42,772 bases of DNA from a virus: IMG/VR virus record IMGVR_UViG_3300006076_000007, positions 1-42,772 of that record. One strand, written 5' to 3'. The notes under the pieces were generated by a model. It searched no databases. It saw nothing but the letters and a program-made list of their open reading frames with translations, and was not told where the DNA came from. Positions 1 through 42,772 of this stretch are shown piece by piece. A program made the translations under genes and the position numbers. Each line of letters begins with the position of its first letter. Position 1 is the stretch's first letter.

Positions 1-1
1 A

Positions 2-136
2 GGATATTTTTATTGTTATAATAATCAACTAACTTCTCTAGAATATCTTCCATTTCAGAAAGAAAATTATACAGATTTTAGTGATGATATGTTTAATGAA
101 TATATGAAAGCTAAATTTCCACACAGACTAATATAG
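2..136 (+). CDS. C-terminal end of a leucine-rich-repeat-like protein (partial)
   Basis: An open frame enters from the left edge and stops at a TAG at 134-136, giving 44 residues. It contains one unit of the form YCYNNQLTSLEYLP, the short leucine-rich repeat often seen in phage and mycoplasma proteins. A polar tail ending FPHRLI follows. Only the end is visible, so the number of repeats, the start and the function are unknown. Such repeats usually mediate protein binding. The gene runs toward the early-type promoter at 145-170 and is not part of the leftward fibre operon. Confidence 0.6.
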   Translation, partial: GYFYCYNNQLTSLEYLPFQKENYTDFSDDMFNEYMKAKFPHRLI

Positions 137-144
137 ATTTAATC

Positions 145-170
145 TTTATTACACTATAATATATTATATA
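145..170 (+). promoter_or_regulatory. Early/middle-type promoter, plus strand
   Basis: These 26 bases are identical to 22012-22037 upstream of another small plus-strand gene. They include a perfect TATAAT (155-160) followed by ATATTATATA. A TTTAAT element ends 12 bases before the TATAAT, as in the other promoters of this type. A GAAGGAT ribosome-binding site follows directly. The exact repetition in two unrelated places, each just before a start codon, is strong evidence for a promoter. Confidence 0.75.
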
Positions 171-181
171 GAAAGAAGGAT

Positions 182-278
182 ATGAAAGGATAGATATCGT
201 TATACGGAATACCTTGATGATTGTGTTGATATTCCTTATTTTACTATTTATAATACTAATAAAAAGTTATTTTTATGA
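182..278 (+). pseudogene. Small early gene broken by a one-base frameshift near its start
   Basis: The promoter at 145-170 and the site GAAGGAT lead to ATG AAA GGA TAG, which stops after three codons. Moving to the next frame after ATG AAA opens a reading frame of about 28 codons to a TGA at 276-278. It reads DRYRYTEYLDDCVDIPYF and so on, with ordinary phage codon choice. The simplest reading is an extra G in the GG run at 188-189 of a short early gene. It could instead be a sequencing error or a very short leader peptide. Function unknown. Confidence 0.35.
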
Positions 279-383
279 TTCTTGTGAAGTAAAGACGATT
301 CTAAAAGCTCAGTAATCACATAAATAATATTACAGTTTCGATGTAGGATATTTCAAGATATTTACTTTAGGATCCTTAAGGTC

Positions 384-1217
384 CTATGTAGGCCTATCTT
401 GCAACTGTCCAAAATAATCAAATCCACTAGTTAGAAATAGTTGTAAATTACTTCCGTGAACTCCACCTGAAAATGTAGCTTTAGTATAATCTATATATAT
501 TAGAATTTTTTTAATACCTGAAAGTTGATGACTTATATCGTATGAATGGTCTGAGCTAGTCCAGTTTGGGGTAGATATATATGAATCCGGATAGAATTTA
601 ATTTTATTAGGATCGCGAAAATCTATTGTTTGATTAAATCCTCCATTTCCATAACTAGTTCCCGAGAAATCTCCAAAAGGTACACTAAATAAAATATTTT
701 TGCTCGAATTTAAAATATTAAATGTAGTATAACTATCTCTACTCCAAGTATCAGAATCTTTATGATATTCTATTCCTCCTATATAATTATCATTTATATC
801 AAAAAATTCTAAATGAAAATCCATCCTATCACCAGCTAGAGAATAATTATATACATATATATCAAATACTCCAGATTCTTTTAGAGTAAATAATCTAGAA
901 TCTCCCCAGTCTATATGATTATAGGATACCTCACCATCTTTATACTTAAATTCTAATATTTCAAATTTTTGACTATCAACAGGATTTGAAACAACATCTT
1001 CATCATGTACCCCAGTCTGCCAGTTAACAATAATAGGAATTTTTGAAGAACCTGAAGAACCTGAAGAACCTGAAGAACCTGAAGAACCTGAAGAACCTGA
1101 AGAACCTGAAGAACCTGATCCAAAACTAACATCAGGTACTAACCCTGTAGTAGAAGGAATCTTTATATCATAAAAATACTGTATTTCTGCCTTATTTTTT
1201 TTATATTTCATTTTCAT
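384..1217 (-). CDS. Fibre-tip or adhesin protein with a GSS triplet stalk
   Basis: A 277-residue protein, last gene of the leftward unit that begins near 5636. A basic start (MKMKYKK) is followed by about 30 residues and then eight perfect Gly-Ser-Ser triplets at about residues 34-57. The remaining 220 residues are rich in aromatics, Asp and Ser (for example WQTGVHDEDVV, FFDINDNYIGGIEY) and look like one beta-sandwich domain. A flexible triplet linker in front of a globular beta domain suits a distal receptor-binding or decoration protein. I recognise no named family. The start is ambiguous: it overlaps the previous gene by 17 bases and a second ATG lies two codons in (1211). The stop overlaps a weak hairpin at 369-385. 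Confidence 0.55.
   Translation of the reverse strand: MKMKYKKNKAEIQYFYDIKIPSTTGLVPDVSFGSGSSGSSGSSGSSGSSGSSGSSGSSKIPIIVNWQTGVHDEDVVSNPVDSQKFEILEFKYKDGEVSYNHIDWGDSRLFTLKESGVFDIYVYNYSLAGDRMDFHLEFFDINDNYIGGIEYHKDSDTWSRDSYTTFNILNSSKNILFSVPFGDFSGTSYGNGGFNQTIDFRDPNKIKFYPDSYISTPNWTSSDHSYDISHQLSGIKKILIYIDYTKATFSGGVHGSNLQLFLTSGFDYFGQLQDRPT
1045..1116 (-). repeat. Eight exact copies of a 9-bp unit encoding Gly-Ser-Ser
   Basis: The plus strand reads GAAGAACCT eight times without a mismatch. On the coding strand this gives GSS triplets. Identical codons in every unit, with no drift, point to recent expansion by slippage. Copy number probably varies between isolates and would change linker length. Confidence 0.95.
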
Positions 1218-1515
1218 CTCGCATAAGATCCTTTAATAAATCTTTAGATTTATTTTCTTTTTTATCCTGTTTAATTTTCCCTATAGACTCTATTGAACTA
1301 GGCATATTTTTATATAAATCATTAAAGCTTTTAATTCCATCCATTATAAGTTTAGAAATCTCTATATGTTCTTCTAGTCTAGAAAAATCTCCTTCAGACA
1401 TCTCTTCTACTAAATCTCTATCTATAGATCTATTATGATCTATAATTTCGGAAATTGCTCCTCTAGTCTTATTAAAATCCTCTTCAAGATTTTTTAATAA
1501 TTCTTCCTTCTTCAT
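1201..1515 (-). CDS. Possible T4 gp16-like small terminase subunit
   Basis: I place the start at the ATG ending at 1515 (MKKEELLKNLEED, 104 residues) because AGGA lies five bases upstream and the previous stop is eight bases away. The open frame itself extends to 1545. The protein is almost wholly helical and charged. The pattern EEDFNKTRGAISEII, then a second helix with LIMDGIKSFNDLYKN, resembles the two-helix core of T4-like gp16, which recognises DNA for packaging. Against this, the large terminase gp17 is not next to it and the neighbours are fibre genes. It could instead be a small fibre-assembly or structural helper. The resemblance is weak and needs a profile search. Confidence 0.35.
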   Translation of the reverse strand: MKKEELLKNLEEDFNKTRGAISEIIDHNRSIDRDLVEEMSEGDFSRLEEHIEISKLIMDGIKSFNDLYKNMPSSIESIGKIKQDKKENKSKDLLKDLMRDENEI

Positions 1516-1522
1516 AGAAATC

Positions 1523-3268
1523 CTAAACTGCTGTTCCTGTTGCATCTACCCACTGAGATCCTGTATTATCCCACCAAATAGGTTTAACTAAATCTGTATC
1601 AAAATATTGAGCACCTGATAATGTAGTACTAGGTCGAGATGAAGTATCACCCGAACCTAATATATATCCTTGAAGGCTATCTATATCTGTCGAATTTGTT
1701 GTTACAGATGTATTTAACTCATCTATAGCGCTCTGAACATCTGTAGAAGTTAGTCCTGATGTTGTATTACTATATGGAGTATTAACTGCAGAATCGACCT
1801 CATATGATTGAGTTACATCTCCTGTGCTATGATCAACTACTGTAAATTTAAGTACTAATACATCCCCATCAGAGAATGTATCAGATATATCGGTAAGTGT
1901 ATTTAAGTTATCTATCAAATTGAAAGTTTCATTATTAATACCCCAGTAATATGGATCATCGGATAGTTCGAAGGTTTTACCTGATTGAGGATCTGTGGTA
2001 GAAAATCCTGATTGTAGTAAATCCACATCTGTTCTTGATATATCTGAGTAATTTACTGCATTGCCTGCTCCATTAACTTTAAGAAATTTATTAGCATCTT
2101 CTGATTGAATAGCATCTACATCGATTAGGTCTCCAATACTCATGCTAATATTAGAGGCATCTATGTTTTTCCACTCCCATGTTCTTGCAGATGCATCTGT
2201 TACTACTAATACTTTATTAGCAATGTCTGCATCGGGTAATAATGGCTCTTTAGTATTAATAGCATTAGAATTAGATGTTATTTGATCTCTTTCTGTTTGA
2301 GTAAACCATAGTCTATCTACTCCGGTTTGTTCATTAATATCTGCTGCAGTAAGACTAACATTTCCTGAGTATCCATTAACGGTTCTTACTATATTTGAAT
2401 AATTTTCTAAATATCCTAATGTCACAACATCATAATTACTTTGAATATTTCCAGTAGAATTTAATTGAGGTAAAGATAATACTCCAGTTCCTGAGTCTAA
2501 TTCTAATATATTACTTCTGTTAGTACTATCAGAACCATTACCTATAATTAAGGATTTTCCCCCTGTAGGAGAATTAAATTGTCCTAGGACTACATTTCCA
2601 GCTACATTAGTAGTTTGTAAAGAGTATCCTAAAGCATAACTTTTATTAAGGAGAGACTCATTATTAGTACCTAGGAGAATTGAATCATTATATGGAATAT
2701 TATTTCCAACACCTATTGCTACAGAAGCATCTCCAACTATATTATTATTAGTTCCTAAAGTAAAAGATCCTAAAGTACCAACCGATCCTCCTATAGTATT
2801 ACTACTACCTATATTAAAAGATAGGTTTTTAGTGGTAGTTCCTGATCCTATAGTAAATGAATTATCACCTTGAGAATTTGAATTATAACCTAAAGCAAAA
2901 CTATTTGATCCAGTAGCGGTAGCATCTATCCCTGCAGTGAAAGATCCTGCTCCTGAAGCTCCAATAGATCCAGAACCCGGATTAGAACCAGAAGAATATG
3001 TTAGGTCGGTAGCATCAGCACCTAAAGAAATAAAATCAGATGCGTCAGTATTATTAATATATCTATGTCCTGAGTGTGTACCACCTGTAGGTGTTTTAGT
3101 AGCTAGTCCTGTACTAATATTATCACCCCCTATCTCTACAATAGTACCCTCGGGAGTTTTAGTAAATAATTTTCCGTCTTTTGTATTAACGGCTAGCTCC
3201 CTCTCCTCTAACTCATTTACAGCTGGAATTACCTTAGAAGTATTAGAACCCTTTAATTGAATTGCCAT
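1523..3268 (-). CDS. Tail fibre protein with YadA-head-like repeats
   Basis: A 581-residue structural protein. Residues 1-50 (MAIQLKGSNTSK, then ERELAVNTKDGKLFTKTPEG) form the docking domain type also found at the starts of the genes ending at 15026 and 16177. Residues about 110-260 hold short repeats such as TATGSNSFALGYNSNSQGDN, typical of the YadA-head left-handed beta-roll in trimeric adhesins. The middle has a VNGYSGNVSLTAADI linker of the kind found in many phage fibres. The last 40 residues (SSRPSTTLSGAQYFDT, then WDNTGSQWVDATGTAV) are a common phage fibre-tip ending, shared with the gene at 7556-10057. AGGA sits six bases before the ATG. It lies 22 bases after the gene at 3291-5636 and is probably co-transcribed with it. 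Confidence 0.8.
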   Translation of the reverse strand: MAIQLKGSNTSKVIPAVNELEERELAVNTKDGKLFTKTPEGTIVEIGGDNISTGLATKTPTGGTHSGHRYINNTDASDFISLGADATDLTYSSGSNPGSGSIGASGAGSFTAGIDATATGSNSFALGYNSNSQGDNSFTIGSGTTTKNLSFNIGSSNTIGGSVGTLGSFTLGTNNNIVGDASVAIGVGNNIPYNDSILLGTNNESLLNKSYALGYSLQTTNVAGNVVLGQFNSPTGGKSLIIGNGSDSTNRSNILELDSGTGVLSLPQLNSTGNIQSNYDVVTLGYLENYSNIVRTVNGYSGNVSLTAADINEQTGVDRLWFTQTERDQITSNSNAINTKEPLLPDADIANKVLVVTDASARTWEWKNIDASNISMSIGDLIDVDAIQSEDANKFLKVNGAGNAVNYSDISRTDVDLLQSGFSTTDPQSGKTFELSDDPYYWGINNETFNLIDNLNTLTDISDTFSDGDVLVLKFTVVDHSTGDVTQSYEVDSAVNTPYSNTTSGLTSTDVQSAIDELNTSVTTNSTDIDSLQGYILGSGDTSSRPSTTLSGAQYFDTDLVKPIWWDNTGSQWVDATGTAV

Positions 3269-3290
3269 TTTTTTCCTTTTTTAAACAAAA

Positions 3291-5636
3291 TTAAGATACT
3301 GTAGCAGTTGCATTACCTGTAACTACACTATTATCATAAAGAACAACAGAGCTAGTAATTAGAGCATTACCTGCTGCAACACCACTAACATTTCCTGTAG
3401 AATCTACAGTTGCTACATCTGTATTATTAGAATACCAGCTTGAAGAGCTAGTTATATCTTCTTGTGAATTATTCCAGTTACCATTAGTATATTCTGCAGT
3501 AGCAATTAATTGATAAGAATCATTAACTCCTAAGCTAAAGTCTGAAGGGTTAATAGTAATAACTCTAACTACTGGAGTATTATCTATACTAATATTAATA
3601 CTAGATTCAAATAGATTCCCAGAATCATCATATAACATTGCCTTAACAGGTATATCTGAATAAGAGTTACCGCTAGAATTTTGTGTAGTACATCTCACTA
3701 GTCCACCATCAGAACCATCTGTTATTGTATATGCAGCATCATTAGAAGATACCCAATCAACTGAGTTAGTTACATCTACTGTAGATTCTGATAAATTTCC
3801 CTCTGAGTCTATCACATTATATGTAGCAGTACATATAAGTTGTCTCACAGCATTTTCTTTTTTATTATCTATAATACCACCTACAGGATCTATAACATTA
3901 ATTCGAAGTAGTGTAGCACCTGATCCAAGGTAGTATCCACAGTCAATATCTACTTCACTAGCTCTTTTCCATATTCTAGAACCATCTGCATTACTGATTA
4001 GGATCATTCCGTCTACTTGAGGTATCCCTAAGTTATCCTCTTTTAGTCCTATCATGTCTTTTAGTACTACACCTTGATATGCACTAAGAGGATTGGCTTG
4101 TTTATGTAATTTATCATTATTATCAGTAGGATCTGTAATATTATCTATTACTTCTAAATTCTCTGTAAGTGTACTATCCACCCAAACTCTAGTTCCATCT
4201 TTAAGTGATCCTAGTATCATATTATCTTTATATGGAGCTCCTAGATTATCCTCTTTACCTGGTATAGTTCCGTCCGGAGAACCATTAACATCCATCTCTA
4301 AAGAAGATATAGAATTTAGAATAGATGCATTCTGATCGAGTAGATGTGTAATATTAGCAGAATTATTCTGAACAGCACTTTTATTGCTTTGTATATCACT
4401 ATTTTGTTGAGCTTGTTCTTGTTTAATATTAGATATATCTTGTGTATTAGTTGCTATATTGGCTGAGTTAGAATCAATTAGAGATCTATTAGTATCAATA
4501 TCATCTCGTAAACTAGAATCTACACCATCTAACCTGATAATCTGATTATTTAAGTTCGTTATATCTCCAGTATTAGTATTAACCTTATTTTCTAGAGTAT
4601 TAATATCACCATCTATAGAATTTATTCTAGATCCTAAAGTACTAATATTATCTGAATTTATATTTATTTTAGTTAAATTACTAGATACATTAGAGGTATT
4701 AGTATTAATTTGAGATTGTAATCCAGTTATATTAGTATTAATTACTGCAATATTATCGGAATTAGATGTAATTCTAGAATCAAACGCTGAGTAATTTCCT
4801 TCTACAACTGTTACTCTACTTTCTAATGTTACTGAATTGATATTACCGATTTGAGTCTGGATAGAAGATATATTACCTTCATTAGTACTAACCCTTGCTG
4901 TAATATTAGATATATCTGAATCTAAACTAGTATCTTTATTTTGAAGAGCTGTAATATCTGCTTCTATATTATTTACAGATTGAGTTAAGCCTGTATTACT
5001 AGTTTCAAGGCTAGATATTCTAGTAGAGTTGCTATTTATATTAGTCTCTAACTGAGTATCTTTATTTTGAAGAGAAGGAATTTTATTACTATTAATATCA
5101 TTAATATCTGATTCTATAGTATTAATTCTACCTGTATTAGAACTTATATTAGTAGTATTAGAAGAAACACTAGATGAAATACCTGATAAATTAGAATTAA
5201 TAGTATTAATAGATGCTATATTGTTATTAACCTTTCCGTCTAATACTCGACCTTGATTTGCAGAAAGAGCATCAGATGCACTGTTAGAATCTAGAGCATC
5301 ATATACATTGACTTGAGTTATAGATGGAAGATCTCTCCAGATTTTTCTTCCCCCTGCATCTATAGAAAGAACTTGATCTGTATTTCCGATACCTAGAGAA
5401 TCCTCTTTATCTCCTATATCAATTATAGCGGATGAAATTTTTTCATCTAATACTCGACCCTGATTTGCAGAAAGTGGTACTTGAGCATTAGTAGATATAA
5501 GATTATCTTGTATATCTGTAATATCCACCTCTTCATCAAAAATAGAGCGGACGAAAATTCTTAAATCTGATGCAGTAATTTCATTATTAACATTATCGGG
5601 AAATAGACTTAAGATATAATCTCTTGAATTAGCCAT
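3291..5636 (-). CDS. Long coiled-coil tail fibre with C-terminal Ig-like (Big-2-like) domain
   Basis: A 781-residue fibre protein. Residues 1-40 (ILSLFPDNVNNEITASDLRIFV) are a docking domain shared with the genes starting at 12490 and 17061. Residues about 120-480 are a low-complexity region rich in Asn, Ser, Ile and Asp with a heptad-like Ile/Leu pattern (NINSNSTRISSLETSN), typical of a trimeric coiled-coil shaft. The motif SANQGRVLD occurs twice near the N-terminus and a related form near residue 520. The end (VVRVITINPSDFSLGVNDSY, then VATVDSTGNVSGVAAG) fits a Big-2 immunoglobulin-like domain, often used for surface binding. A late promoter lies 27-34 bases upstream and AAGGA precedes the ATG, so this is the first gene of its unit. 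Confidence 0.85.
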   Translation of the reverse strand: MANSRDYILSLFPDNVNNEITASDLRIFVRSIFDEEVDITDIQDNLISTNAQVPLSANQGRVLDEKISSAIIDIGDKEDSLGIGNTDQVLSIDAGGRKIWRDLPSITQVNVYDALDSNSASDALSANQGRVLDGKVNNNIASINTINSNLSGISSSVSSNTTNISSNTGRINTIESDINDINSNKIPSLQNKDTQLETNINSNSTRISSLETSNTGLTQSVNNIEADITALQNKDTSLDSDISNITARVSTNEGNISSIQTQIGNINSVTLESRVTVVEGNYSAFDSRITSNSDNIAVINTNITGLQSQINTNTSNVSSNLTKININSDNISTLGSRINSIDGDINTLENKVNTNTGDITNLNNQIIRLDGVDSSLRDDIDTNRSLIDSNSANIATNTQDISNIKQEQAQQNSDIQSNKSAVQNNSANITHLLDQNASILNSISSLEMDVNGSPDGTIPGKEDNLGAPYKDNMILGSLKDGTRVWVDSTLTENLEVIDNITDPTDNNDKLHKQANPLSAYQGVVLKDMIGLKEDNLGIPQVDGMILISNADGSRIWKRASEVDIDCGYYLGSGATLLRINVIDPVGGIIDNKKENAVRQLICTATYNVIDSEGNLSESTVDVTNSVDWVSSNDAAYTITDGSDGGLVRCTTQNSSGNSYSDIPVKAMLYDDSGNLFESSINISIDNTPVVRVITINPSDFSLGVNDSYQLIATAEYTNGNWNNSQEDITSSSSWYSNNTDVATVDSTGNVSGVAAGNALITSSVVLYDNSVVTGNATATVS

Positions 5637-5662
5637 TTAGCTTCCTTATTATTTCTTTAAAT

Positions 5663-5670
5663 TATTTATA
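5663..5670 (-). promoter_or_regulatory. Late promoter TATAAATA (minus strand)
   Basis: Exact T4-type late element on the minus strand, 27-34 bases upstream of the coiled-coil fibre gene. It lies between that gene and the DUF2061-like gene. Confidence 0.75.
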
Positions 5671-5674
5671 AATT

Positions 5675-5914
5675 CTAAGAGCTTAATCTACTATATTTCC
5701 ATCGAATATAAACTTCTTCTATATTTCCTTCTATTTTAGACCAAAATGTATCAAAGTAATAATAAAATAGTGTTGCTGCAGACATATCTACTAGTGCTAT
5801 ATTAAGAGCAGTAAATGGCTCTCCTGTTGTAATTAAACCTGCTATAAATACTATACATATACGAATTATTCTATATATTATAGCCTTTATTACTAGAAAT
5901 TTAGGTTTACTCAT
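5675..5914 (-). CDS. Small membrane protein, DUF2061-like
   Basis: A 79-residue protein with two hydrophobic helices at about residues 8-27 and 34-52, separated by a short TTGEPFTALN turn. The pattern (K-x3-RI, then ITTGEP-x3-AL-x-IAL-x-D, then TLFYYYFDTFWSKI) fits DUF2061, a small two-helix membrane family. The end (EEVYIRWKYSRLSS) is likely cytoplasmic. The ATG overlaps the stop of the APS kinase fusion gene as ATGA, so translation is coupled and the protein probably acts with that enzyme at the inner membrane. The specific role is unknown. A small holin is the main alternative, but the family resemblance and the coupling argue against it. Confidence 0.6.
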   Translation of the reverse strand: MSKPKFLVIKAIIYRIIRICIVFIAGLITTGEPFTALNIALVDMSAATLFYYYFDTFWSKIEGNIEEVYIRWKYSRLSS

Positions 5915-6765
5915 AACTCATCTTTAAGAAATTTAAGTACTTCCTCATTTGCTAAATATTTTTTAGCAAAAGCTTCATCTCCTTCTTCTATAGCTTTTCT
6001 AATCTTTGTAGCACTTATGTGTCCAATTCTAGGAACGAAGTGTAATCTGATGCTATTATTATCTATACTTCTCTGAAATTTTTTTATAACTACAGGATTA
6101 CCCTGTACAACGATATCATAATCTTCTACAAATTTCTCCCATTTTTCATTAGGCTCGTCTATATCTGGAGATTGAATTACATTATATCCCATATTTCGAA
6201 GTAATTCTATATTTTTATCTAAATCTAATTTATCCCCCTCGTCTACTCTTAATGCAATAGTAATATTAGGACTTAATCTTTTAGCCTCTTCTAGGACAAT
6301 TTTATGACCTCTATGCATTCCTTGAAATCTAGCAATTACTAGAACTTTTTTGAATATTTTTTCATAAAATGTCTTAGCAGAAAACTCAGTAAATTCAATT
6401 TCTAAATCTGCATCACTATAGTCAGCTTGGAAATTTTTATTATATCCTAAATCTTCTTTATGGTTTGGACCTGAATTTGTTATAACTACTTGAATATCTC
6501 TTTCATCTAGATACTGATCTCTAATCTCTTTAATAGGGGCCTGCATTGCAATAAAAACCGTAAATCCTAAATCGGATAACCATCTAGCTCTAGAGTATCC
6601 TAAATGAATATTCATCTCTCTTCCATTAAAAGATATATCTGTATTAGATGTCTCTGCTCTAAGATCATCCCCATCGATTATAAAACTATCCGGAACTATA
6701 GATTCTAGCGTCTCGGCAATTGTAGTTTTTCCTGCTCCTGCCTTTCCTAATAATGCTACTATCAT
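5911..6765 (-). CDS. APS kinase fused to an HxGH nucleotidyltransferase
   Basis: A 284-residue two-domain enzyme. Residues 1-135 look like adenylylsulfate kinase: Walker A GKAGAGKTT at 7-15, the DGDDLR motif at 31-36, and the helix NGREMNIHLGYSRARWLSDLGF. APS kinases phosphorylate APS to PAPS, the universal sulfate donor. Residues 138-284 are a compact nucleotidyltransferase, with ARFQGMHRGH at 145-154 (HxGH active site) and ISATKIR at 250-256. That domain resembles NMN/phosphopantetheine-type adenylyltransferases more than classical ATP sulfurylase. In a fusion with APS kinase it could still supply APS from ATP and sulfate; this is inference. Both ends overlap neighbours as ATGA (sulfotransferase upstream, DUF2061-like downstream), which suggests one coupled cassette. 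Confidence 0.8.
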   Translation of the reverse strand: MIVALLGKAGAGKTTIAETLESIVPDSFIIDGDDLRAETSNTDISFNGREMNIHLGYSRARWLSDLGFTVFIAMQAPIKEIRDQYLDERDIQVVITNSGPNHKEDLGYNKNFQADYSDADLEIEFTEFSAKTFYEKIFKKVLVIARFQGMHRGHKIVLEEAKRLSPNITIALRVDEGDKLDLDKNIELLRNMGYNVIQSPDIDEPNEKWEKFVEDYDIVVQGNPVVIKKFQRSIDNNSIRLHFVPRIGHISATKIRKAIEEGDEAFAKKYLANEEVLKFLKDEL

Positions 6766-7505
6766 TTTTTCTCCTTGTTTTTAATATATTCACTAATTGT
6801 AATCAAATTGTCTTCATTAAAATCCTCTATTAGATCATAATAAAGGGAGTGAGAGTATTTAACTAATTTTTTAGAATCTTCTGAGATATATTCTTTCTTA
6901 TTTTTAGTTTTATTAATGTGAGGAATTTTAATATTGAATTCTTTCTCTATAATATCCAGCCGATTCATTGGAATGAAGATACAATCTCCCATAGGTCTCA
7001 TAAACCACTCATATAGTGAACAATTAAACTGATTCATAGATTTTTCATCACTTGGGTAAAAATCACTTTCAAAGTAAGAAGTAATAAAATGAATATTTCC
7101 TTGAGATCTTAATAAATTTCTAAATACTCTCGCTTTATTAGGATACTTAGTTAGAGTATCCTTAAAATTAATACTTCTTTGTATAAATTCATTAATATCA
7201 ATAGGATAAATATAACCGTCTCCTTTAGGATCATTTAACATAAAGCTAAGATATCCTTCTACATTAATAAAAAAATTATAAAAAGACTCATACCAGGAAT
7301 GAGGCTCTCTGATAATAACAAACTTTGGATATTTTTGAAATTGTTCTGGTAAGTTTCTGATATGAACATGCCTTTGATTTACATGTACTTTATAGTCTAA
7401 ATATTTATTAGATGCAGTTATAATACCTTGATGAATTGAAATTCCTGCTGTTTTAACAGGATGCATTAATGTTTTAATTTGATTATCAAATTCTACTGTG
7501 TACAT
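6762..7505 (-). CDS. PAPS-dependent sulfotransferase family protein (first copy)
   Basis: A 247-residue protein with the two PAPS-binding signatures of sulfotransferases. The 5'-phosphosulfate loop is HPVKTAGISIHQG at about 15-27, close to the PKTAGTS form of polysaccharide sulfotransferases. The 3'-phosphate site is VIIREPHSWYESFYNFF at about 63-79, with the expected Arg and a Ser. There is no signal peptide, so it should act in the host cytoplasm. It lies between the HAEG-repeat adhesin and the APS kinase fusion, whose start it overlaps by ATGA. Its ribosome-binding site (AGGA in GTAGGACTTAAATG) lies inside a perfect 13-bp inverted repeat, so translation is probably controlled. The substrate is unknown; candidates are the adhesin or a host surface sugar. 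Confidence 0.75.
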   Translation of the reverse strand: MYTVEFDNQIKTLMHPVKTAGISIHQGIITASNKYLDYKVHVNQRHVHIRNLPEQFQKYPKFVIIREPHSWYESFYNFFINVEGYLSFMLNDPKGDGYIYPIDINEFIQRSINFKDTLTKYPNKARVFRNLLRSQGNIHFITSYFESDFYPSDEKSMNQFNCSLYEWFMRPMGDCIFIPMNRLDIIEKEFNIKIPHINKTKNKKEYISEDSKKLVKYSHSLYYDLIEDFNEDNLITISEYIKNKEKK

Positions 7506-7550
7506 TTAAGTCCTACTCTTTTTATCTATTATATAATGTAGGACTTAAAT
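7504..7550 (-). promoter_or_regulatory. Perfect 13-bp hairpin covering the sulfotransferase start
   Basis: 7504-7516 and 7538-7550 are exact reverse complements (ATTTAAGTCCTAC / GTAGGACTTAAAT) with a 21-base AT-rich loop. On the minus strand the second arm contains the AGGA ribosome-binding site and the first two bases of the ATG of the downstream sulfotransferase. Read-through RNA would hide the start. The loop contains TATAAT-like sequence, so RNA starting inside it would leave the start open. T4 uses this design for lysozyme e and soc. It may also act as a weak terminator after the adhesin. Confidence 0.75.
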
Positions 7551-7555
7551 TAGGC

Positions 7556-10057
7556 TTAAACTGTAGCACCTGTTGCGTCTATCCAATCTGAACCATTGTA
7601 CCAAATAGGCTTATTAAGCTCTGTATCTAAATAAGCTTGACCTACAGAAGGATCTGATGGTCTAGAACCTGTTGCACCCGCTAATTCTACATACTCTTTA
7701 GTAACTAAAGATCTGCTAGTATTAATTAGTGTCGTTGATAATTCAGGTGCAACTAAACGCCCATCTATATAAATTTCAAAAGCATTCTTTCTATCTGAAT
7801 CAGATGTTCCTATACCTGTTTCATGAATTGTATCTGTAGCTGTTCCTACATTAAACATCCCCTCAGCATGTGAAGCCTTATTTATTGCTTTTGTAAGATT
7901 TCCTTCAGCATGAGATGCATAACCTGTAGCATAGTTACAATAACCTTCGGCATGAGCTGAGCAGTTTGTAGCATATGATTTATAACCTTCGGCATGAGCT
8001 GCATAACCAGTAGAATGAGAACAATATCCTTCAGCATGAGCTGCAAAACCTGTAGCATATACCATTTTTCCCTCAGCTTGTGCATATTGTCCTGTAGCAT
8101 ATGACTGATATCCTACTGCAAAAGAAAACGTACCTGTAGCTTTACTACCTCCTGCTAAATTAACAGCATTAATACCTAAAGTATCTGAAGAAAGTCCTGG
8201 AATTCTGTATCCATCTCCATCCTTAACTAAACATCCTCCACTTGCATCTACATACTCTTTAGTAACTAAAGATCTATTAGTATTAATTAGTGTCGTTGAT
8301 AATTCAGGTGCAACTAAACGACCATCTATATAAATTTCAAAAGCATTCTTTCTATCTGAATCGGATGTTCCTATACCTGTTTCATGAATAGTATCTGTAG
8401 CTGTTCCTACATTATACATCCCCTCAACATGTGAATTATTCACAGTAGCTGTAGTATGATAGCCCTCGGCATGTGAATTAACCCCAGAAGCTGTAGCATT
8501 AGACCCCTCAGCATGTGAATTAATTCCTGAAGCTGTAGTATTAGACCCCTCAGCATGTGAACTACACCCTGAAGCGACAGTACAATACCCTCCAGCATGT
8601 GAATTATATGCAGAAGCTACAGTACAATATCCTTCGGCATGAGAATTATATTCTGAAGCTACAGTATGATAACCCTCAGCATGTGAGTTATATCCTGAAG
8701 CTGTAGAATACCCACCTTCGACATGTGAGTTATCTCCGGAAGCTGTAGTACAACGACCTTCGGCATGAGAATTATCATTAATAGTAGTAGTACTTTCACC
8801 CTCAGCATGTGAGTTATCTCCAGAAGCGACAGTACTATTACCCTCAGCATGTGAGTTATCTCCAGAAGCGACAGTACTATTACCCTCAGCATGTGAGTTG
8901 CGTTCTGAAGCTGTAGTACAAAGACCCTCAGCATGAGAGTTATCTTCAGAAGCTATAGTACAATAACCTTCGGCATGAGCTGCTTCTCCGGAAGCTGTAG
9001 TACAAAGACCTTCGGCATGAGAATTGCGCTCCGAAGCTGTAGAATACCCACCTTCAGCATGAGAGTTATATCCTGAAGCTGTAGAATACCCACCTTCAGC
9101 ATGTGAATTACGCTCCGAAGCTATAGTATGATACCCCTCGGCATGAGCGTTACTATCTGAAGCTGTAGAGCCTTCTCCTTCAGCATGAGCTGCTTCTCCG
9201 GAAGCCTCAACACGAAAACCTTCGGCATGTGAATTAATTCCGGAAGCTGTAGTACAATATCCCTCAGCATGTGAATTATATCCTGAAGCTGTAGTATTAT
9301 ATCCCTCGGCATGAGAACTCTTTGCTATAGCTAGAGTATGAAGACCTTCGGCATGAGCTGCTTCTCCAGAAGCTGTAGTATTATATCCCTCGGCATGAGA
9401 ACTCTTTGCTATAGCTAGAGTATGAAGACCTTCGGCATGAGCAGAAAGTCCGGTCTTTGTAATATTAGTAATTTCTGTCGTATTAGGTAATATTGTATTA
9501 GCATCTATAGTATTTCTACTGATCCCCAGTCTAACATATTGACCTATATTAGTACTATTATTAGAAGGTTCTCCTGAATTTCTAAACAGAATAACATATG
9601 TTTTATCTACCGAATCATTATTAGTGATCTGACCATATTCTGACCAATTTCCAGTATTATTATCTTGATCAAATGATGTTAAATAAGTATCTTCTCCTAC
9701 AGTCATACTCGAATCATATACATATATTGTAGAATTTACTTTATTAATTTCTAATCCCTCTCCTGTAGCCATTGCACAATATATTGACTCACCTGGACTC
9801 AACGTTATTGGTTGAGATGCATAGCCTTGAGTACTATTAAAATACGTGATAATATTGGTATCAAGAGGAATAGTAATTGTATTAATTCCAATTACTACGT
9901 CAGATATAAATCCTGTAGAATTTTGATATCCTTCAGCATGAGATGCAAATCCGTATGCACTAGTTTCCTGACCTGAGGCAAATGTATTATCATCTGCCGC
10001 TAGTGTTTTATTACCTATTGCATATGAATATGTTCCAACAGCTCCTAATAAATTCAT
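7556..10057 (-). CDS. Giant HAEG-repeat (YadA-head-like) adhesin or tail fibre
   Basis: An 833-residue structural protein built of about 32 units of 14 residues with consensus SHAEGYxTTASGxN. This is the beta-roll repeat of YadA/Hia-type trimeric adhesin heads. Order: a short head repeat region, an inserted beta domain at about 50-190, about 25 tandem HAEG units, a beta module (NAFEIYIDGRLVAPELSTTL, then SLVTKEYVD), about six more units, the same module again, then the fibre-tip ending SRPSDPSVGQAYLDT / WYNGSDWIDATGATV. Cysteines recur at one position (YCT, LCT, RCT) in many units, so they may stack along the roll. Tyrosine often follows the acidic HAEG. A late promoter lies 31-38 bases upstream and AAGGA precedes the ATG. 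It is flanked by sulfotransferase genes on both sides. Confidence 0.85.
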   Translation of the reverse strand: MNLLGAVGTYSYAIGNKTLAADDNTFASGQETSAYGFASHAEGYQNSTGFISDVVIGINTITIPLDTNIITYFNSTQGYASQPITLSPGESIYCAMATGEGLEINKVNSTIYVYDSSMTVGEDTYLTSFDQDNNTGNWSEYGQITNNDSVDKTYVILFRNSGEPSNNSTNIGQYVRLGISRNTIDANTILPNTTEITNITKTGLSAHAEGLHTLAIAKSSHAEGYNTTASGEAAHAEGLHTLAIAKSSHAEGYNTTASGYNSHAEGYCTTASGINSHAEGFRVEASGEAAHAEGEGSTASDSNAHAEGYHTIASERNSHAEGGYSTASGYNSHAEGGYSTASERNSHAEGLCTTASGEAAHAEGYCTIASEDNSHAEGLCTTASERNSHAEGNSTVASGDNSHAEGNSTVASGDNSHAEGESTTTINDNSHAEGRCTTASGDNSHVEGGYSTASGYNSHAEGYHTVASEYNSHAEGYCTVASAYNSHAGGYCTVASGCSSHAEGSNTTASGINSHAEGSNATASGVNSHAEGYHTTATVNNSHVEGMYNVGTATDTIHETGIGTSDSDRKNAFEIYIDGRLVAPELSTTLINTNRSLVTKEYVDASGGCLVKDGDGYRIPGLSSDTLGINAVNLAGGSKATGTFSFAVGYQSYATGQYAQAEGKMVYATGFAAHAEGYCSHSTGYAAHAEGYKSYATNCSAHAEGYCNYATGYASHAEGNLTKAINKASHAEGMFNVGTATDTIHETGIGTSDSDRKNAFEIYIDGRLVAPELSTTLINTSRSLVTKEYVELAGATGSRPSDPSVGQAYLDTELNKPIWYNGSDWIDATGATV
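7686..7874 (-). repeat. 189-bp duplicated fibre module, copy A
   Basis: Matches 8247-8435 with about seven mismatches over 189 bases. It encodes the module with IYIDGRLVAPELSTTL and TKEYV plus the NVGTATD lead-in. Near identity, including silent positions, implies recent duplication or gene conversion within one gene. Confidence 0.9.
8247..8435 (-). repeat. 189-bp duplicated fibre module, copy B
   Basis: Second copy of the module at 7686-7874, at the internal end of the long HAEG array. The two copies each close one block of HAEG units. Confidence 0.9.
8799..8882 (-). repeat. Exact tandem 42-bp duplication within the HAEG array
   Basis: 8799-8840 and 8841-8882 are identical. Each encodes one 14-residue unit, SHAEGNSTVASGDN read with its neighbour. 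The surrounding units share the 42-bp period but differ, so this pair is the youngest expansion. Confidence 0.9.
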
Positions 10058-10087
10058 CTTCTATTCCTTATAATTGATTTCTTAAAA

Positions 10088-10095
10088 TATTTATA
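10088..10095 (-). promoter_or_regulatory. Late promoter TATAAATA (minus strand)
   Basis: Exact late element 31-38 bases upstream of the HAEG adhesin start. It probably drives adhesin, sulfotransferase, APS kinase fusion and DUF2061-like gene. Confidence 0.75.
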
Positions 10096-10176
10096 GTATT
10101 ACCCTGCTTGATATATCTAATTTAATCATAATAAATATTCTGATCTATTAAGTATGTAATTAAGATATTGATATTA

Positions 10177-10875
10177 CTAATATTCATCTTTTTGATATCT
10201 AAATTTTTTAAATAATTCCTTATCTTTTTGATAAATTTTTTCTTTCTGATATTCTTTTAATTTAAAATCTTTAGTTTCAGTTACATTAGATTTTAATAAT
10301 TTTTTATCCATACCTATATAATTTAAAAATTGAGGGATATCTGACTCTATTTTAAATATTCTATGATTATCGGGTACTAACTTATCAAACATAAATTGAT
10401 AAAAGGAGCCTATAAAATCCTCCGGTTGTAGTTTATTAAGTGGTTTATCATAAAACCACGAGTTCAGAAAATCTCCTCTACTACCAAGTTCTCTCACAAA
10501 AGATTTAATAAGATGAGGATATTTTTTAAAAAAAGCAGGAAGATCTAACATAGCTTCGAGCCAAGAATCAAAATCTTTCAATTCTGAATAAAAGCTATTA
10601 AATTTAGAATTACGTTCAACTACTGTAGATAATGTATTAATAGTATGAATTCCTTTATGATGGTTATATAGGGATTCGTAAAAATGATATGGATTTCGTA
10701 CTATTACTAAAGATTCATAGTTTTTTGCAAAATCGGCAGCTGCCAGAGTAAACTTAGAATCATGCTCTGTAATTTTTTTTAAATTATCCATATCATATTT
10801 AATAAGAGTTTGTCTTAAGGAAGTTCCTGCACACCTAATTAAATGTGGTATTATAAATGTTTTATATATTAGCAT
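10177..10875 (-). CDS. Second sulfotransferase-like protein
   Basis: A 232-residue protein with the same two-signature layout as the sulfotransferase at 6762-7505: IPHLIRCAGTSLRQTL at about 9-24 for the phosphosulfate loop and VIVRNPYHFYESLYNHH at about 57-73 for the 3'-phosphate site. The usual Lys of the first loop is Arg here (LIRCAGTS), which may lower activity or change specificity. The sequence otherwise differs greatly from the first copy, so this is an old paralogue or a separate acquisition. It is the last gene of the unit that begins near 12490 and sits directly upstream of the HAEG adhesin. The C-terminal 50 residues are very basic (KEYQKEKIYQKDKELF). No signal peptide. Substrate unknown. 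Confidence 0.65.
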   Translation of the reverse strand: MLIYKTFIIPHLIRCAGTSLRQTLIKYDMDNLKKITEHDSKFTLAAADFAKNYESLVIVRNPYHFYESLYNHHKGIHTINTLSTVVERNSKFNSFYSELKDFDSWLEAMLDLPAFFKKYPHLIKSFVRELGSRGDFLNSWFYDKPLNKLQPEDFIGSFYQFMFDKLVPDNHRIFKIESDIPQFLNYIGMDKKLLKSNVTETKDFKLKEYQKEKIYQKDKELFKKFRYQKDEY

Positions 10876-10905
10876 TATATCTCTTTTTATTTTAGATTTA
10901 TTTTA

Positions 10906-11337
10906 TTAAGGTCCACTAGTAGAACTACTAGTCGGAGATAGTGTATCATCTATAAAACTTAAGTCTATAGCACCCTTTCCTATAGATGATTTCTCAGATC
11001 TATCATCATCTACTCTTACATAACCTGTATTATCACCTAATGAACCAGATTCAGTTACTATTTCTATAGCGAAATTAGTAGGTCCTGTCTGAGGAGGATC
11101 TATCCATGAAACATCTCCATCTTGGTTAGAGCTCTTAGATAATATCTGTCCAATGTTACCTCCTTTAGGTAACTCATCCTCTAACATACCCCATTTAATA
11201 GTAGTTCCATCACTACTTAAAAAACCAAAATTAGTAGTCTCTAAATCCATAACTAATTCTCCAGGAATTGGAGCATCCTGTCCAGAGAAAAAACTTTTAT
11301 TTATACCTCTTCTTAATAAAATTCCAGTATATGCCAC
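10906..11337 (-). CDS. Short tail fibre/adhesin subunit
   Basis: A 143-residue protein starting with GTG, with AGGA seven bases upstream. Residues 1-50 (GILLRRGINKSFFSGQDAPIPGELVMD, then NFGFLSSDGTTIKWG) are a variant of the fibre docking domain in which GEL and a phage-display-like FxSSDG turn recur. A GGNIGQILSKSS linker follows. The segment YVRVDDDRSEKSSIGKGAIDLS resembles the edge of YadA-head beta-roll domains. It ends in a Ser/Thr run and GP. It is far shorter than its neighbours, so it may be a docking adaptor or a remnant whose longer receptor-binding part was lost. Part of the 12490 to 10177 unit. Confidence 0.6.
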   Translation of the reverse strand: MAYTGILLRRGINKSFFSGQDAPIPGELVMDLETTNFGFLSSDGTTIKWGMLEDELPKGGNIGQILSKSSNQDGDVSWIDPPQTGPTNFAIEIVTESGSLGDNTGYVRVDDDRSEKSSIGKGAIDLSFIDDTLSPTSSSTSGP

Positions 11338-11356
11338 TTATTTATCCTTTTTCATA

Positions 11357-11911
11357 TTACAAGTTACATCTGTTTCCGTCATATAAATCAGTACTACCAT
11401 TTGCTAGGGTTATATTTCCATCGACTCTACAATCTAATATAATACCATCACCCTTTTCATTAATATTATAATCTGTATTAAAGCTTGTCGTAAATTCTTT
11501 ATTATTACTAGTACATGTATTAATTAGCTCTTGTTTATCAAATAGATCAATACCAAATGATTCATCAAAACCTCTTTTATATTGAAGACACTCATCCTCT
11601 CTTCCGATGAACTCAATAATATGCTTGTATCTCTCATTACAGGTCATTATTACACCACCGATATGAACAAGATCGTTCTCGGATAGAAATGCATCTATAG
11701 GTTTTTCCTGAACTATAAAACTCCTTCTTTTTAGATCTAAATAGACATTCATATTAAGATAACCATTTTTGCTACACGGAATATTGATAATAGAGTCACT
11801 AACTCTTCCTGATATATTAATACCCTCAAAAGATCCACCTCTAACAAATATTTCATTATATTTTAGAGATTTATCTATATCTATAGATATTTCTTTAGTA
11901 GCTATATACAT
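11357..11911 (-). CDS. Unrecognised protein in the fibre operon
   Basis: A 184-residue protein with alternating hydrophobic and polar residues, likely mainly beta-strand (EISIDIDKSLKYNEIFVRGG, GIILDCRVDGNITLANGS). It has five cysteines (in PCSKNG, MTCNE, DECLQ, NTCTS and LDCRV) plus one near the end (NRCNL), unusual for its neighbours. No signal peptide or membrane segment. The start (ATG at 11911) follows the previous stop by three bases with only a weak AAAGAG upstream, so it is probably coupled to the fibre gene at 11915-12490. A structural or fibre-assembly role is likely from position only. Confidence 0.5.
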   Translation of the reverse strand: MYIATKEISIDIDKSLKYNEIFVRGGSFEGINISGRVSDSIINIPCSKNGYLNMNVYLDLKRRSFIVQEKPIDAFLSENDLVHIGGVIMTCNERYKHIIEFIGREDECLQYKRGFDESFGIDLFDKQELINTCTSNNKEFTTSFNTDYNINEKGDGIILDCRVDGNITLANGSTDLYDGNRCNL

Positions 11912-11914
11912 ATA

Positions 11915-12490
11915 TTACTCTTTAATTATAGATATGATTTCTACTTCATCACCTTTATTAAGCGGTGTAAGTAATGTAACAGAGGTACCTAGAGTACCAG
12001 GAACACCAGGTACTCTATTAACATTTTGTGAAGTAGGAATTGAAGAAGCACCAGAATTATATACTATTTGTGATCCTCTAATCTTCTTTCCATTTACATA
12101 TACATCAACTAAATTATATGTATAATTACAAGCAAATATATTTTGTCCTTGTTTAGCAGTATATTCATATGTATGTTTAGTTTCTGTTAATAAATTAACT
12201 TTATTAGATATTTGAGTCAGGAACTTTCTCTCTCTCGGTTGATTTATTTGAGAGATATATAATCCATTTTCTTCTGAAGTTGAGTTTGTAATAGCTACTA
12301 AGGAACCTTCATATATATCAGAATTTTCTTGTTCTTCAAATTTATCTAGAGTTGAAAATTTATTAATATTATGTTCTTTATCTTCAAAAATATCTTCAAT
12401 AAATTGTCTCAGGGTTGCTGCAGTAATATTTCCTATAGTATTATCTGCAAATAGCCTTAAGAGTATATCTTTTTTATTATTGTTAGTCAT
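11915..12490 (-). CDS. Short tail fibre protein with shared docking domain
   Basis: A 191-residue protein. Residues 8-40 (ILLRLFADNTIGNITAATL, then IEDIFEDKE) are the same docking domain as in the genes starting at 5636 and 17061. Residues about 45-90 (IYEGSLVAITNSTSEENGLY) also match the 17061 gene. The rest is a small beta module common in phage fibres: a lead strand with AKQGQNIFACNYTYNLVDV, YVNGKKIRGSQ, and the closing PLNKGDEVEII. Inserted in it is a Gly-Pro-rich loop (RVPGVPGTLGTS). It is the first gene of a unit, with a late promoter 21-28 bases upstream and AGAGG before the ATG. Confidence 0.75.
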   Translation of the reverse strand: MTNNNKKDILLRLFADNTIGNITAATLRQFIEDIFEDKEHNINKFSTLDKFEEQENSDIYEGSLVAITNSTSEENGLYISQINQPRERKFLTQISNKVNLLTETKHTYEYTAKQGQNIFACNYTYNLVDVYVNGKKIRGSQIVYNSGASSIPTSQNVNRVPGVPGTLGTSVTLLTPLNKGDEVEIISIIKE

Positions 12491-12510
12491 GGAAGCCTCT
12501 ATTTTTTATT

Positions 12511-12518
12511 TATTTATA
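12511..12518 (-). promoter_or_regulatory. Late promoter TATAAATA (minus strand)
   Basis: Exact late element 21-28 bases upstream of the fibre gene starting at 12490. Likely serves 12490 down to the sulfotransferase at 10177. Confidence 0.7.
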
Positions 12519-12533
12519 AAGATAAAAGACATA

Positions 12534-12890
12534 TTATAGAGTCGTTCTATACTTTAATTTATGATATAATCTAACAGCTTTTATCATAATTTTAGTACGA
12601 AAGCTATCCTCAATACTAGACAATATATCCTCAAAAATATCATCTGCTAACTTATATTTCTCTAGATCACAAAGATAATCGTGAAAAATAACTGCAGGAA
12701 TATATTTAGGTTTAAATGGAGGAATAAACCACCAAAAGATTCTAGGAATATTTGCACCATTAGTCTTATATCCCTTAGGAACTTTTACCACCTCATTCAG
12801 TTTATAATAAATATTTTTTTGAACTATATACTTGTTATCTGATGTAGGTGATATTTTTATTTTATATAGGTCATCTTTTTTTAAGTACAT
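12534..12890 (-). CDS. DUF1353 family phage protein
   Basis: The conserved core VPKGYKTNGANIPRIFWWF, then AVIFHDYLCD matches DUF1353, a small family common in tailed phages and usually found near tail or lysis genes. The His-Asp pair in FHDYL is its hallmark. Biochemical function is not established. The open frame allows a start at 12929, but the ATG ending at 12890 is preferred because AAGGA lies seven bases before it, giving 118 residues. That removes an overlap with the upstream gene, whose stop lies at 12901-12903. Last gene of the unit beginning at 15026. Confidence 0.75.
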   Translation of the reverse strand: MYLKKDDLYKIKISPTSDNKYIVQKNIYYKLNEVVKVPKGYKTNGANIPRIFWWFIPPFKPKYIPAVIFHDYLCDLEKYKLADDIFEDILSSIEDSFRTKIMIKAVRLYHKLKYRTTL

Positions 12891-12900
12891 ATTCGTATCC

Positions 12901-13410
12901 TTATACATTAGGAAACTCGGGTAGTGCATCTATCAGTTCATCTTTAGTTGGGATAGGTTTATCTCCATTTATAATATCATTCATACCTTGTATAGAAATA
13001 TCCCAACAATCCGAACACCATTGAGCAATATCTATACATTCTGATTGAAATTTATTAGTATATCCTGTATATGATCTTACTGATTTTATATCATCATATC
13101 CCTTTTCTTGTGCCTTGGAATCTAAATACTCTTGAATCCAATATTCAAGTTCTTTTAGTCTATTTTGAAAAATTATAGATTGAACTGAAGAGTAATCTCC
13201 TTGAAGAGACTGATGCTTTTCTAAAAGTTCATATGCTACTCCTTCATTAATAGTATCATCTACTTCAAAATTTATAAATTCTTTATTATCTTCTATGCTA
13301 GTAAATATATTATACACTAAATGATTATATGGAAACATCTCCGTATATTTTAAAACATTGATATCTATATCTACATTAAGTGTTTTAATTATTTTAGTTT
13401 TTTTAATCAT
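12901..13410 (-). CDS. Fibre-associated helper protein (tail-fibre-assembly-like C-terminus)
   Basis: A 169-residue protein. The N-terminal 75 residues (TLNVDIDINVLKYTEMFPYN) are beta/alpha with no match I recognise. The C-terminal 80 residues fit a motif widespread in small phage genes beside tail fibres: AQEKGYDDIKSVRSYTGYTN, FQSECIDIAQWCSDCWD, and PIPTKDELIDALPEF. Such genes are often annotated as tail fibre assembly or DUF4376-like proteins and are thought to help fold or attach fibres. It lies between the MAM-like fibre gene and the DUF1353 gene, ten bases after the former. AGGA lies eight bases before the ATG. Confidence 0.6.
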   Translation of the reverse strand: MIKKTKIIKTLNVDIDINVLKYTEMFPYNHLVYNIFTSIEDNKEFINFEVDDTINEGVAYELLEKHQSLQGDYSSVQSIIFQNRLKELEYWIQEYLDSKAQEKGYDDIKSVRSYTGYTNKFQSECIDIAQWCSDCWDISIQGMNDIINGDKPIPTKDELIDALPEFPNV

Positions 13411-13420
13411 ATTTTATTTC

Positions 13421-14317
13421 CTATATACTATTTATTACTACGTTATCAATACAGAAGTCTGATTGATATCCTGTAGCTCCACTATATTCGAACTCTATTT
13501 TTTCTACATTCATATTAGTTAAATCTAGGCTAACATTATTCCAACTAGAACCTGTTGAGGTGTTAGACGTATATTGAGTCTCCCATGAGCCATTTCTATA
13601 TACTCTAAATTTAAAGGTTCCTATATTATTACCTTGCATATTAAAATAAAAAGATAATGTAGTTAATTTTGAAAAATAGCTAGTTCTGAGCTTATATGTA
13701 TATGCATCTGCTCCAGAAGACATTTCTGCATATATAAAATAACTTCCATCTTGTGCAGCTGAAGGACCTGTACCACTTGAAGGTGTGGTGTTTTTTCGTA
13801 TATTCCATTTACCTGTAGTAGATGAATTTAATGTATTAGAAATTCCTGGATAATTCGCAGGAGTATTCCAATTTGATAAGACCTGATTAATATCTTCAAA
13901 GCTCTCAGTGTATGTACCTGATGGTCCGGTACCTGATGGATCAGGATTATATACTAAACCATCGGTACTTATCCACTTATCTCCAACCCATACTACCGAA
14001 ATACCTAGATCATTAACAAATATAATCTCTCCTGGATATATTGCAGTAATATTTTTCATTTCAGTTGAGATAATAGATCGATGAAAGTTTATTCCTGATG
14101 AGTTAATTAATAATTCTGCATTATATAAATCTAATGCATCTACTCCATAAATAATTAAAATACTTCCATCTTCTAAAAGAGGAAATATATCAGTAGAATC
14201 TTTTAATTTTCCTAGCTTTATAGAATCTAGATCAATTACCTCATTAGGCTGAAATGTAACACCCATATCAGGAATATCTACTATCGAGCTTGTGCTGTTT
14301 TCTATTTTAAAGTACAT
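13421..14317 (-). CDS. Fibre protein with MAM-like lectin domain
   Basis: A 298-residue protein. The N-terminal 120 residues (IENSTSSIVDIPDMGVTF, PNEVIDLDSI) are a beta-rich adaptor seen in phage structural proteins, closing with DLGISVVWVGDKWISTDG. After a Gly/Pro/Ser linker (NPDPSGTGPSGT) residues about 135-298 look like a MAM-type jelly-roll. The markers are GPSAAQDGSYFIYAEMSSGA, the strand TLSFYFNMQGNNIGTFKFRV, and the ending EYSGATGYQSDFCIDNVVI. MAM domains mediate adhesion and glycan or protein binding in eukaryotic and bacterial surface proteins. GGAG lies inside the end of the preceding gene, two bases away, so expression is coupled. Likely receptor-binding tip. Confidence 0.7.
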   Translation of the reverse strand: MYFKIENSTSSIVDIPDMGVTFQPNEVIDLDSIKLGKLKDSTDIFPLLEDGSILIIYGVDALDLYNAELLINSSGINFHRSIISTEMKNITAIYPGEIIFVNDLGISVVWVGDKWISTDGLVYNPDPSGTGPSGTYTESFEDINQVLSNWNTPANYPGISNTLNSSTTGKWNIRKNTTPSSGTGPSAAQDGSYFIYAEMSSGADAYTYKLRTSYFSKLTTLSFYFNMQGNNIGTFKFRVYRNGSWETQYTSNTSTGSSWNNVSLDLTNMNVEKIEFEYSGATGYQSDFCIDNVVINSI

Positions 14318-14318
14318 A

Positions 14319-15026
14319 TTAGACTCTCCATCTTATTCTTATATCTATTATTGTATCTTGAATGGTAGGACCACCTCCACATTTAAGTCTTATTTTCTGT
14401 CCTGATTGTATATCTATATCTATACTACCATCTATCTGATAGTCTTCGGAACTAGAACCTGCAAATGAAAAAAGAGTTCCATTATTGACATCGTCTATAT
14501 ATAAGTCTATAGGTTTGCTTGAACTACCTGCAGCTGAAGTCTGAGCTGTAAATCCTACTATAGTACAATTCATCGGAGCCACCCACCCTGATAACTTATC
14601 CACAGCTCTTGATAATCCTACCCACTCAGTACTACTAAGTTTATTTTCAGACCATAATACATTCTGGGTTTCTACAGAAAGAGTTTTATTCCTATTAGAA
14701 TCATAAAATACAGGAATATCCTCATTATCAATAGATCCTATCCATACTTGAGAGCTTAGCTCTAAAACTGCATCTCCATTAGGATCTATAGTGTTTGATA
14801 TAAGACCATCTCCTATAGATAATTTTTCACCAAGATATCCCGCTGCAGAATCTGACTGACTAATCTTTACTCTTTCATCGTAATTTTCACCACTAAACTC
14901 TACTAAATTTCCAGCGCTATCTGTAGTAAATATTTTTTTATCTGCTATCTGCCATGCTAATTCTCTCTCTCCTAAACCTGTAGGTATTGCTCCTGAGGTT
15001 TCACTCCCCTTAAATTTAATTGCCAT
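14319..15026 (-). CDS. Tail fibre/tip protein with shared docking domain
   Basis: A 235-residue protein. Residues 1-50 (MAIKFKGSETSGAIPTGLGE, then ELAWQIADKKIFTTDSAG) are the docking domain shared with the genes starting at 3268 and 16177. A common fibre segment follows (ERVKISQSDSAAGYLGEKLS). The C-terminal 110 residues form a compact beta domain, with WVAPMNCTIVGFTAQTSAAG and RIRWRV at the end, of the type seen in phage surface-exposed tips. First gene of its unit. Its leader has an AGGAAT ribosome-binding site, a small AT hairpin (15047-15060 area) and a late promoter at 15081-15088. Confidence 0.75.
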   Translation of the reverse strand: MAIKFKGSETSGAIPTGLGERELAWQIADKKIFTTDSAGNLVEFSGENYDERVKISQSDSAAGYLGEKLSIGDGLISNTIDPNGDAVLELSSQVWIGSIDNEDIPVFYDSNRNKTLSVETQNVLWSENKLSSTEWVGLSRAVDKLSGWVAPMNCTIVGFTAQTSAAGSSSKPIDLYIDDVNNGTLFSFAGSSSEDYQIDGSIDIDIQSGQKIRLKCGGGPTIQDTIIDIRIRWRV

Positions 15027-15080
15027 TTTATTCCTTACGCTTTCGCTATATCCTTTTTAGGATTTCAGATTTAATTACTA

Positions 15081-15088
15081 TATTTATA
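15081..15088 (-). promoter_or_regulatory. Late promoter TATAAATA (minus strand)
   Basis: Exact late element 55-62 bases upstream of the gene starting at 15026 and just beyond the terminator of the preceding gene. The leader is longer than for other units and contains a short hairpin (ATCCT / AGGAT). Confidence 0.65.
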
Positions 15089-15105
15089 TAATTTTGAGGA
15101 GGTTA

Positions 15106-15142
15106 AAAAAGATGTAATATCAGGAATAGGTTCCTGATATTA
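15106..15142 (-). terminator. Rho-independent terminator, minus strand
   Basis: 15115-15126 and 15131-15142 form a perfect 12-bp stem (TAATATCAGGAA / TTCCTGATATTA) with a four-base loop. On the minus strand it is followed after four bases by a run of six T. It overlaps the stop of the fibre gene at 15140-16177 and separates it from the next promoter at 15081. Confidence 0.85.
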
Positions 15143-16177
15143 TGAGTATAATCCGTAGTCTACATCAATCGGCATGAAAGATGCATTTAGTTTATTAACA
15201 GACCAAGTTTTGGTAGTATTCGAAGATGATGCCGAATCATCTACCTCTGTAGCAGCTGCAAGACCTGCTTCAATTTTTTGTGATGAATATGTAGTAGATG
15301 AAGAGACATTACTATCATCTATTTTAGTAAATCCCATAGTATTAACATATGTATCTACTCTATCATCTGTATAATAGAGGTTAGTACTACCCTCTGAAAT
15401 ATCATCAGAATTAAGAACTATGACACCTTTGTAACCATTAACTGATTGTACTTCATTACTATTAATAGATCTTTCCCATTTCGCATCTGTACCATCATAT
15501 ATTACAGCATCACCTACTTTAAAGGTAATAGATCCAGATCCTAGGTCTTGAGTACCCTCAACAGATACAATATAATAATCTCCATTATTCCCTGTACCAT
15601 CTGCTAAAGAAGGAGAGTTTGCATCAGCATCCCAGTGTCCTTTATACTTAACCCCAGATGTCACAAGCGCTTCGACCTTTTGTGATGAATATAACGTTGT
15701 AGCAGATGAATTATTATCATCTATAGCAGCCTGTACTCTACCATCTGCTCTAGCATCAGTATAATAAAGATTAGTACTTCCCTCTGCAAGATCATCTGTA
15801 GTAGCATTAGACATCTTATTATCGAACATATCCTCACCACGAGCTGTAGTCCAATATAAATTAACACCTTCTGCTAAATTAGAAGTAGTTTTAGTACCAA
15901 ATGAATTATCAAATCTTGTTTCTGTATAGTAGAAATTTGAACTACCCTCTGAAATATCATCAGTACTTAATGTAACATTTCCATTAGTATCTGGACCTAT
16001 AGTATTAATTGATAATACTGTTCCAGCTCCACCACCAGCAATTTCTATTACATCTGAGCCATCACTAGATGTATATATTTTTTTATCATATATATTTAAT
16101 GCAATTTCACCTGCAAGCAAAGAACCTTCCGCTGGAGCTCCTGCATCAGATGTCTTTCTTTTAAACTGAATAGCCAT
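15140..16177 (-). CDS. Tail fibre protein with NLYYTDAR-type repeats
   Basis: A 345-residue fibre protein. Residues 1-48 (MAIQFKRKTSDAGAPAEGSL, then GEIALNIYDKKIYTSSDG) are the shared docking domain. At least four copies of the phage fibre repeat DDISEGSTNLYYTDARxD follow (DDISEGSSNFYYTETRFD, SNLAEGVNLYWTTARGED, DDLAEGSTNLYYTDARAD, DDISEGSTNLYYTDDRVD). The segment DNNSSATTLYSSQKVEAL recurs near the end as DSNVSSSTTYSSQKIEAG. The middle (VKYKGHWDADANSPSLADGT) is a small globular domain. It forms its own unit: late promoter 17-24 bases upstream, AAGGAA before the ATG, and a strong terminator over its stop codon. Confidence 0.85.
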   Translation of the reverse strand: MAIQFKRKTSDAGAPAEGSLLAGEIALNIYDKKIYTSSDGSDVIEIAGGGAGTVLSINTIGPDTNGNVTLSTDDISEGSSNFYYTETRFDNSFGTKTTSNLAEGVNLYWTTARGEDMFDNKMSNATTDDLAEGSTNLYYTDARADGRVQAAIDDNNSSATTLYSSQKVEALVTSGVKYKGHWDADANSPSLADGTGNNGDYYIVSVEGTQDLGSGSITFKVGDAVIYDGTDAKWERSINSNEVQSVNGYKGVIVLNSDDISEGSTNLYYTDDRVDTYVNTMGFTKIDDSNVSSSTTYSSQKIEAGLAAATEVDDSASSSNTTKTWSVNKLNASFMPIDVDYGLYS

Positions 16178-16193
16178 ATTTTTCCTTTTATTT

Positions 16194-16201
16194 TATTTAT
16201 A
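16194..16201 (-). promoter_or_regulatory. Late promoter TATAAATA (minus strand)
   Basis: Exact late element 17-24 bases upstream of the NLYYTDAR-repeat fibre gene, in the 26-base gap after the gene at 16204-17061. Confidence 0.7.
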
Positions 16202-16203
16202 AT

Positions 16204-17061
16204 TTAGTACTCACCATAATCGGCAGTATTGGTCCATGACCTATATTTTCGCCAATAAACCTCTCCATTATCAGGAACATCATCAAGTAAAATATTTTCC
16301 CAGAACGACGGAGATGTATCTGGCTGGTTGCCTGTATTAGTTTGTAATGCTTTATACATATACCCATTATATGATACTAAATTATTAGCATTATACATAA
16401 TATTAGATTGCCATTCTATAGCTCCAGGTATAGTCGGCTGCCATAATTTACTACCATCTGTGTCTAGAGTTAGAACATAACCAGCATTTCCTGGAGGTAA
16501 TTTATCCTCTTTAGTATCGTTAAGTTGTTTACCCATACTAGCAGATAAGACATCTGTATCAGAATCAGAGTTTAAATTATTAATTACACTAATATTACCT
16601 GAACTAATTAGAACCCAATATGTACCATCGAAAGAGCCTGCGGGTATAGTAGTATTTTGAATGCAAATATAAGCATTAGTACCTTTAGATACTATATCAC
16701 CTACTAGATAATATTTAATACTATCATATTCTAATCCTCCTCTTTCAAAAGAACCTTCTGCAACACCGGATATATTAGATAGTTGTATTAGATCACTAGG
16801 ACTAGTAGGTTGATTTACTTTAGATAGATATAATCCTACATTATTTGGATTAGCATCACTATATATTACTACTAGAGAACCTTCATATATATTATTGTTA
16901 TTAGCAGGAAGGTCTGAAAGATTTCTAATCTTAATTATTACTACTTCTTTATCTCCGAATATTGCCTCTATATACACTCTTATAGCTGCAGCTGTAATTT
17001 CATAGTTATTGTTATCTGGAAATAGTGCAAGAATTTGATCTTTTAAATCATTATTGGACAT
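16204..17061 (-). CDS. Tail fibre protein with chitin-binding-like (CBM5/12-like) modules
   Basis: A 285-residue protein. Residues 8-40 (ILALFPDNNNYEITAAAI, then IEAIFGDKE) are the docking domain shared with the genes starting at 5636 and 12490. The segment IYEGSLVVIYSDANPNNVGL matches the 12490 gene. Two carbohydrate-binding-like modules follow: YYLVGDIVSKGTNAYICIQN with TYWVLIS, and a clearer one (WQSNIMYNANNLVSYNGYMY, then ALQTNTGNQPDTSPSFWENI) with the tryptophans and Tyr-x-Gly core of CBM5/12. Such modules bind chitin or similar glycans, so this is a likely receptor-binding protein. AGGAG precedes the ATG. It follows the capsid-fold gene by eight bases. Confidence 0.8.
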   Translation of the reverse strand: MSNNDLKDQILALFPDNNNYEITAAAIRVYIEAIFGDKEVVIIKIRNLSDLPANNNNIYEGSLVVIYSDANPNNVGLYLSKVNQPTSPSDLIQLSNISGVAEGSFERGGLEYDSIKYYLVGDIVSKGTNAYICIQNTTIPAGSFDGTYWVLISSGNISVINNLNSDSDTDVLSASMGKQLNDTKEDKLPPGNAGYVLTLDTDGSKLWQPTIPGAIEWQSNIMYNANNLVSYNGYMYKALQTNTGNQPDTSPSFWENILLDDVPDNGEVYWRKYRSWTNTADYGEY

Positions 17062-17069
17062 TTACACTC

Positions 17070-18008
17070 CTATTGAATTTTAAATTTATATAAAAGTTTT
17101 TTACTGGTAGCTAAATCACTCTGAGGATTTTCTTCTAACCCGAATCTATTATATAGATAGATATCTATTGATCCAGTATCTGGGTTAATAATTTCTTGAA
17201 TCTGATATTGATATGGAGCAAAAATTAACGAACTAGTAGAATCTTTATCTCTAAGCCCGACATAGCAAAAGTCATCATATATAATCTGATCATCTGCATA
17301 ATCATTATTAAAATCATTATTAAATTGATTTCTATTTAGAGGAATAGGATTAATATAAAAATCGGTTCGTCCATATCGACCAACAAAATAAGTACTCTTA
17401 TTTTCTTTTTCACTCAAAACATATGTCGCTGTGCCTAAAAAATACTTTGCCCAAGTTGGTGATAAAATACAAAAACTTTCTAGTGTTTTAAATGAATGCT
17501 CATTCATTTTAATTACACATTCAGCTACTTTAGAAGATATTTGTGAAGTGATCCATCCTGTATTACTAGTATTAATACTAATAGGAGATTCGGTAATAGA
17601 GTTATTTTTTAGATATTCTAATAAATAGAAGTTTTCTTGATCATCAGAAATACCTCTTAGAATATTTGCAGCTTTCTGCTTTGCATTATTTTTAAAGTTA
17701 TTTAATAGATCCTGCCATACTTCTCTAGTAAAACCTGTAGGAATTTTAATATTCTGTGTGTAAATATCTTTTCGAAGTATTTCAAAATTATTAGTTCCCT
17801 GTTTTCTAAATGTAGTATATATACTACCCCAAGTACTATCTAATTCTTGAACCTCACATACAGAATATAATAAGCTATTATTATATTTTTCATCTATTAG
17901 ATATGACAGAATTTCCTGAGCAGGAGAAATATCAAAAGTATTAGAAGATTCGGTTAATTTAATACCTGAATTTTCCTTTATAGTATCTAAGACTTTATTC
18001 AAAATCAT
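17070..18008 (-). CDS. T4 gp23/gp24-like capsid-fold protein
   Basis: A 312-residue protein whose C-terminal half follows the order of T4-like major capsid/vertex proteins: a helix SSKVAECVIKMNEHSFKTLE, SPTWAKYFLG, the strand pair YFVGRYGRTDFYINPIPLN (about 207-224), and APYQYQIQEIINPDTGSIDI with NRFGLEENPQ (about 264-296). T4 gp23 has the matching order VLGGKYRVYIDQYARSDYF, IYYAPYVALTPL, FKTRYGIGVNP. The N-terminal half (FTREVWQDLLNNFKNNAKQK) also fits. It is much shorter than gp23 or gp24 and sits among fibre genes, so it may be a vertex protein or a fibre-attachment homologue rather than the main shell. The ATG is only one base from AAGG; a TTG two codons in (18002) is better spaced. Confidence 0.6.
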   Translation of the reverse strand: MILNKVLDTIKENSGIKLTESSNTFDISPAQEILSYLIDEKYNNSLLYSVCEVQELDSTWGSIYTTFRKQGTNNFEILRKDIYTQNIKIPTGFTREVWQDLLNNFKNNAKQKAANILRGISDDQENFYLLEYLKNNSITESPISINTSNTGWITSQISSKVAECVIKMNEHSFKTLESFCILSPTWAKYFLGTATYVLSEKENKSTYFVGRYGRTDFYINPIPLNRNQFNNDFNNDYADDQIIYDDFCYVGLRDKDSTSSLIFAPYQYQIQEIINPDTGSIDIYLYNRFGLEENPQSDLATSKKLLYKFKIQ

Positions 18009-18020
18009 ACCTTTTTTAAT

Positions 18021-18028
18021 TATTTATA
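18021..18028 (-). promoter_or_regulatory. Late promoter TATAAATA (minus strand)
   Basis: Exact late element 13-20 bases upstream of the capsid-fold gene. The implied leader is very short, which bears on the start choice for that gene. Confidence 0.65.
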
Positions 18029-18032
18029 AGGT

Positions 18033-19706
18033 CTATGAAAGAATATATACTAGTTGTCCTGAATCATAAATCATTCTATAATTATTTTCTAGCATATTCT
18101 GAATTTCTGTTTTATTCTCATCAAATTTATCTAATTTATTCTTTAATTTATATTTTTGAAATTTTTCTCTAGGGTATAGTATGTTCTTACCTTGTCTAAA
18201 GTAACTATAATTAGGATATGTTTTGTGAGAAAAATCAAATCCTAATTGTTTATATAGATTACCTGTAGACCAAGATCTATTAGCATAGCTAATAATAGAA
18301 CCTTTATACCTACTCCTAAAATATTTTAATAATTTTGATGCTCCGCCTATAATAGAGGTATCTAGACAATTAGAAAATCTTATAATTTCATAATCATATC
18401 TCTTATTATATCTGGATTTCATAAATGTCATTACAGATACTAATTCGCTTTTATAGAAAAGACCAAGTTTAATAGATGATTTAGCATTACCTTGAAGGTG
18501 AGTTTCTTCTAGAAATTTTCTACTCTCATCTAAAGTAATTTCTCTGATAATACACTTTCTAGCAAATATTCTCTCAGATTTTCCTAGCTTATTTTTAATT
18601 ACAGATTTCCAAATATCTTTTTTATTTTTCCACGAGTCTTCATATATATGAAGAAGCTGAATATTATATTTTTCTGCTATTTCAGTTTTAGTTAAATGTC
18701 TTTCTCTATTTTTTTTATTATTCTCTTTATTAAATCTAGAGAAACTACTAATACCTATAGAATGATCCATTAATCCATTAAATTCTATCGCTAGATTATA
18801 ATCGGGTAAATAAATATCAAACTCTTTATTATCAAATCTCTTTCTATAAATTATATTATATATATTTAAAGATTTAATAAATTCAGAAATTTCTACCTCG
18901 TATTTAGAAGATCCTTTAGCACATAAAGAACAACCATTACCATTCATATGATTATCTATTCTTTGAGTAAATTCTCCATGTTCAGGACATATTATTTTAA
19001 TATTTTCGTCTATTCTATTATGAGATATAAATTTTGAGTAATCATACTTATCTCCGTGAGTTTCTCTAAATCTTAGGATAATATCCTCATGTAATAATCT
19101 ACTATTTTCTGCAAATATATCAAAACTACAACTGGGACATCCATACTCTATAAGATCCGGAAGAGATTTATAAAATTTTCCATGTTTTTTACATAATATA
19201 GGAAATTTAGTAAGGTAATTTTCATATTCCTCAAATCTTACTAGAGATAGATCAAAATTAAGTTTTTCTAATTCTTCTATATATTTATTAAAGGTTTTTA
19301 ATTTTTGATTTTTATTAGATTTTATTTTAGAGCATTTAGGACAACCCGATCCAGATATATGACTAGATGGTAGTTGCCAAAAGTCACCATGTTCTATACA
19401 TTTTATTTTTATTTTTTTATTAAAACCTTTATATGTATCTCTATAATATTCATAATGATTATGAACTTCTTCTGATCTTTTTTTAAATTCATCAAAATCT
19501 ATTTTTCTAGTTTCATTAGATTTTTCTGCAGAGCATCTTTTACAATCAAAACCCTTTAAATGACTATTAACTCGCTGAATAAATTCTCCATGAATTGGAC
19601 ATATTATAGTGATTTTATCTGAAACTTTTTTAAAGGATACTTTAGAGTAGTCAAATTTATTATTATGAATATATGATGATTGTTGTATAAATTCTTTTAT
19701 AGTCAT
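18033..19706 (-). CDS. Free-standing homing endonuclease (zinc ribbons plus Vsr/PD-(D/E)xK-type nuclease)
   Basis: A 557-residue protein. Four zinc-ribbon units each combine C-x2-HG-x-F with a C-x2-C pair: C36-C58, C103-C125, C172-C193 and C240-C262 (CPIHGEF, CIEHGDF, CKKHGKF, CPEHGEF). Residues about 270-340 form a Vsr/PD-(D/E)xK-like nuclease core (FDNKEFDIYLPDYNLAIEFN). The last 190 residues (FLEETHLQGNAKSSIKLGLF, then SYANRSWSTGNLYKQLGFDF) match the C-terminal part of Hef/MobE-type homing endonucleases of T4-like phages. Such enzymes cut an intron-less or insert-less allele to spread their own gene. It lies between the sheath terminator and the capsid-fold gene. No good ribosome-binding site precedes its ATG, consistent with weak or regulated expression. 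Confidence 0.85.
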   Translation of the reverse strand: MTIKEFIQQSSYIHNNKFDYSKVSFKKVSDKITIICPIHGEFIQRVNSHLKGFDCKRCSAEKSNETRKIDFDEFKKRSEEVHNHYEYYRDTYKGFNKKIKIKCIEHGDFWQLPSSHISGSGCPKCSKIKSNKNQKLKTFNKYIEELEKLNFDLSLVRFEEYENYLTKFPILCKKHGKFYKSLPDLIEYGCPSCSFDIFAENSRLLHEDIILRFRETHGDKYDYSKFISHNRIDENIKIICPEHGEFTQRIDNHMNGNGCSLCAKGSSKYEVEISEFIKSLNIYNIIYRKRFDNKEFDIYLPDYNLAIEFNGLMDHSIGISSFSRFNKENNKKNRERHLTKTEIAEKYNIQLLHIYEDSWKNKKDIWKSVIKNKLGKSERIFARKCIIREITLDESRKFLEETHLQGNAKSSIKLGLFYKSELVSVMTFMKSRYNKRYDYEIIRFSNCLDTSIIGGASKLLKYFRSRYKGSIISYANRSWSTGNLYKQLGFDFSHKTYPNYSYFRQGKNILYPREKFQKYKLKNKLDKFDENKTEIQNMLENNYRMIYDSGQLVYILS

Positions 19707-19739
19707 ATATTATAATATAATAATAGAATTAAAATAGAC

Positions 19740-19761
19740 TTAAGAACCCGAAGGTTCTTAA
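19740..19761 (-). terminator. Terminator with TTCG tetraloop after the sheath gene
   Basis: Perfect 9-bp stem (TTAAGAACC / GGTTCTTAA) closed by a TTCG loop on the minus strand, with C-G closing pair. It starts directly after the sheath stop codon and is followed by T-rich sequence. TTCG-capped hairpins are the typical terminators of T4-like phages. Confidence 0.9.
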
Positions 19762-21867
19762 TTATGCACCGATTACGGTAGCGAAAGATCTTGTACCTAC
19801 GTTATTAAAGTTAAGTTTAATAAACTCAGCAGCATACATAGGTTTAATATAGATATCTACGACAAGCTCATTTCTGCTAATAACATCTGGGGTATTATTA
19901 GTTTCATCACAAACTACTAAGAAATCTGAAATACCTCTACCAGCTTTTACACTAGATAGGAAAGGATTAAACATTGCGAGAATAGCATTGCGAGTAAAAC
20001 TATCATTGAATTCAAAAGTCTGAGACTTAGCAGCTTTAGACATAGCTCTCTCAAGAACGTTAAATAAACCACGAACATTAATTCTATCAAAAGAACTTGC
20101 ATAATTAATAAGGGTTTTTTGACCCCATACTAAATTACCCTCTCCTGGAAAATTAACGACTGGATTAATATTATTTGAGTATAGTGTATCTCGTTGAGCC
20201 TGATTAGGACTGAATGAGATTCTGTCAATATTTCTTAATCTACCTCTTTTAAGACCAGCTGAAGCCCACCATGAAGCCTGATTGGTATTAGTATTAGCTC
20301 TAAGTCCTGCCATATCACCTGCTAAGTTAATCCATCTGAATTTTTTAGCATATCCGTCAAAAATTCTAATATAATTTCCAAAATATGCAGCAAACATAGT
20401 TCTGATAAATGGAGGATTATTTTTAATTTTTCTAGTTATAGTATCTACAGCAACAGCAGCCTTTTTACCAACTACATCCGAATAAGTAGCTCCTATAAAT
20501 GCTATACAATCTTGTCTACTATCTGCTAATAGTGCAGCTGCCTTACCTTCATCAGATTCATTACCAATTACTATATCAATAGGATAAAGTTCTTTATCTT
20601 CTACAGTCATATATGCCTGTTCAATAGAATCTAAATCCTGTACTAATGGAGATACTCCACCCCACAATTGTAAAGGTCCTTGAACATAATTTGTATTAGG
20701 AATAGAGGAATCTGTATCTACATCAAATCCTTGTGAGTCTCTATATATAGCAGAATATACATAAGATTTGAAAGTTTGTGTAGTAATACTTCCTGTATTT
20801 TGATCGGGTTGAGAATTTACTACAATATCTATCTTACCTAGAGATTGATTATCTGTTACATATACAATATTAGAATTCTCATTAATGACAGTTTCTATAT
20901 ATTTAGATTTTCCATTACCATCTTCAGCATTAATATCAAAGGATACAATATATCTCTCAATAGTCTCACCTTGTTTAATTACGATTCCTACTTCATCTTC
21001 TCCTACTGGAGGATAATCAAAAATATCTAAAACAGATACACCTTTAAATGCTTCTGCAGCTGTATTAATTGATTCACCGTAATCCACTTTTTGATCTGTA
21101 AAATCAAAAGAGTTTACAACCGCTATATCAATAGTTCCTAGATCTCCAGCAGTTCTAGCAAAGAATCTTAACTTAACCTCATCTTCAAAACCATAAAAAT
21201 CTTTAGAATATTCAAACTCTGCATAATTTTTAATAAGTTTATACTCCTGATTAAATTTCGGTTGTTTTATTACTGAAGGATTAGTAATATCTCTATAGGC
21301 ATAAGCACCCATATTTTGATGTTGAGCAAATACTATTATTTTGCTTCCTGGAAGAATCTCATATTTTAAACCATCATCTTCTTCCGCTTGAGTATCTTTA
21401 TTATAATATACTATACTAATAGCATATGTTTGTGTAGACTCATCAAAATCTATATTTTTAACTTTATATCTGGACTGTAGTTCCTGTCCTTCAAAAGTAA
21501 TAATAGAATTTCTATATATATTCTCTACAGAATCTAGACCATTTATTAGTCTATCACCTACCGTATGATTTCCTGGAACTGAAATATTTGTTTTTGTTTT
21601 AGTACCTGTTTCAGAGAAAACTCTTGAGATAACAAGCTTATCTGCATAATCTAAAAATTTATAGCACTGAAACCATTCATTATAGTTTTTATCTGTAGGT
21701 TTTCCGAAGTAATATTCTAAATCTTTTTTGTTAGTGATTAGAAAAGGTTGTTCTATAACACCTTTATCAAAATTTCCGGCAAAAAAGGCTATAGAAGAAG
21801 ATACACTAGGTACAATAGCAGAATTATCCTGCTCATTAATATATACCCCTGGACTTAAGTATGCCAT
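19762..21867 (-). CDS. 18: Contractile tail sheath protein
   Basis: A 701-residue protein, close to T4 gp18 (659). The start (MAYLSPGVYINEQDNSAIVP) and the segment DLEYYFGKPTDKNYNEWFQC are hallmarks of T4-like sheath subunits. The C-terminal third (GLFNVLERAMSKAAKSQTFE, SSVKAGRGISDFLVVCDETN, PMYAAEFIKLNF) is the conserved sheath core that forms the interlocking mesh. The protein surrounds the tube and contracts during DNA injection. It is followed by a strong TTCG terminator, so it is expressed as a single-gene late unit. AAGGAA lies before the ATG. The leader from the late promoter at 21985-21992 is unusually long and structured. Confidence 0.95.
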   Translation of the reverse strand: MAYLSPGVYINEQDNSAIVPSVSSSIAFFAGNFDKGVIEQPFLITNKKDLEYYFGKPTDKNYNEWFQCYKFLDYADKLVISRVFSETGTKTKTNISVPGNHTVGDRLINGLDSVENIYRNSIITFEGQELQSRYKVKNIDFDESTQTYAISIVYYNKDTQAEEDDGLKYEILPGSKIIVFAQHQNMGAYAYRDITNPSVIKQPKFNQEYKLIKNYAEFEYSKDFYGFEDEVKLRFFARTAGDLGTIDIAVVNSFDFTDQKVDYGESINTAAEAFKGVSVLDIFDYPPVGEDEVGIVIKQGETIERYIVSFDINAEDGNGKSKYIETVINENSNIVYVTDNQSLGKIDIVVNSQPDQNTGSITTQTFKSYVYSAIYRDSQGFDVDTDSSIPNTNYVQGPLQLWGGVSPLVQDLDSIEQAYMTVEDKELYPIDIVIGNESDEGKAAALLADSRQDCIAFIGATYSDVVGKKAAVAVDTITRKIKNNPPFIRTMFAAYFGNYIRIFDGYAKKFRWINLAGDMAGLRANTNTNQASWWASAGLKRGRLRNIDRISFSPNQAQRDTLYSNNINPVVNFPGEGNLVWGQKTLINYASSFDRINVRGLFNVLERAMSKAAKSQTFEFNDSFTRNAILAMFNPFLSSVKAGRGISDFLVVCDETNNTPDVISRNELVVDIYIKPMYAAEFIKLNFNNVGTRSFATVIGA

Positions 21868-21882
21868 TTTATTTCCTTATTT

Positions 21883-21951
21883 TTAGTCAATAATGAAAGT
21901 GTAATTCTCGATACCCTTTCTATGGTTAGGGCTCTTCACCTCTAACAGCAT
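21883..21951 (-). other. Possible 22-codon ORF in the GC-richer sheath leader
   Basis: Between the sheath start and its late promoter the minus strand has an open frame beginning MLLEVKSPNHRKGIENY (22 codons, stop at 21883-21885). A GTG start at 21966 would add five residues. The region is about 42 percent G+C by my count at 21895-21975, clearly above its surroundings, and uses codons rare elsewhere here (CTG, AGC, CCT, GGT, ATC, TAC, GAC). A hairpin of GTTAG/CTAAC type is also possible. It may be a captured foreign fragment, an attenuating leader peptide or an RNA element. Only a weak AGG precedes the ATG. Confidence 0.3.
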
Positions 21952-21984
21952 CTCAAAGCCTATCACTACTCACTATTGCTAATT

Positions 21985-21992
21985 TATTTATA
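21985..21992 (-). promoter_or_regulatory. Late promoter TATAAATA for the sheath gene (minus strand)
   Basis: Exact late element about 118 bases upstream of the sheath ATG. It is the only late element seen between the sheath and the plus-strand gene at 22059. Confidence 0.65.
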
Positions 21993-22011
21993 AATTTATT
22001 TGTTTTTAAGT

Positions 22012-22037
22012 TTTATTACACTATAATATATTATATA
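22012..22037 (+). promoter_or_regulatory. Early/middle-type promoter, plus strand
   Basis: Identical over 26 bases to 145-170. TATAAT at 22022-22027, with GTTTTTAAG at 22002-22010 placed 11 bases before it. The same GTTTTTAAG and spacing recur at 42530-42555. Drives the gene at 22059. Confidence 0.8.
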
Positions 22038-22058
22038 AAAAGAAAGAAGGATAAAAAG

Positions 22059-22430
22059 ATGAGAAAGTCAGACATCAACAAAATGTTAAAAGAGTTTGGT
22101 TATGGTTATGTAAAAGTTACAACAAACGATTGGGATAGACCAGAAAAATGTTATACTGATTTTAATGGTAAAAGAGTAAAAGGTATAGTTGCAACACATA
22201 GAGGTCCTCTTGATGTAACAGATGCTGCGGATAGACGCATTGAAGCAGTAAAATCTGATATTACAGATACTTTTAGAGATGCGGGATTTACTGTTAGGAA
22301 TGGTATTTTTGAAGCACCAGATGGGACTCTCAATTTTACATTGATGGAAATGACTTATCCACAATATACTAGAAGTGCTAATATGGATGATGGTTATACT
22401 CAAGTAGTCCTAGTTCCTAATTATCTATAG
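22059..22430 (+). CDS. Small early-type phage protein, unknown function
   Basis: A 123-residue soluble protein. The N-terminus is helical and basic (MRKSDINKMLKEFGYGYVKV), the middle has DAADRRIEAVKSDITDTFRD, and the end is beta-rich with NFTLMEMTYPQYTRSANMDD. No motif I recognise. It is a plus-strand island between the leftward sheath and tube genes and has its own early-type promoter and AGAAGGAT ribosome-binding site. That suggests expression before the late structural genes and a role in host takeover or regulation rather than in the virion. Confidence 0.75.
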   Translation: MRKSDINKMLKEFGYGYVKVTTNDWDRPEKCYTDFNGKRVKGIVATHRGPLDVTDAADRRIEAVKSDITDTFRDAGFTVRNGIFEAPDGTLNFTLMEMTYPQYTRSANMDDGYTQVVLVPNYL

Positions 22431-22438
22431 GAATTAAT

Positions 22439-22522
22439 ATGATTTTAAAAAACGATATTAAATATAATACACCAACTAGCCCAATAATAAAGACTAGAGG
22501 ATGTATTCGAAAAATATTTTAG
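22439..22522 (+). CDS. Possible 27-residue small protein
   Basis: ATG with AGGA seven bases upstream (the AGGA overlaps the stop region of the preceding gene), then 27 codons ending at TAG 22520-22522. The peptide starts MILKNDIKYNTPTSP and is basic at the end (TRGCIRKIF). It overlaps the end of the leftward tube gene by four bases. The good ribosome-binding site and tight spacing favour a real second gene in the early unit, but the length is too short to be sure. Confidence 0.4.
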   Translation: MILKNDIKYNTPTSPIIKTRGCIRKIF

Positions 22523-23094
22523 AGAGCGTTATCATTTTTAGTAGGATTAATAGAGTCGTATGTGCTAGTTTCTTTTTTACCTGATACCCAGTCAGAGTAA
22601 GCAAATACTACTTCAAATTCAGCTAATGTATCTGCACTATCATCTGCATATGAAACTTCACCAATACTTTGAGGAAAGCAGTTATGTAGTGTATATATTG
22701 CTACAGGATTACCTGCAGAATCTAACTGCTCTACTCTTAAATCTGAGAAAATAGCCGCTGGATTACCGGAATGTTTATTTTTTTGGAAATTATCACAAGC
22801 ATCAGCCCACTTAATTAAATCTAGTCTGAGAGAATGATCTTCTGTTAAATAAAATCCTACATTCCATGCATTATCGAAAGTAGTATCTCCAGGTAAGATA
22901 AGCTTTCTCCCTTGACTCCATACTTCTATTTGTCCTAATTCTTTTCCTGGAGCTGTAGCACTTTTTGCTAAAGCATCTACAGCATCTAGCGGAGTTTCTC
23001 CTGTAACTGCTGTAGGATAGGAAAACGTTACTCTATATTTGCTTGCACGAGCTCCTGCTCCTAAAGCTGATGAAAGTTCTCTAATTGTAGCCAT
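22519..23094 (-). CDS. 19: Tail tube protein
   Basis: A 191-residue protein, length close to T4 gp19 (163). It begins MATIRELSSALGAGARASKY, then RVTFSYP. The conserved tube segment GQIEVWSQGRKLILPGDTTF, with DNAWNVGFYLTEDHSLR, and the closing EVSYADDSADTLAEFEVVFA, with the aromatic ending YSDWV, fit the T4-like tube family. It polymerises into the inner tube through which DNA passes. Late promoter 25-32 bases upstream, AGGAA before the ATG. It stands alone between the early gene and two related tube-fold genes. Confidence 0.9.
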   Translation of the reverse strand: MATIRELSSALGAGARASKYRVTFSYPTAVTGETPLDAVDALAKSATAPGKELGQIEVWSQGRKLILPGDTTFDNAWNVGFYLTEDHSLRLDLIKWADACDNFQKNKHSGNPAAIFSDLRVEQLDSAGNPVAIYTLHNCFPQSIGEVSYADDSADTLAEFEVVFAYSDWVSGKKETSTYDSINPTKNDNAL

Positions 23095-23118
23095 AAAGCT
23101 GTTCCTTTATTTTTTAAT

Positions 23119-23126
23119 TATTTATA
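23119..23126 (-). promoter_or_regulatory. Late promoter TATAAATA (minus strand)
   Basis: Exact late element 25-32 bases upstream of the tail tube gene, within the 37-base gap after the gene at 23132. Confidence 0.75.
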
Positions 23127-23131
23127 AAATT

Positions 23132-23812
23132 TTAGGAGATTAGTCCTCCAAGATTATCTCCTAAAATCGATTGACGTGCCGAACTTTCTACACTATCTCC
23201 TATTTCTATATCTGAGAAGGCAAAGGTTACTACAGTAGATGATATTTCAGATGTACTATCATCTAATTGAATATCCTCTACATTAATAGGAAAGGCACCA
23301 GTAATAATAGCCTCAAATATAGGATTATTATCTCCACTTAATTGTTGAATTTTTATATCTTTTTGATAATCCGGTGCTCTTCTGGATACTAGAAGCTGTG
23401 AAGGATCATGTATAATAGACTTTACCTCTTTTACTGCGTTAGTTAAAGAATTAATCTCATTTCCTACAATTCCTGCTAATGTTCCTAAATTCTCAGATAT
23501 ACCAATTGAATTTCTTAACTCCAGGGAATGCATATCTTGCATCCACTGAGTAAAGTATTTTCTAGCTATCATATTTGAATCATTATAGAATGTTACTGAC
23601 CAAGAGCCTGAAAGTGATGTCTCTCCAACTATCTGAGTTTTTCTACCTTTAATCACTACATCAACTGGTGTTATTATTCTACCTGGAATTGATGTTGCAT
23701 GACACATAATATCTAGACTTCTCGTAATCTCTGAAGTAGGAATCATTAATCTATATTTATTAGATCTAGCTCCACTCTTTAGATTATTAATTAAGCTACT
23801 TATTTTAGACAT
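23132..23812 (-). CDS. Tube-fold paralogue of gp19
   Basis: A 226-residue protein whose layout repeats the tail tube: RSNKYRLMIP at the start, SIPGRIITPVDVVIKGRKTQ then VGETSLSGSWSVTFYNDSNM, and the closing GAFPINVEDIQLDDSTSEIS with VVTFAFSD. An inserted helical stretch at about 110-150 (GTLAGIVGNEINSLTNAVKE) sets it apart. Likely a specialised tube ring, either at the baseplate end (gp54-like initiator) or at the neck. Its ATG overlaps the stop of the preceding gene by one base (TAATG), so the two are coupled. Confidence 0.7.
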   Translation of the reverse strand: MSKISSLINNLKSGARSNKYRLMIPTSEITRSLDIMCHATSIPGRIITPVDVVIKGRKTQIVGETSLSGSWSVTFYNDSNMIARKYFTQWMQDMHSLELRNSIGISENLGTLAGIVGNEINSLTNAVKEVKSIIHDPSQLLVSRRAPDYQKDIKIQQLSGDNNPIFEAIITGAFPINVEDIQLDDSTSEISSTVVTFAFSDIEIGDSVESSARQSILGDNLGGLIS

Positions 23813-24555
23813 TAAAATTCCTTATTAAGAAAATTACTATATTTTTTTATTATTTCTTTTTTATTAGCTATAATATTATTATTAAGATTTGAATTTATAC
23901 CTGTTTGATCTAGAGTTTTACTTATATCTGAATTTATAGCTGAACTAACAGTACCTACAGTATTATCTACTAGAGTTTCTGCTAGTCCTTTATTCGATTC
24001 TAAAAAATCATCATCCTTTTGCATAATAAGAAAGGCAAATTCCACCTGAACCTCTAGGAAGCCTGAGGTACTGCTACTATCTAATTCTATACTCCCTATT
24101 TTAGTAGGAAATACTCTATCAAAAGTATATCTCGCAGTACTACCACCTTGCCAGTTCTTTGATATAATATTAATTGCTCCGAAAAGATTATCTTTACTTT
24201 CACTCTGCATTATCTTTATATCATTATTAGGAGTTAGTGTATTTAAGTCTAAACCTTTCTGCCACGTAATAAGATCTCTGAGAATTTTATGATCTTCATC
24301 TAATAGTAACGTAATGTTTAGGGTTCTTATATAGTCTACTCTAGATATAGTATGTATTGTAGATCCCTTAAAAGTAATATCGTTATTTTTAGTTTCTGAT
24401 TCAGGTATAGAAAATGTTTTACATAATATATCATACTGATTTGCAAAAATTTGGGGGGCGAGATTATTAGGAAATGTAAATTCTATAGTAAAATTAGCAG
24501 GCCTAGAGAGGTTCCCACCGGCATCATATAAAAGATTCTTAATAGAATTTGACAT
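23812..24555 (-). CDS. Tube-fold paralogue, gp54/gp19-like
   Basis: A 247-residue protein with the tube pattern: PANFTIEFTFPNN, TFSIPESETKNNDITFKGST, RVDYIRTLNITLLLDEDHKI then LRDLITWQKGL, and FDRVFPTKIGSIELDSSSTS with VQVEFAFLIM. The last 65 residues are a polar helical tail (DTVGTVSSAINSDISKTLDQ) that the tube protein lacks. T4 gp54, which starts tube assembly on the baseplate, is likewise a tube-fold protein with an extra tail; that is the best candidate role. First leftward gene from the divergent late promoter at 24571-24584. Confidence 0.65.
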   Translation of the reverse strand: MSNSIKNLLYDAGGNLSRPANFTIEFTFPNNLAPQIFANQYDILCKTFSIPESETKNNDITFKGSTIHTISRVDYIRTLNITLLLDEDHKILRDLITWQKGLDLNTLTPNNDIKIMQSESKDNLFGAINIISKNWQGGSTARYTFDRVFPTKIGSIELDSSSTSGFLEVQVEFAFLIMQKDDDFLESNKGLAETLVDNTVGTVSSAINSDISKTLDQTGINSNLNNNIIANKKEIIKKYSNFLNKEF

Positions 24556-24570
24556 ATTTATTCCTATTTT

Positions 24571-24578
24571 TATAAATA
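24571..24578 (+). promoter_or_regulatory. Late promoter TATAAATA (plus strand) of a divergent pair
   Basis: Exact late element 23 bases before the TTG start at 24601. It shares its last two bases with the minus-strand element at 24577-24584. Confidence 0.8.
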
Positions 24579-24584
24579 TTTATA
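24577..24584 (-). promoter_or_regulatory. Late promoter TATAAATA (minus strand) of a divergent pair
   Basis: Exact late element 22-29 bases upstream of the leftward gene starting at 24555. It overlaps the plus-strand element at 24571-24578 by two bases, forming a back-to-back promoter. Confidence 0.8.
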
Positions 24585-24600
24585 AAAAGTAGGAAATTTC

Positions 24601-25149
24601 TTGAAGTTAGACGACATAGTTTCAAAAGCATATAATACTAACTGGGTTCTATCAGATGAATTTATAGTAGAGATAGATCCATCTAAACCTAACGATATAA
24701 CTCAAGATGAGTGGAATATGGCTATAATATCTATGACTACACCTGAACTCTCATCTCAAACAAGCGATCTAGTTCTAGGTGGTTCTAGGAGAATTACCTC
24801 TAGAATTCAAGACGTTTTTAGATTTACTATTACTTTTAGAGATTTTGATCAAAATAAATTAAGATCTTATTTTGAAACAAAGTTTGCATTGCAGCAAAAA
24901 TTATATCCAGAGGATATAGAAACAGAAATTATCGTTCGTCATCTTAAAAAAGATATAGGATCTATAATATTTAGCACAAGAGCACTAATAACTAATATTT
25001 CAGGAGCTAATTTTAATAATTCAGAATCCGGAATTCAGGAATTTACTGTTTCATTTAGTTCTAGCTGGATTACAAATAATAATATTCCATTTTTCGGTAC
25101 TTCAACATTTAATGAATATATAGATGCTTTAATGTCCAGGATTTCTTAA
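24601..25149 (+). CDS. Baseplate/tube-fold protein, first gene of the rightward late region
   Basis: A 182-residue protein with a TTG start; AGGA lies six bases upstream and no ATG is near. The fold pattern again recalls tube proteins: SDEFIVEIDPSK at the start, ISMTTPELSSQTSDLVLGGS, then IQDVFRFTITFRDFDQNKLR and a closing ESGIQEFTVSFSSSWI. A baseplate-proximal tube ring or hub component is likely. I could not assign it to a single T4 gene. It is separated by 46 bases from the next gene and starts the rightward hub and baseplate transcription unit. Confidence 0.55.
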   Translation: MKLDDIVSKAYNTNWVLSDEFIVEIDPSKPNDITQDEWNMAIISMTTPELSSQTSDLVLGGSRRITSRIQDVFRFTITFRDFDQNKLRSYFETKFALQQKLYPEDIETEIIVRHLKKDIGSIIFSTRALITNISGANFNNSESGIQEFTVSFSSSWITNNNIPFFGTSTFNEYIDALMSRIS

Positions 25150-25195
25150 GAAATAATTAAGTTTTTTTTAATATAATAGGAAAATAGGAGGTATA

Positions 25196-25930
25196 ATGGC
25201 GGTTATAATAGATAAAAAATCTCAAGAAACAGAAGAAACAGAAGAACCTAAATCATCAGAGAACTCCTTAGAGTTAAAATTAGGTCCTAATAAATCTGTA
25301 GGTATTAGTCCTTGGAAAGCAAAAGCTAAAAAAGAATTTGTAAAAATATTTAAAGCTAAGGGTGATAAAGTAACAGAAAAGGATGTTCTAGATATTTTAG
25401 TGTATCCCTATATCGATGATATTAAACAATTTTATTCATCCGCAGAACTTCAGTACATTATGACCAAGATCAGGGAGATTTCTATAAAAGATAGGGATGT
25501 TAATTTTACTATTGAGTGTTCGACTTGTAAAGAAGATATTGATGTAGATATGGATATATATGATTTAGTTCATTATAAAGAGACTTTGATTCCTACTATT
25601 AAAGAAAATATAGAATGGGTAGACCCCGAATCATCTGATATTATAGAAAAGACATTATTAGATAATGAAGAAGAGCCCCCCGATGTTATTATGTTAGGTC
25701 TAAACATTAAGAGTATTAATGGACAGGAGATAAAAAATATTGAAGAATTTTTAGAAATTTATGATGAATTAGACATGAATGAAATATCAAAAATAGAGAA
25801 TACCTGGAAGGAGATTACACCTTCTTTCAGTATATACTCAACATTAAAATGTGATAAATGTGAAAATAGTAATGAGTATTACTTTGATATTATTCCTGGA
25901 TTTTTTGATCCTTTACTCCCTAAAAACTAA
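25196..25930 (+). CDS. Baseplate hub assembly protein, gp26/gp51-like (zinc binding)
   Basis: A 244-residue protein with an acidic N-terminus (SQETEETEEPKSSENS). Two CxxC pairs at about C108/C111 (ECSTCKED) and C221/C224 (KCDKCENS) form a probable zinc site. The end IIPGFFDPLLP and the layout fit the T4 gp26/gp51 baseplate family. These small proteins assist hub and tape-measure assembly and are not always kept in the virion. Position just before a second protein of the same type and the tape measure matches T4 order. AGGAGG four bases before ATG is the strongest ribosome-binding site in the window. Confidence 0.6.
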   Translation: MAVIIDKKSQETEETEEPKSSENSLELKLGPNKSVGISPWKAKAKKEFVKIFKAKGDKVTEKDVLDILVYPYIDDIKQFYSSAELQYIMTKIREISIKDRDVNFTIECSTCKEDIDVDMDIYDLVHYKETLIPTIKENIEWVDPESSDIIEKTLLDNEEEPPDVIMLGLNIKSINGQEIKNIEEFLEIYDELDMNEISKIENTWKEITPSFSIYSTLKCDKCENSNEYYFDIIPGFFDPLLPKN

Positions 25931-25932
25931 AA

Positions 25933-26565
25933 ATGAGCTTTAAAAATAGACTAAATAATATTAAAAGATATACTTCATTCCAGGAGAAGGAGGCGCTTCT
26001 AGAATCTCTCGAAGATGATGTAGATATTATGAAGGTCTCTAAAATTTTAAAATTAGAACCTGAAAATAAGTTAGAAGCAAATGCATTTATACTTAAAGCT
26101 ATATCTAAATCGGTATCTGAGATTCTTGAAATAAATCAAGAATGTCCTAATTGTCAAAAGATTAATATGACAGGAATAAATATAGACGATATGTTCTTTA
26201 AGGAAGAACTAGATCAATCTATACCTGAAGGATTATTTGAGGATCTTTCGCAAGTATCTGATAAGTATCTAGATGAAGATTTATCTCTCGAAGATTATAA
26301 TCGTTTGGAAAATATATTACTAGATAATAATAAAAAAATATTTAATAATATAATTCAAGTTTCGTGCATTTACTGTAATCATAAATATAATGTAAGAATA
26401 AATCCGATAAAATTTATATCTAAATTCTCTCTTACAAATTTATATGAACAATATTCAGATATAACATACCTATCTAATATGACGAAAAGAGATATTGATG
26501 AGATGTACCCCTTCGAGAGAGAAATATTTCTAGGTCTTCTTCAAAAGAAAGAAGATGAGTCATAA
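25933..26565 (+). CDS. Baseplate hub assembly protein, second gp26/gp51-like copy
   Basis: A 210-residue protein with CxxC pairs at about C71/C74 (ECPNCQKI) and C145/C148 (SCIYCNHK). The conserved ending SLTNLYEQYSDITYLSNMTK, followed by RDIDEMYPFEREIFLGLL, is typical of T4-like gp51/gp26 proteins and of chaperone-like pairs that precede tape-measure genes. Its ATG comes two bases after the previous stop with no ribosome-binding site, so it relies on translational coupling. The two copies are diverged and probably act together on the tape measure. Confidence 0.65.
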   Translation: MSFKNRLNNIKRYTSFQEKEALLESLEDDVDIMKVSKILKLEPENKLEANAFILKAISKSVSEILEINQECPNCQKINMTGINIDDMFFKEELDQSIPEGLFEDLSQVSDKYLDEDLSLEDYNRLENILLDNNKKIFNNIIQVSCIYCNHKYNVRINPIKFISKFSLTNLYEQYSDITYLSNMTKRDIDEMYPFEREIFLGLLQKKEDES

Positions 26566-26568
26566 TAA

Positions 26569-26576
26569 TATAAATA
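26569..26576 (+). promoter_or_regulatory. Late promoter TATAAATA (plus strand)
   Basis: Exact late element 18-25 bases upstream of the tape-measure ATG, in the intergenic gap. It would give extra transcription of the tape measure and downstream baseplate genes. Confidence 0.6.
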
Positions 26577-26593
26577 CTTAAAAAGAAGGTATT

Positions 26594-28669
26594 ATGATTC
26601 TAGGGGTATTAAAACTTGCGAGTAAAGCTGCTTTAAAATCTGCAGGTAGATCCTCTAAATCTGCATTTGGAAAAATTGGAAAAAATATTGCAAAAATTGT
26701 TACTCTAGCAACAGCTACTAAAGTTACATCTAGTACTAAACCTAAAAATACTATTCATTCAACTACAGAAATTAAAGAAACATCTACACCTAATAAGAAT
26801 ACTAAAAATACTAATGATAAATCTAGAGATAATATAAAGCAGGATTCTAATAATCAAAAAATAATAAACGATAGTACTTTAAATAAATTAGACTCATTAT
26901 TAGAGATAAATAACGAACTAGGACCTGAAGGAATAACTAAAGCTGATAAAAGGCAAGAGATTCTAGCTAGACAAAAGTTTAGAGATAATTCTACTAAAAT
27001 TTTAGAAGAAATTAAAGATTCTATAGATAATAAGGAATCTAACGATAAAGAAGAATCTATTTCTGAAGATAATAATTCAGGTAATGAAATACTTCCTAAA
27101 AAATCATTTATATCTAGAGCTATTCCAGGAATAAGTCAAGCAATGAAGAGTACTAATGGTAAAAATATTATGACATTAGTTGTACTTTCTATAAGTGAAA
27201 TATGGGGTATAATTCAGGAGGTATTAGGAGATATAACAGATGCTGGAGGTTTTATACCCTGGCTAGGTAAAAATATTCCTATTCTTTGGAATAATATTAA
27301 TGAAATGATTCAGAAAGATTATGGAGGCTGGAGTAGTTTTATAATAAGTCAAATAAAGGACACAGCAGAATTTATTCTTTGGATATCAGATAAAATTCTT
27401 GAATTTCTTTTAGGTAAGAATTGGAAAGCTACTAAAGAGTTTTTGAAATTACAGTTCGGTTATTTCACTGAATGGTGGAGTAAGACAGGAGAAACATTTA
27501 AGGCCTGGTGGGATTACGTTCAGGATATTGGAGTAGGTCAGTACATTCTAGAAAAAATTAAAGAATCTAGTAAAGATTTATTGAGTTTAATTGTCGAGGA
27601 TTCGACTTTAAAAAAACTTATGGACTGGTGGGATGAGGTTCAGGCACTTGGAGGAATATCTGAATACCTAAAAACTACAATTCCTCTCTATATTCAGGAC
27701 TGGTGGGTGAATTTCATATCCCACTCTAGTATAAAAAATATTCCTATGATAGGAGAATCTCTTCAAAAGGCTTTTTTAGGTGGGCAAACTATAGCAGAGG
27801 CTAAAAAATCTATCGATTCTAGGAGAGCTATAGTAAATAAAACTATATCTGATTATAAGGAAAAAGAGCAAGAAAATCAGAAGATGAGAGATAAAAAGAC
27901 TCAAAAATATGATACTAAGATAAAAAATATTAATAAGACGTATGTAGAGAATAAAAAAGATATTCGAAGACAATATGATAAAAATATAGTTAATGTATAT
28001 TATGGAAAAAATAAAACTCAAAATTCTAATAATATATTAAGAAGATCTGAGAAGAATCACTTTACATATGAAGGAAATAATGCTCAATCGTGGATGAAAG
28101 TGGTAACGTCTAAATTCGGAGAAAAAGAATCTTTTAGAAATGGAAAGGGTCATTCTGGTGTTGATTTTAGGGCTCCTGTAGGAACAGAAATCACATCTAT
28201 TACAGACGGTATTGTAGATAAAATTTATGATAAACCTGACAGAGAGGGGTTAGTAATATCAGTGAAGGGAAGGGATGGAGTTAGAACCCTATATATGCAT
28301 CTATCTAAAATACTTGTTAAGAAAGGTGATGTTATTAAAAGAGGTCAACTAATTGCTAAATCTGGAAATAGTGGACAAACTGTTAATGGCAGACCACTAG
28401 CTCCCCATATTCATATACAAGTTAAAAAGGATGGAAAAAATATAGATCCTTTAGTATATGTAAATAGTTTAAATAATTCTACTAAAAATACAACAATAGC
28501 TAATAATATACAAAAGAATATATCTATTAAGAGAAATAAAAATACTACTAATAATACTGCAGATAATAGTAGTGTTTTAGCAGCTATAGATAGCGTAAAT
28601 AAAAAAGTAGATGAGGTACGATCTAGAAAAGTTAGCTCATCTATTCATGAAACTATAAGAAGAGGTTAG
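26594..28669 (+). CDS. Tape measure/hub protein with M23 peptidase domain (gp29 position)
   Basis: A 691-residue protein in the place of T4 gp29 (tape measure, 590 residues). Residues 1-45 are basic and Ala-rich (KLASKAALKSAGRSSKSAFG). Residues 50-200 are low-complexity, helical and Asn/Lys/Asp-rich. Residues about 210-390 are Trp-rich with repeated WW motifs (EWWSKTGETFKAWWDYVQ, LMDWWDEVQALGG) and may be membrane-active. Residues about 495-625 form an M23 (LytM) endopeptidase with the zinc ligands HSGVD (about 520), YMHLS and PHIHIQV (about 604). M23 enzymes cut peptidoglycan cross-links. So the tail carries its cell-wall-cutting domain on the tape measure, while gp5 here lacks the T4 lysozyme. 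The C-terminal 70 residues are a polar tail. Confidence 0.85.
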   Translation: MILGVLKLASKAALKSAGRSSKSAFGKIGKNIAKIVTLATATKVTSSTKPKNTIHSTTEIKETSTPNKNTKNTNDKSRDNIKQDSNNQKIINDSTLNKLDSLLEINNELGPEGITKADKRQEILARQKFRDNSTKILEEIKDSIDNKESNDKEESISEDNNSGNEILPKKSFISRAIPGISQAMKSTNGKNIMTLVVLSISEIWGIIQEVLGDITDAGGFIPWLGKNIPILWNNINEMIQKDYGGWSSFIISQIKDTAEFILWISDKILEFLLGKNWKATKEFLKLQFGYFTEWWSKTGETFKAWWDYVQDIGVGQYILEKIKESSKDLLSLIVEDSTLKKLMDWWDEVQALGGISEYLKTTIPLYIQDWWVNFISHSSIKNIPMIGESLQKAFLGGQTIAEAKKSIDSRRAIVNKTISDYKEKEQENQKMRDKKTQKYDTKIKNINKTYVENKKDIRRQYDKNIVNVYYGKNKTQNSNNILRRSEKNHFTYEGNNAQSWMKVVTSKFGEKESFRNGKGHSGVDFRAPVGTEITSITDGIVDKIYDKPDREGLVISVKGRDGVRTLYMHLSKILVKKGDVIKRGQLIAKSGNSGQTVNGRPLAPHIHIQVKKDGKNIDPLVYVNSLNNSTKNTTIANNIQKNISIKRNKNTTNNTADNSSVLAAIDSVNKKVDEVRSRKVSSSIHETIRRG

Positions 28670-28673
28670 ATAA

Positions 28674-29555
28674 ATGGCTTTAAGTAAAAAAAATACATCA
28701 TCAAAAAAAGTAGAAACCTATAAGTATCCTGAGGATCTTTCAAGTAATAGATATGTAGAATTAGCATTTTTTATTCCTAAAACAGAGAATAATATTGAAA
28801 GTCTAATTGGTTCTCTTACACAAGCAGGAATAGCTCCATATAATTCTGTAGATGGTCGTGATAAAACTAATGGTTCTGTTTCTACAGCATTAAATAATCT
28901 AGAAACTAAAATTAAAAGTACTATAAGTGCTGTAGCTAAAACCTTAACTGAAGAAAAAAGAGAAGCATTTAATGCTAAAGAGCTTAAGAGTATTTTACAT
29001 CTTCCTCTACCTAATAATTTAAATGACTCTTCTAATAATTCATTTTCAGAATCTAGTGGAATTATATCTAATCTAGTAGGAACATTAAATACAACCCTTG
29101 ATAAGGTAAATGAGGTATCTAATAATCTTGGAGCAAGAAATATTATAGCTAATGCAGATTTAAATCTTATGTATAAGGGTTCGGGGTTAAGGAAAGCCTC
29201 CCTCACTTGGACATTTACACCTCGGAGTAAAAAAGAAACTATAGCTATAACAAAGATAATAAAAATTATAAAGATGTATTCTAGTCCCGATGCATCTATA
29301 TCAAGACATTTTTTAAAGGCCCCTGCTTTTGTAGAGTTAACCCTAAGTAATAAAATTCTAAACGATATACAACGTTATAGATATATGGTTATTAATAGTG
29401 TATCTATAGATTTCGGTTCGGGAGGGAATATGGAAATGTTCTATGATGGTATGATAAAGGAAATTACTGTAAGTATTTCTCTATCTGAACTTAAGGTTAA
29501 TACTATGCAAGATTGGACTGAAGACTTTGATAGTGTTAATAAGGAAATAAAATGA
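28674..29555 (+). CDS. 48: Baseplate tail-tube cap protein, gp48-like
   Basis: A 293-residue protein (T4 gp48 is 364). The conserved second half has NLMYKGSGLRKASLTWTFTP then RSKKETIAITKIIKIIKMYS, and the ending MVINSVSIDFGSGGNMEMFY with KEITVSISLSELK. The matching T4 segment is the FTWDLTPRS and ITMREIITL pair. gp48 caps the hub and nucleates the tail tube together with gp54. The first half is Ser/Asn-rich and variable. It lies directly after the tape measure, as in T4. GAGG inside the preceding stop region serves as ribosome-binding site. Confidence 0.8.
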   Translation: MALSKKNTSSKKVETYKYPEDLSSNRYVELAFFIPKTENNIESLIGSLTQAGIAPYNSVDGRDKTNGSVSTALNNLETKIKSTISAVAKTLTEEKREAFNAKELKSILHLPLPNNLNDSSNNSFSESSGIISNLVGTLNTTLDKVNEVSNNLGARNIIANADLNLMYKGSGLRKASLTWTFTPRSKKETIAITKIIKIIKMYSSPDASISRHFLKAPAFVELTLSNKILNDIQRYRYMVINSVSIDFGSGGNMEMFYDGMIKEITVSISLSELKVNTMQDWTEDFDSVNKEIK

Positions 29556-30076
29556 AAAATACTGTTTATACTTACGATTTATTTGATAGGAGTGATTATA
29601 GAGTAGCTGATTATACTAGTAGATACTACGGCTCAATAAGCAAATTCTTTAAACAATATAATAATTATTTTATAGTCTATAGATTAGAAGATGATGAAAA
29701 ACTAGAAGATGTATCTTTTAGATTATATGATACTACAGATTATGCTGATCTGATTCTAGCTATAAATGAAGATGTATTTTTATGGAATGTACCCTATAAT
29801 CAGGATATAAATTTAGAACAATCAAATATTTTATCTAAATCTATAATGAATAGTGTTGATACTATAGGTATTGACGATAAAAAGAGAAATATAATAGCAG
29901 AGATATCTAAAGATAATATAGAGAGATTAAATGAACTTAAAAGAAATATTTTAGTTCCTAAGAACGAATATCTTTCTACAGTAATAGGATTAGTAGAAAG
30001 ATATAGATCTCTATACAATACTAACGATGTCCTTTCTGAAGAGGAAGCAAGAGCTAGAATAGGAGAATTAGTTTGA
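29552..30076 (+). CDS. 53: Baseplate wedge protein, gp53-like
   Basis: A 174-residue protein (T4 gp53 is 196). The central segment FIVYRLEDDEKLEDVSFRLY, then DTTDYADLILAINEDVFLWN, has the LysM-like layout of gp53, in which a short helix pair ends in an Asn-Asp/Glu motif. gp53 joins the six wedges around the hub. The C-terminal half is helical (ISKDNIERLNELKRN). The ATG overlaps the preceding stop (ATGA) with AAGGAA upstream, so it is coupled to gp48. Confidence 0.65.
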   Translation: MKNTVYTYDLFDRSDYRVADYTSRYYGSISKFFKQYNNYFIVYRLEDDEKLEDVSFRLYDTTDYADLILAINEDVFLWNVPYNQDINLEQSNILSKSIMNSVDTIGIDDKKRNIIAEISKDNIERLNELKRNILVPKNEYLSTVIGLVERYRSLYNTNDVLSEEEARARIGELV

Positions 30077-31227
30077 ATGATTTAACTAATTATGATTTAA
30101 CTCCAAGAATAGATGCTTTTAGTGAGTATAATACTCTTCAATTATCAGTAAATGGAGTGATTATAGATGATAAAAGTATAATCGATCTTCAAATAAATTA
30201 TAGTAAAGAGGAAAAAGGATTTTTATCCTTCACAGATTCTATAGGAATTATAGAAATAGCTCCTCTATCGTTCGGAATAATTGATATGTTATTAATAGAT
30301 AGCATTAAGAATAAAATAACGAAAAAATATATAATTACAAAAGCAGAAACTATTAGAACAGATAATAATCTACTAACAATAGATATAGAGTTTGAAGAAT
30401 ATGATACTTATAGATTAAAGAATACTTTTATTTCTAGATCTTATAAAGAACTTAATATTCTAGAGATTATAGAAAAGGTATTCAATGAGCTAGAAATAGA
30501 TTCAGAATTCATAGATAAAGATAAGATAGATAAATATGAGTATTTTGCAATTCCAGGAAATATATCTTTTTATGATTTTATATTAAAGCATTCTAAAATT
30601 GCAGACTTTGATTTTTATGTTGATAGAATTGGATGGATATTTGGTTCAAAAGATTCTTTTAATTTTAGTAATCTAAAAGTAATAAAAGAAGATATTTTTA
30701 GTTTTACAAGTAAAAATCCTTTCTGGAAGATATTAGAATACAAGGGGGATTTTTCTAATATTAAAGAGGTACGCAAATGTACAGATATGTATCTAACTAA
30801 TCCAGATATAATGGATTTAAAATATAAACCAGATATTATTAAGATTAGTGATATATATGAAACACAAAAATTAAATAATGGAACTGGGTTTAAAAATAAA
30901 GTTATATCAGATCTTATAACCAATATAGGAGAAAAACAAACTAATCATATATATAATACTCCTATAAAGGGTGACAATATTGATTATAGAGAATATATTA
31001 AAAAATCTCAAGATATTAGTATTGCAGTTCAGGGAGTATTAAGTATTAGAATGTACGGTGTTATTAATATAGATCTTCCAAGATCTACCTCTAATAATGA
31101 TAGCAATCCCGATTCAGTATTTAGTGGGAAATTCGTTGTAACTGACGTTGTAGATAAATTTATGGCTGGTAAGTATTTACAAATTTTATATCTAAAATCT
31201 TCAGATTATGGAAGTTTTAAAGAATAG
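30073..31227 (+). CDS. 27: Baseplate hub protein, gp27-like
   Basis: A 384-residue protein, same size class as T4 gp27 (391). The segment ITKAETIRTDNNLLTIDIEF, then EYDTYRLKNTFISRSYKELN, ILEIIEKVFNELEIDSEF, and FAIPGNISFYDFILKHSKIA with YVDRIGWIFG follow the gp27/VgrG-type tube-like hub domains. Trimeric gp27 adapts the sixfold tube to the threefold gp5 spike, encoded next. It starts at TTG with AGGAG seven bases upstream, overlapping the gp53 stop. No ATG in frame is close, so TTG is well supported. Confidence 0.8.
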   Translation: MNDLTNYDLTPRIDAFSEYNTLQLSVNGVIIDDKSIIDLQINYSKEEKGFLSFTDSIGIIEIAPLSFGIIDMLLIDSIKNKITKKYIITKAETIRTDNNLLTIDIEFEEYDTYRLKNTFISRSYKELNILEIIEKVFNELEIDSEFIDKDKIDKYEYFAIPGNISFYDFILKHSKIADFDFYVDRIGWIFGSKDSFNFSNLKVIKEDIFSFTSKNPFWKILEYKGDFSNIKEVRKCTDMYLTNPDIMDLKYKPDIIKISDIYETQKLNNGTGFKNKVISDLITNIGEKQTNHIYNTPIKGDNIDYREYIKKSQDISIAVQGVLSIRMYGVINIDLPRSTSNNDSNPDSVFSGKFVVTDVVDKFMAGKYLQILYLKSSDYGSFKE

Positions 31228-31235
31228 GAGGAAAT

Positions 31236-32138
31236 ATGAAATTATATGAATGTGTGGTAGAGGATAATAAAGATCCTGAATATTTAGGAAGAGTGCGTCT
31301 AAGAGTACTAGGGGTTCATAGTCCTAAACTTAAAGATGTAAAAACCAACGAACTACCTTGGAGTAGATGTTTACATCCTCTAGATCAAGGGAATACTTTT
31401 GGAACGAGTACGAATATTAAAGTAGGGACCTGGGGGTGGTGTTTTTCACTAAACGAGACAGATACGGAATTTCTATTTATAGGTACCTCGAAAGGTATTT
31501 TTAACGAAGTAACTACTAATATAGAAGGGGAGGAAGTAGGATTTAAAGATCCTGATGGTAAGTTTCCTTTAAGGAAAGGAATTCCTGATAATCCTCTAAC
31601 TTATGGTAAAAAATTAGATCCAGATATCACTAGAAATAGAGTTCAAGTAGACTCATTCACTGAAGGACCTGATACAGCTTCTGATTCTAAATATCCAGAT
31701 AATAAAGTATATGAAGATTATGAGGGAAATATAATAGAAGTTGATGGAACTAAAAATAATCCAAGAATAAGAGTACAACACTCAAGTGGAGCACGTATTG
31801 AAATATCTAAAAAGGGAGATATTACTATTCAGGCCTCATCTCAGGGTAATGTATGGATAGAGACTCCAGGATTATTTGCATTAGGAGCTGATGGTAATAT
31901 TATATTAAAGGGTGATTTAAAAGTAGTAGGTAGTATTGAAGCTACAGTTGATATCTCTGATAAAATGGGTACTCTAGATTCTCTAAGAACTCAACATGAT
32001 GTTAATGTTATTGCTTTTAATTCTCACACTCATTTATACAATCCTGGTAGTGGTGATCCAACACCTACAGTTATTCCTAATGCACCTGAATCTCCGGATC
32101 CTAAAACTAAATTCGTTTGGTCAGGTACTCCATTATAA
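31236..32138 (+). CDS. 5: Baseplate central spike, gp5-like, without lysozyme domain
   Basis: A 300-residue protein, about half the length of T4 gp5 (575). Residues 1-95 form the OB-fold (MKLYECVVEDNKDPEYLGRV, PWSRCLHPLDQG, GTWGWCFSLNETDTEFLFIG). Residues about 165-245 look like the start of the triple beta-helix, with RVQHSSGARIEISKKGDITI and alternating Ile/Gly. The end has FNSHTHLYN then GSGDPTPTV, an HxH tip-type motif like that which binds a metal ion in P2 gpV and related spikes. The T4 lysozyme insertion is missing; the M23 domain of the tape measure probably replaces it. AGGAGG precedes the ATG. Confidence 0.85.
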   Translation: MKLYECVVEDNKDPEYLGRVRLRVLGVHSPKLKDVKTNELPWSRCLHPLDQGNTFGTSTNIKVGTWGWCFSLNETDTEFLFIGTSKGIFNEVTTNIEGEEVGFKDPDGKFPLRKGIPDNPLTYGKKLDPDITRNRVQVDSFTEGPDTASDSKYPDNKVYEDYEGNIIEVDGTKNNPRIRVQHSSGARIEISKKGDITIQASSQGNVWIETPGLFALGADGNIILKGDLKVVGSIEATVDISDKMGTLDSLRTQHDVNVIAFNSHTHLYNPGSGDPTPTVIPNAPESPDPKTKFVWSGTPL

Positions 32139-32157
32139 ATATATAAAGGAGTCTTGA

Positions 32158-32571
32158 TTGGAAACACAAAAGTATATTGATATATCTCCTATTAGAGATT
32201 CTTCAGATAATTTATACTATAGTAAACAGTTTAATATAGATGCTATTAATAACGCTATTATGAATTTATTTTCTATAGAATTAGGAGAAGTACCTGGTAA
32301 GCCTTGGTTAGGAAATCCTCTTTCTGTTTATTTATTTGATAATATTGGATATTTTGAGCAAAGATCTATCGAGATTTCTATAAAAAATACTCTTGAAATA
32401 TATGAACCAAGAGCTAACATAGATTATATAAATGTTAATGTAATTGATGCGGAAAATTCTATCGAGATAAATATAGGATACTATGCAGTAATAGGATCTC
32501 AGGAAGTATTTGAGGATCTAAAATTTAAGTACTCACATAATAATATGACATCTATAACACAAAGAATTTAA
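32158..32571 (+). CDS. 25: Baseplate wedge protein gp25
   Basis: A 137-residue protein, size of T4 gp25 (132). The core FNIDAINNAIMNLFSIELGE, then VPGKPWLGNPLSVYLFDNIG and ISIKNTLEIYEPRANIDYIN, is the well-conserved gp25 family shared with type VI secretion TssE. It sits at the inner ring of the wedge and contacts the sheath. It starts at TTG with AAAGGAG seven bases before it; there is no in-frame ATG nearby. Gene order 5-25-6 differs from T4 but is found in marine T4-like phages. Confidence 0.9.
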   Translation: METQKYIDISPIRDSSDNLYYSKQFNIDAINNAIMNLFSIELGEVPGKPWLGNPLSVYLFDNIGYFEQRSIEISIKNTLEIYEPRANIDYINVNVIDAENSIEINIGYYAVIGSQEVFEDLKFKYSHNNMTSITQRI

Positions 32572-32582
32572 GGAAAAAATAA

Positions 32583-35500
32583 ATGGCTGGTAACCAAGAT
32601 ACTATAAAGGAAGTTATACCTTTCTCATATGATGAAATAGAACAAAAAGTAAAGGACTTACTAATATCTAAAGGGTTTAAAGATATTCAATATCCTGGAT
32701 CTAATATAAGTCAAATTTCGGATATTATGACATATTTAATACATGTATTAAATACTAATACCGCTATTAATTTACAAGAGGTTCTTCTTCCTTTAGCTAC
32801 TAAGAGATCTAATGTGTTATTTTCTGCTAGACATCTAGGATATGAGGCTAAAAGAAAAACATCCTTTAGATATAAGCTTAAAATTAACTTTAAAAAAGTG
32901 AATAATATACCTGATACTCAACCGTATAATTTTATTTTAGATAAGTATACTAAGTTCACAAGTAATGGAAATGATTATTATTATATGGGGAATCCTATAG
33001 TAGTTGAAGGTATTACTAATAAAAATAGATTTGATAAGTCCTTTAGTATTGAAGTAAAAGAGGGTGTTTTACATAGATATGAGGATGAAGACTTTCTAAA
33101 TATTAGAGCTTATAATGAAATTACAGATTCAGGAACTTTTACTAGACAGCACTATATGATACCTTATAGAGATGTTGAGGAAGATGGTATAGAATTATTT
33201 TTGACATATGTAGATGATTATGGAACTCTAATCGAGAAAGAAAAATGGGATAGATATAATTCTATTATGATAGATAGTTCTTTTAATGAAGTTCAGAAAA
33301 AGTTTATTACTCTAGAAAATATATTTCTAGAGATGCCTTCTGTATTTTTTGAGATAGGTGGAATAGGAAATCCTGTTAGAATCAATACACTAATTCAAGC
33401 TAATGTATTAATAACAAAAGGTTCTAAAGGAGAGGCAGGAAATAACTTCGAAGTATCGGCAGAACTTAAAGATAAGATTTCGGTATATATGGAAGATATT
33501 ATTCATTACGGTACAGATGAAGAGTCTATAGATGAAATAAAAGAAAATGCTATGATTTTTCATAATAGTGCTAATAGAGCAGTTACAGCTCTAGACTATA
33601 AAGCTATAGTTAAAAGTCATGAATCTGTAAGATATGGAGATGTATGGGGTTCAGACGAAGAATTTTATGATGTATTTTTACCTGGTAATATTTTATTTAG
33701 TTTATTCCCTCAGAGAACTAAACGAGAGATTAATCCTACTGAATTAAATAGTGACTATAATATGAAGGATGAATATAATGCATATAAATTACAATTCGAT
33801 CTTCAATATATGCCTAGAAGACCTAAAATGAATTTTTTAGCAGATCCTTCGACTAATCCTATCACTAGACCCGTAGACTATATTCCTAGACCTACTAATT
33901 ATATGGATAAGCCTGCAGGATGGGATGATTATACACAAGGAGGTGTTCTACCACCTCCACCTGAAGTAAGCCCAAATCCTGGAGAGAAGCCTCAAATTCA
34001 ATATCCACCAGAGAGAGCTAATTATTTTGCAGATGCTTCTGCAGGTGGAGGTACTCAACCTCAATTACCAGCTGATTGGATAGAAAATCCTAATATTTCT
34101 GGTACTTTTGATGGTCTAAATCCCGAACCTGGATTAGAGATAATTCAAGATAGTACCTTTGTAGAAATTTTTGAAAAATATATAAAAACTATACCGACAG
34201 ACGATGCAAATATCTATATTAATAACGATCAAGCTTGGTATGATGATGATAGTACTCACGGATTAAATGATAGTGCAGCTGGTGGTTCTTTTGGAGGTAC
34301 TGCTGGAGATGGTACTCTATATAAAGAATGGTTGAGTAAACCAGAAGTTATTAAATATATTGAATGGTTGAAAGAAGACTATCTATATAGAAAATCTCTA
34401 GCTGAGTATACTACCTGGGAAAGTAATAGAAATGAATTCCAGGACTATCTTGACTATTTAGGATCTGAAACCGGAATAGAATATACCTCATGGTTTAATT
34501 CTCTAGATTCTATACAACAACAAGAGGTATTAAATTATGAAGAATATCTAACTAATGTAGAGAGATATAGTGAAAATAAAAAAGATCAAGACTCTTTGTT
34601 AGATAACTGGTATTTAAGAGATTCTGAGATATATAAAAATTCTAATATAAAAACAGGTGAAGATGATAATACTATATTTTCATCACTGGATAAATATAAA
34701 GTCATGACTATGAATCATATGTATAGACAACCTGCTTACTGTAACTTTGATTTTAATGTTCGTGTTATTAACTATGAATTAAGTAGTCAGATTTCAGAAA
34801 CTAATCAAGCTATTTTTGATGTTATTAATGCATATTTTAAAAACTATATAGAAAAGTTAGGAGTAGAGTATTTCTCATCTAATTTAAAAAGAAGAGTCGA
34901 TGAGGTAGTAGGTGATTCTACTGGAGTAGAAATAGATCTAAAGACAGATATTAGTCTTCATAGAATAATGTTTGATGAATTTTCAGCTTTATTATATTCA
35001 CAAAATATTAATAAAATTATTATTAAAATTGCCTTTCCTTTTGAAAATATGTTTGGTAATGGTATAGATTTTGATGGATATAAGGTGCTACCTAATATAG
35101 ATACAGATAGCTTTATTTTAGGTAGAACTAAATTTACAGCTGAAGAGCCTACAGAATCTGCTACTTTAGGTTCAGGAGTAACTGTTTCTATTAATACTAA
35201 TGAAGTAATAATGGTTCAGGATAATTCTGTGTATAAATATTATAAATCCTTAGAAGATAGACCCTCTATTATAGTAGATTCTGAGAATTTTGAGGATCCT
35301 AATAAGTGGATAGATCTTAATGATAAAATAGATATAATTAGAAATGATACAGTTAAGGTTCTTAGAAAAGGTTCATCTAATTACGAATATTTAAGTGTAA
35401 AGGAAGATATGACTCAGGTTAACTTATATTTTGTATTAGATAGTATCAATAATGGATATGACTCAACTAAATGGAATACAGTTTTTAATTTTAATGATAT

Positions 35501-35903
35501 AAATGGAGATCCTGTAGTATTAAAACCTCTAAGCTTATATGTAAAGAAAAACATAGATGGGGATTATGATGTACCTAATACATTTAGAACAGTAGATGAT
35601 TTTGTAGAGGTTCCTATATATATAGGAGATCCTCTAGATGCTAATATACCAGATATAGAGGTAGGTTCTTATATAATTCGTAATGGAAGATTTCAACATA
35701 TTGAGGTTCATTTAGAATTTGAAGATCAGGAACAAGATGGGCAAATTATTGGAGCAGGTAAAATTCCTGCTAGTTTTACATTTACTGACTATGGATTCGG
35801 TTATCTTAACTTAGTGTATCCTAATCAAGTAGAGGCTAGCTCGGATAATATTCCTTTTACCGCCAATACAATGCCTAGATTAAGACAAGTTAAATTTCTA
35901 TAG
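32583..35903 (+). CDS. 6: Baseplate wedge protein gp6, enlarged
   Basis: A 1106-residue protein, well above T4 gp6 (660). The N-terminus (PFSYDEIEQKVKDLLISKGF, then SDIMTYLIHVLNTNTAINLQ, LPLATKRSNVLFSARHLGYE) is the conserved gp6 start. ANRAVTALDYKAIVKSH and a later AFPFENMFGNG are further gp6 marks. Two additions explain the length. A Pro-rich acidic stretch runs from about 407 to 700 (DYIPRPTNYMDKPAGWDDY, LPPPPEVSPNPGEKP). A C-terminal region from about 840 contains the SLEDRP / SENFEDPNKW module that recurs in gp7. gp6 forms the iris dimers that hold the baseplate ring together. AAGGAA precedes the ATG. Confidence 0.85.
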   Translation: MAGNQDTIKEVIPFSYDEIEQKVKDLLISKGFKDIQYPGSNISQISDIMTYLIHVLNTNTAINLQEVLLPLATKRSNVLFSARHLGYEAKRKTSFRYKLKINFKKVNNIPDTQPYNFILDKYTKFTSNGNDYYYMGNPIVVEGITNKNRFDKSFSIEVKEGVLHRYEDEDFLNIRAYNEITDSGTFTRQHYMIPYRDVEEDGIELFLTYVDDYGTLIEKEKWDRYNSIMIDSSFNEVQKKFITLENIFLEMPSVFFEIGGIGNPVRINTLIQANVLITKGSKGEAGNNFEVSAELKDKISVYMEDIIHYGTDEESIDEIKENAMIFHNSANRAVTALDYKAIVKSHESVRYGDVWGSDEEFYDVFLPGNILFSLFPQRTKREINPTELNSDYNMKDEYNAYKLQFDLQYMPRRPKMNFLADPSTNPITRPVDYIPRPTNYMDKPAGWDDYTQGGVLPPPPEVSPNPGEKPQIQYPPERANYFADASAGGGTQPQLPADWIENPNISGTFDGLNPEPGLEIIQDSTFVEIFEKYIKTIPTDDANIYINNDQAWYDDDSTHGLNDSAAGGSFGGTAGDGTLYKEWLSKPEVIKYIEWLKEDYLYRKSLAEYTTWESNRNEFQDYLDYLGSETGIEYTSWFNSLDSIQQQEVLNYEEYLTNVERYSENKKDQDSLLDNWYLRDSEIYKNSNIKTGEDDNTIFSSLDKYKVMTMNHMYRQPAYCNFDFNVRVINYELSSQISETNQAIFDVINAYFKNYIEKLGVEYFSSNLKRRVDEVVGDSTGVEIDLKTDISLHRIMFDEFSALLYSQNINKIIIKIAFPFENMFGNGIDFDGYKVLPNIDTDSFILGRTKFTAEEPTESATLGSGVTVSINTNEVIMVQDNSVYKYYKSLEDRPSIIVDSENFEDPNKWIDLNDKIDIIRNDTVKVLRKGSSNYEYLSVKEDMTQVNLYFVLDSINNGYDSTKWNTVFNFNDINGDPVVLKPLSLYVKKNIDGDYDVPNTFRTVDDFVEVPIYIGDPLDANIPDIEVGSYIIRNGRFQHIEVHLEFEDQEQDGQIIGAGKIPASFTFTDYGFGYLNLVYPNQVEASSDNIPFTANTMPRLRQVKFL

Positions 35904-35914
35904 GAGAGTAATAT

Positions 35915-38900
35915 ATGAATAATATTACAGGCGTGACAGGAGACTATACACTTTCTTCTTTAAATTTTAGAGAAGATGATGTTTTTCGTGGAGTAGTAGA
36001 GGCTATATCTCCTAAGAAGATATTTGAGGAAAATAAAGCGATAATAGACTCTTTTGTAGACCTATTAGTAGAAGAATCTCCTATATCTATCAATATTACA
36101 GATATTTTTAATAAAGATAAGAGTATAGAAAGTCTAGATGCTATACAAAAACAATTTGCACAGGTATATCTAAATAATTTTTATGAGGTATGGAATAAAT
36201 CTAAAAACGATTATAGATTAAAGAATAAACTTGATAATCTAATAAAAAAATATCAGTCTGTAGGAATTGAAATTAGTAGAGAAGGTTCCTTTCTAGATTT
36301 CTTTCAAAATGAAGAAGAGATGTATACTGCTGATAGATATATGATGGCTAAAACTTTTAATGAGAAGAAGGGGACAGAAGTAGCAGTAGAATATGCATAT
36401 AAGATGGCTTGGCTATCAGATATAGAAGGACCCTTAAGAGATGCATATTATTTTGATATTAAATCACAGTCATGTTTAGGATTATCTGAAGGTTTCACTG
36501 TATGTGGAGAAAGATTAGATGATCCTGTTCCTCCAGAACCTCCTCAAGAAGTACAGGATATGTTTCCTGGAATTTGGCCATTACCATTTAAAAATCCTTT
36601 ATTATGTAGTAATTCCGCTGCGTCTAGAGTAGGTTCTTTTACAGTATCAAATTCAGCATCTAATGATAGTTGTACTAAATTTACATATGAGGTGGAGGGT
36701 TCTTTATTTCCTGAGTTCTTTGAAGCTTTTGTTCTACCTTTAGTACATCCCTTAGGATTTGGGTATATATATAGAAAGATAACATCAATTTTATTTGAGG
36801 ATTATTTTAATTTAGAATATATTTATAGATGTGATGAGATAGGTGTTAGATCTTTATGTCAAGAGGGTGATTGTTCTAAATCTCTTACAGAGGTATATGC
36901 AAAAAGAATTCCGGATGAATATTCAGCTAGCCAGAGTATATCTAAATCTCAATTAAAATATATAGATAAAGGTATATCTATTAAAGGTACATATAAAAAT
37001 TGGGATTATGAAAAATATACTTTCGATAATGGGAGTTATCTTATTCAGTATACATATGCTCCACCTATAGGAGTAGTACAACAAGTAATAGAGTATTTCG
37101 ATGTGGCTAAAAATAGACTGAACAATTTAGTTAAAAACCCATCTTTTGATGAATGGTATGACTGGAATATTCAGATAAATAGTAACTGGACTATAAGAAA
37201 TGGCTTTGCAGAGTTTCTTGGAAAGTCCACATCTGGAGAAGAAGACCAATACAAATTAACTCAACCTATATCTTTAACAAAGAATAGAAATTATGAAATT
37301 GTTGTTAAGATAGATGGGTTAGAACCAAATCAAAGAGCTATATTTAGAATAAACGAGAGAAAGATTTATGATATTAATGGTAATGTTTCTAGTATAGAGT
37401 ATGATCAGTGGGAGTTATCGGAAAATATAGAATATAATATAGGATATACGGGATATGGAGGTGAGAGAATTCAAATTTTCACTGAAGAATCTGGAGTATC
37501 TTTTAGATTAGAATATGTTAATATCTTTATTAATGAGCCTAGTAAGAGATATACTAATGAAAGAGATCAGAGTGACATTTTTATAGTAAATTTAGATAAA
37601 CCGATTCTTAACATGTTTACTCATGATGAAATGGTTATAAGAACAGATACTGTTTTTTCAGATGATATGAATGAACTATATTATAATTTACTATCAGATG
37701 ATGATCGCTATCCTATTGTAGGCCAAAATATGATAGTAAATGAGTATAGTATTGGACAGTCCGATATAGAAACTAATGGGAATAATCAGTGGATTAATGT
37801 TATAGAGCATTTAACCGTAGATTATATGATGCCTACTATCGGATCGGGTAGATTACGAACGAGATATGAGGCTGTAAAAGATTTAGGATTAATTAATTTA
37901 CTTGATGAAAATTTTGAAGATGATAGTAGATGGCGAATTTTATTTAATAATATAGATCTTAAAACGGAAATAGATGAGGGTATTACTAATGAAGGAGCTT
38001 TTAGAGTAGGGTCTAGAACATCTAATCCTTCAGGTTTAGTAATTCCTAAAGGATCTGATAATACAACATACATGACAGATGAATTAAGTATAGACCGAGA
38101 TTTTGAAGAAGAGTGGATTTCGGGAATCGAAGATATTTCATTTACTAATCCTTCTAAATGGTTTATGACATCTGATTGGAGAATTGAAGAGTTCTTTAAT
38201 ACCGAATCTAATTATGCAGAAATAAAACCTAGAAATGTAATTCAAACAACTGGAAATACTCAATTAGTAGATGTACAGGTAGGTACTAAAATTGAATATA
38301 TTAATGAGGTATCAGGACCCGATACAGATAATACACCACCGTTCGGTCATAAATTTTATGTATATGAATCTCTAGAAGATAGAGGTATTATAGATATTAA
38401 TAAAGAAGATTTTGTTAGTTCTACTAAATGGAAGAAATTCAGGAGAAGTATTTTTGCAACTATTGAAAGAGAAATTGATACGGATACTATTCTAGAAAAT
38501 GAGATAATTAAGATAGATGTTATAGTAGAACCACAAACGGACTATAATGATATCGATAACTGGATTGAAATGACTGTAGGAAATGAAGGAGATTTTACAT
38601 ATAGATATAGAGAAAATAATGATTATTGGGTAGATATTGTATCTGGTGATTTAGTAACCTATCAATTATATAAAAATGGTAATCTACAATCTGAAACTCA
38701 ATATAAAGCACTAGCAAATTTAGGAGAAATTAATCTAAAGAGTGAGAACTTTAATAACGTGACAAACTGGGAAATACAAAATAATGTAGATAATGTTCCT
38801 AGATATACATATAAAGCTAATGATAATAATATTATAGTTAATTTAACTGTAGGTATGAGTATTGATATTATAGAAGAGGATTATTATACTAAAAGAGTAC

Positions 38901-39139
38901 GAACTCGATTTATTAGTAAAACTAATAGGAATAATATTAATCTAGCATCAGAGAATTTTTCTGATATTAATTTATGGACTAAAGAAGATGTAAATGATCC
39001 TGTTAGAGTTACTTCATACAAGCATCTAAAATGGGGTGGATTATATAAACCAGGAGATAGGATATACTTTACTGCGAGTCCTACATTTAGAGGTAAAATT
39101 ACTTATTTTAATGCTAGTGTATTTAATAAAAAAATATAA
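35915..39139 (+). CDS. 7: Baseplate wedge protein gp7
   Basis: A 1074-residue protein, close to T4 gp7 (1032). The first 220 residues (SLNFREDDVFRGVVEAISPK, KQFAQVYLNNFYEVWNKSKN, AVEYAYKMAWLSDIEGPLRD) fit gp7 and follow gp6 as in T4. The segment FFEAFVLPLVHPLGFGYIYR is another conserved element. From about residue 650 the protein carries four degenerate modules with a common ENF-x(5)-W signature at about 655, 817, 929 and 1000 (INLLDENFEDDSRW, IDINKEDFVSSTKW, INLKSENFNNVTNW, INLASENFSDINLW). A jelly-roll-like segment lies before them (DEWYDWNIQINSNWTIR). gp7 links the wedge to peripheral baseplate parts. AGGAG before the ATG. Confidence 0.8.
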   Translation: MNNITGVTGDYTLSSLNFREDDVFRGVVEAISPKKIFEENKAIIDSFVDLLVEESPISINITDIFNKDKSIESLDAIQKQFAQVYLNNFYEVWNKSKNDYRLKNKLDNLIKKYQSVGIEISREGSFLDFFQNEEEMYTADRYMMAKTFNEKKGTEVAVEYAYKMAWLSDIEGPLRDAYYFDIKSQSCLGLSEGFTVCGERLDDPVPPEPPQEVQDMFPGIWPLPFKNPLLCSNSAASRVGSFTVSNSASNDSCTKFTYEVEGSLFPEFFEAFVLPLVHPLGFGYIYRKITSILFEDYFNLEYIYRCDEIGVRSLCQEGDCSKSLTEVYAKRIPDEYSASQSISKSQLKYIDKGISIKGTYKNWDYEKYTFDNGSYLIQYTYAPPIGVVQQVIEYFDVAKNRLNNLVKNPSFDEWYDWNIQINSNWTIRNGFAEFLGKSTSGEEDQYKLTQPISLTKNRNYEIVVKIDGLEPNQRAIFRINERKIYDINGNVSSIEYDQWELSENIEYNIGYTGYGGERIQIFTEESGVSFRLEYVNIFINEPSKRYTNERDQSDIFIVNLDKPILNMFTHDEMVIRTDTVFSDDMNELYYNLLSDDDRYPIVGQNMIVNEYSIGQSDIETNGNNQWINVIEHLTVDYMMPTIGSGRLRTRYEAVKDLGLINLLDENFEDDSRWRILFNNIDLKTEIDEGITNEGAFRVGSRTSNPSGLVIPKGSDNTTYMTDELSIDRDFEEEWISGIEDISFTNPSKWFMTSDWRIEEFFNTESNYAEIKPRNVIQTTGNTQLVDVQVGTKIEYINEVSGPDTDNTPPFGHKFYVYESLEDRGIIDINKEDFVSSTKWKKFRRSIFATIEREIDTDTILENEIIKIDVIVEPQTDYNDIDNWIEMTVGNEGDFTYRYRENNDYWVDIVSGDLVTYQLYKNGNLQSETQYKALANLGEINLKSENFNNVTNWEIQNNVDNVPRYTYKANDNNIIVNLTVGMSIDIIEEDYYTKRVRTRFISKTNRNNINLASENFSDINLWTKEDVNDPVRVTSYKHLKWGGLYKPGDRIYFTASPTFRGKITYFNASVFNKKI

Positions 39140-39142
39140 ATA
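39135..39142 (+). promoter_or_regulatory. Possible late promoter TATAAATA (plus strand)
   Basis: Exact late element overlapping the gp7 stop codon, 19-26 bases before the GTG start of the next gene. Confidence 0.5.
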
Positions 39143-39160
39143 AATTAAAAAAGGTTTAAG

Positions 39161-39832
39161 GTGAAACTAGAAGATAAAGTGAATAAACCTACAGAAGGAT
39201 ATTTTAAGCTAGAATGTCTTGATAGTGAAGGCAATATTATAGATACCTTTGAAGATAAAAATATGATTATGTTTAATTCAAAACCATCTGTAGCTAATTC
39301 TACTATCGGATTCTTTCCACCTGTAGATTTTATAAACAAAATAGTTTTAGGTGATAGGGGACACGAGGTTGGAACAGGAAATCTACTAATTGGTCGAGAC
39401 TTTGGATATCAAAGAGAAAAACTATTTGCAGAGGAAGAATTGGGTAATACCTATGTAATAGTATTTAATCCTTTAACTAGAGCTGGAGATGGCTCCATAA
39501 GCGAAATAAGATATGAAGCATATCATACAGGAAACTCTCAAAAAGATGTAGTTCTACAAAATAAAGCTAAAGTATCTGCTAAAATTATTAATGTTAGTAC
39601 TATAGAATATCAAATTGAGATAGATCCTTCAAATGCTAATGGTCCTCAGGGAGTACAAGTGTGGACAGAAGCTGCTTTATTTACAAAAAGAGGAGAATCT
39701 CCTGAATATTGGAATCAGACGGCTCCTGTAGGAACACCTAAAAACGGAAAGATATTTTCTATGAGGACATTTCCTGCTAAAATTAAAGAACCAACTACTA
39801 CGTTTAGAATTACGTGGCGAATAATATTTTAA
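39161..39832 (+). CDS. Baseplate/virion structural protein in the gp8 position
   Basis: A 223-residue protein starting with GTG; AAGG lies six bases upstream. It is a beta-rich protein with features of phage baseplate attachment proteins: INKIVLGDRGHEVGTGNLLI, TYVIVFNPLTR, and a closing SMRTFPAKIKEPTTTFRITW then RIIF, an ending common in phage structural proteins. It follows gp7 where T4 has gp8, but at 223 residues it is shorter than gp8 (334) and I see no clear gp8 signature. It may instead be a fibre-attachment protein connecting to the fibre cluster. Confidence 0.55.
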   Translation: MKLEDKVNKPTEGYFKLECLDSEGNIIDTFEDKNMIMFNSKPSVANSTIGFFPPVDFINKIVLGDRGHEVGTGNLLIGRDFGYQREKLFAEEELGNTYVIVFNPLTRAGDGSISEIRYEAYHTGNSQKDVVLQNKAKVSAKIINVSTIEYQIEIDPSNANGPQGVQVWTEAALFTKRGESPEYWNQTAPVGTPKNGKIFSMRTFPAKIKEPTTTFRITWRIIF

Positions 39833-39847
39833 AAATAAGGAGATATA

Positions 39848-40240
39848 ATGCCTAGAACAACACTTCAACAGTTTACAGACTACTACGAGATAAAAAATGG
39901 ATATATAGGATCAGAGGATTCTTTAAATAAAGCAGTTCATCAAGCTAAGTTAGAAATTAATGAGTTATGGAATTGGGCTGCCGGAGGGTCAGATACTATC
40001 GATCTACCAGATGGTGGAATTAATTCATATATTATTAATGATAATAAATATAATGATATAGTAGGAGATACAGCTAAGTTAGCTAGATCTACTCAATGGT
40101 GTCAAGTAAATTTATTTGATACAACAGCAGTTCAGGGCAAAACAGATATTGAAAGATGCTGGAGTTCTGCTACTACGTGGAAGGTAATTACTGGAATGTC
40201 TGATATGGGTGATACCGTATATAACGGTGGTAGTTGGTAA
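39848..40240 (+). CDS. Unrecognised small virion-type protein
   Basis: A 130-residue protein. The start is helical (TLQQFTDYYEIKNGYIGSED, then LNKAVHQAKLEINELWNWAA). The second half is rich in Trp, Gly, Asp and Asn and looks beta-structured (ARSTQWCQVNLFDTTAV, ERCWSSATTWKVITGMS), ending NGGSW. No family recognised. AAGGAG seven bases before the ATG. It is the last gene of the rightward baseplate unit, so a peripheral baseplate or fibre-network role is likely. Confidence 0.55.
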   Translation: MPRTTLQQFTDYYEIKNGYIGSEDSLNKAVHQAKLEINELWNWAAGGSDTIDLPDGGINSYIINDNKYNDIVGDTAKLARSTQWCQVNLFDTTAVQGKTDIERCWSSATTWKVITGMSDMGDTVYNGGSW

Positions 40241-40252
40241 TATCCTTATTAA

Positions 40253-40292
40253 GTTTATTTTAAGTATAATTTACTATTATATATTATAAATA
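40253..40292 (+). promoter_or_regulatory. Promoter region of the gp55 gene, early-type with embedded TATAAATA
   Basis: TTTTAAG (ending 40264), ten bases, then TATTAT (40275-40280) and ATATTA resemble the plus-strand promoters at 145, 22012 and 42530. An exact late element TATAAATA follows at 40285-40292, 14-21 bases before the ATG. Either or both may be used. A late element here would give gp55 positive feedback on its own synthesis. Confidence 0.5.
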
Positions 40293-40305
40293 AATAAGGA
40301 TAATT

Positions 40306-41250
40306 ATGTTAGATATTGACTCAGTATTAGAGTTAGAAAAAGAATTAGAAAAAAGTCTTAATATATATCTTCCTGAACCTATAATTAATTCGGAATTAAT
40401 ACTCTTTAATAACTCAAAACTTTTAAAAAACTTTATTTCTAATAATACTAATAAACTAACTAAAAATGTTACTCCTTATGGAGTAATAAATCCAGGCCCA
40501 GGTGAAAAAATTATACAGACCTCGAGGCTTTCAAGGTTATATAATAAATTAGTATTTCTTACTTCGACTCCTAAATATAATGCTCAATATATAGATGAAA
40601 TAAATACTCTACGAAATAAATATATAGATTTAGAAAAATCTTCAGAGAAGGGTCTTCAGAAAACTAAAAGAGAAGTAAGAAATAGAATAAAAGATCTTAG
40701 TTCTAAAACATATATAAACAGAGATCCCAATTATTTTGGAGAAATGATGTTAATTATTATTAACAATATTTTAACACGACCTAACTTCTCCGGCTACTCA
40801 TATAAGAACGAAATGAAATCTTTAGCAATTGAACATATTCTAAAATATACCTGGCGATTCTCTCCATATAAACAATCTAAGATAACAGGTCAATATGTAT
40901 CAGCATTTACATACATTAGTACTATATGCTTTAATGCTTTCGTAGCTACTATTAATAGTCAAAATAAAGAGATTAAGAAATCTAAAGAAGATTTTATAGA
41001 AACTCAAAAAATGAGATATTCAGATATTAGAAGTTCTAAAATTACTCCAGAATGCTCATCTATCGATAAAACAGTAAAGATAGTTAATATAAAGAATAAA
41101 TTAATAGATGAAATTAAAAAAATTCCAATAGATGCTAGAGATATTTTAGTACAATATCCTAGTGAATATAAAATAGATATGGATGAATATGAAAAGATAA
41201 CTGATTTTTCAGAATCTAATAATATTAATTTAAGTATTGAGAGGTTTTAG
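40306..41250 (+). CDS. 55: Late-transcription sigma factor, gp55-like
   Basis: A 314-residue protein, longer than T4 gp55 (185). The core at about 160-215 (YKNEMKSLAIEHILKYTWRF, then YVSAFTYISTICFNAFVATI) matches the region-2-like helices of gp55, which replaces host sigma-70 and recognises TATAAATA. The many such elements in this window agree. The N-terminal 60 residues (VLELEKELEKSLNIYLPEPI) and a middle stretch with LSRLYNKLVFLTSTPKYNAQ are extra and may include contacts to polymerase or to gp33. AAGGA seven bases before ATG. Followed without a gap by gp49. Confidence 0.75.
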   Translation: MLDIDSVLELEKELEKSLNIYLPEPIINSELILFNNSKLLKNFISNNTNKLTKNVTPYGVINPGPGEKIIQTSRLSRLYNKLVFLTSTPKYNAQYIDEINTLRNKYIDLEKSSEKGLQKTKREVRNRIKDLSSKTYINRDPNYFGEMMLIIINNILTRPNFSGYSYKNEMKSLAIEHILKYTWRFSPYKQSKITGQYVSAFTYISTICFNAFVATINSQNKEIKKSKEDFIETQKMRYSDIRSSKITPECSSIDKTVKIVNIKNKLIDEIKKIPIDARDILVQYPSEYKIDMDEYEKITDFSESNNINLSIERF

Positions 41251-41780
41251 TGAGTAATTTAATAGAGATGTCCTATAGTGATATTAAAAAACTTAAAGAA
41301 AAACTATGGCTTGAGAATAATGGAAAATGTCCATTATTAGGAATAGAGATTCCTTTAGATAAAATAGTATTAGATCATATTCATAAACTAAAATCAGAAG
41401 ATCCTTCAGAACAAAAAGGAACTATAAGAAATGCAATAGAATTCAGAGCAAATTCAATTGAAGGACGGATTTCTAATAGCTGGAAGAGATATTTTGGAGC
41501 AGATATTAACAATCACCCCATAGATCTTCCTACATTCTTAAGAAATTTAGCGGATTATTTGGAGGAGGGTGCATATTCAGATAGTGATGGAAACTATTAT
41601 ATTCACCCAACAGAAATTAAAAAAGAACCTAAATTATCTAAAAGGGTATTTAATAAAATAGCAAAATTATATAGAGAAGAATATCCAAAGAGAAAACCAC
41701 TCGAATATCCTAAAAGCGGAAAGGCTACTAAAAAAATTAAAGAATTATCGGAAAAATATAAAATAAGTTTGGAGAAATAA
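41250..41780 (+). CDS. 49: Recombination endonuclease VII, gp49-like, lacking zinc cysteines
   Basis: A 176-residue protein, T4 gp49 is 157. The catalytic His-Me core is present: LDHIH at 41-45 (D42, H43, H45) and N68 in FRANSIEG, in line with T4 D40, H41, H43 and N62. The C-terminal DLPTFLRNLADYLEEG and NYYIHPTEIK match the T4 dimer part. The enzyme resolves branched DNA before packaging. T4 endonuclease VII holds a zinc ion with two CxxC pairs. Here only C27 remains, and FRANS replaces the second pair. It starts with GTG overlapping the gp55 stop (TAGTG), with GAGG upstream. Confidence 0.85.
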   Translation: MSNLIEMSYSDIKKLKEKLWLENNGKCPLLGIEIPLDKIVLDHIHKLKSEDPSEQKGTIRNAIEFRANSIEGRISNSWKRYFGADINNHPIDLPTFLRNLADYLEEGAYSDSDGNYYIHPTEIKKEPKLSKRVFNKIAKLYREEYPKRKPLEYPKSGKATKKIKELSEKYKISLEK

Positions 41781-41781
41781 T

Positions 41782-42027
41782 ATGTTAAATAATAATTTTA
41801 TAAAATTATTTAATGAGATTAGTTCTATGTCAGGAGAAAACCTAGTTGAAAAGATTTTAGACTATTGTGAGACATATGATAAAGATCCACAGGAAGTTGG
41901 AGATTTTTTAGAAGAAAATAAAGAATTTAAAAAAATACTATATGATGACTGTATATCTAATAATATAATTAAAAATCCTGAGTATAAACAATCTATAGAA
42001 AGAACAGAAGGAATAGAGGAATGGTAA
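41782..42027 (+). CDS. 33: Late-transcription coactivator, gp33-like
   Basis: An 81-residue acidic helical protein. The segment LVEKILDYCETYDKDPQEVG, then DFLEENKEFKKILYDDC with NNIIK, fits the short helical core of T4 gp33 (EKMVEEFGMSYLEATTAFLE region). gp33 links gp55-bound RNA polymerase to the sliding clamp. It lacks the long N-terminus of T4 gp33, like gp33 of marine T4-like phages. Position next to gp55 supports the call. GGAG seven bases before ATG. Its stop abuts the stop of the leftward gene at 42028 with no base between. Confidence 0.6.
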   Translation: MLNNNFIKLFNEISSMSGENLVEKILDYCETYDKDPQEVGDFLEENKEFKKILYDDCISNNIIKNPEYKQSIERTEGIEEW

Positions 42028-42038
42028 TTATTCCTTCT
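42006..42038. terminator. Possible bidirectional terminator between convergent genes
   Basis: 42006-42014 (AGAAGGAAT) and 42030-42038 (ATTCCTTCT) are perfect 9-bp complements around a 15-base loop that contains both stop codons. There is no strong T run on either side, so termination would be modest. Confidence 0.4.
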
Positions 42039-42501
42039 CCATAAAATCAAATTCTAAAGATACTAGAACAGATATATTAGAGTCGTCCTCATCTCTCACA
42101 TCCATTTCAATATCTCCTATAGATTGTACTCTACAATTTCTAAACCAGAATTTCTTAATTGGTTTTTTATCTAAATTATCATAAATTTCAACCCATACAT
42201 CAAATACTTTATTATTAGAAAAATTACCAGTATTAATATTAATAGTCTCAAGAAAGTTTTCAAATAATTCATCATATACTTTCCATTCTCTATCTATTAT
42301 AATATCTAAATTAAGTATTGAAAACTCTACAGAGTCTGCTGCCAATCTTCCTCTAGCTCCACCTCTAGATCCCATCTGAGGATTACTAAATGATAAACCA
42401 GGAATATTAAAAGACTGTGCTAGATAAAAGGTGTTATCTAAAACACTAGAACCCCATTTTAGATTAGTACTAGTGGATAATGAGTTATTAAAATTGCTCA
42501 A
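42028..42501 (-). CDS. Tube-fold-like structural protein
   Basis: A 157-residue protein starting at TTG with AGGA six bases upstream. The pattern (FYLAQSFNIPGLSFSNPQMG, RLAADSVEFSILNLDIIIDR then EWKVYDELFENFLE, and the closing SNISVLVSLEFDFME) resembles the T4-like tube family and the other tube-fold proteins here, though it is shorter. A tail completion or baseplate tube ring is plausible. It forms its own leftward late unit, with a late promoter 20-27 bases upstream, next to transcription genes rather than tail genes. Confidence 0.5.
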   Translation of the reverse strand: MSNFNNSLSTSTNLKWGSSVLDNTFYLAQSFNIPGLSFSNPQMGSRGGARGRLAADSVEFSILNLDIIIDREWKVYDELFENFLETININTGNFSNNKVFDVWVEIYDNLDKKPIKKFWFRNCRVQSIGDIEMDVRDEDDSNISVLVSLEFDFMEKE

Positions 42502-42520
42502 GAGACTTCCTTTTTTTCTT

Positions 42521-42528
42521 TATTTATA
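42521..42528 (-). promoter_or_regulatory. Late promoter TATAAATA (minus strand)
   Basis: Exact late element 20-27 bases upstream of the TTG start at 42501. It lies back to back with the plus-strand promoter at 42530-42555. Confidence 0.75.
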
Positions 42529-42529
42529 T

Positions 42530-42555
42530 GTTTTTAAGCTTAACTACTATATAAT
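42530..42555 (+). promoter_or_regulatory. Early/middle-type promoter, plus strand
   Basis: GTTTTTAAG (42530-42538), 11 bases, TATAAT (42550-42555), then ATATTA. Motif and spacing are the same as at 22002-22027. Drives the partial gene at 42575. Confidence 0.7.
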
Positions 42556-42574
42556 ATATTAGTAAAGGTGAAAA

Positions 42575-42772
42575 ATGAAAAAGATATTAGAGTTTAACTA
42601 TCCTAAAGATGAGGAGTTCTTTAAACTACATCTAAACGGACCGGAAGCTACTTGGCTTTTAGATAGTATTTTGTCTAAACTAAAATATGATCAAAACCAT
42701 AGAGATGATATAGTAGAAATAAATGCATCCTCATATATAGATGAATTTAGAGATTGGTTTATAGATGAGATA
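42575..42772 (+). CDS. Early-type gene of unknown function (partial, runs off the window)
   Basis: 66 codons from ATG to the window edge with no stop. AAAGG lies about seven bases before the ATG. The protein starts MKKILEFNYPKDEEFFKLHL and is acidic and helical, with INASSYIDEFRDWF. No family recognised. The early-type promoter places it outside the virion gene programme. Confidence 0.65.
   Translation, partial: MKKILEFNYPKDEEFFKLHLNGPEATWLLDSILSKLKYDQNHRDDIVEINASSYIDEFRDWFIDEI

Follow-up and report, generated by a model that had tools for sequence, protein, structure and literature searches.

The locus described here raises the question of what a phage makes with sulfotransferase-like genes and a kinase fusion that surround the gene of an 833-residue repeat fibre. 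The DNA analysed is an IMG/VR virus record (IMGVR_UViG_3300006076_000007) of 42,772 nt, called the window below; related viral loci carry the labels L002–L016. The window belongs to a T4-like myovirus: its sheath protein has its relatives among the sheaths of Vibrio and Campylobacter myoviruses, and a gp6-like baseplate wedge protein is also encoded. The five genes which the original prediction had placed in this region were found at their positions, all on the minus strand, and are listed in the order of transcription together with the promoter-type sequences around them.

10177–10875, minus strand: ST2, second sulfotransferase-like protein, 232 aa, with Arg in place of the PAPS-loop Lys (family alignment; match of an L012 sulfotransferase at 1.9e-18)
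10088–10095, minus strand: putative late promoter core of T4 type, TATAAATA, which precedes the HAEG fibre gene by 31 nt and stands at the head of the fibre–ST1–KinNT–DUF2061 genes (motif position)
7556–10057, minus strand: HAEG-repeat tail fibre or adhesin with YadA_head repeats, 833 aa (Pfam PF05658, 1.1e-18; PHROG 25468, 5e-80)
6762–7505, minus strand: ST1, sulfotransferase-fold enzyme by prediction, 247 aa, with PAPS-loop K18xAGxS, H46 and 3'-phosphate site R66..S74 (family alignment, AlphaFold2, Foldseek)
5911–6765, minus strand: KinNT, APS-kinase-like domain (residues 1 to about 130) fused to a HIGH-type nucleotidyltransferase (residues about 139 to 284) (Pfam/NCBIfam, PDB profile, AlphaFold2, Foldseek)
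5675–5914, minus strand: small membrane protein of the DUF2061 family, 79 aa (Pfam PF09834: 37.1 bits, cut-off 23.1)
5663–5670, minus strand: next putative late promoter core, just past DUF2061, at the head of the next fibre gene (3291–5636) (motif position)

Two ATGA overlaps, ST1/KinNT and KinNT/DUF2061, were read directly from the sequence and join three of the genes as had been predicted. The repeat adhesin was likewise borne out, with 28 exact HAEG motifs and nine YadA_head stretches in its 833 residues, and the DUF2061-like membrane protein scored above the Pfam cut-off.

The expected late expression of these genes was examined through the motif TATAAATA, which we take to be the core of T4 late promoters. 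Its abundance was dropped as a signal, as the window holds 22 copies against 22.5 expected by chance, and only the position of the copies exceeds chance. Fourteen of them sit 13–55 nt upstream of same-strand gene starts, that of the HAEG fibre gene included, while random placement gave a mean of 0.6 and a maximum of 4 copies before gene starts in 10,000 trials. Of the copies, 64% stand before gene starts; among permutations of these letters with at least 10 copies, the highest share apart from that of the motif itself was 36%. The late assignment of the original prediction agrees with this positioning. Since one copy stands before the fibre gene and the following one comes immediately after DUF2061, the genes for the fibre, ST1, KinNT and DUF2061 look like one late unit.

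The search for sulfotransferase families in Pfam gave no match for ST1 or ST2 of the window on their own. Within the same family, the L014 member reached Sulfotransfer_1 with 23.6 bits (cut-off 22), and ST1 of L011 matched PHROG 3347 (‘Galactose-3-O-sulfotransferase’) at 0.0013. The alignment of ten family members showed that H15, G21, S23, H46, R66, S74 and the C-terminal N198 are invariant and that Lys18 occurs in nine; the conserved residues fit the PAPS-loop and 3'-phosphate signatures, and the loop of ST1 reads K18TAGIS. The AlphaFold2 model of ST1 (pLDDT 85.8) was compared with PDB structures using Foldseek, and 49 of the top 50 fold matches were proteins of the PAPS sulfotransferase family, all remote (best E 0.009); the highest TM-score among the matches listed was that of HS6ST. 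The claim of two sulfotransferases with PAPS-binding signatures is thus upheld for ST1 by motifs, fold and family. It holds less well for ST2, which is the sole family member with Arg at the catalytic Lys18, a replacement that may mean an impaired or specialised enzyme. As regards further members, tblastn of ST1 and ST2 in 50,697 phage records returned no match at E 0.01. A single alignment of the whole family was rejected for the viral scan, the family being too divergent, and scans of viral sequences by subfamily revealed no further complete locus.

The kinase half of KinNT was analysed by profiles and by structure prediction. All six KinNT members scanned, including that of the window (27.6 bits against a cut-off of 21.1, residues 2–84), passed the gathering score of APS_kinase (PF01583), the relatives reaching up to 38 bits. 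The profile built from the nine-member KinNT alignment retrieved APS kinases and PAPS synthetases from the PDB sequences with E down to 3e-7. The best Foldseek match of the AlphaFold2 model (pLDDT 88.8) in PDB was human PAPS synthetase 1 (PAPSS1), and the other matches in the top 50 were APS kinases, PAPS synthetases and T4 polynucleotide kinase. The P-loop GKAGAGKT, D31GD33, R36 (in DGDxLR), R49 and N52 are conserved in all nine proteins; in the DRxENIRR motif the Arg and Asn are kept and the second RR is gone. By sequence and predicted fold the kinase half is APS-kinase-like. The APS kinase-like fusion of the original prediction therefore stands at the level of the Pfam family, but the canonical lid KGLYKKAR and FTGIxxPYE are absent, replaced by a shorter N.K...GYN.NF..DY segment, and the window protein missed the cut-off of the NCBIfam apsK equivalog (25.6 against 138.7 bits), its top kinase-type NCBIfam match being the subfamily PRK05541, narrowly ahead of that equivalog.

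The second half of KinNT, which the original prediction had left unnamed, is a HIGH-type nucleotidyltransferase domain (residues about 139–260) with the motifs ARFQGxHxGH and S[GA]TxxR. Its closest solved relatives are the archaeal NadM-type NMN adenylyltransferase (2e-7) and glycerol-3-phosphate cytidylyltransferase (TagD, 5e-7). No Pfam match to the ATP-sulfurylase domain PF01747 was found in KinNT, and the ATP-sulfurylase motifs QxRNPxHxxH and GRDHAG are absent, with ARFQGxHxGH and VQGNPxV in their place. HHalign against ATP sulfurylase aligned only the shared SGTxxR end, with a probability of 31%.

KinNT could accordingly be read as an enzyme of NAD salvage, a riboside kinase joined to an NMN adenylyltransferase, with the sulfotransferase genes adjacent by accident. 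TIGR01527 (NadM-type) matches all nine KinNT proteins, the window member below its cut-off, and Clavibacter and Stenotrophomonas phages encode a distant kinase–nucleotidyltransferase relative, PHROG 10255, with neither ST nor DUF2061 genes in the stretches read. However, the kinase half matches APS kinases, nicotinamide riboside kinase is absent from the best 50 PDB fold matches, the NadM segment SHTxxNPFTAGER is replaced in all nine proteins by LR.D..D...L..N, and the linkage to sulfotransferase genes recurs at seven loci. We consider NAD salvage quite improbable.

Sulfate as the substrate of KinNT follows from the pathway, because the fused partner is of APS-kinase type and the neighbours are sulfotransferases. 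From its sequence and that of its neighbours, KinNT likely makes PAPS. Another 3'-phosphonucleotide is a possible donor, for example one carrying a CDP- or ADP-linked phosphoramidate-like group, as for the Campylobacter capsule, which the sulfotransferase-fold enzymes would then transfer. The resemblance of the nucleotidyltransferase half to the cytidylyltransferase TagD and the narrow lead of PRK05541 over the apsK equivalog both point in this direction, but neither the glutamine kinase nor the amidase partners of such a route were seen beside the cassette. Moreover, the fold and profile matches of the ST proteins are to sulfotransferases, and nothing was found that links phosphoramidate transferases to this fold, so that we regard a donor other than PAPS as rather unlikely, although it is the foremost alternative. 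As for the prediction that the phage makes its own sulfate donor, a cassette of APS-kinase-type and sulfotransferase-fold genes does recur, while PAPS is what we infer for a protein whose nucleotidyltransferase has no ATP-sulfurylase motifs.

The scans of 2.9 million viral contigs yielded nine intact KinNT loci, the window counted. One to three ST genes are present at seven of them (window, L002, L004, L007, L011, L012 and L014; fragmented in L007) and DUF2061 at eight. At L013 a broken KinNT adjoins an ST remnant, and at L006 KinNT and DUF2061 occur with no ST of the window's family in 130 kb. The whole-record search of phages of 281, 183 and 140 kb showed ST genes at the KinNT locus only. 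The carriers comprise T4-like myoviruses and, at L012, a phage that encodes a lambda-J-like tip protein near the cassette. The gene order varies among loci, which argues that the linkage is more than recent common descent of one block, and the KinNT–ST–DUF2061 neighbourhood is not due to chance. Fibre-type genes lie near the cassette in the window and at L002, L007, L011 and L013, and glycosyltransferase, Stealth-like and SDR genes at L004 and L014. Among 84,980 cellular genomes a pattern scan, which excludes fairly close relatives only, detected no relative of KinNT, and within that range a cellular origin of the fusion was not supported.

The same neighbourhoods bear on whether the kinase feeds the assimilatory sulfate reduction of the host, the auxiliary role in which reported viral cysC genes have been read (PMC8438041). 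A PAPS reductase was not recognised beside any cassette, where ST genes are found instead, and the operon is one of tail fibres with a late promoter; this role appears very improbable.

DUF2061 was also followed in cellular genomes. Among 80 cellular cysC loci retrieved with the APS kinase query, 18, in Bacteroidota, carry DUF2061 68–107 bp upstream of cysC on the same strand, and in one of these the two are fused. In the sample of 198 evenly drawn Bacteroidota genomes, 22 have DUF2061, and cysC or cysD lies within 1.5 kb of it in 14. The corresponding figure for adjacency to sulfate-activation genes was 1 of 14 genomes in the Gammaproteobacteria sample and 0 of 7 haloarchaeal plasmid loci, and the phage DUF2061 proteins did not score best with the sulfate-type DUF2061. 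DUF2061 is not specific to sulfate; as the association is strong in Bacteroidota and not elsewhere, the protein was rejected as proof of a sulfate function and kept as support only.

The original prediction had proposed the HAEG adhesin, sulfated with PAPS on Tyr, Ser or Thr, as the acceptor. The fibre gene does lie directly upstream of ST1 under a common late promoter, and Tyr follows a HAEG-type motif 13 times. The conserved pairing of adhesin and sulfotransferase expected from this proposal was not seen: no HAEG fibre is encoded in the fetched stretches of three cassette loci (L004, L012 and L014), some of which carry glycosyltransferases instead, and the Flavobacterium and Verrucomicrobia phages in which HAEG fibres are present gave neither a KinNT nor an ST match. 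Sulfation of the fibre is therefore a weakly supported and, in our view, unlikely reading. A surface glycan, carried either by the host envelope or by the virion, is the most likely acceptor; it is favoured over the fibre protein by the glycosyltransferase genes beside some cassettes and by the ST matches of carbohydrate type, such as HS6ST.

Taken together, we think it fairly probable that the locus is a late-expressed cassette for sulfotransferase-type group transfer, in which KinNT makes the donor and ST1 uses it, most likely on a surface glycan. The nucleotidyltransferase half would form a nucleotidyl anhydride, for which adenylyl sulfate (APS) is the likeliest candidate, and phosphorylation of its 3'-OH by the kinase half would then most likely yield PAPS. 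The sulfuryl group would be passed to the acceptor by ST1, and perhaps also by ST2, with DUF2061 as an accessory membrane protein. The benefit may lie in a change to the receptor or the adhesin, or in controlling superinfection and re-adsorption. A more specific version, which we put forward tentatively, makes KinNT a self-contained PAPS synthetase in miniature: a NadM/TagD-like nucleotidyltransferase would have replaced ATP sulfurylase, and tailed phages would employ the protein late in infection, together with dedicated sulfotransferases, to sulfate the receptor-binding apparatus of the virion or the glycans it meets.

Sulfate-type group transfer at the surface of the cell or virus would be chemistry not yet known from phages, and the occurrence of sulfotransferases with a dedicated donor maker in a tail-fibre region behind a late promoter gives the cassette a function that is concrete and can be tested. 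With PAPS as the donor, the nucleotidyltransferase half would represent a new route to APS; with an acceptor on the virion, the transfer would be a new virion modification. A full-text literature search, covering few subscription journals, returned no description of a cassette of donor maker and sulfotransferase in phages; sulfotransferases and CysC have each been recorded in phages before, and their linked cassette appears to be undescribed.

Of the known systems, animal PAPS synthetase (PAPSS1/2), the source of the best PDB fold match of KinNT, is built alike, from an APS-kinase domain followed by a HIGH-superfamily nucleotidyltransferase, and the order of the two halves in KinNT is that of the animal enzyme. 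In contrast to the animal protein of about 620 aa, KinNT has 284 aa, a shortened kinase lid and neither the Pfam ATP-sulfurylase domain nor the Sat motifs. The cysC-cysD-cysN-cysQ loci of Bacteroidota resemble the cassette in that DUF2061 adjoins the APS kinase gene and differ in that ATP sulfurylase is separate (CysDN). The Campylobacter protein Cj1415 is APS-kinase-like. With it, a 3'-phosphorylated nucleotide donor that does not carry sulfate is made for surface glycan decoration (PMC11800397). This MeOPN pathway (Cj1415–1418) shares with the proposed phage cassette the type of donor and the decoration of surface glycans, but it employs separate enzymes, is CTP-based and starts from glutamine, and such partners were not seen beside the phage cassette. 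Viral CysC (PMC8438041; also the LR756500 APS kinase at L016 and that of Ralstonia phage phiRSL1) likewise brings the APS-kinase fold into phages; the L016 protein is a canonical single-domain CysC with 205.7 bits to TIGR00455, whereas KinNT is divergent and fused. Finally, sulfotransferase-family proteins are on record from phage genomes, such as PHROG 3347 and the Sulfotransfer_3 genes of OM43 phages (PMC10580990), and, unlike these, the sulfotransferases of the window are linked to a putative donor-making fusion and to DUF2061 within a tail-fibre operon.

The cassette, which consists of a sulfotransferase-fold protein (ST), an APS-kinase-like domain fused to a HIGH-type nucleotidyltransferase (KinNT) and a small DUF2061 membrane protein, is in decay in a 235 kb phage record (L013), where a broken KinNT (8001-8743) adjoins an ST remnant.

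At 14 sites in the window, on both strands and spread over its entire length, the T4-type late promoter core TATAAATA is located 13-55 nt upstream of a gene start. A perfect 9-bp tandem repeat (1044-1118) codes for a GSS-type linker within the protein encoded at 384-1217. The tail gene cluster contains a homing-endonuclease-like ORF (DUF723/zinc-finger, 557 aa, 18033-19706, minus strand), and an Endonuclease VII-like ORF is present at 41250-41780 (plus strand). An ORF that looks similar to the latter lies directly beyond KinNT-DUF2061 in a 130 kb phage relative (L006 9323-9985).

Distant kinase-nucleotidyltransferase fusions assigned to PHROG 10255 are encoded by Clavibacter phage 33 (L015 3989-4726) and Stenotrophomonas phage DLP6 (L017 6998-7729), with neither ST nor DUF2061 found nearby within the stretches read. 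In a Bacteroidetes MAG, DUF2061 is fused to APS kinase in one cellular ORF (L093 5448-6347).
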